From assembly GCA_002794035.1 (NCBI GenBank), contig PCXQ01000003.1:83451-120347 (forward strand): DNA of 36,897 nt, in the 5' to 3' direction. The notes under the pieces were generated by a model, which worked only from the letters and a program-made list of their open reading frames with translations, was not told where the DNA came from and searched no databases. This document shows positions 1 to 36,897 of the stretch, piece by piece. The number at the start of each line of letters is the position of its first letter. Positions within the stretch are counted from its first letter, which is position 1. The translations under genes and the position numbers were made by a program. This stretch comes from Candidatus Yanofskybacteria bacterium CG10_big_fil_rev_8_21_14_0_10_36_16. Lineage in GTDB: Bacteria > Patescibacteriota > Minisyncoccia > 2-02-FULL-40-12 > IGHO2-01-FULL-4-A.

Positions 1-584
1 TTGATGAAGTCGGGGTGGGGCCATTGGCGGGGCCTGTTGTGGCCTCTGCTGTTTTAATTACGCCTAAGTTTTTATTGAATAGGAGTAAAAAACTTAAAAA
101 TGTTCGTGATTCAAAAATTATACAACCGAACGAGCGGGAAGAACTTGCTGATGAACTTAAATCAAATAAAGATATTAAATTTTCGTTATCATATGTTCGA
201 CCTTCAATAATAGATAAGATAAATATTTATCAGGCCACAATACGAGCAATGCGAAGCGCAATAAATAAATTAAAAATTAGCCACAAAAAATCTATCGTGT
301 TGGTTGATGGCAAAGCAAAAATTCTGGGGCTTGATGTGGATCAAATTACTATAATAAAAGGGGATAGTAAAATTTTTTCAATTGCATGTGCATCAATTAT
401 TGCCAAAGTTACGCGTGATAAAATGATGATGCGATATGCAAAAAAATATCCGCAGTATGAATTCGAAAAACATAAAGGCTATGGCACGAAACTGCATAAT
501 TTATGCCTTAAAAAACATGGTCCATGCGAAATACACAGAAAATCGTTTGAGCCGGTAGCGAAGTTAGTAGCACATAGCAAGTAG
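1..584 (+). CDS. rnhB: Ribonuclease HII, 5'-truncated by the window edge
   Basis: Frame continues upstream of the listed start (DEVGVGPLAGPVV from nt 3); DG..., KGDSKIFSIACASIIAKVTRD and YPQYEFEKHKGYGTKLH motifs of RNase HII. Confidence 0.93.
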   Translation, partial: DEVGVGPLAGPVVASAVLITPKFLLNRSKKLKNVRDSKIIQPNEREELADELKSNKDIKFSLSYVRPSIIDKINIYQATIRAMRSAINKLKISHKKSIVLVDGKAKILGLDVDQITIIKGDSKIFSIACASIIAKVTRDKMMMRYAKKYPQYEFEKHKGYGTKLHNLCLKKHGPCEIHRKSFEPVAKLVAHSK

Positions 585-614
585 TATGCAGTAAGCAAGA
601 TATAACAAAATTGA

Positions 615-648
615 GTCGGCTTAATCTATATATTTAGCCGGCCTTTTT
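615..648 (+). terminator. Rho-independent terminator after rnhB
   Basis: gtcggcttaa...tttagccggc stem followed by ttttt. Confidence 0.7.
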
Positions 649-724
649 AATGCAAAAAAAATGTGTTAAATTCAATATATGATTAATTACGAACCAATCC
701 CGCTTACACTAAGGTTTATGCGGG

Positions 725-2266
725 ATGGCCAACTTTATGAATAAATATGATGCCATTATTGGACTTGAGATACATGCAGAATTAAAGACCAAAACCAAAA
801 TGTTTTGCGGGTCACCTAATGACCCAAACGAAAATCATCCGAATATTAATGTTTGCCCAGTTTGCATGGGTCATCCGGGCACGTTACCGGTACCAAACAA
901 AGAAGCAATTAAAAAAACCGTTATGGCCGGCTTAGCTTTGAATTGTAAAATTGCTGAATTTTCAAAATTTGACCGTAAAAATTATTTTTATCCTGACTTG
1001 CCAAAGGGTTATCAAATATCCCAGTATGATTTGCCTTTTTGTGAGAACGGCTCTCTTGAGATAAATGGAAGAGAAATTGGAATAACCAGAATCCATTTGG
1101 AAGAAGACACAGGCAAACTTTTGCATGATCCTTCTACAGGATCAGGACAAGCTTACTCTTTGGTTGATTACAATCGTGCAGGAGTGCCATTGATGGAACT
1201 TGTAACAGAACCTGATTTAAAATCAGCAGATGATGTTTATAAATTTGCTAAAGAATTGCGTTTGATTTTGCGTTATCTTGGTGTTTCAGATGCTGATATG
1301 GAAAAAGGTCAGATGAGAGTTGAGGTCAATATATCTCTTAAACCTGAAGGTTCATCAGAGTTTGGCACAAAGGTAGAAGTTAAAAACATAAACTCAATTA
1401 ATGCAGCAGCGCGGTCGGTTGAATATGAAATAAAAAGACAATCAGAGTTGCTTAACAAAGGAGAAAAAATAGTTCAGGAAACGCGAGGCTGGGATGAGAC
1501 AAAGCAGGAAACATTTAGTCAGAGAATAAAGGAGACTTCTGCTGATTATAGATATTTTCCGGAGCCAGACATACCGCCAATTACTTTAAGCAAGGATCAG
1601 ATAGAGGAAATACAACTTGGTTTGCCTGAATTACCCAAGCAAAGACGCGAAAGATTTAAAGAGCAATATGAAATAAAAGATGAGCAGGCAGAAATATTTA
1701 CTACTTCTAAACATTTAGGCGATTATTATGAAAAAGTAGCAAGTGAGCTGGATGCTTCGGCAAAAATAGAGCATTTAAAAAGCGGAACCAAAGATGAAAA
1801 TGGTCCTCCGGGAGAAGACCATTTACCTGCAAAACTGCATACGCTTTCTGCAAATTATATGATTACTGAGTTTCCGCCCCTTATGTCTGCTGTCGACAAC
1901 GAGATAGATGATCTTGAGGGATTTAAGATTGAGCCCGAAGCATTTGCTGAACTTATGGTTATGATTTTCCATAAAAAATTATCATCAACTGCAGCTAAGA
2001 CAGTGCTTAAAGAAATGGCAGAAACAGGACTACACCCCGAACATGTAGCCAAAGAAATGAATCTTTTACAGGTTTCTGATGAGGGAGAGTTGTTACTTGC
2101 AATTGAAGAAGTAATAAACAATAATAAAAATGCGGTCGAAGATTATAAAAAAGGCAAAAAAGAATCAATCAAGTTCCTTGTCGGACAAGTAATGGCCAAA
2201 ACCAGCGGTAAAGCGAATCCGCAGGTAGTTAGCAAGTTGCTTGAGGAGGAATTGAACAATGACTAG
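725..2266 (+). CDS. gatB: Asp-tRNA(Asn)/Glu-tRNA(Gln) amidotransferase subunit B (start may be ATG 737)
   Basis: YDAIIGLEIHAELKTKTKMFC, NVCPVCMGHPGTLPVPN, YSLVDYNRAGVPLMELVTEPD, C-terminal GatB/Yqey domain. Confidence 0.97.
   Translation: MANFMNKYDAIIGLEIHAELKTKTKMFCGSPNDPNENHPNINVCPVCMGHPGTLPVPNKEAIKKTVMAGLALNCKIAEFSKFDRKNYFYPDLPKGYQISQYDLPFCENGSLEINGREIGITRIHLEEDTGKLLHDPSTGSGQAYSLVDYNRAGVPLMELVTEPDLKSADDVYKFAKELRLILRYLGVSDADMEKGQMRVEVNISLKPEGSSEFGTKVEVKNINSINAAARSVEYEIKRQSELLNKGEKIVQETRGWDETKQETFSQRIKETSADYRYFPEPDIPPITLSKDQIEEIQLGLPELPKQRRERFKEQYEIKDEQAEIFTTSKHLGDYYEKVASELDASAKIEHLKSGTKDENGPPGEDHLPAKLHTLSANYMITEFPPLMSAVDNEIDDLEGFKIEPEAFAELMVMIFHKKLSSTAAKTVLKEMAETGLHPEHVAKEMNLLQVSDEGELLLAIEEVINNNKNAVEDYKKGKKESIKFLVGQVMAKTSGKANPQVVSKLLEEELNND
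1129..1152 (+). repeat. Degenerate SGQA-type dispersed repeat inside gatB
   Basis: ccttctacaggatcaggacaagct is 19/24 identical to the reverse complement of the repeat unit in miaA; adds PSTGSGQA in frame. Confidence 0.65.
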
Positions 2267-2615
2267 CATTGAAACACTTCCCGAAAAATTAGAAAAAAAA
2301 GAAGCGCCAAAATCTGTGGCGGATAGGCCAATTATTGGTGATCCGCTTAGGATAGAGATAAATAATCTGATTCAATTGAGAAATGAGATTGTCAATAAAG
2401 AAATAGGCGGTATGTACGAGGAGGGCAAAATAACACAAGAAGGAAAAGATCAATTATTGACGATGTTAGATAGTCAGATAAAAGAAAGAGAAGAACAATT
2501 AGCAAGACCTTCATTAGAAGATGACAAAGAAGTTGATAAAGTAGAAAAGATAAAAGAGATTAGAGATCAAATAGAAGCTTTGGAGAACGAACTTGTTAAA
2601 GCAGAAGCAGAGTAA
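2259..2615 (+). CDS. Hypothetical charged coiled-coil protein, overlaps gatB stop
   Basis: ORF overlapping the gatB end by 8 nt; Glu/Lys-rich heptad-like sequence. Confidence 0.7.
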   Translation: MTSIETLPEKLEKKEAPKSVADRPIIGDPLRIEINNLIQLRNEIVNKEIGGMYEEGKITQEGKDQLLTMLDSQIKEREEQLARPSLEDDKEVDKVEKIKEIRDQIEALENELVKAEAE

Positions 2616-2616
2616 T

Positions 2617-3594
2617 TTAGATATTGAGAAGCCTTTTAAGGTAATCCTCGGCTTTTGGGGGTTTGTTAAACCACTTAATGTTTCTATTGCGCTTGAACCA
2701 GGTCATCTGGCGTCGGGCGTATTTTCTTATATTTCTATATAAATTTTCAACCATTTCATCTTTGCTTATCTTGCCTCTTAAATATCTTGATATCCAGCGA
2801 TATTCAAGCCCGAAGTCATCAAGACGTTTCCAAGAAACTCCATTTGAGTGAAGATTTTTTACTTCTTTTATCATATCCTGATTTAGTCTGGAAATAAGCC
2901 TTTTGTATATTTTTTGTTCTAGCTCTGTTATAGAGGGTTTTATTCCAATTATAATTATTTTTAATTTTTTATCGTTGATTTCAAATATTTGAGTCTTTGT
3001 TTTGTTGTAATAGGCCAGTAGGTCAAATTTTGGAGCATTGCCCTTTGTTGCTATGGCTATTTCAATGGCGCGAATAAGGCGTCTTTTGTTTTTTGCTTGA
3101 ACATCTTTTGCTCTTTCAGGATCTAGTTTGTTTAATTTATTAAATAATTTTTCAATGGTTTGTTTTTCAAGACGAGCTCTCAGTTCTTTGTCTGCTTTAA
3201 TTTCAGGTATGGGCCAGTTATATATTAAAGAGTCAATCCAAAAACCTGTTCCGCCAGCTATTATGGGTAAATGATTTCTACTTATTATTTCTTCAATTTT
3301 TTTTCTGGCAAGTTTTTTGAATTTTGTAACATTAAAATCTGTCTTAGGTGAAACAACATCAAGTAAGTAGTGGGGAATGCCCCTCATTTCTTTTTTTGTT
3401 ATTTTTCCTGTCCCTATATCCATTCCACGATAAACTTGTCTTGAATCGGCTGAGATTATCTCGCCTGCTGGTTTCTGGGCTTGTCCTGAGCCTGCCGAAG
3501 TGGCTTGTCCTGAGCGAAGTCGAAGGGCAATTTCCACAGCCAAATCCGACTTTCCTGAAGCTGTAGGTCCTACTATAACTATTAATTTATCCAT
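2617..3594 (-). CDS. miaA: tRNA dimethylallyltransferase (ORF extends to 3609; start at MDKL likely)
   Basis: IVGPTASGKSDLAVEIA P-loop, ISADSRQVYRGMDIGTGK, GGTGFWIDSLIY, RQMTWFKRN. Confidence 0.96.
   Translation of the reverse strand: MDKLIVIVGPTASGKSDLAVEIALRLRSGQATSAGSGQAQKPAGEIISADSRQVYRGMDIGTGKITKKEMRGIPHYLLDVVSPKTDFNVTKFKKLARKKIEEIISRNHLPIIAGGTGFWIDSLIYNWPIPEIKADKELRARLEKQTIEKLFNKLNKLDPERAKDVQAKNKRRLIRAIEIAIATKGNAPKFDLLAYYNKTKTQIFEINDKKLKIIIIGIKPSITELEQKIYKRLISRLNQDMIKEVKNLHSNGVSWKRLDDFGLEYRWISRYLRGKISKDEMVENLYRNIRKYARRQMTWFKRNRNIKWFNKPPKAEDYLKRLLNI
3478..3527. repeat. Two adjacent SGQA-type repeat units inside miaA
   Basis: ggcttgtcctgagcctgccgaagt followed by ggcttgtcctgagcgaagtcgaaggg; share ggcttgtcctgagc; encode LRSGQATSAGSGQA on the minus strand. 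Confidence 0.85.
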
Positions 3595-3663
3595 GTTATT
3601 TTTTATCATGATAATGTAAGATAGATTATAGACAAAGTACCTTAAAAATAAAAGGAGGTAGCA

Positions 3664-4239
3664 ATGCCTTTTTTATACGGTCAGATCGACTTTATTAAAA
3701 AAAATTGGCCGTTTTTGATACCTCTGGTAATGATTTTTCTGAATGTAGAGTTAATTATAATTCCTGGTTTAATGACTTGGGGTATGGGAGGTTTTGAGCT
3801 TTTTGTTGTATCTAGTATTATAGCAACCCTTTCTCTTTTTGTTTGGCATGTTTTTTGGATGTGGTTTATTAAAAATAAAATTGAACCCTTGAGTCAAAAA
3901 GATACAATTAAAGATGACATTAAATTCGGTAGAGAAATGGCTGTAGTTCTAAGTGAGAAGGGATATTTTGATCAGGCTAAAAATTATTTTGTTAAAAAAT
4001 ATTATAAAATATTTCATCCTTCAAATCCTTTTATAAAAAAGATTAAGACAGGCGGATATATGGCTATGGCAAGTATGGTAATTTTCTTACCTTATCCTGG
4101 TGTTAGAACTAGTTTTGTTGTTTTTTGCTGTGCCACAAAATGGCAGAGGGGATTTATTTTTTTGATTTTTTGCAATATCTGCAGGATGGCTTACATTACC
4201 GGAATATGGACCCTTATCTTTTACTTTGCTTCTAAATAA
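3664..4239 (+). CDS. Hypothetical multi-spanning membrane protein
   Basis: Strong SD (aaaggaggt) before ATG; hydrophobic segments FLIPLVMIFLNVELIIIPGL, FELFVVSSIIATLSLFVWHVFW, GFIFLIFCNICRMAYITGIW. Confidence 0.75.
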   Translation: MPFLYGQIDFIKKNWPFLIPLVMIFLNVELIIIPGLMTWGMGGFELFVVSSIIATLSLFVWHVFWMWFIKNKIEPLSQKDTIKDDIKFGREMAVVLSEKGYFDQAKNYFVKKYYKIFHPSNPFIKKIKTGGYMAMASMVIFLPYPGVRTSFVVFCCATKWQRGFIFLIFCNICRMAYITGIWTLIFYFASK

Positions 4240-4267
4240 AAAACCCCGGCGTTTTATCCGGGGTTTT
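4240..4267. terminator. Bidirectional terminator between convergent genes
   Basis: aaaaccccgg cgttttat ccggggtttt, perfect 10-bp stem. Confidence 0.85.
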
Positions 4268-4269
4268 CG

Positions 4270-6012
4270 CTATTTTTTATCTTTGATCTCTTTTTTTAGT
4301 TTTTCTAAAAATTCATCCGGATCAATTTGGCCGAGATCTTCTCCTCCGCGTTTTCTGACAGCAATTTTATTTTCTTTAGCTTCTTTTTCTCCAATTATAA
4401 TGGTATAAGGAGTTTTTTGTTTTTCAGATTCGCGTATTTTTTTGCCGATAGTTTCATTTTGATCATTGAGCTCTGCCCTTATGCCGTTTTCAATAAATTT
4501 TTCATATATTTTTTTGGTGTATTCAAGTTGGCTTTCGCTAATGTTGGCTATTATTGTTTGAACAGGAGAAAGCCACAAAGGAAATGCACCTGCAAAATGT
4601 TCAATAAGATTTGCCATGTATCTTTCTATTGCTCCCATGATTGCGGCATGAATCATGGCAACTCTTTCACGTTCTCCGTTTTCATTTACACAAGACAAAT
4701 CAAACCTTTCCGGCATATTCATATCAAGTTGGATTGTGGCAACTTGCCACTCTCTGCCTATAGAATCTTTTGTTATGAAATCAATTTTTGGTCCGTAAAA
4801 TGCTGCTTCACCTTTTGCTTCCGCTGTTGTTACTCCTCGTTTTTTTGCAGCCTGTCTTAGTTGATCTTCTGCTTTTTGCCATGTTTCAGGAGTGCCAAGA
4901 TATGCTTCAAAATTATTTGGATCATGCAAAGATAATCTAACCTGCAGTTTAAAACCCGCCGCTCCATAAAATTCATCTATTATGTCCCATATTTTGTTTA
5001 CCTCTTCGTCGATTTGGCTATATCGGCAAAACACATGGGCATCATCTTGCGTTATTGATCTTACTCGAGATAGTCCGGCAAGTTCTCCGGTTTGTTCGTC
5101 TCTATAAACCTTTGTTGTGTTTGCATATCTAACCGGCATCTCTCTATAGCTATGTATTTTTCTGTCATAGATTTGTGTGTGATGAGGGCAATTCATCGGT
5201 TTTATAGCAAACTCATGCCCTTCGCGCGTGTTTACTTTGAAAAGTTCATCTTTAAATTTATCCCAGTGGCCGCTTTTCTCGTAAAGATCCTTTTTTGTAA
5301 TATGGGGGATGTCCACTCTTTGATAGCCATGTTTTTTTCTGAGTTCCCAGACAAAATTATCGAGCGAATCTCTCATTAATGCACCTTTGGGTGTAAAGAG
5401 AGGAAGGCCTGAGCCTACGAGTTCTGAAAATACAAATAAATCTAATTCAGGGCCAAGTTTTTTGTGGTCGCGTTTTTTAGCTTCCTCAACCATTTCTAAA
5501 TGTTTTTTTAGTTCATCTTTTGTTTCAAAGGCCATTCCATAAATTCTGGTTAGCATTTTGTTTTTTTCATCTCCACGCCAGTAGGCACCAGCCATGTGGG
5601 TTATTTTGAATGCGTCTGGTTTTATATTTTTTGCATTTTCAATGTGTCCGCCACGGCAAAGATCAATATATGCACCGGATTTATATAGGGTAATTTTTTC
5701 TCCCTTTTTTTCTAGATCATCAATAAGTTCTATTTTGTATGGATTGTTTTCGAATCTTTCCTTAGCTTCCTTTGCTGTAACTTCAATTTCTTCAAATTTG
5801 TCCCATGTTTTTAAAATTTCTCTCATTTTTTTCTCTATTTTTGACAAGTCATTTTCTGAAATGGGGGATTTAAAATCAAGATCATAATAAAAGCCATTTT
5901 CAATAGCAGGGCCTATGGATTGCTTTGTGTCGGGCCACAAATCTAAAATTGCTGCCGCCAGCAGGTGGGCTAATGAATGTCTTAACTTTTGTAATTTTTC
6001 GTTTTTATCCAT
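4270..6012 (-). CDS. thrS: Threonyl-tRNA synthetase, lacking the N-terminal TGS domain
   Basis: RHSLAHLLAAAIL (HxxxH editing), DLCRGGHIENA, class II motifs, NCPHHTQIY, anticodon-binding C-terminus. Confidence 0.97.
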   Translation of the reverse strand: MDKNEKLQKLRHSLAHLLAAAILDLWPDTKQSIGPAIENGFYYDLDFKSPISENDLSKIEKKMREILKTWDKFEEIEVTAKEAKERFENNPYKIELIDDLEKKGEKITLYKSGAYIDLCRGGHIENAKNIKPDAFKITHMAGAYWRGDEKNKMLTRIYGMAFETKDELKKHLEMVEEAKKRDHKKLGPELDLFVFSELVGSGLPLFTPKGALMRDSLDNFVWELRKKHGYQRVDIPHITKKDLYEKSGHWDKFKDELFKVNTREGHEFAIKPMNCPHHTQIYDRKIHSYREMPVRYANTTKVYRDEQTGELAGLSRVRSITQDDAHVFCRYSQIDEEVNKIWDIIDEFYGAAGFKLQVRLSLHDPNNFEAYLGTPETWQKAEDQLRQAAKKRGVTTAEAKGEAAFYGPKIDFITKDSIGREWQVATIQLDMNMPERFDLSCVNENGERERVAMIHAAIMGAIERYMANLIEHFAGAFPLWLSPVQTIIANISESQLEYTKKIYEKFIENGIRAELNDQNETIGKKIRESEKQKTPYTIIIGEKEAKENKIAVRKRGGEDLGQIDPDEFLEKLKKEIKDKK

Positions 6013-6018
6013 GATTTA

Positions 6019-6047
6019 ATACTATCAAAATGAATGGTTGTTAACAA
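6019..6047 (-). promoter_or_regulatory. Predicted thrS promoter, nearly leaderless
   Basis: Minus strand TTGTTA (6047-6042), 17-nt spacer, TAGTAT (6024-6019), 6 nt before ATG. Confidence 0.55.
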
Positions 6048-6103
6048 CAAATACCGTCTTTGAGCAGTATTTGTTTGTATATTTTTTAACACACAAGTTT
6101 TAA

Positions 6104-9100
6104 TTAGCTAAGGTTGGCAATCGGTCTAACTTCATCGCAAAGCAGTTTGGGCACACCGTCTCGGTCATTTACTTTGCCTTTGATTACAAGAATGCTATTT
6201 TCTTGAAATGCTTCGGGGTATTTTTCTAACACATCTGGGAAAACGACTACCTCAATTTTTGATGTCATATCTTCTATTACCGAAAACAGCATTGGTTTAC
6301 CAGTCTTTGTTATTATTTTTTGAATTCTTGTAATCAATCCGCCTATTTTTACGGGGAGGCGCCTGCTGTGTCCATTGAGGCTTTTTATACTTATGAGGTC
6401 TTTTTCAAAACTTAGTTTCATTTGGTAATCCTTTAGTGGGTGGTCTGAAATAAAAAGTCCTAGGAGTTCCTTTTCCCACATTAATCGCTCAGTTCTGCCT
6501 ACAGGATCGGCATCAACTAATCGAATGGGGGGCATGTCTGATTCAAATTCTGGAGCGTCGAATAAGCTGACTTGTTTTGATGATCTGGCCTTTCTGCTGT
6601 CTCTAGCATGGGTTAGTAATTGATCAACATTGGCTAAAAGCCTTCCTCGTTCACTGAACAGGTCCAGAGCTCCGCATCGGATTAAACTTTCTAGTGATTT
6701 TTTGTTTAGGTCTTTGCTGTCAACTCTAAACATAAAATCATCTACTGATTTATAAGGGCCGTTTTCTTTGCGTTCTTGTATTATGGCATGAACTATATTT
6801 GCACCAACGTTTTTTACCGCAGCTAAACCAAACCTAATGTCAGACATTTTTTTCTCGTCTGATCTGGAAACAACTGAAAACATTTCATCACTTTCATTTA
6901 TTTGAGGAGGAAGTACCTCAATGCCCATGCGCTGACATTCCTCTATTATTATCGCAACTTTTTCTATGTCATTAACATCAGCTGTTAGTACCGCGCACAT
7001 ATATTCTTCAGGATAGTTTGCCTTCATGTAGGCGGTTTGATAGGCGACTCGTCCATAACAAGCGGCGTGTGCTTTGTTAAATCCATATCCTTGAAACGGT
7101 TCAAACAGATCCCATATTCTTTCTGCTTCTTCCTTAGTCATGTTGCTGTGTAATTGGCATCCTTGTACGAATATCTCATGTTGTTTTGCCATTTCTGAAG
7201 GTATTTTTTTACCTACGGCTTTTCTAAATTTATCTACGTTTTCCCAGTTGTATCCTGCTAGTTCTAATGCTGTGTACAACAGGTCGTCTTGATAAACTAA
7301 AACTCCGTATGATTTTGAAAGATATTTTTCTGCTTTAGGGTGGAAATATTCAATAGGACTTTTGCCTTTTTTGCGTGCGATATATTCAGGAATGTTGTTC
7401 ATTGGGCCGGGGCGATAAAGCGCTACCATAGCGTTTATGTCGTGAACTGATGTTGGCTTAAGATCTTTAAGGTGTTTTGTCATGCCCGCGCCATTTAATT
7501 GGAAAAGACCTTCCGTTTCTCCCTTAGCTAACATTGAAAAAGTTTTTTTGTCATCAAAAGGTATTTTTTCGATATCAATATCAACCCCATGTCGTTCCTT
7601 TACTAATTTAACTGCGTTTTCAAGTATAGCCAGATTTCTAATACCAAGAAAGTCAAGCTTGGTTAACCCAACCCCATCTTCACCAACGGTGTACATATCA
7701 TATTGGGTAATAAGGTTGTCTTTTGCTCTTGGGTCAAATTGAAGCGGTACATACTCGGTTAATGGCTGGGGAGATATCACTACGCCTGCGGCGTGTACTG
7801 ATATGTGTCTTACAGTGCCTTCCAATTTTCGAGCAATATCAAGGACTTTTCTAACTTCTGGGTCACGGTCGTATATTTGTTTAAGGTCTGTTTCTATTTC
7901 CATTGCCTTGTCTATTGTCATTGGGAATCCTTGCGAGCCCACAGGTATCAAGCGTGCTATTTTATCGCCAAAATCATAGGCCTTACCCATGGCTCGCGCA
8001 ACATCTCTAACGGCTCCGCGTGCCATCATGGTTCCAAAGGTTCCTATCTGAGCAACCTTGTCTTCTCCGTATTTTTGCTTGGCATATTCAATTACTTCTT
8101 GTCGTCGGTTATCAGCAAAGTCCATATCAATATCAGGAGCCGAGGGTCTGTAAGGGTTAAGGAATCTTTCAAATGGCAATTGAAATTCTATTGGATTTAC
8201 GTTCGTAATTCCTGAAAGGTATGCGACAAGTGAACCTGCTGCTGAACCTCTTACTGTTGTATAAATTTTTGATTCACGGGCAAATCTAATAAGATCAGCA
8301 ACAACAAGAAAATAAGTAGCGTAGTTTTTGTTTTTGATTACCTCTAATTCAAATGTCCTCCGCCTTTCAATCTCTGGGTCATTATCTAAGTTTTTTTCCT
8401 TGGTACCTTTGGCAGTTAGCTCGTCTAGCATTTGGTCTGCTGTCTTACCTTCTTCTAAAGGAAAATCAGGGAAAATGAATTTTCCTAAAGTAAGTTCGAC
8501 ATTGCATTTTTCGGCTACCTTGGCCGTGTTTTCTATCGCATCTGGAATCTCGGCAAATTTTTCCTGCATTTCTTCAGGTGATGAAAGAGAAAAGTCATCT
8601 GTTTTTAATGTGAGCCTGTCTTTGTCGCTTGTTTGGTTTCCTGTTTGAACTGCAAGTAATATGTCATGAGCTTCTGCATCATCTTTGTGACAGTAGTGCG
8701 AGTCTTGAGTTGCTACCATGGGAATACCTGTTTCACGTGCCAGCTTTATAATTTGAGGAGTTACAAAATTTTGATCTTCGCTGTGTTTGTGCTGTTGAAC
8801 CTCAATGTAATAATTTTCTTCCCCAAAAATATCTCTGTATTCCAAAGCTAATTTCTTTGCCTTATCATATTGGCGCGACAAGATTGCGTTTGAGATTTGT
8901 CCTCCAAGACATCCTGATAAACAGATAAGGCCTTCTGAGTGTTCTTTTAGGAATTTCTTATCTATTCGGGGTTTGTAATAAAAACCTTCAAGGTGGGCAG
9001 CTGTAACTATTTTAATTAGGTTTTTGTATCCGGTATTATTTTTAGCAAGAAGGATGAGGTGATAATATCCTCCTTTGCTTTTTCCACTAGCCGAAGGTGT

Positions 9101-9328
9101 TTTGTCGTGCATGTTTTCTGTGATATATACTTCGCAGCCTATTATGGGTTTGATTCCGGCCTTTTTAGATTTTTGATAAAAATCTATTGCTCCGTACATA
9201 TTGCCATGATCTGTGAGCGCGATTGCATCCATGCCGGTTTCTTTTGCCCGGTTTATCATTTGTTCCGGCTTCGTTAGGCCATCCAAAAGAGAGTAGTGGC
9301 TGTGCGTGTGAAGATGAACGAATTTCAT
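6104..9328 (-). CDS. dnaE: DNA polymerase III subunit alpha (PHP + PolC/DnaE + OB fold)
   Basis: FVHLHTHSHYSLLDG PHP start, RGSAAGSLVAYLSGIT, PDIDMDFADNRR, YQDDLLYTALELAGY, C-terminal OB domain. Confidence 0.98.
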   Translation of the reverse strand: MKFVHLHTHSHYSLLDGLTKPEQMINRAKETGMDAIALTDHGNMYGAIDFYQKSKKAGIKPIIGCEVYITENMHDKTPSASGKSKGGYYHLILLAKNNTGYKNLIKIVTAAHLEGFYYKPRIDKKFLKEHSEGLICLSGCLGGQISNAILSRQYDKAKKLALEYRDIFGEENYYIEVQQHKHSEDQNFVTPQIIKLARETGIPMVATQDSHYCHKDDAEAHDILLAVQTGNQTSDKDRLTLKTDDFSLSSPEEMQEKFAEIPDAIENTAKVAEKCNVELTLGKFIFPDFPLEEGKTADQMLDELTAKGTKEKNLDNDPEIERRRTFELEVIKNKNYATYFLVVADLIRFARESKIYTTVRGSAAGSLVAYLSGITNVNPIEFQLPFERFLNPYRPSAPDIDMDFADNRRQEVIEYAKQKYGEDKVAQIGTFGTMMARGAVRDVARAMGKAYDFGDKIARLIPVGSQGFPMTIDKAMEIETDLKQIYDRDPEVRKVLDIARKLEGTVRHISVHAAGVVISPQPLTEYVPLQFDPRAKDNLITQYDMYTVGEDGVGLTKLDFLGIRNLAILENAVKLVKERHGVDIDIEKIPFDDKKTFSMLAKGETEGLFQLNGAGMTKHLKDLKPTSVHDINAMVALYRPGPMNNIPEYIARKKGKSPIEYFHPKAEKYLSKSYGVLVYQDDLLYTALELAGYNWENVDKFRKAVGKKIPSEMAKQHEIFVQGCQLHSNMTKEEAERIWDLFEPFQGYGFNKAHAACYGRVAYQTAYMKANYPEEYMCAVLTADVNDIEKVAIIIEECQRMGIEVLPPQINESDEMFSVVSRSDEKKMSDIRFGLAAVKNVGANIVHAIIQERKENGPYKSVDDFMFRVDSKDLNKKSLESLIRCGALDLFSERGRLLANVDQLLTHARDSRKARSSKQVSLFDAPEFESDMPPIRLVDADPVGRTERLMWEKELLGLFISDHPLKDYQMKLSFEKDLISIKSLNGHSRRLPVKIGGLITRIQKIITKTGKPMLFSVIEDMTSKIEVVVFPDVLEKYPEAFQENSILVIKGKVNDRDGVPKLLCDEVRPIANLS

Positions 9329-9443
9329 AACATAATTTTATCATGTAGCACCAAGACAGCCCAGCTTTGAATTTTTGTGGACAAATTAAGGCGGTGATAA
9401 GCGCGGAGAGGTGTTAAGTATAAAGGGAAATAATAAACAAGAA

Positions 9444-9465
9444 AAAAATTTCAATTGAAATTTTT
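9444..9465. repeat. 22-bp perfect AT-rich palindrome in divergent intergenic region
   Basis: aaaaatttcaattgaaattttt. Confidence 0.6.
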
Positions 9466-9565
9466 AAAAATGTAAATCCCTGCACTGAGTAAATTCTGTT
9501 TTTATTTTTTAGTTAAAAACTATTGTATTTAAATTTTTGTTGTGGTAAAATTTTTATAATTAAGT

Positions 9566-9997
9566 ATGAATTTGAAAGATCTGAAAAAGATGGCCCGGCT
9601 GTTAGGCGGGGTGGTAATTATGGAAGAAGGAAAACCTTCGCTTGTTGTTTTGCCTTTCGATAAATTTAATGAGAAGTTGCTCAATAAAGAAAGTGACTCA
9701 TCAGAAAATCTCGGAGATTATGAAAATGGCAATACTGGCCATAATTTAAGTGATTCGCCTTCTGATAATGACACGGAGTATGATTTGCCAGAAACATCAT
9801 TGGAACCTGGCGATATAGACGACAATATTTATCATGAAGATGTAAATTATTATGAAAATGACAGTTTAGGTGATGAAGATGAATTGCCAAACAACAATGA
9901 ATTAATAGAAAACCTAAATGAGGAAATTGCAGCATTAAAAGAAGAAGTCAGAATGAAAGAAGTTGAAAGCATTGATTCCTTGTTAGATAGCGATTAG
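9566..9997 (+). CDS. Hypothetical highly acidic protein
   Basis: N-terminal ARLLGGVVIMEEGKPSLVVLPFDKFNEKL then Asp/Glu/Asn-rich low-complexity tail and short coiled coil; TATAAT 5 nt upstream of ATG. Confidence 0.65.
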   Translation: MNLKDLKKMARLLGGVVIMEEGKPSLVVLPFDKFNEKLLNKESDSSENLGDYENGNTGHNLSDSPSDNDTEYDLPETSLEPGDIDDNIYHEDVNYYENDSLGDEDELPNNNELIENLNEEIAALKEEVRMKEVESIDSLLDSD

Positions 9998-10054
9998 GAC
10001 AATGATCTTTAATAGTAATTTTGTTGTTATTGCTAGTTATTATTAAAGTAGGGG

Positions 10055-10083
10055 TTGACCCGCTTTTTATATTGAGTTATACT
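10055..10083 (+). promoter_or_regulatory. Predicted sigma70-type promoter of the tuf/S10 operon
   Basis: TTGACC (10055-10060), exactly 17 nt, TATACT (10078-10083). Confidence 0.75.
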
Positions 10084-10100
10084 ATAAAAAATAAAAATAA

Positions 10101-10217
10101 ACAGTGAATACTGTGGTTAATCGTCATACGTTGTTGGGCGTCGCAGCCCGTATAGTTGTAAGTTTTATGACGTAAGACGATACGCGCGGCGATGCCGCAT
10201 AACGTTAAACGAATTAC
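10101..10217 (+). promoter_or_regulatory. Structured tuf leader: small hairpin plus large imperfect stem-loop
   Basis: acagt-gaat-actgt (10101-10114); arms 10116-10155 and 10178-10217 (24/34 identical over the core, two further G-U pairs) around a 22-nt loop. Confidence 0.6.
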
Positions 10218-10236
10218 TAAAGTATTCATATAATAT

Positions 10237-11439
10237 ATGGCAGGTAAATTTGAAAGGTCAAAGCCGCACTTGAACGTCGGCACAATTGGTCATGTAGACC
10301 ACGGAAAAACCACTTTGACAGCGGCTATTTTAAAAGTGGCTGGTTTACATCAAGATGAGGGTTACACTGCTCGTGTAGAAGACGTAAGCCAAATTGATAA
10401 TGCACCAGAAGAAAAGGCTAGGGGTATTACTATTGCTATTCACCACTCTGAATACGAAACTCCAAAAAGACACTATGCTCACGTAGATGCACCAGGTCAC
10501 GCTGACTACATTAAAAACATGATTACAGGTGCAGCCCAAATGGACGGCGCTGTATTGGTTGTTGCTGCAACAGATGGACCTATGCCTCAGACCAGAGAGC
10601 ACATTCTTTTGGCAAGGCAGGTTGGTGTTCCTTCAATAATCGTATTTATTAACAAGGTTGATCAGGTTGAAGATCCTGAGCTTTTGGATTTGGTTGAAGC
10701 AGAAATTAGAGAACTTTTGAACAAGTATCAATTCCCTGGAGATGACACCCCGATTATTCGCGGTTCTGCCCTTAAGGCTTTAGAAGCAGGTTCAAAAAAT
10801 GACGAGGCTGTGAAACCAGTCAAAGAATTACTCGACCAATTGGATGCATTTATTCCTGAACCAGTAAGAGAAACTGACAAGCCATTTTTGATGCCTGTTG
10901 AAGACGTATTTTCAATTGAAGGACGAGGTACGGTTGTAACAGGAAGAATTGAAAGAGGTGAGGTTGGTCTTAACGAAGAAGTAGAAATTGTAGGTCTTAA
11001 AGATACTGCTAAGACTACTGTTACTGGCATAGAAATGTTCAACAAATCCTTGGACAAAGGTATTGCCGGAGACAACGCCGGAATACTTATTAGAGGACTT
11101 AAAAAGGACGATGTTTCCAGAGGTCAGGTGTTGGCTAAACCAGGAACAATTACTCCTCATACAGAATTTGAGTCTGAAGTTTATATTTTATCAAAAGAAG
11201 AAGGAGGTCGACACACACCTTTCTTTAAGGGTTATAAGCCACAATTCTATTTTAGAACTACAGACGTTACAGGAGAGGTAACATTGCCTGAGGGCACAGA
11301 AATGGTTATGCCTGGAGACACAATTACATTTAAGGTTAAGCTTATTGCTCCTATTGCCATGGAAGAAAAACAAAGATTTGCTATTAGAGAAGGAGGTAAA
11401 ACAGTTGGCGCAGGAGTTGTAACTAAGGTAGTAAAATAA
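10237..11439 (+). CDS. tuf: Elongation factor Tu
   Basis: [58 protein letters not shown]. Confidence 0.99.
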
Positions 11440-11449
11440 AAATAATGGA

Positions 11450-11479
11450 TCCGCCCTTCGCTATCAAGCGGAGGGCGGA
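11450..11479 (+). repeat. 12-bp stem palindrome in tuf-rpsJ spacer
   Basis: tccgcccttcgc tatcaa gcggagggcgga; stem complete as RNA with one G-U pair; no following T-run. Confidence 0.65.
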
Positions 11480-11498
11480 GTCATTTGAAAGTAATTTC

Positions 11499-11840
11499 AT
11501 GGTAACAAAAGAAAAAAAACAACAAGAAGAACAGCAGCAGCAGAGAATAAAGATTAAGTTAAAAGCTTATGATAATAAGATTATAGACAAATCTGCTAAA
11601 CAGATCGTTGAAACCATAGAAAGAAATGGTGGTACAGTAATTGGTCCGGTGCCTTTGCCTACAGAAATAAGAAAATACACCGTTAATAGATCAACTTTCA
11701 TTAACAAAGACTCACGTGAACAATTTGAAATGAGAGTTCACAAACGTTTGGTTGAAATTCCTGATTATACTCCCAAGATTATCGATTCCCTGCAGAATTT
11801 AAATTTGCCCGCTGGTGTAGATATTGAATTAAAAATGTAA
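11499..11840 (+). CDS. rpsJ: 30S ribosomal protein S10 (uS10) with Gln-rich N-terminus; listed ORF from 11445 probably over-extended
   Basis: [69 protein letters not shown]. Confidence 0.96.
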
Positions 11841-11890
11841 TAAGTAATCGCTTAGAAGAGGATGGAATGATTACAGAAGCGATTACTTAT
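11840..11890 (+). repeat. 14-bp perfect inverted repeat after rpsJ
   Basis: ataagtaatcgctt (11840-11853) / aagcgattacttat (11877-11890). Confidence 0.75.
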
Positions 11891-11952
11891 ATAGAACGGC
11901 GAAGCTTTGGGGGTACATAAAAAATTAAGGGAATTTATTTTGAATCAGCACC

Positions 11953-11999
11953 TAGAATCTACACGCAGGCTGTTACAGGCGGTCTGCGCGTGCATTCTA
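11953..11999 (+). repeat. 16-bp imperfect inverted repeat in rpsJ-rplC spacer
   Basis: tagaatctacacgcag / ctgcgcgtgcattcta, 13/16 complementary. Confidence 0.55.
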
Positions 12000-12035
12000 T
12001 GTACAAAATAATAACAATTTGATTAAGTTATAAAG

Positions 12036-12076
12036 GTTTAGCTAGTTTAATATACCCCAGCTAAACTGGGTTTTTT
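12036..12076 (+). terminator. Terminator with overlapping alternative pairing (attenuator-like) upstream of rplC
   Basis: cccag-ctaaa-ctggg-tttttt (12056-12076); competing gtttagct (12036-12043) / agctaaac (12059-12066). Confidence 0.55.
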
Positions 12077-12138
12077 ATTTGAAATTAATTCAAATTTGTT
12101 ATTAAATGATTCAGATAAAAAATTAAGATTAAAACACT

Positions 12139-12750
12139 ATGTTTTTGCTTGGTAAAAAAGTAGGCATGTCACAAATGTTTAGTGACGATGGTAAGGTTAC
12201 GCCTGTAACGGTAGTTCAAGCCGGACCAATGATAGTTACTCAAATAAAAACAAAAGAAAAAGACGGATATGAAGCAACTCAATTTGCTTATGAAGAAACT
12301 AAGAAAATCAAAAAACCTTTAAAAGGTCATTTGGGAGATCTTGGTAATTTCAAGCATATTAAGGAATCAAAAATTAAAAATCCAGATTTGGATCTTAAAA
12401 GGGGAGATAATATTGATGTAAGTACATTTAATGTTGGAGATGTTGTGAAAGTTAGCGGTGTTAGCAAGGCTAAGGGATTTCAGGGAGTTGTTAAAAGACA
12501 TGGTTTTAAGGGGGCACCTAAAAGTCATGGTCACAAAGGTAATTTAAGAAAGCCCGGTTCTATCGGCCAAAGATTTCCTCAGCATACATTAAAAGGAGTA
12601 AGAATGGGTGGAAGAATGGGTGGTGTAGAGATTACAGTAAGGGGTTTGAAAGTTGTTACCGTTGATAAAGAAAATAATTTATTGGCAATTAAGGGAGCTG
12701 TGCCAGGAAGAAAGGGAACGCTTTTAGCGATATCAAAAATGAAAAACTAA
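12139..12750 (+). CDS. rplC: 50S ribosomal protein L3 (uL3)
   Basis: LLGKKVGMSQMFSDDGKVTPVTVV, GFKGAPKSHGHKGNLRKPGSIGQ, GRMGG. Confidence 0.98.
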   Translation: MFLLGKKVGMSQMFSDDGKVTPVTVVQAGPMIVTQIKTKEKDGYEATQFAYEETKKIKKPLKGHLGDLGNFKHIKESKIKNPDLDLKRGDNIDVSTFNVGDVVKVSGVSKAKGFQGVVKRHGFKGAPKSHGHKGNLRKPGSIGQRFPQHTLKGVRMGGRMGGVEITVRGLKVVTVDKENNLLAIKGAVPGRKGTLLAISKMKN

Positions 12751-12790
12751 GCGCTTAATTTTAGAAATTATTAAATCAAATAACTAATTT

Positions 12791-13447
12791 ATGAAAGTTG
12801 AAATATACAATCAAACAGGAGAATCAACAGGAAAAGTCGATTTACCAGACGAGATTTTTAATTTGAAATTAAACGAAGACTTGATTCGCCAGGCGGTTTT
12901 GGCTCAGCTTGGTAATTCTAGACAGGTTTTGGCTCACACAAAGGGCCGAGGAGATGTTAGAGGAGGCGGTGCAAAGCCTTGGAGGCAAAAAGGAACAGGT
13001 AGAGCCAGACATGGTTCACGAAGATCTCCTATTTGGGTTGGTGGAGGAATTACATTCGGTCCTACAAATGAAAGGAATTTTGCTAAAAAAATAAATAAAC
13101 AAACAAAGCAAAAAGCTTTATTTACAGTTTTGTCATCAAAAGTTAGTGCTGACAACATGATAGTGTTAGACAAGTTGGTGTTTGATAAGGTTAAAACAAA
13201 GGAAGCAAAATCGATAGTCGAAAACTTAGAAAGCAAATTGAAAGATTACAAGAAATCAAAAACTAAAAGAGATTCAGTCTTGTTTGTATTGCCAGAATCA
13301 AGCACTGACACCCAAAGAGCTTTTAATAATTTGCCATATGTTAATTTAATGGGAGCTAAGAGTTTAAACGTTGTTGATTTGTTGCGATATAAATATCTGG
13401 TTATGCTTAAGGGTTCTATAGAAGTAATAGAAAAACATTATAAATAA
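12791..13447 (+). CDS. rplD: 50S ribosomal protein L4 (uL4)
   Basis: VLAHTKGRGDVRGGGAKPWRQKGTGRARHGSRRSPIWVGGG. Confidence 0.97.
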   Translation: MKVEIYNQTGESTGKVDLPDEIFNLKLNEDLIRQAVLAQLGNSRQVLAHTKGRGDVRGGGAKPWRQKGTGRARHGSRRSPIWVGGGITFGPTNERNFAKKINKQTKQKALFTVLSSKVSADNMIVLDKLVFDKVKTKEAKSIVENLESKLKDYKKSKTKRDSVLFVLPESSTDTQRAFNNLPYVNLMGAKSLNVVDLLRYKYLVMLKGSIEVIEKHYK

Positions 13448-13457
13448 AATCTGATCA

Positions 13458-13502
13458 TTAATATTTAGTGTTTATTTAAGAAGACCAAATACTAAATATT
13501 AA
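13458..13502 (+). repeat. Inverted repeat filling rplD-rplW spacer
   Basis: taatatttagt (13459-13469) / actaaatatta (13491-13501), extendable inward by gttt/aaat pairing. Confidence 0.55.
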
Positions 13503-13512
13503 ACATTATAAA

Positions 13513-13932
13513 GTGGGATTATTTGATAAAATTACAAAAAATAAAGATGAGTCAGCCAAAGATGCTCCCAAGGCAGCTCCAGTTAGCGGTCCCATTGGAG
13601 AAGAGAAGCTGATTGAGGCAGGAGATAACAAGGTGGTTTTGCCTAAGGGCGGCAGTGCATTAGCTTATGGCCAGGTAGTGAATCCACATATAACAGAAAA
13701 AACTTCAATGCTCGGAGCCTCCAATCAATATGTTTTTAAGGTTGCTAAAACATCATCAAAGCTAGAAATAAAAAAATCAATTGAAGAATTATATAATGTT
13801 GAGGTTGAAAAAGTTAATGTTGTTAATCTTCCAGCAAAGAAAAGAAGGTTGGGAAAGCAGATTGGTATCAGGCCCGGAGTAAAAAAAGCAGTGGTAACAT
13901 TAAAATCGGGAAGCAGTATACAGCTTAATTAA
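13513..13932 (+). CDS. rplW: 50S ribosomal protein L23 (uL23) with N-terminal extension, GTG start
   Basis: HITEKTSMLGASNQYVFKVAKTSSKLEIKKSIEELYNVEVEKVNVVNLPAKKRR. Confidence 0.93.
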   Translation: MGLFDKITKNKDESAKDAPKAAPVSGPIGEEKLIEAGDNKVVLPKGGSALAYGQVVNPHITEKTSMLGASNQYVFKVAKTSSKLEIKKSIEELYNVEVEKVNVVNLPAKKRRLGKQIGIRPGVKKAVVTLKSGSSIQLN

Positions 13933-13995
13933 ACTTTCCAGTCTGCTAATATTTAATAAATTTTGGATAATAAGTTATAAAAATAATAATTAATC

Positions 13996-14835
13996 ATGGT
14001 TAAGAAATACAAGCCATATACACCATCACGTCGTCACATGACCGGATATGATTTCTCCGGATTGACGAAAGTTAAACCGTTAAAAAATGCAACGGCTGGT
14101 TTTCAGCGCTCAAACGGCAGAAACAATCAGGGAAGAATTACTACTAGACACAAAGGAGGCGGTGTAAAGAGGCTTTACCGTGATGTTGATTTTGCACAGA
14201 AAAAATTTGATATTCCAGCTAAGGTTTTTTCCATAGAATATGATCCTAATAGATCAGCAAGAATTGCTCGCTTGCATTATCAAGATGGAGAAAAAAGATA
14301 CATGCTTGCTCCTGACAAGCTTAAAGTCGGAGACCAGGTTGTAACAGGTGAAAAAGCACCACTTAAGCCAGGCAACAGGATGAAGCTGAAGAATATTTTA
14401 CAAGGAACAGTAATTCACAATATAGAGATGAATCCTGGTAAGGGCGGTCAAATTGCTAAGTCAGCCGGATCTGGAGCTACAGTTCTCGCAAAGGAAGGAA
14501 AGTATGTTCAGGTATTAATGCCATCAAGTGAAGTACGAAAATTCAATGGTGATGTCATGGCTTCAGTTGGCAGACTTTCCAATATTGAGCATGGCGCTAT
14601 TGTTATTGGTAAAGCAGGCAGGGCAAGACATATGGGTAAAAGACCTGCAGTAAGAGGAAGCGCCATGAACCCAGTAGATCATCCGCATGGTGGAGGTGAA
14701 GGAAGGCAAGGAATTGGTTTGAAATATCCGAAGACACCTTGGGGTAAGCATGCATTGGGAGTTAAGACCAGAAATAAAAAGAAAAGAAGCAACCAAGTTA
14801 TTATTAGGAGAAGAAAGAAAAAGACAAGAAAATAG
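13996..14835 (+). CDS. rplB: 50S ribosomal protein L2 (uL2)
   Basis: KPYTPSRRHMTGYDFSGLT, GRITTRHKGGGVKRLYR, VRGSAMNPVDHPHGGGEGR. Confidence 0.99.
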   Translation: MVKKYKPYTPSRRHMTGYDFSGLTKVKPLKNATAGFQRSNGRNNQGRITTRHKGGGVKRLYRDVDFAQKKFDIPAKVFSIEYDPNRSARIARLHYQDGEKRYMLAPDKLKVGDQVVTGEKAPLKPGNRMKLKNILQGTVIHNIEMNPGKGGQIAKSAGSGATVLAKEGKYVQVLMPSSEVRKFNGDVMASVGRLSNIEHGAIVIGKAGRARHMGKRPAVRGSAMNPVDHPHGGGEGRQGIGLKYPKTPWGKHALGVKTRNKKKRSNQVIIRRRKKKTRK

Positions 14836-14881
14836 TCACTTTTGTTATTTTCTTAAATGCTAATTGTTGCAATCAGTTTAG

Positions 14882-14910
14882 TTGTCAAATCGCCAAGATG
14901 ATGATATAGT
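14882..14910 (+). promoter_or_regulatory. Predicted internal promoter upstream of rpsS
   Basis: TTGTCA (14882-14887), 17 nt, TATAGT (14905-14910) in the rplB-rpsS gap. Confidence 0.55.
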
Positions 14911-14969
14911 AGCATGACTATTTATGGTATTAATAATAAAAATATATTTAATTTGATAAAATTTTATTT

Positions 14970-15308
14970 ATGTCTAGAAGTTTAAAGAAGGGGCCATACG
15001 TTGATCCCAAATTATTACAAAAAATAAGCAAATTAAGAGCCGGCGATAAGACGGTTATTAAGACGTGGGCAAGGGCTTCAACAATAAGTCCGGAGATGAT
15101 TGGCTTTACATTCGGAGTTCATAATGGCAGGGTTCATGTGCCAGTTTTTGTAACAGAGGAAATGGTTGGTCACAAGCTGGGAGAATTTTCTCCAACACGT
15201 AAGTTTGTAAGACATGGTGGTAAGATGCAAAAAGAACAAGAAGCAGCTGCGAGACAGAGAGAAATAGATGCAGCAAAGGCTGCTAAGGTTGATACTGTCA
15301 AAAAATAA
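14970..15308 (+). CDS. rpsS: 30S ribosomal protein S19 (uS19) with C-terminal extension
   Basis: [35 protein letters not shown]. Confidence 0.98.
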
Positions 15309-15320
15309 TAAATATTAATC

Positions 15321-15905
15321 ATGGAAGTAAAAGCAAGTTTAAACAATTTAAGAGTTTCACCCAGAAAAGCCAGGCTTGTCGCGGGCTTATTGAAGGGCAT
15401 GAATTTTAAGGATGCCGAAAGCCAATTAAGGTTTATGGTAAAGAAAACATCTGGGCCTGTATCAAAGCTTTTGAGCTCAGCAGCAGCAAATGCGGTTAAT
15501 AATTTTAATTTAGTTCGTGACAATCTTTATATAAAAAGTATTAGAGTTGATGAAGGTAGAAAATTGAAAAGATTTAAACCCAAGGGTTTTGGCAGAGTTA
15601 TGCCAATACAGAAAAAAACCTCTCATATTATTGTGGTTCTTGATGAGAGAACTCCTGGTTTAAGAGAACAAGGTGCCACAAGAACTAAAGAGATAAAGGA
15701 TACAGTTAAAAGATCAGTTGGAATGTCTACAGAAAAAGACGTAGCACAGAATGAAAAAGAAGTTTCAGAAATCAAAGAAGAAAAAACAACTAAAAAAACA
15801 GAAACAAAAGAAAAAGATTATGGCAAAGATATATCGAGGGAACTCGGTAAAAAGAATATGTTTAAAGGGATTAAAAATAAACTGTTTAGAAGAAAATCAA
15901 TTTAA
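15321..15905 (+). CDS. rplV: 50S ribosomal protein L22 (uL22) with charged C-terminal extension
   Basis: LNNLRVSPRKARLVAGLLKGM, RVDEGRKLKRFKPKGFGRVMPIQKKTSHI. Confidence 0.95.
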   Translation: MEVKASLNNLRVSPRKARLVAGLLKGMNFKDAESQLRFMVKKTSGPVSKLLSSAAANAVNNFNLVRDNLYIKSIRVDEGRKLKRFKPKGFGRVMPIQKKTSHIIVVLDERTPGLREQGATRTKEIKDTVKRSVGMSTEKDVAQNEKEVSEIKEEKTTKKTETKEKDYGKDISRELGKKNMFKGIKNKLFRRKSI

Positions 15906-15922
15906 TCTAATTTAATACAAAT

Positions 15923-16555
15923 ATGGGTCATAAAATATCGCCAACATCATTAAGAGTAGGAATTAGTAAGGATTGGAAATCCAAATGGTTTGGGGCACGT
16001 AAATATAAGGATTTGTTAAAAGAGGATTATGCTGTTAGAGAGTTTTTAACAAAGAGGCTTAAGAATATGAGCGTTGAGAAAATAGAAATAGAGAGAAGCC
16101 CTGATACCTTTATCATTGCAATAACAACTGCTCGCCCCGGGTTAATAATAGGTAGAAGTGGTGCTGGAGTTGAAGAATTAAAAACCAAAATAAAAAAGCT
16201 TTTGGGCAATAATTTAAAAGTTAATGTCAAAATTGATATTCTTGAATTCAAAAATCCAGAATCATCAGCCAATATTATGGCCGAATCAATAGCAGAGCAA
16301 ATTGAAAGAAGAGTTCCATTTAGACGAGTTATAAAACAAACACTCTCCAAGATATTAGCAGGAAGAGATGTTAAAGGAGCTAAAGTTCAAGTGGCTGGTC
16401 GTCTTAATGGTGCTGAAATTGCCAGAACCGAACATTTAGAAGAAGGCAATTTACCATTGCAAACAATAAAAGCAGATATTGATTACGCACAAAAAACCGC
16501 ACATACAACCTACGGAACGATAGGGGTGAAGGTTTGGATATATAGAGAAAATTAG
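15923..16555 (+). CDS. rpsC: 30S ribosomal protein S3 (uS3)
   Basis: [43 protein letters not shown] domain. Confidence 0.98.
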
Positions 16556-16572
16556 AAATAAATTTTTTAATT

Positions 16573-16977
16573 ATGTTACAGCCAAAAAGAATAAAACATA
16601 GAAAAGTTCACAAGAGAAGATTCCCTACAATTGCTAGAAAGGGCAATACTTTGAGTTTCGGAACTTATGGACTAAAAGCACTTGAGCCATCTTATATTAA
16701 GTCATCACAAATTGAAGCAGCAAGACGAACGATTGCAAGATATTCAAAGAGGGGAGGCAAATTGTGGATCCGAATATTTCCAGACAAGCCTTTTACTGCA
16801 AAGGGAGCAGAGGTTGGAATGGGTGCTGGTGCTGGTAGCTTGTCGCATTTTGTTGCAGCAATAGGTGCTGGCAGAATGTTGTTTGAAATGTCAGGAGTAA
16901 CAGAGGAAATTGCCAGGGAGGCCTTAAGATTGGCTGGGCACAAGTTGCCTATAAAAACTAAATTTGTTAAGAAATAA
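16573..16977 (+). CDS. rplP: 50S ribosomal protein L16 (uL16)
   Basis: [39 protein letters not shown]. Confidence 0.98.
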
Positions 16978-17007
16978 AATAATTTTGAATGAGAAGAGGC
17001 AGTATAA

Positions 17008-17036
17008 TTGCCAAATTTAAATATTAGTGATATAAT
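17008..17036 (+). promoter_or_regulatory. Predicted internal near-leaderless promoter upstream of rpmC
   Basis: TTGCCA (17008-17013), 17 nt, TATAAT (17031-17036), 8 nt before ATG 17045. Confidence 0.65.
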
Positions 17037-17044
17037 ATTTCGAC

Positions 17045-17230
17045 ATGAAATATCAAGAATTACAAAACAAATCAGAAGAAGAATTGCGCGGTATGCTTAA
17101 TGAGCTTCGGATTAAACTTGGAGAAATGAAATTTCAAGTAGCATCAAATGCTTTAAAAAATACTAACGAAATTAAACAAGCCAAGAAAAACATTGCACGA
17201 ATTTTAACTGTTTTGTCTGGTAATAAGTAA
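17045..17230 (+). CDS. rpmC: 50S ribosomal protein L29 (uL29)
   Basis: Size, position and [53 protein letters not shown]. Confidence 0.93.
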
Positions 17231-17232
17231 TT

Positions 17233-17484
17233 ATGGAAGATAAAAACAAAAATAAAAAAAGAACACTTAAGGGAGTAGTTGTGTCTGATAAGATGGATAA
17301 AACCAGAGTAGTTTTGGTTTCTCGATTAATAAAACATCCCAAATACAAGAAATATCACAAATCAAGCAAAAAGTTTAAAGCACATGATGAGAGCAATCAA
17401 TATCACACTGGAGAGAAAGTATTCATTGAGGAAACAAGACCGATGTCGAAAGACAAAAGATGGCAGATTGTCGCAAAGCAATAA
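17233..17484 (+). CDS. rpsQ: 30S ribosomal protein S17 (uS17)
   Basis: [44 protein letters not shown]. Confidence 0.97.
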
Positions 17485-17511
17485 TATTATTTAAAAGTTG
17501 GCGAGGTTTGT

Positions 17512-17545
17512 AAAATTTATGGATAATTAAATATTTATAAATTTT
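17512..17545 (+). repeat. AT-rich inverted repeat in rpsQ-rplN spacer
   Basis: aaaatttat (17512-17520) / ataaatttt (17537-17545). Confidence 0.4.
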
Positions 17546-17571
17546 AAATCTTAAAAACTTTATAAATTAAG

Positions 17572-17937
17572 TTGATTCAACCACGTTCAATAGTAAATGT
17601 CGCAGACAATAGTGGAGCCAAGAAAGTTGGTGTCTTTAAGGTTTTGGGTGGAACAAGAAAAAGATATGCTCAAATTGGAGATATAGTTGTTGTTTCGGTT
17701 AAGGTTGCTGAACCGGGTAAATCTGTAAAGAAAAAAGACAAGGTTAAAGCAGTTGTTGTGAGGCAGAAACAAAACTTTAGAAGAAAAGACGGAAGCTATA
17801 TTAAGTTTGACGAGAATGCAGTGGTTGTGCTTGATGGTATGAATCCTAAGGGCGGAAGAATATTCGGTCCTATTCCTAGAGAGATAAAGGAAAAAGGATT
17901 TGCTCAAATTGCAAGTCTTGCACCTGAAATAATATAA
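17572..17937 (+). CDS. rplN: 50S ribosomal protein L14 (uL14), TTG start
   Basis: [57 protein letters not shown]. Confidence 0.98.
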
Positions 17938-17940
17938 AAA

Positions 17941-18006
17941 GTTTTTAGCTTTTATTTGCTAGCTTTTAAAATTTTTTAAAAGCTAACAAAATAAAAGTTA
18001 AAAAAC
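17941..18006 (+). repeat. Long nearly perfect hairpin in rplN-rplX spacer
   Basis: tagcttttaaaa-tt-ttttaaaagcta core extended outward by gtttttagcttttatttg / caaaataaaagttaaaaaac. Confidence 0.8.
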
Positions 18007-18013
18007 TGGGAAA

Positions 18014-18319
18014 TTGAAAGTAAGAAAGAATGACAATGTAATAATGAGAAATGGTAAAGATAGCGGTAAGACCGGTAAGATTTTGTTTACTTTTCCCAGT
18101 GAAAATAGAGTTGTTGTAGAAGGTCTTAATCTTGTGAAACGACACTTAAGGGCAAGAAGACAAGGCCAGAAAGGACAGATAGTAAACAAAGAAAGATCTG
18201 TTAATGTCTCTAGTGTCCAATTGATGTGCCCTAAATGCAGCAAGCCTACCCGAATCGGATATTTGCTTGAGGGTGATAGCAAGGTTAGGATTTGTAAAAA
18301 GTGCAATGGTGAAATATAA
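18014..18319 (+). CDS. rplX: 50S ribosomal protein L24 (uL24), TTG start
   Basis: MKVRKNDNVIMRNGKDSGKTGKIL (KOW), CPKC/CKKC zinc ribbon. Confidence 0.97.
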   Translation: MKVRKNDNVIMRNGKDSGKTGKILFTFPSENRVVVEGLNLVKRHLRARRQGQKGQIVNKERSVNVSSVQLMCPKCSKPTRIGYLLEGDSKVRICKKCNGEI

Positions 18320-18337
18320 ATTTAATTTATTAATTTT

Positions 18338-18895
18338 ATGAACGAACCGAGATTGCTTAAAAAATATAGAAAAGACGTAATTCCTTCAATGAAGGAGAAG
18401 TTTGGTTACAAAAATGTTATGGCCATACCAAAATTAGAAAAAGTAGTTGTTAGTGTTGGTATTGGAAAGGCTTCGGTTTTAAAAGACAATAAAAAAATAG
18501 AAAAAATTAAGGAAGACATAGCAAAGATCACAGGTCAAAAACCTGCTGACAGAAAGTCCAAAAAATCTATTTCTGGTTTTAAGGTTAGAGAAGGCATGAA
18601 TGTTGGCGTAATGGTAACCTTGCGCGGGAAGAGAATGTATGATTTTATAGACAGGTTGATTTCTATCGCTTTGCCTAGAGCAAGAGATTTTAGAGGATTG
18701 AATCCTAAATCTTTTGATAAAAAAGGAAATTTAAATATCGGAATTAAAGAACACAACATATTCCCGGAAGTAAGTTATGAAACACTGAAAGATTTGTTTA
18801 GTTTTCAAGTTACAGTAGCTACCACATCAAATACCAGAGAGGAAGGCGAAGAATTATTAAGATTAATAGGATTTCCGATTAAAGCGGTTTCCTAA
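18338..18895 (+). CDS. rplE: 50S ribosomal protein L5 (uL5)
   Basis: [63 protein letters not shown]. Confidence 0.98.
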
Positions 18896-18968
18896 TTTAT
18901 TTAAGAGTGAGTTTTATAGATTGAGAATTATTAAAAGTATTCTGAATCTAAAAACCCAAAAGTTAGAC

Positions 18969-19154
18969 ATGGCTAAAAAGTCCATAATTGCAAGAGCAAA
19001 CAAAAAACCAAAATTCTCAACAAGAGTTGTTTTGAGATGTTTTATTTGCGGCAGAAAACATGGCTATATCAGGAAATTCGGAATATGCAGGATACATTTT
19101 AGAGAGCTAGCCAGTAACGGGCTTTTACCGGGTGTCAAAAAATCATCTTGGTAA
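18969..19154 (+). CDS. rpsN: 30S ribosomal protein S14 type Z (uS14), variant zinc knuckle
   Basis: [61 protein letters not shown]; upstream ORF extension unlikely. Confidence 0.95.
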
Positions 19155-19180
19155 CCCAGCAATAATTTTAATTATAAAAT

Positions 19181-19579
19181 ATGTACACATTAGCAAATAT
19201 GTTAATCCAAATAAAGAATGCACAAGCCGTTGGTCACGAGCGAGTTTTGGTTCCTTTTTCAAAGATGAATTTGGCAGTATCAGAGACTTTGAAAGAAATC
19301 GGTTTTATAGATGAAATAGACAAAAAGAAAAAGAAGATGAAAAAGAGTGAAGTTAACTTTATTGATATAAAACTTAAATATAAGGATGGTGAGGGATTAA
19401 TAAATGGTATAAAAATTATTTCCCGACCTTCAAGAAGAATATATTCAACTAAAGACAATATTGAACCTGTAATGAGTGGCTATGGAAAGATGGTGCTTAC
19501 TACCACTAAAGGAGTAATGACTGGTGATCAAGCAAAGAAGGAAGGATTGGGGGGGGAAGTTTTGTTTAAAATTTGGTAA
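19181..19579 (+). CDS. rpsH: 30S ribosomal protein S8 (uS8)
   Basis: LANMLIQIKNAQAVGHERVLVPFSKM, STKDNIEPVMSGYGKMVLTTTKGVMT. Confidence 0.97.
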   Translation: MYTLANMLIQIKNAQAVGHERVLVPFSKMNLAVSETLKEIGFIDEIDKKKKKMKKSEVNFIDIKLKYKDGEGLINGIKIISRPSRRIYSTKDNIEPVMSGYGKMVLTTTKGVMTGDQAKKEGLGGEVLFKIW

Positions 19580-19603
19580 AATATTATATTAATTTATTAA
19601 AAC

Positions 19604-20149
19604 ATGAGTAGAATAGGAAAAAAACCAATAGAAATACCCAGCGGAGTTGAAGTCGTAATAGACGGTAGTTTGGTGCGGGTTAAGGGTCCTAAAGGAGAAT
19701 TGGAAAATAAATTTTTTGATTGTTCAATTATTGAAAAAGATGATTCTAAGGTAACTGTAAAAGTAAAAAACGAAGAAGATGGAAAACAAAAAGCTCTTTG
19801 GGGATTATCAAGGTCATTAATTTCTAACATGATAAAAGGTGTCAGTGATGGATTTGAAAAAAAACTTGAACTAAACGGAGTAGGATTCAAAGCTGCTGTA
19901 AAAGGTAATGATCTAGAACTTAGTTTGGGTTTTTCTCATCCAGTATCAATAAAAGCACCTGAGGGGATTTCATTTAATGTAGAAAAAAATGTTATTACAA
20001 TAGCAGGTATTGATAGGCAGGCAGTTGGCCAGATTGCTGCTAATATTAGAAAAAAGAAACCTGTCGAACCGTATAAAGGTAAGGGCATAAAATACATAGG
20101 CGAGATTGTCAGAAGAAAGGCAGGTAAGAAAGCAGCGGGTACCGCATAA
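19604..20149 (+). CDS. rplF: 50S ribosomal protein L6 (uL6)
   Basis: MSRIGKKPIEIPSGVEV, ANIRKKKPVEPYKGKGIKYIGEIVRRKAGKK. Confidence 0.98.
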   Translation: MSRIGKKPIEIPSGVEVVIDGSLVRVKGPKGELENKFFDCSIIEKDDSKVTVKVKNEEDGKQKALWGLSRSLISNMIKGVSDGFEKKLELNGVGFKAAVKGNDLELSLGFSHPVSIKAPEGISFNVEKNVITIAGIDRQAVGQIAANIRKKKPVEPYKGKGIKYIGEIVRRKAGKKAAGTA

Positions 20150-20181
20150 GTTAAATAACATAGTTTTGGATTTTAAATAAA

Positions 20182-20538
20182 ATGAATAACAAAAATACAA
20201 GTAGAGAAAAAAGATTGAGACGTCATGGGCGTGTCAGATCAAAAATAAACGGTACTGCCAAGATACCCCGTGTTTCGGTTTTTAGAAGTAACAAACATTT
20301 ATTTGTTCAGATTATAGATGATGACAAAAGAAAAACCCTTTTAAGCAATAAGATTGCTTCTGATAAAAAAACTAAAGGCGGCAAAACCGAATTGGCCAGT
20401 GCCATAGGAGAAGAACTGGCAAAAAAAGCAAAAGAAGCAAAAATTAACGAGGTTGTTTTTGATAGAGCTGGTTACAAATATCACGGCAGAGTCAAGGCTT
20501 TAGCAGAGGGATTAAGAAAAGGCGGATTAAAATTTTAA
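20182..20538 (+). CDS. rplR: 50S ribosomal protein L18 (uL18)
   Basis: RLRRHGRVRSKINGTAKIPRVSVFRSNKHLFVQIIDD, FDRAGYKYHGRVKALAEGLRKGGLKF. Confidence 0.98.
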   Translation: MNNKNTSREKRLRRHGRVRSKINGTAKIPRVSVFRSNKHLFVQIIDDDKRKTLLSNKIASDKKTKGGKTELASAIGEELAKKAKEAKINEVVFDRAGYKYHGRVKALAEGLRKGGLKF

Positions 20539-20547
20539 TATTTAAAT

Positions 20548-21060
20548 ATGGAAAAACAAGATAATAATAAACAATCAAATAGATCCCGCGGTCCTAGACA
20601 AGGCAGGCCACCAAAAGAAAAATCTGAATATGATTCCAAAGTTTTAGATTTGGCAAGAGTTGTTCGTGTAACAAAGGGAGGCAAGAGGTTTAGTTTTAGA
20701 GCTACAGTTGTTATAGGCAATAAAAAAGGTAAGGTTGGTGTCGGTGTTTCCCAGGGCAGTGATGTCGCTCAATCTGTTCAAAAAGCTAGCAATCAAGCAA
20801 AAAGATTTTTATTAACAGTTCCAATAACAAAAGGCTCTATTCCGCATATTGTTGAGGCAAAATACGGATCTGCTTATGTTTTATTGAAGCCAGCTGCCAA
20901 AGGCAATGGTTTAAAGGCAGGAGGTCCAGTTAGAGCTGTTGTAACCCTTGCTGGCATTGAAGATTTAACAGCTAAACTTATTAAAAGAACAAGAAATAAA
21001 ATCAATATCGCAAGAGCAACAATGGCAGCTTTAGAAAAATTAAAAGTTACTAATAATTAA
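20548..21060 (+). CDS. rpsE: 30S ribosomal protein S5 (uS5)
   Basis: ARVVRVTKGGKRFSFRATVVIGNKKGKVGVGVSQGSDVAQSVQKA. Confidence 0.98.
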   Translation: MEKQDNNKQSNRSRGPRQGRPPKEKSEYDSKVLDLARVVRVTKGGKRFSFRATVVIGNKKGKVGVGVSQGSDVAQSVQKASNQAKRFLLTVPITKGSIPHIVEAKYGSAYVLLKPAAKGNGLKAGGPVRAVVTLAGIEDLTAKLIKRTRNKINIARATMAALEKLKVTNN

Positions 21061-21062
21061 TT

Positions 21063-21521
21063 ATGCAACTTCACGACATTAAATCTACAACTAAAAAATC
21101 ACGCAAAAGAGTAGGCAGAGGCGGCAAGCGCGGAACTTATTCAGGACGTGGCCAGAAAGGTCAGAAATCAAGATCTGGTGCTTCGATCAGGTCTGATTTT
21201 AGAGGCGGTAACGCACCTGTGTGGAGACTTTTTGGTAAAAAGAGAGGTGTTAGCAAAAAGGTTTCAATCAAACACAAGTTCTTAAGGGTTCCTCAGCAAA
21301 AACCACATATTGTTAACTTGAATATTCTCAATAATAAATTCAATGATGGTGATAATGTATCGCCCAAAACATTGGTAAGCTCAGGGGTGATAAAAAATAT
21401 CAAAGGAGGTGTTAAAATATTAAACAAGGGCGAGCTTACTAAAAAGCTTAGTTTTTCAGGGGTGGCTTTTTCAAACTCAGCCAAAGAACAAATATTAAAA
21501 ACCGGAAGCACTATTAAATAA
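21063..21521 (+). CDS. rplO: 50S ribosomal protein L15 (uL15)
   Basis: KRVGRGGKRGTYSGRGQKGQKSRSGASIRSDFRGGNAPVWRLFGKKRG. Confidence 0.97.
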   Translation: MQLHDIKSTTKKSRKRVGRGGKRGTYSGRGQKGQKSRSGASIRSDFRGGNAPVWRLFGKKRGVSKKVSIKHKFLRVPQQKPHIVNLNILNNKFNDGDNVSPKTLVSSGVIKNIKGGVKILNKGELTKKLSFSGVAFSNSAKEQILKTGSTIK

Positions 21522-21557
21522 CTGATATTTTATTAGTTTTTAACTTTCAAATTTTCA

Positions 21558-22850
21558 TTGAAGTTAAGGGCTGTAAATCCAGAAGTTTCTTTGAACAGAT
21601 TCTTAAAACTATTCAAAATAGCTGATCTTCGAAATAAGATTTTATTCATCTTGGCAGTTTTTGTTATATTTAGACTTTTTGCTGCAATACCTATTCCTGG
21701 CATCGATACTTCAAGGCTTAAAGAATTCTTTGAGAACAATCAGCTTTTTAGTTTGATAAATATTTTTACAGGTGGAGGCTTAGATAGCTTGTCTATTATG
21801 ATGCTTGGTGTAGGTCCCTATATTACCGGATCAATTGTTATGCAGCTTTTGACCTACATATTTCCTCAGCTTGAACAAATGTATAAGTATGAGGGCGAAG
21901 CCGGTAGGCAGAGGTTTAATCAATATTCCAGACTTTTAACTGTACCTATGGCCATACTTCAGGGATATGGTTTCTTGATACTTCTTACAAGACAAAATGT
22001 TATTGATTCCCTAACTTCTTTTGAGTGGTTTGCTGCGATATCTGTTGTTACAGCAGGTACATTATTTTTAATGTGGCTTGGTGAACTTATTTCTGAAAAG
22101 AACCTAGGAAACGGTATTTCTCTTTTGATTTTTGCCGGTATTTTAAGTGGTACATTAACTTCAATAAGGCAGTCTATATTTACATATGACCCAAGCCAGC
22201 TTACTACCTACATTGGTTTCGTGGTTATAGCAATTGTTGTGGTTGCTGGTGTTGTTTATATTACGGAAGCCCAAAGAAATATCCCCATAAATTATGCCAG
22301 AAGAGTCAGAGGCTCCAAGGTTATGGGCGGTGTGTCTAGTTACTTGCCTATGAGAGTTAACAGTGCTGGAGTTATGCCTATAATCTTTGCGTTGTCTATT
22401 CTTCTTTTCCCTGGCATGGTAGCTAATTTCTTTAGCACTTCCAATGTTGAAATTATTTCCCGAATCGCAAATTTCTTTAATGACTTTTTACAAAATCAAA
22501 TAGTTTACGGTCTATTATACTTTGTTTTGGTAGTGTTGTTTACCTATTTTTATACTGCTGTTACTTTTGACCCTAAATCAATATCGGAAAATGTTCAAAA
22601 GCAAGGCGGATACATTCCGGGGATTCGGCCCGGTCCTCCTACTGCCCAATTTTTAACGCACCTTTTGAACCGTGTAACATTAGTTGGCGCTATGTTCCTG
22701 GGTATTATTGCTATATTGCCGCAAATTGTTCGCGGTTTTACCGGAATTACTACATTTACCGTGGGCGGAACCTCTATTCTTATTGTTGTTTCTGTTGCCC
22801 TTGAATTCATGAAGGCTGTGGATGCACAGCTTAGCATGTATGAATATTAA
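21558..22850 (+). CDS. secY: Preprotein translocase subunit SecY, TTG start
   Basis: Ten-TM SecY: RLFAAIPIPGID, GVGPYITGSIVMQLLTYIFPQLE, RRVRGSKVMGGVSSYLPMRVNSAGVMPIIFA, QGGYIPGIRPGPPTAQFL. Confidence 0.98.
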   Translation: MKLRAVNPEVSLNRFLKLFKIADLRNKILFILAVFVIFRLFAAIPIPGIDTSRLKEFFENNQLFSLINIFTGGGLDSLSIMMLGVGPYITGSIVMQLLTYIFPQLEQMYKYEGEAGRQRFNQYSRLLTVPMAILQGYGFLILLTRQNVIDSLTSFEWFAAISVVTAGTLFLMWLGELISEKNLGNGISLLIFAGILSGTLTSIRQSIFTYDPSQLTTYIGFVVIAIVVVAGVVYITEAQRNIPINYARRVRGSKVMGGVSSYLPMRVNSAGVMPIIFALSILLFPGMVANFFSTSNVEIISRIANFFNDFLQNQIVYGLLYFVLVVLFTYFYTAVTFDPKSISENVQKQGGYIPGIRPGPPTAQFLTHLLNRVTLVGAMFLGIIAILPQIVRGFTGITTFTVGGTSILIVVSVALEFMKAVDAQLSMYEY

Positions 22851-22870
22851 TTTTAATAAACATTGTTTTT

Positions 22871-22904
22871 AAAAACCGTTCTGTCAATTAGTGGAACGGT
22901 TTTT
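22871..22904 (+). terminator. Terminator after secY
   Basis: aaaaaccgttc / gaacggttttt perfect stem. Confidence 0.8.
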
Positions 22905-22947
22905 GCTTTTTATTTATTTAGGGTTTATATTAAACATATAATATATT

Positions 22948-23646
22948 ATGGTTAAATACCCAAACAAAAGAATAATATCACTTATAGGTCCTCCGGGGTC
23001 CGGCAAGGGAACGCAGGCCGATTTGTTATCTGAAAAAATAGACCTCATTCATTTTGATACAGGAAAATTTTTTAGAAGTTTTTTCAATAGTTATAACGGT
23101 GATGACAAGGAAATTTTAGAACAAAAAGAGGTGTATGATACTGGAGAACTTTTATCTCCGCCGTTTGTGGCAAGATTGGTTTTGTCTGAAGTTGAAAAGA
23201 TATGTGCAAAGGAGAGTGGGATAGTTTTTAGTGGTTCACCAAGAACTATGTATGAGACAGGAAAAGAGTTGCCAGCTTTTGGTGACATGGTTGGAATAGA
23301 AAATGTTTTTATTTTTTATATATCACTAAGCAAAGCGGAGTCTATAAAAAGAAATAGTGCTCGTCTTGTGTGTGAAGCACAAGGACATTCAATATCTAAT
23401 TTGCCAGAAGATCAAAAGCATAGAGAGATTGGCGCATGTCCAAAAGATGGAAGCAAATTAAAAAAAAGAGACGGCTTAGACGATCCTGAAATTATCGCCA
23501 AACGATACGATGTTTATTTAAGAGACACTAAGCCAATATTGGATAAAGCAAAAAGTATGGGATACAAAGTAGTAGATATAAATGGGGAGCAAGCCATAGA
23601 GGATGTTTCAAATGATATTCTTAAGCATTTAAAACCAAACAATTAA
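22948..23646 (+). CDS. adk: Adenylate kinase / nucleoside monophosphate kinase-like protein
   Basis: IGPPGSGKGTQADLLSEKIDLIHFDTGKFFR P-loop; divergent LID segment; location secY-adk-map. Confidence 0.85.
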   Translation: MVKYPNKRIISLIGPPGSGKGTQADLLSEKIDLIHFDTGKFFRSFFNSYNGDDKEILEQKEVYDTGELLSPPFVARLVLSEVEKICAKESGIVFSGSPRTMYETGKELPAFGDMVGIENVFIFYISLSKAESIKRNSARLVCEAQGHSISNLPEDQKHREIGACPKDGSKLKKRDGLDDPEIIAKRYDVYLRDTKPILDKAKSMGYKVVDINGEQAIEDVSNDILKHLKPNN

Positions 23647-23656
23647 ATTAAAAATA

Positions 23657-24430
23657 TTGATTACCATAAAGACACCCGAAGAAATAAATATTATGAAAGA
23701 AGGCGGCAAAATTCTTGCCGTTATTTTGCGTGAACTTAAAGAAATGGTAAAACCGGGTATAACAACAAAAAATATAGAAAAAAAAGCCGAAGAACTATTG
23801 TCTCGACACAAAGTAGATTCGGCTTTTTTAAATTATGGCGGATTTCCTTCGGTTCTGTGTGCTTCTGTGAATGAGGAAGTTGTGCATTGCGTGCCTAACA
23901 AAAAAGAACTTAAGAACGGGGATCTTTTAAGTATTGATATGGGTCTTATTTACAAAGGATTTAATCTTGACTCGGCTGTTACTGTGCCTGTAATTGAAGA
24001 GGGTGAATATTGGAATTGGGCTGCTTTAAATCCCCAAAAGGAAAAACTAATACAGGTAACAAAAAAAGCGCTCGAACTTGGCATTAAAGAAATAAAACCG
24101 GGTCGTAGAACAGGTGTTGTAAGTTCTGTAATCCAAAAATTGGTTGAGAATAATAACTTTAATATTGTTAAAGAACTTACCGGTCATGGCATTGGAAGGC
24201 GTTTGCACGAAGATCCTCAAATTCCTAATTTTGGTTCAAAAAATGAAGGTCCAATAATGAAAGAGGGTATGGTGATCGCCGTTGAGCCAATAGTAAGTGT
24301 TGGTGATTGGCGAATTAAGGAAGGCGATGATGGTCATTCGTATGTTACAAAAGATAGATCTCTGACTGCACACTTTGAGCACACTGTGGCAATTCTAAAA
24401 GACGGGCCAATAATACTGACAAAAGAATAA
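23657..24430 (+). CDS. map: Methionine aminopeptidase type I, TTG start
   Basis: IKTPEEINIMKEGGKILA, SVNEEVVHCVP, SIDMGLIYKGFNLDSAVT, LTGHGIGRRLHEDPQIPNF, EPIVS. Confidence 0.97.
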   Translation: MITIKTPEEINIMKEGGKILAVILRELKEMVKPGITTKNIEKKAEELLSRHKVDSAFLNYGGFPSVLCASVNEEVVHCVPNKKELKNGDLLSIDMGLIYKGFNLDSAVTVPVIEEGEYWNWAALNPQKEKLIQVTKKALELGIKEIKPGRRTGVVSSVIQKLVENNNFNIVKELTGHGIGRRLHEDPQIPNFGSKNEGPIMKEGMVIAVEPIVSVGDWRIKEGDDGHSYVTKDRSLTAHFEHTVAILKDGPIILTKE

Positions 24431-24468
24431 TAAGTGGTATAACTAATTATAATTATTTATTTAAAATC

Positions 24469-25419
24469 ATGAAAAATAGTCAAGAAACCTTCACTATTTA
24501 CATGAATGATGATTTTGACGGGGTGTCTTCTGCTGCCGTTTTTTTGTATTTCATTAACAAAAAATATCCGGGTAAATATAAATTTAAATATGAGCTTCTA
24601 ATTTATAAACCCGGTTATGAAAAATGGTGGAAGAATAAAAAATTATCTAATCCGTGTGCTGTTTTTGATTTTCGTTATCATCCGGGTGCTGATTGGTGGT
24701 TTGATCATCATGAGACAAGTTTTTTTGATAATAAAGATAAAAAACATTTTCAGGAAACAAAAAACAAAAAGAAAAGATGGGAAGCAGATGCTAAATCAGC
24801 TTGCGGTGTTGTTTTAAGGCATTTAAGTCAGGAATTTGATCTTAAATTTCCAAAGCACATTAAAGAAATGACCAAGTTGGCTGATTTAATAGATTCATTC
24901 GGATATAAAACAGCAAAGGACTCCATTAGTTTCAAAAACGGTGCTTATGCCTTGAGTAAATCATTTTTGATTTATATTACGGATAGTTACGGCGGACACG
25001 TTGCAGAATTGTTATCAGAGAAACCCATAGATGAAGCTGTAAAAGACCGGCAGGTTTCGTTAAGTATTAAAAAAACTGAATCATTAATTATGGATTCTAT
25101 AAATGAGGCCAAGAAAAATTCAGAAAAAATAGGAAAAGTAGTTTATCTTGAGACTAAAAATCCATTAACTAGACACAATATATTATATTTTATCAGTCCC
25201 AGCAGTGCATACTCTGTTGTTATGACTAAACATAATAACTATTATCATATAGGCGTAGGGTATAATATGTGGTCCAAACATGAAAACAAAAAAAATATTG
25301 CTGAAATATTGAAAAAATACGGTGGCGGCGGCCACAAAGGCGTGGGTGCCACTGAGGTTGGCTCTCGCAAAGAAGCTTTACAAATAGTTAAAAATATGGT
25401 AAAAATACTTAACAAATAA
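24469..25419 (+). CDS. DHH/DHHA1 family phosphoesterase
   Basis: NDDFDGVSSAAVF, WWFDHHET motif, C-terminal YGGGGHKGVGAT. Confidence 0.88.
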   Translation: MKNSQETFTIYMNDDFDGVSSAAVFLYFINKKYPGKYKFKYELLIYKPGYEKWWKNKKLSNPCAVFDFRYHPGADWWFDHHETSFFDNKDKKHFQETKNKKKRWEADAKSACGVVLRHLSQEFDLKFPKHIKEMTKLADLIDSFGYKTAKDSISFKNGAYALSKSFLIYITDSYGGHVAELLSEKPIDEAVKDRQVSLSIKKTESLIMDSINEAKKNSEKIGKVVYLETKNPLTRHNILYFISPSSAYSVVMTKHNNYYHIGVGYNMWSKHENKKNIAEILKKYGGGGHKGVGATEVGSRKEALQIVKNMVKILNK

Positions 25420-25464
25420 ATGACTGGTGTTTGGGGCATAGTGCTTAAACATCGGATGTTATAA

Positions 25465-26850
25465 GTGCAACGTGCTAATCTCGCATTTAATATAATACTT
25501 GTTCCAGTAGATTACGCTATGTTGGTTTTGTCGGGTATAGCTACTTATTTTCTGAGAACACACATCGTTTCGGTCTTCAGGCCGGTTCTTTTTGAATTTA
25601 ATTTACCATTTGAGAGATACTTGTTTTTACTCTTCGCAGTTTCTTGGATTTTTATAGGTGTTTACGCTATATCCGGTTTGTATAATTGGCGCGTATCTAG
25701 AGGGGTGGTAGAAGAATCTATAAAAATTTTTGTAGCAACTTCTGCGACGACAATGATTATAATTGTTTATATTTTCTTGAGACAGGAATTGTTTGATTCA
25801 AGATTCCTTATTTTGGGCGCGTGGCTTATGGCTGCAATTTTTGTTTCGGCGGGGCGTTTTTTTATCCGCAGAATTCAGAAATTTACAGTATCTAGATTTG
25901 GTTACGGCATAAGAAAAGTAATGGTTATAGGAGATGATAAAATTTCTTCAAGAATAATTGACGGCATGAAAGATAATTTAGAATTGGGTTATAGAGTTGT
26001 TAAACAGTTGGGAGACCTCGATGTTTCAGAAGTAAAATCTTCTATTGGCAATCTCGGAGTTGACGAGGTAATATTAGCGAACCCTAATTACCCCGAAAGT
26101 AGGGTTTTAGAGATTATTGATTTTTGTCATGAAAATCACATAGATTTTAAATTTGTGCCTAATATTTATCAGGCATTAACAGCCAATGCCACAGTTGAGG
26201 TTTTTGCGGGCATACCCATAGTTGATTTGAAAAGAACTGCACTTGATGGCTGGGGAAGTGTTGCTAAAAGGATTATAGACATAGTGGGTGCCTCATTCGG
26301 TCTTTTGGTTTTATCACCACTTTTTTTAATTATCGCTTTTGCGATTAAGTGGGAAACTGAAGGTCTAGTTTTTGTTAGATTGGGGCGTGTCAGTAAGAAT
26401 AAATCATTTAATCTTTTAAAATTCAGGTCAATGATAAATAATGCAGAGAAATATAAACCCATGCTTGAAAAATTAAACGAACGTTCAGATGGGCCTTTGT
26501 TTAAAATGAAAGATGATCCCCGCACAACTAAAGTAGGGAAGTTTATTAGAAAAACTCGCTTAGATGAATTGCCCCAGCTCTGGAATGTTTTAGTGGGCGA
26601 TATATCTCTTGTTGGTCCAAGGCCTCATCAGCCTGATGAAATTGCTAAATATCAAAAACATCACAAAAAAGTACTTGCTATTAAGGCTGGTGCAACAGGG
26701 TTGGCACAGGTCTCAGGTAGTTCCGACTTGTCTTTTGAGAAAGAGGTTGCTTTAGACACTGTCTATATAGAAAAGTGGTCATTGTTTCAGGATATTAAAA
26801 TAATACTTAAAACAATTGTTAAAATGTTTCGTGATCCATCCGCGGCATAA
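25465..26850 (+). CDS. Polyprenyl glycosylphosphotransferase (bacterial sugar transferase), GTG start
   Basis: N-terminal TM bundle and Rossmann-like region; KRIIDIVGASFGLLVLSPLFLIIAFAIK, FKMKDDPRTTKVGKFIRKTRLDELPQLWNVLVGDISLVGPRP. Confidence 0.95.
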   Translation: MQRANLAFNIILVPVDYAMLVLSGIATYFLRTHIVSVFRPVLFEFNLPFERYLFLLFAVSWIFIGVYAISGLYNWRVSRGVVEESIKIFVATSATTMIIIVYIFLRQELFDSRFLILGAWLMAAIFVSAGRFFIRRIQKFTVSRFGYGIRKVMVIGDDKISSRIIDGMKDNLELGYRVVKQLGDLDVSEVKSSIGNLGVDEVILANPNYPESRVLEIIDFCHENHIDFKFVPNIYQALTANATVEVFAGIPIVDLKRTALDGWGSVAKRIIDIVGASFGLLVLSPLFLIIAFAIKWETEGLVFVRLGRVSKNKSFNLLKFRSMINNAEKYKPMLEKLNERSDGPLFKMKDDPRTTKVGKFIRKTRLDELPQLWNVLVGDISLVGPRPHQPDEIAKYQKHHKKVLAIKAGATGLAQVSGSSDLSFEKEVALDTVYIEKWSLFQDIKIILKTIVKMFRDPSAA

Positions 26851-26875
26851 ATTGATTATTTATTTTATATTTTTG

Positions 26876-26895
26876 CACCCCCCCCAGTGGGGGTG
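26876..26895 (+). terminator. Hairpin after sugar transferase gene
   Basis: caccccc(ccc)agtgggggtg then ttatt. Confidence 0.5.
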
Positions 26896-27013
26896 TTATT
26901 GTTTGTCATCATGTCAACTTGGATTTAAGAAGGTCAAATGTTACGATAGCACGCATAAGGAATAAGAAAATAATCACCGGCCTATTGAGGTCTGGGTTAG
27001 TTTTATTAATATT

Positions 27014-28090
27014 ATGAAAGTTGCATTAGTTCATGAATATTTAAATCAATACGGAGGTGCTGAAAGAGTTCTTGAGGCTTTTTGTGAGGTATTTCCTGAG
27101 GCCCCTATATATACTTTAGTTTATGATGAGCGGGCTACGGGAGGTGTTTTTAAGAATAAAGAAATACACACTTCTTTTATTCAAAAAATACCGTTTAGCA
27201 AAAAACACCACCGAATATTCCCACTCTTTATGCCTCTTGCTGTTGAGCAGTTTGATTTGTCATATTTTGATGTTGTGATTTCAAACGCGCATTCTTTTGG
27301 AAAGGGAATTATAACAAAGCCTCATACAAAGCACATTAGTTATTGCATGACTCCGACGCGATTTTTGTGGGACGATAGTCATCGTTATGTAAGTGAGTTT
27401 AAATATGCTTGGCCCGTAAAAAAATTAATTCCCTTATTTTTAAATTACTTAAGAATTTGGGACAAAGAAGCAGCGCTCAGAGTAGATGAATATGTCGCTA
27501 ACTCAAACTTTGTTAAAAATAGAATTAAAAAATATTATAAAAGAGATGCGAGTGTGATACATCCGTTTGTTAACGCAGATAAGTATAATGTTTCTTATAA
27601 AAATGGCGGGTATTTCTTGATGGTTGGCAGGATGGTTCCATATAAAAGATTTGACCTTGCTATAAAAGTTTTTAGTGCCATAAAAAAACCTTTAAAAATA
27701 GTGGGCGGTGGACCGGAATTGAAAAAACTTAAAAAAATGGCAAAACCCAACATAGAATTTTTAGGTTTGGTTTCTGATTATAAAATGCCTGAAATTTATA
27801 ATCAGGCTGAAGCTATAATATTCCCGCAGGAGGAAGATTTTGGTATAGTACCGCTTGAAGCCATGGCATCAGGCCGGCCGGTAATTGCTTATAGGGGTGG
27901 AGGCGCTCTTGAAACTGTAGCAGAAGACAAGACGGGTGTGTTTTTTGATGAACAGACCGAGATTGATTTGGTGCAGGCAATAGGCCGTTACTATCAAGTT
28001 GATTGGGATCCGCAAGCTATTCGACAGCATGCATTAAAATTTGATAAACCCATCTTCAAACAAAAAATCATAGATTTATTGACAAAATAA
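27014..28090 (+). CDS. Glycosyltransferase family 4 protein
   Basis: VALVHEYLNQYGGAERVLEAFCEVFPEAPIYTLVYD, FPQEEDFGIVPLEAMASGRPVIAYRGGGALETV. Confidence 0.95.
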   Translation: MKVALVHEYLNQYGGAERVLEAFCEVFPEAPIYTLVYDERATGGVFKNKEIHTSFIQKIPFSKKHHRIFPLFMPLAVEQFDLSYFDVVISNAHSFGKGIITKPHTKHISYCMTPTRFLWDDSHRYVSEFKYAWPVKKLIPLFLNYLRIWDKEAALRVDEYVANSNFVKNRIKKYYKRDASVIHPFVNADKYNVSYKNGGYFLMVGRMVPYKRFDLAIKVFSAIKKPLKIVGGGPELKKLKKMAKPNIEFLGLVSDYKMPEIYNQAEAIIFPQEEDFGIVPLEAMASGRPVIAYRGGGALETVAEDKTGVFFDEQTEIDLVQAIGRYYQVDWDPQAIRQHALKFDKPIFKQKIIDLLTK

Positions 28091-28145
28091 CAACAAGGAT
28101 GTATCTTTTAAAAGGTTTCCTTAACAAACAAAAGGATGTTGGCTT

Positions 28146-28535
28146 ATGGATGATCAACTAGCATCGGAATTTACTATTACCAATAAATTAAGCGAGATTA
28201 AGTGGGATTTTGAAAAAAATTTAGAGGATCTTTTAATTGAGGCTATCAAGATTGTGGGGAAAAATTTGCAAGAATTTAAAGTTGTAAAGGTTCAGCTTCT
28301 CCATAAAAATCCCGGTGAGTTTTCAGAGTTGCGCGAACTTAATTCAGGCGAGCCAAAGTATTTTTTTGATTCCGATCTTAATTTCTATCTTGAATTTGTA
28401 TCATTTGTTGATCAACGAGGATGTCGTTCTGTTCCGATAGTGGATAGATTTGATTCCGATGGAATTAATCAAAAGCTAAAGATTGCGAGGGTACTTTCTT
28501 TTATTTGTGATTCTTTAAGGCATACAAAAGTCTAA
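28146..28535 (+). CDS. Hypothetical protein
   Basis: Complete ORF between GT4 and a terminator; no recognised domain. Confidence 0.6.
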   Translation: MDDQLASEFTITNKLSEIKWDFEKNLEDLLIEAIKIVGKNLQEFKVVKVQLLHKNPGEFSELRELNSGEPKYFFDSDLNFYLEFVSFVDQRGCRSVPIVDRFDSDGINQKLKIARVLSFICDSLRHTKV

Positions 28536-28560
28536 GCAATGGCTTGTTTTTTAGTTTTAG

Positions 28561-28587
28561 GCCGAAACTTTGTGTTTCGGCTTTTTT
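28561..28587 (+). terminator. Rho-independent terminator
   Basis: gccgaaac tttgt gtttcggc tttttt. Confidence 0.9.
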
Positions 28588-28629
28588 CGTCCACAACTAT
28601 TGCATGCAAAAAAGAGGTATAATTAATTT

Positions 28630-31359
28630 ATGCCTCAAAGAGGTGACATTTGGAATGGAATGTTCGATATAAGAACTGATAATGAATCAGACGATTTTGG
28701 ATTTGGATATATACCCCAAACACTTGATTTAAAGAATGATAATTCCACGAAGGCAACAGTTGTTTCTAGTGAACCTTCTATTTTATTGTGGTTAGAATCA
28801 AAAACTCCCAAAGATGTAGCATTGCGAGAAATAGAACAAGTTGCGAAAGAACCCCTTGATATTAAAAAAGAACTTGAAAAAATAGGCGGAGTTGTCTATG
28901 AACCAACAACAAACAACTTTTTAAAATATCACAAGCGAAAAGCGATATTGAGTATGAGGTTAGGGGTTGATTCCGGAGGGCTGGATATTGATAATATAGC
29001 AGCCGATATCTTGGGGGATGACCCTAAGAGTTACATAAGCAGGAAAAGTATTGCCTTAGAATATGATAGAAAAAAAAGAGAAGAGCTGGAGGCAATACTT
29101 TCTTCGGCTATTAGTTCGTCTGATTCAAAATATCAAAGCAATCACGCCGTGGCATCAGGGGAGATTTCTTTTTGGATTAATAAATATTCTAGCAATGCAC
29201 TAAATAATTTTCCTAGGGCGGAATTGGTTGTCCAAAACAACAACACATTTGAACCTAAATTTAGGACAGAACCTCAGTCTGTATCAAAATGGAAGGCATT
29301 TCTCACGGAAAAAGAATTTTCACTTCCTTCCACAAGGTCATTTTTTTCTAAGTTTGGCAGGTTAAAGAGATTGCCCAAAATAAGAGCGAAAAAAATCCTA
29401 AATATTCTAGGGAGTGTTGTTGGTGCCGCTTTTCTGGCCTACGGGATATTTTTTATTGCCGGGGGTGGTTTTAATGCAAAATCAAATGTTTTGCAAAACG
29501 GCAGTCATGCCCTAGATAATTTTAAAGAAGCCCAGAGTAGTCTTGAAAAAATGGACTTTGACAGTGCGGCAGACAGCTTTGCTTTGGCTTACGATGATTT
29601 TTATAAAGCCTCCAAGAAATTAGACGAAATTGGATTTTCTTTCATCTCATTTATTGCAGACCTTCCTTTTCTGGATAAATTATTTAGCAAAAGCACAGAC
29701 AAGATAGAAGCTGTTAATAATCTGATAGGGGTTGGTAAAAACATGTCCCAAGCTGGTGAAGCATTATCCCTGTCTGTAGGGGGTATTTATAGGATGGCAG
29801 CTCCTATGTTGCTTGGTGGAGAACCAAAAACTGAAAATTCACTGACAATTCATGATGCATTGGATGATTTTAAGGATGTGATAGTTTTTGCATCAGAGCG
29901 CATTAGTAAATCTTCTCAATTGATGGCAGGCATAAATTTGGAAGCGCTGCCAGAAGAAAATAGAGATGCCTTTTCTGACTTTAATGAAAAGATGCCCATT
30001 CTGGTTGAAGTGGTAAACCAAGCGCTTGCTTATTCAGAATTTCTGGCAGAAGTTATTGGAGATGATGGGCATAGGACTTATTTGATACTTTTTCAAAACA
30101 ACAGTGAGTTAAGAGCTACGGGTGGATTTCCTGGTTCATACGCACTGCTTACTTTTGATAATGGTAGTTTGGTTAAGATTTTTGTAGATGATATATATAA
30201 TCCAGATGGACAAATAAAAGACAAATTTATTCCACCGATACCTTTACAGCATATTTCTTACAAACTAACCTCTCGTGATGCCAACTGGTTTGCTGATTTT
30301 CCAACATCAGCACGCAAGGTTTCGGAATATTTTGAAAAGGGAAGCGGTATTAGGCCTGATGGTATTTTTACGTTCAGCCCTGATCTTCTGGGCCAAATGC
30401 TAGAGATAACTGGTCCAGTTGAGGTACCTCAGTATGATGTTGTTTTGGATTCAGAAAATTTTCTTGCCCAGATACAGGCAGAGATCGAATATGGTGACAA
30501 CAGGGAACAGCCAAAAACTATTTTGTCTGATTTTCAGCCAATATTTATGGAGAAATTAAATAGTTTGCCTTCTGAAAGATGGCCGGAAATTTTTGAGATT
30601 ATGATGAATGGAGTTCACCAAAAAAAGATTATGGCATATTTTGACAATCCTGAGCTTCAACAATTCGCAATAAATAATGCTTTGGGGGGCCAATTAAAAG
30701 ATTTTGATTATGACTTTTTGTCAGTTGTTTTTTCTAATATTAAAGGCTCTAAAACAGACGTAGTAACTGACAATTTTGTTAATTTAACTACTGTTATTGG
30801 TAAAGAAAATGTAGATCATTCTTTGAGTATAAACAGGGTTCATAATGGAGGTGATAATGATCTGAGATTTTATAATTTACAAAATCCTGCATACGTAAGA
30901 GTTTATGTTCCTGCTGGTTCTGTTTTGCATGAAATATCGGGACAGGATATTGTTAATTTTAAACCCCTTAATAACTATGAGGCAGAGGGGTATAAACGTG
31001 ATCCTGATTTAGCCGCAATTGAAAATTCCATGTTTAGTCCATTCCCGGGCGTTGATGTATCTCGAGAGACAGGAATGACAGTATTTGGATTTTGGATGAT
31101 AACTAATCCAAAATCTAGCTCAAAGGTTACCTTGAAATATTCAGTGCCTTTCAAAAATGAGATAAAGGAGGACTACTCACTTTTGTGGCAGAAACAAAGC
31201 GGTACTATAGGCGATAAAAACAAAATCAATTCTACCTTTAGAACAAAAGATGGTAAGAGTATTGTTTCTGCGGAACCTGAAATGAGAAGTGTTCAAGACT
31301 ACCTTATCTATGACGGGGATTTGTTAATAGATAATGAATTTAAATTTAAACTAAAATAA
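28630..31359 (+). CDS. DUF4012 domain-containing membrane-anchored protein
   Basis: TM ILGSVVGAAFLAYGIFFIAGGGF; YLILFQNNSELRATGGFPGSYALLTFDNGSL; NLTTVIGKENVDHSLSINRVHNG. Confidence 0.88.
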   Translation: MPQRGDIWNGMFDIRTDNESDDFGFGYIPQTLDLKNDNSTKATVVSSEPSILLWLESKTPKDVALREIEQVAKEPLDIKKELEKIGGVVYEPTTNNFLKYHKRKAILSMRLGVDSGGLDIDNIAADILGDDPKSYISRKSIALEYDRKKREELEAILSSAISSSDSKYQSNHAVASGEISFWINKYSSNALNNFPRAELVVQNNNTFEPKFRTEPQSVSKWKAFLTEKEFSLPSTRSFFSKFGRLKRLPKIRAKKILNILGSVVGAAFLAYGIFFIAGGGFNAKSNVLQNGSHALDNFKEAQSSLEKMDFDSAADSFALAYDDFYKASKKLDEIGFSFISFIADLPFLDKLFSKSTDKIEAVNNLIGVGKNMSQAGEALSLSVGGIYRMAAPMLLGGEPKTENSLTIHDALDDFKDVIVFASERISKSSQLMAGINLEALPEENRDAFSDFNEKMPILVEVVNQALAYSEFLAEVIGDDGHRTYLILFQNNSELRATGGFPGSYALLTFDNGSLVKIFVDDIYNPDGQIKDKFIPPIPLQHISYKLTSRDANWFADFPTSARKVSEYFEKGSGIRPDGIFTFSPDLLGQMLEITGPVEVPQYDVVLDSENFLAQIQAEIEYGDNREQPKTILSDFQPIFMEKLNSLPSERWPEIFEIMMNGVHQKKIMAYFDNPELQQFAINNALGGQLKDFDYDFLSVVFSNIKGSKTDVVTDNFVNLTTVIGKENVDHSLSINRVHNGGDNDLRFYNLQNPAYVRVYVPAGSVLHEISGQDIVNFKPLNNYEAEGYKRDPDLAAIENSMFSPFPGVDVSRETGMTVFGFWMITNPKSSSKVTLKYSVPFKNEIKEDYSLLWQKQSGTIGDKNKINSTFRTKDGKSIVSAEPEMRSVQDYLIYDGDLLIDNEFKFKLK

Positions 31360-31360
31360 A

Positions 31361-31398
31361 ACCGCCGCAAAAACGGCGGGTGAGCCCCCAAAGGGGCA
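31361..31398 (+). terminator. Twin hairpins after DUF4012 gene
   Basis: ccgccg-caaaaa-cggcgg followed by gccccc-aaa-ggggc. Confidence 0.6.
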
Positions 31399-31407
31399 TC
31401 GTGTTTA

Positions 31408-31644
31408 TTAGTCGAGATGTTCAGTGTCTTCGTCCCAATCATCGTCTTCATAGTAGTCCGACTGTTCATACAGTTTAAAATCTTGTCTTTCCTCTACTAA
31501 TTTAAAGTCAAAGTCTGGACCGTTTGGGCATTTATTATGGATTAGGTAAAGGGTTTTGTGATCCCATTCCGCAAGTTCTTTTTCATCTAGATTTGTAATT
31601 AAAGTTCCACATTCGCCTAAGCATTCACATTCTCTTGATGGCAT
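31408..31644 (-). CDS. Small Cys-containing acidic protein of unknown function
   Basis: Strong SD ggaggaaag on the minus strand upstream of ATG; CECLGECG cluster and acidic tail. Confidence 0.7.
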   Translation of the reverse strand: MPSRECECLGECGTLITNLDEKELAEWDHKTLYLIHNKCPNGPDFDFKLVEERQDFKLYEQSDYYEDDDWDEDTEHLD

Positions 31645-31656
31645 AAAGAACTTTCC

Positions 31657-31709
31657 TCCAGCGTCTTGTTTTTTGTTATTATAAACGTAATAATATACTT
31701 GACGCTGGA
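31657..31709. promoter_or_regulatory. 9-bp perfect inverted repeat flanking a minus-strand TATAAT in a divergent intergenic region
   Basis: tccagcgtc (31657-31665) / gacgctgga (31701-31709); attata 31678-31683. Confidence 0.45.
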
Positions 31710-31734
31710 TTAATTTTATTTCATTTTTAAAGAT

Positions 31735-33354
31735 ATGTCAATTGGTGAAAAAGTTGGGTCAAATCTTCTCGGTGGCAGTATTGTGCTGGCCGTCTTTAGC
31801 TTGGTTTCTCGTTTGACGGGTCTTTTGCGGGACCGCGTATTGGCAGGCCGTTTTGGTGCATCAGAAACCCTAGATATTTATTATTCAGCTTTTAAAATTC
31901 CTGATTTTATTTTTAATTTAATAATTATTGGTGCTGTTTCGTCTGCCTTTATTCCCATATTTATTTCATACTTAGAAAAAAACAAAACCCAAGGGTGGAA
32001 GCTCGCAAGCAATTTTTTAAATGTATCCCTGCTTGTAATTATTGGTGTTTCTATTTTACTGATAATTTTTGTGCCAGTTCTTATGCCATTAATTGCACCC
32101 GGTTTTAGTGCCGAGCAGACCGTAGAGGCAATAAGGTTAACAAGGCTTATGTTTTTGAGTCCGATAATTTTTGCTGTGTCAACCATTATTGGCTCGGTGC
32201 TTCAGGCTTTGAAGCGATTCCTAGCTTTTGCTTTAGCACCTTCTTTTTATAACGTAGGTATTATTGTGGGTGCTATATATTTTGAGCCGAGTATGGGTTT
32301 GATGGGTTTGGGTTGGGGAGTAATTTTTGGCGCTCTTTTGCACCTATTGGTTCAAGCACCGGCTGTGTGGAAGGCTGGGTTTAGGTGGAGAGCAATCTTG
32401 GACCTTGCTGATATGGGGTTGCGTAAAATATTAAAATTGATGATTCCTAGAACTCTTGGGCTGGGGGTTAGTCAGATAAATTTGATAGTTATTACTGCAA
32501 TTGCCTCAACTATTGCAGTTGGCAGTATTACTATTTTTAATTTTGCCAATAATATTGGTTTTTTGCCCATATCAATGGTGGGCATCGCCATATCAGTAGC
32601 TGTTTTTCCAAATTTATCAGTTTCTATAGCCAGAAACAACAAGGAGCAATTCAGGAAAGATTATTTATTTGCATTTAATAGGATTGTTTTTCTTGCGGTG
32701 CCGTCTGCTTTTGCTTTGTTTATTTTTAGAAAACCAATTGCCGATTTAATATTGGGTACAGGTAAGTTTGATGTGGGAGATGTCAGTTTGACCGCTGCTG
32801 TCGTCGGTGCTTTTTCAGTAAGTGTTATATTTATTTCACTCATTTCTTTGATAAATAGGGCATTTTACGCAATGCATAACACTTTTGTTCCTGTGGTAAT
32901 TTCAATTTTTGGTGTTGGTTTAAATATCGTATTAAGCTTTTGGTTTGTTTATTTGTTTAGGAACGGAGAATTCTCTTTGTTTTGGCAAAAGGCATTCGGC
33001 ATATCAGACGGGTCGTCAGTTGCGGTTTTGGGTCTTGCTTTGGCATGGAGTATTTCTCATGCTTTCTATCTTTTTATGTTGTCTTATAAATTTAATAAAA
33101 TTGGTGAAATCAAAGACGACACTTTTGCGGTATTTGTTAAAACATTCGTTGTTTCATTTTTGGCATCTCTGTTTATTTATTTTGTTTCTATATCCAGTAA
33201 CGGCTTGAATTTTTTGGGCCAAGTTGCCATACTAGCTATTAATATGGCGCTGTTTGCCATAACATTTTTATTGTTTGCCAAAATATTCAAATTAGAAGAA
33301 ATAAAATTCTTGGGGGAATTATTTAGAAAATTATTTAATCGTTTAAATGCTTAA
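31735..33354 (+). CDS. murJ: Murein biosynthesis integral membrane protein MurJ (lipid II flippase)
   Basis: Multi-TM; SRLTGLLRDRVLAGRFGASETLDIYYSAFKIPDFIFNLI, NRAFYAMHNTFVPV. Confidence 0.95.
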   Translation: MSIGEKVGSNLLGGSIVLAVFSLVSRLTGLLRDRVLAGRFGASETLDIYYSAFKIPDFIFNLIIIGAVSSAFIPIFISYLEKNKTQGWKLASNFLNVSLLVIIGVSILLIIFVPVLMPLIAPGFSAEQTVEAIRLTRLMFLSPIIFAVSTIIGSVLQALKRFLAFALAPSFYNVGIIVGAIYFEPSMGLMGLGWGVIFGALLHLLVQAPAVWKAGFRWRAILDLADMGLRKILKLMIPRTLGLGVSQINLIVITAIASTIAVGSITIFNFANNIGFLPISMVGIAISVAVFPNLSVSIARNNKEQFRKDYLFAFNRIVFLAVPSAFALFIFRKPIADLILGTGKFDVGDVSLTAAVVGAFSVSVIFISLISLINRAFYAMHNTFVPVVISIFGVGLNIVLSFWFVYLFRNGEFSLFWQKAFGISDGSSVAVLGLALAWSISHAFYLFMLSYKFNKIGEIKDDTFAVFVKTFVVSFLASLFIYFVSISSNGLNFLGQVAILAINMALFAITFLLFAKIFKLEEIKFLGELFRKLFNRLNA

Positions 33355-35158
33355 AAATACTAGAAATTTTGTAATAATAGCACACATTGATCATGGTAAA
33401 TCCACTTTAGCGGATCGTCTTTTAGATTTGACCGAGACAGTAGATAAAAGACAAATGAAAGAACAGTTTTTAGATCAAATGGAATTAGAAAGAGAAAGAG
33501 GTATTACTATAAAACTTCAGCCGGTCAGGATGAAATATAAAACGGATTATATATTAAATCTCATAGATACTCCGGGACACGTTGATTTTTCTTATGAGGT
33601 TTCACGTTCGTTGGCTGCTGTTGAGGGTGCTATTTTGCTTGTTGATGCAACAAAAGGAATACAAGCTCAAACATTGGCTAATTATAATTTGGCTAAGAAT
33701 CAGGCCTTGGTCATAATTCCTGTTATAAATAAAATTGATTTACCAAATGCCAGAACTGAAGAGGTAGAAAAAGAAGTTAAGAACTTGCTTTCTCTAGGTA
33801 TGGGCGATGATTCAGGCAATGAAAATTATGAAGTTTTAAAGATCTCTGCAAAGACCGGCAATGGGGTAGAAAAAGTTCTTGAAGAGATTGTAGCTAAAGT
33901 TCCCCCGCCAAGCACAAACAAATTTCAACAAGATGAAGACGGTCCTTTTAGGGCTTTGATATTTGACTCCAGCTTCGACAGTTATAAGGGTGTGATAGCT
34001 TATGTGAGGGTTTTTGGGGGGAAATTAAAAGCAGGTCAACAAATAAGACTTTCAGCTACCAAGGTAAAAACAGGAGTTATTGAGGTCGGGTATTTTTCCC
34101 CGCTCCTATTAAAAAAGGATGAAATATTTGCAGGAGATATGGGGTATATTGCTACGGGATTTAAAGACCCGGGGTTTGTTAGAGTTGGAGATACTGTTTT
34201 GGGTACAGAAAATATTCAAGTGTTGCCCGGCTATAAAGAGCCTCGACCTATGGTATTCGCTAGTTTTTATCCTGAGAATGGCGATGATTACGATGAATTA
34301 AAAGATGCTCTATCAAAAATAAAATTAACAGATGCCTCACTTGTTTATGAACCGGAATCATCTCCTGGTCTTGGCAGGGGATTTAGACTTGGTTTTTTGG
34401 GAATGCTTCATGTGGAGATAGTTAGTGAAAGATTAAAACGAGAATATAATTTGTCTTTAATAGTATCAACGCCTTCAGTTGAATATCATGTTTTGATGAA
34501 GAACAAGAATAAGGAAATTGTTAGGTCAGCGGCTTCAATGCCTGATCCTTCAAGAATAGAGGGCATAGAAGAACCAGTTGTTGATTTGGAAATATTAAGC
34601 CCCTCGAGTTATTTGGGGCAACTAATGACACTCATGGCAGATTTAAGAAATGAATATGTTTCTACAGATTATCTGGGTAAAGAAGTTGTTGTTATAAAAT
34701 ATAAGGTACCGTTGGCTGAGATAATTACTGATTTTTATGACAAACTTAAAAGCGTCAGTTCTGGGTATGCTTCAATGAGTTATGGAGAGCCGAGTTATCA
34801 AATGGCTGATTTGGTGCGAATGGATATTTTAGTGGCGGGAGATTTAGTTGAGCCTTTTTCAAAAATCGTACCTCGTGAGAAGGCTTATAATGAGGGCAAG
34901 ACTATGGTAGAAAAATTAAAAGATGTAATACCTCGTCAGCTTTTTACAGTTGCTCTTCAGGCTGCTATTGGAGGTAAAATTATTGCTCGTGAAACAATAA
35001 AAGCCCAAAGAAAAGATGTAACTGGTTATCTTTACGGTGGAGATATAACACGAAAGAAAAAACTACTTGAAAAACAAAAGAAAGGTAAAAAGAAGATGAA
35101 AGAAATAGGAAAAGTTAATATTCCACAAAAGGTTTTTCTAGAAATGCTGAAGCGATAG
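33347..35158 (+). CDS. lepA: Elongation factor 4
   Basis: NFVIIAHIDHGKSTLADRLLDLT, ERGITIKLQPVRM, LIDTPGHVDFSYEVSRSLAAVEGAILLVDA, C-terminal LepA domain. Confidence 0.98.
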   Translation: MLKNTRNFVIIAHIDHGKSTLADRLLDLTETVDKRQMKEQFLDQMELERERGITIKLQPVRMKYKTDYILNLIDTPGHVDFSYEVSRSLAAVEGAILLVDATKGIQAQTLANYNLAKNQALVIIPVINKIDLPNARTEEVEKEVKNLLSLGMGDDSGNENYEVLKISAKTGNGVEKVLEEIVAKVPPPSTNKFQQDEDGPFRALIFDSSFDSYKGVIAYVRVFGGKLKAGQQIRLSATKVKTGVIEVGYFSPLLLKKDEIFAGDMGYIATGFKDPGFVRVGDTVLGTENIQVLPGYKEPRPMVFASFYPENGDDYDELKDALSKIKLTDASLVYEPESSPGLGRGFRLGFLGMLHVEIVSERLKREYNLSLIVSTPSVEYHVLMKNKNKEIVRSAASMPDPSRIEGIEEPVVDLEILSPSSYLGQLMTLMADLRNEYVSTDYLGKEVVVIKYKVPLAEIITDFYDKLKSVSSGYASMSYGEPSYQMADLVRMDILVAGDLVEPFSKIVPREKAYNEGKTMVEKLKDVIPRQLFTVALQAAIGGKIIARETIKAQRKDVTGYLYGGDITRKKKLLEKQKKGKKKMKEIGKVNIPQKVFLEMLKR

Positions 35159-35190
35159 CGTAAGTCCTGAACAAAGTGAACGGGTTGAAA

Positions 35191-35408
35191 AGATAGCTAC
35201 TTGTTATTAATTTTAATTACATTTTGTCTTTCGCGGACAAATTATATTCGCTACGCTTATTTTTCAGAACAAAATTCACGGTTCCCTGAGCCCTGCACAT
35301 ATTTGGACTCAGACCAAATTTTGTTTAGCTGAAAAATTACACTTCGCTTCGTTAATTTATTTCCACTTAGACAGAAGTAATTAAAATCAACAACTCGCTA
35401 CTCTGTTT
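35191..35408. repeat. Large imperfect inverted-repeat element
   Basis: Approximately 100-nt arms (35191-35290 and 35308-35408) align to each other as reverse complements with small indels. Confidence 0.75.
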
Positions 35409-35521
35409 ATCTTTAGAAGGATTCCGTGATATTAACTTTTCTATTTCAAAGGTGGTATATGGAATAAGAAGGAAGATATTTTCTAAAAATATTAATTTTT
35501 GAAAAAAACTCAGCTTTGGAT

Positions 35522-35535
35522 GACGTAATTACGTC
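35522..35535. repeat. 14-bp perfect palindrome
   Basis: gacgtaattacgtc. Confidence 0.6.
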
Positions 35536-35544
35536 GCATTATTG

Positions 35545-35572
35545 TAAAAAAAACAACCCCGTTAATTCGGGG
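35545..35572 (-). terminator. Minus-strand terminator downstream of the 33-aa ORF
   Basis: Minus strand CCCCG-AATTAA-CGGGG-TTG-TTTTTTTT. Confidence 0.7.
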
Positions 35573-35601
35573 GGGTGTGTGGTATAATTATTTTAGAAAT
35601 A

Positions 35602-35703
35602 CTAGTAAAAAGCTGGTAGCAATACAAAGCCAACCAACGATAATATGGTTAAAACCGCAACAATTATTCCGAACCAACGAATTATTTTTTTATTACCAAT
35701 CAT
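35602..35703 (-). CDS. 33-aa single-TM microprotein (below the ORF-track length cutoff)
   Basis: ATG to TAG encodes MIGNKKIIRWFGIIVAVLTILSLVGFVLLPAFY; own promoter and terminator. Confidence 0.7.
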   Translation of the reverse strand: MIGNKKIIRWFGIIVAVLTILSLVGFVLLPAFY

Positions 35704-35712
35704 ATATTATTA

Positions 35713-35741
35713 ATACTATTAGGACTTAAGTATTTGGTCAA
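35713..35741 (-). promoter_or_regulatory. Promoter of the microprotein gene
   Basis: Minus strand TTGACC (35741-35736), 17 nt, TAGTAT (35718-35713), 9 nt before ATG. Confidence 0.6.
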
Positions 35742-35746
35742 GCAAA

Positions 35747-36121
35747 ATGAATAACAAATTGTTCCAATCTCCTTTACTAACTGTTCCATTGGTTTTGTTG
35801 GTGGGATTTTTAGCTATAAGATTAATTCAAATAAACCCTCAAAGAGTTGATTTAAACAGAAAGATATCTAATTTAGAAAATCAGCTTAAAGAAACTGAAG
35901 AACTAATACAAGAATTAGAAGAAAATGCCGGGTATTATCAAAGCGATACATATAAGGAAATGCAGGCACGTTTGAAATTTGATTTGATTAAACCTGGGGA
36001 AAAGGTTATATATATTTATGAAAATTCCAGTGATGTTGAGGCAAGCAGTAGTGCTGAACCCGAACATAAAAAAGAAAAATCATTTTTCGGAAAATTATTT
36101 GAATATGTAACAGGGGATTAA
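35747..36121 (+). CDS. Septum formation initiator (FtsB/DivIC)-like protein
   Basis: N-terminal TM then coiled coil (LNRKISNLENQLKETEELIQELEENAGYYQSDTYKEMQARLKFDLIKPGEKVIYI). Confidence 0.8.
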   Translation: MNNKLFQSPLLTVPLVLLVGFLAIRLIQINPQRVDLNRKISNLENQLKETEELIQELEENAGYYQSDTYKEMQARLKFDLIKPGEKVIYIYENSSDVEASSSAEPEHKKEKSFFGKLFEYVTGD

Positions 36122-36150
36122 AATCAATTGTTCTGTATTATAATAAATAT

Positions 36151-36501
36151 ATGAAAATAAATTGGAAAATTATTTTACCCATCATATTTATATCTTTTAT
36201 TCTCGCTGGAATATATTTTGTTTTTGGTGATTTCCCAAGACGCACACCAAAAATTAATGATAAAAAATATATCAAACTATTGGAGCAGTGTAAAATTAAG
36301 AGAGTGTTTTCATATGGAGAAAGTGTTGGAGACAGGTATTTTCAGGTCCTTGACTTTATTTTAGTAGATGGATCTCAGCGGAAGTTTATGTTTATAGTGG
36401 AGGAGCTTGAGAGAGTAAGTGGGTATGAACGAATGCAGGAATTGGAAGGAAATTACAAACAAAGATGCGGTTTTGATATCTGGCCCCCTTTAACTCCATA
36501 A
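36151..36501 (+). CDS. Hypothetical membrane-anchored protein
   Basis: N-terminal TM IILPIIFISFILAGIYFVF; TATAAT 6 nt upstream of ATG. Confidence 0.65.
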   Translation: MKINWKIILPIIFISFILAGIYFVFGDFPRRTPKINDKKYIKLLEQCKIKRVFSYGESVGDRYFQVLDFILVDGSQRKFMFIVEELERVSGYERMQELEGNYKQRCGFDIWPPLTP

Positions 36502-36532
36502 ATATATTATTAGCGGGTGTGATTCAATGTCC

Positions 36533-36569
36533 CGATTTTGTTCTTGATAAAATCAAGATTACAAAATCG
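36533..36569. repeat. Nested palindrome copy 1
   Basis: cgattttgt-tcttgat-aaa-atcaaga-tt-acaaaatcg. Confidence 0.75.
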
Positions 36570-36580
36570 AGGATCCTCGA
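36567..36580. repeat. 14-bp perfect palindrome
   Basis: tcgaggatcctcga. Confidence 0.6.
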
Positions 36581-36621
36581 AAAATATATAAATTATAAAA
36601 ATTTATTATTTTTCGGGAGCA

Positions 36622-36694
36622 GAATGCGACCTTCTTCCCGATTTGTCCCCGCTAAGGCGGGGTTACAAATCGTCCCACGGGGATTGCATTTTTA
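36622..36694. repeat. Nested palindrome copy 2
   Basis: cgatttgt-ccccgc-taag-gcgggg-tt-acaaatcg, with outer aatgc/gcatt pairing. Confidence 0.75.
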
Positions 36695-36742
36695 GGAATA
36701 ATTTTTATTTTGTTAAAAATAGGAACAATCCCGTTAAATTTT

Positions 36743-36813
36743 GCGAGAGTAGTACAGTGGTAGTACATATGCTTCCCAAGCATAGAACGCGGGTTCGATT
36801 CCCGTCTCTCGCT
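36743..36813 (+). tRNA. tRNA-Gly (anticodon CCC)
   Basis: Cloverleaf GCGAGAG/CTCTCGC, D stem GTAC/GTAC, anticodon arm TATGC-TTCCCAA-GCATA, T arm GCGGG-TTCGATT-CCCGT, U73, no encoded CCA. Confidence 0.95.
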
Positions 36814-36897
36814 CAAAATATCTGCTTATTTTGAGTTGGAATCGAACGGCCGGAGCGATGTATTTTTCGGAAGAAAAATACCGCGAGGCCCGGTCTT

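Follow-up and report, generated by a model that had tools for sequence, protein, structure and literature searches.

A stretch of 102 nucleotides between lepA and divIC, at positions 35602–35703 on the minus strand of the window (the whole 36,897-nucleotide stretch of Candidatus Yanofskybacteria DNA analysed here), is very probably a real protein-coding gene, and its 33-amino acid product appears to belong to a family of 30–40-amino acid membrane miniproteins with one helix. Judged from sequence comparison, this family is widespread in Patescibacteria (CPR) and under strong selection, and its gene is fixed beside divIC and/or lepA. The host genome consists of 7 contigs with a total of 877 kb. 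Yanofsky-, Portnoy-, and Moranbacteria were among its closest named relatives by lepA, which placed the window most likely in the Paceibacteria ('Parcubacteria') of the Patescibacteria. The features of the locus were as follows.

35602–35703, minus strand: gene of a single-transmembrane (TM) miniprotein, 33 amino acids (ATG-to-stop translation, homologs, codon-position bias, dN far below dS, one predicted helix)
35713–35741, minus strand: putative promoter, TTGACC (35741–35736), 17 nt, TAGTAT (35718–35713) (scanner, and enrichment over 69 homologs)
35547–35572, minus strand: putative intrinsic terminator, CCCCGAATTAACGGGG plus TTGTTTTTTT (scanner, and family-level enrichment)
35747–36121, plus strand: divIC/ftsB-like gene, a conserved neighbour (PF04977, E 3.2e-9)
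33347–35158, plus strand: lepA (EF4), a conserved neighbour at the opposite flank, convergent with the miniprotein gene in the window (PF06421 and GTP_EFTU)

Coding evidence and distribution

Translation of the minus strand from 35703 to 35602 gave MIGNKKIIRWFGIIVAVLTILSLVGFVLLPAFY followed by a stop codon, which was exactly the ATG-to-stop peptide quoted by an earlier, sequence-only reading that had proposed a missed microprotein gene at this place. Since the DNA is A+T-rich, frames of 33 codons are not rare in it, and it was conservation rather than frame length that raised this frame above chance. Used alone as the query, the peptide matched 37 of 59 related genomes at the lenient threshold of E≤10, and 28 of the best 29 matches outside its own genome were short frames of the same pattern adjoining the DivIC gene. 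One single-peptide match, at locus L030, overlapped a larger gene and was dropped as a chance match. With a 28-sequence profile at E≤0.1, the class to which the window's genome belongs (hereafter, the class) yielded matches in 299 of 387 genomes, and a wider profile at E≤0.01 matched roughly three quarters of it (218 of 288 genomes and 175 of 230 genera). A phylum-wide profile search matched 114 of 385 genomes, the weakest matches including chance ones inside long frames; the strong matches were nearly all free-standing short frames of 30–40 amino acids. Homologs outside the class came from ABY1-type genomes and from further Patescibacteria. A second, weaker match (G004:C37:550-645; E 0.005, 47% identity, in a 67-codon frame) lay in the genome that carries the closest homolog and is possibly a paralog or a chance match.

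In 23 close pairs of homologs, the differences at codon positions 1:2:3 were 191:64:391, and dN was 0.06–0.38 with dS mostly above 0.9 or saturated; in one near-identical pair, dN was 0. Conservation of the frame at the amino acid level persisted to approximately 30% identity among the homologs. The proposal of a missed gene, which was to be given up if homologs with a conserved frame or purifying selection on the codons were lacking, was thus borne out on both counts, with homologs across the order, class, and phylum and with dN far below dS.

An alignment of 102 distinct peptides from several classes gave the consensus KKxx[KR]IxWIIIS.L.I.SM..F[TL]..P, in which the near-constant residues were M23 (99 peptides), P30 (88), K6 (83), W12 (82), F26 (72), and S22 (70). 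The window peptide deviated from the family at two of these positions, with G at W12 and L at M23. AlphaFold2 predicted a single helix spanning residues 5–32, with a mean pLDDT of 91. The N-terminus of the window peptide is basic (K5, K6, and R9), from which an N-in/C-out topology would follow by the positive-inside rule; the chain ends three residues past P30, and the C-terminus would lie at the external membrane surface.

Promoter, start, and terminator

The sequence-only reading had given the gene its own promoter and terminator. The promoter elements were present as it described, with TAGTAT ending 9 nt 5' of the miniprotein ATG, but the number of promoter-like sites in the window (8) did not exceed that expected from shuffles (8.6), and at this locus alone the promoter was therefore not significant. 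Support came from the 69 homologs taken together: a TATAAT-like hexamer lay 3–14 nt before the start in 52% of them versus 20% in shuffles, its spacing showed a spike of 13 homologs at 6 nt, and where such a box was present, the −35 element matched on average at 3.7 of 6 positions versus 2.6 in shuffles.

Shine-Dalgarno sites were found before the start of the miniprotein gene in 1 of 69 loci, before lepA in 4 of 67, and before divIC in 1 of 77. The absence of a Shine-Dalgarno sequence before the miniprotein gene indicated that its start is probably leaderless or near-leaderless, and the gene would have a promoter to itself, giving mostly leaderless transcripts. We considered whether a leaderless start was a mark specific to the miniprotein and rejected this, since lepA and divIC likewise lacked Shine-Dalgarno sequences, some of them with a −10 box at an equal distance; a leaderless start would be a habit of these genomes. 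In related loci, −10-like boxes lay within 14 nt of many lepA and divIC starts, which suggested that leaderless starts are common there.

The terminator also had the form described, a CCCCG-AATTAA-CGGGG stem plus a T-run approximately 29 nt past the miniprotein stop codon, and it was plausible. Terminator-like sites were mildly enriched in the window (4 found, 1.2 expected). Of the 69 homologs, a minority of 7 had a terminator after the miniprotein gene, versus 0.4 expected. The 3' segment folded no better than its shuffles (z −0.19).

Gene neighbourhood

The synteny with the FtsB-like gene, which the sequence-only reading had proposed as a check, was kept in 80 of 81 class loci: divIC adjoined the miniprotein gene in 29 of 29 close loci (the window included), 39 of 40 distant loci, and 12 of 12 named loci. 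Because the DivIC profile was derived from the 29 close loci, the independent test was provided by the distant and the named ones. The divergent arrangement that had been read from the window proved to be the commonest layout but not a rule, as the two genes shared a strand in 20 of the 80 loci. Within the class, lepA lay no more than 700 nt from the miniprotein gene in 60 of 81 loci, and at least eight loci had divIC adjoining and no lepA found in the flanks (L059, L063, L077, L082, L085, L088, L091, and L094).

The order lepA-miniprotein-divIC also occurred outside the class (L208, L215-L217, L219, L223, L224, and Kuenenbacteria L156). The ABY1 lineages Falkow-, Buchanan-, and Magasanikbacteria had the order lepA-miniprotein-recJ; the identification of recJ was based on its sequence and on its similarity from locus to locus rather than on a family search. 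Among 35 mostly ABY1 loci, lepA was within 700 nt in 30 and divIC was present in one, and lepA and the miniprotein gene were often immediate neighbours on one strand in ABY1. The recJ version replaced the divIC version in L123, L128, L207, L209, L212, and other ABY1-type loci, and in L151, L174, L210, and L218 a 130-amino acid membrane protein was encoded between the miniprotein gene and recJ.

Several close relatives had, between the miniprotein gene and divIC, a gene for a membrane protein of approximately 160 amino acids with a bacterial PH domain (L003 927-1424 and L010 978-1460, in coordinates with the miniprotein gene on the plus strand). Ten similar proteins of this kind formed a cluster, nine of them encoded upstream of the miniprotein gene, and the PH-domain protein recurred beside the miniprotein gene in other classes (L211 and L221).

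In the window, an imperfect palindrome at 35187–35415 (outer arms 35203–35220 and 35377–35394) occupied the space between lepA and the putative miniprotein terminator. It had no Rfam match and was a single copy in the genome, and for the latter reason we rejected the idea that the wide space separating lepA from the miniprotein gene is a mobile repeat. After divIC, a 116-amino acid frame with an N-terminal hydrophobic segment (36151–36501) matched no Pfam or NCBIfam family above the cut-off, and a tRNA-Gly (CCC) gene was located at 36743–36814.

Resemblances and possible function

Neither the peptide nor its alignments matched an entry of Pfam, NCBIfam, or the PDB above any cut-off. A literature search of partial coverage returned no description of the family, which appears to be undescribed; since some gene callers accept frames this short, single copies may be present in public records under the name 'hypothetical protein'.

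The nearest model was that of Prli42 (NF033880), which matched 5 of 30 mostly ABY1 members, the best of them at 21.7 bits (E 1.3e-4) over the full length of the model (1–31), below its cut-off of 27.5 bits. In build, the two are alike: both have approximately 31 amino acids, one TM helix, a basic N-terminal KKxxR, and no other domain, and one Buchananbacteria member matched the model at full length, below the cut-off. The KKxx[KR] spacing of the CPR peptides (K5, K6, and R9 in the window) equals that of K4, K5, and R8, the Prli42 tail residues that bind RsbR (PMC6614362). The CPR peptides differ in carrying a W...S...SM..F...P signature of their own; all members tested fell below the cut-off, and neither the window peptide nor the A1 set matched the model. 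When whole genomes were searched with the Prli42 model, no genome gave a match above 27.5 bits; the lepA-linked gene was the top match in G756, G771, and G768 and was among the matches in G760, with the matches assigned by contig coordinates to loci L143, L169, L163, and L149. STAS proteins, which form the stressosome core (RsbR/RsbS), were found neither in the window's own genome nor in 38 of 40 relatives, and 2 of 41 genomes had one. Because the window peptide was unmatched, the cut-off was never reached, and STAS proteins were nearly absent, the family is, by sequence, Prli42-like in build and outside Prli42 as delimited by the model, and a stressosome role for the miniprotein is unlikely.

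With FtsL, DivIC, and FtsB (PF04999 and PF04977), the miniprotein shares a short basic cytoplasmic start, one TM helix, and a gene adjoining divIC; unlike them, it has no extracytoplasmic coiled coil, ends with its helix (residues 5–32), and has no Pfam match. The PF04999 FtsL model gave nothing above the cut-off in 31 genomes; since this insensitive model also missed most control genomes, we did not use the absence of FtsL as an argument. CydX, a single-TM miniprotein binding a larger complex, is similar in size, topology, and presumed action as a helper helix, whereas no sequence relation to it was found and no link to cytochrome bd was seen.

An enzymatic role is hardly conceivable for so small a helix; described bacterial miniproteins of such build bind a larger membrane protein or tether a soluble one. 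We tentatively favour the DivIC/FtsB division complex as the partner, with the miniprotein as a membrane-embedded accessory, because in the class no other gene accompanied the miniprotein gene as persistently as divIC; this reading, like the others of partner and function, was drawn from gene order only. The miniprotein would be inserted N-in/C-out and act as a helix binding a larger membrane protein: its helix would pack against the single-pass helices of the complex centred on DivIC/FtsB, and it would either stabilise this complex or hold it at the membrane via the basic cytoplasmic tail. A conserved face on one side of the helix, as expected if the helix packs, was not significant (p 0.59 for conservation along the helix). 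Since the mostly ABY1 loci have recJ instead, the link to divIC does not hold everywhere, and it might reflect a gene order that was simply inherited.

About as likely as a division-complex accessory is a role independent of the neighbours, in which the miniprotein, a relative of Firmicutes Prli42, would serve the membrane or the stress response in general, with no functional tie to the adjacent genes, and the gene order would simply be old. This would agree with the 5 of 30 mostly ABY1 members matched by the Prli42 model (best E 1.3e-4), with the independent choice of the lepA-linked gene by that model in G756, G771, G768, and G760, and with a general conservation of order around lepA (murJ-lepA). 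It is weakened by scores that never exceeded 27.5 bits, by the unmatched window peptide and A1 set, by the absence of STAS proteins from the window's own genome and 38 of 40 relatives, and by an adjacency to divIC that persisted through strand flips beyond what passive order would lead one to expect. A reading that combines several of these elements seems rather unlikely as a whole: the 30–40-amino acid TM helix would be a widespread subunit of the division machinery of Patescibacteria that has escaped annotation, acts with DivIC/FtsB, possibly couples division to LepA-dependent translation, and is distantly related to Firmicutes Prli42.

We consider it improbable that the miniprotein is a membrane anchor of LepA (EF4), whose basic tail would hold LepA and release it under stress, as Prli42 reportedly tethers RsbR in Listeria. 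The idea is attractive because 80% of EF4 in E. coli is reportedly membrane-associated and leaves the membrane when acid and high Mg are combined (PMC4085283), and because ABY1 keeps lepA, not divIC, adjacent; the proximity of lepA in 30 of 35 mostly ABY1 and 60 of 81 class loci and the KKxx[RK] spacing shared with the RsbR-binding tail of Prli42 also agree with it. Against it stand the class loci, at least eight, with divIC adjacent and no lepA found in the flanks, and a miniprotein gene that has its own putative promoter and usually lies on the strand opposite to lepA in the class. LepA is, moreover, to our knowledge near-universal in bacteria without such a partner. It is highly implausible that the frame is untranslated and was conserved as a regulatory element at the DNA or RNA level: the location in the lepA-divIC gap and the weak promoter and fold statistics of the single locus would suit such an element, but the codon statistics (third-position excess and dN far below dS) already refute it, amino acid-level conservation of the frame reaches approximately 30% identity, the protein stays constant while orientation and neighbours change, and the gap has no Rfam match.

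Patescibacterial genomes are very small, so a 33-residue protein that some three quarters of the sampled genomes of the class have retained likely matters to the cell; that it was overlooked illustrates how core genes can escape gene tracks with a minimum frame length. The linkage with divIC makes the assembly of the division complex in the ultra-small cells of Patescibacteria directly testable through this miniprotein. The sub-threshold resemblance to Prli42 raises the question of an older role of Prli42 outside the stressosome, and if both the kinship with Prli42 and the reading as a division subunit were true, this membrane miniprotein family would be older than both phyla.
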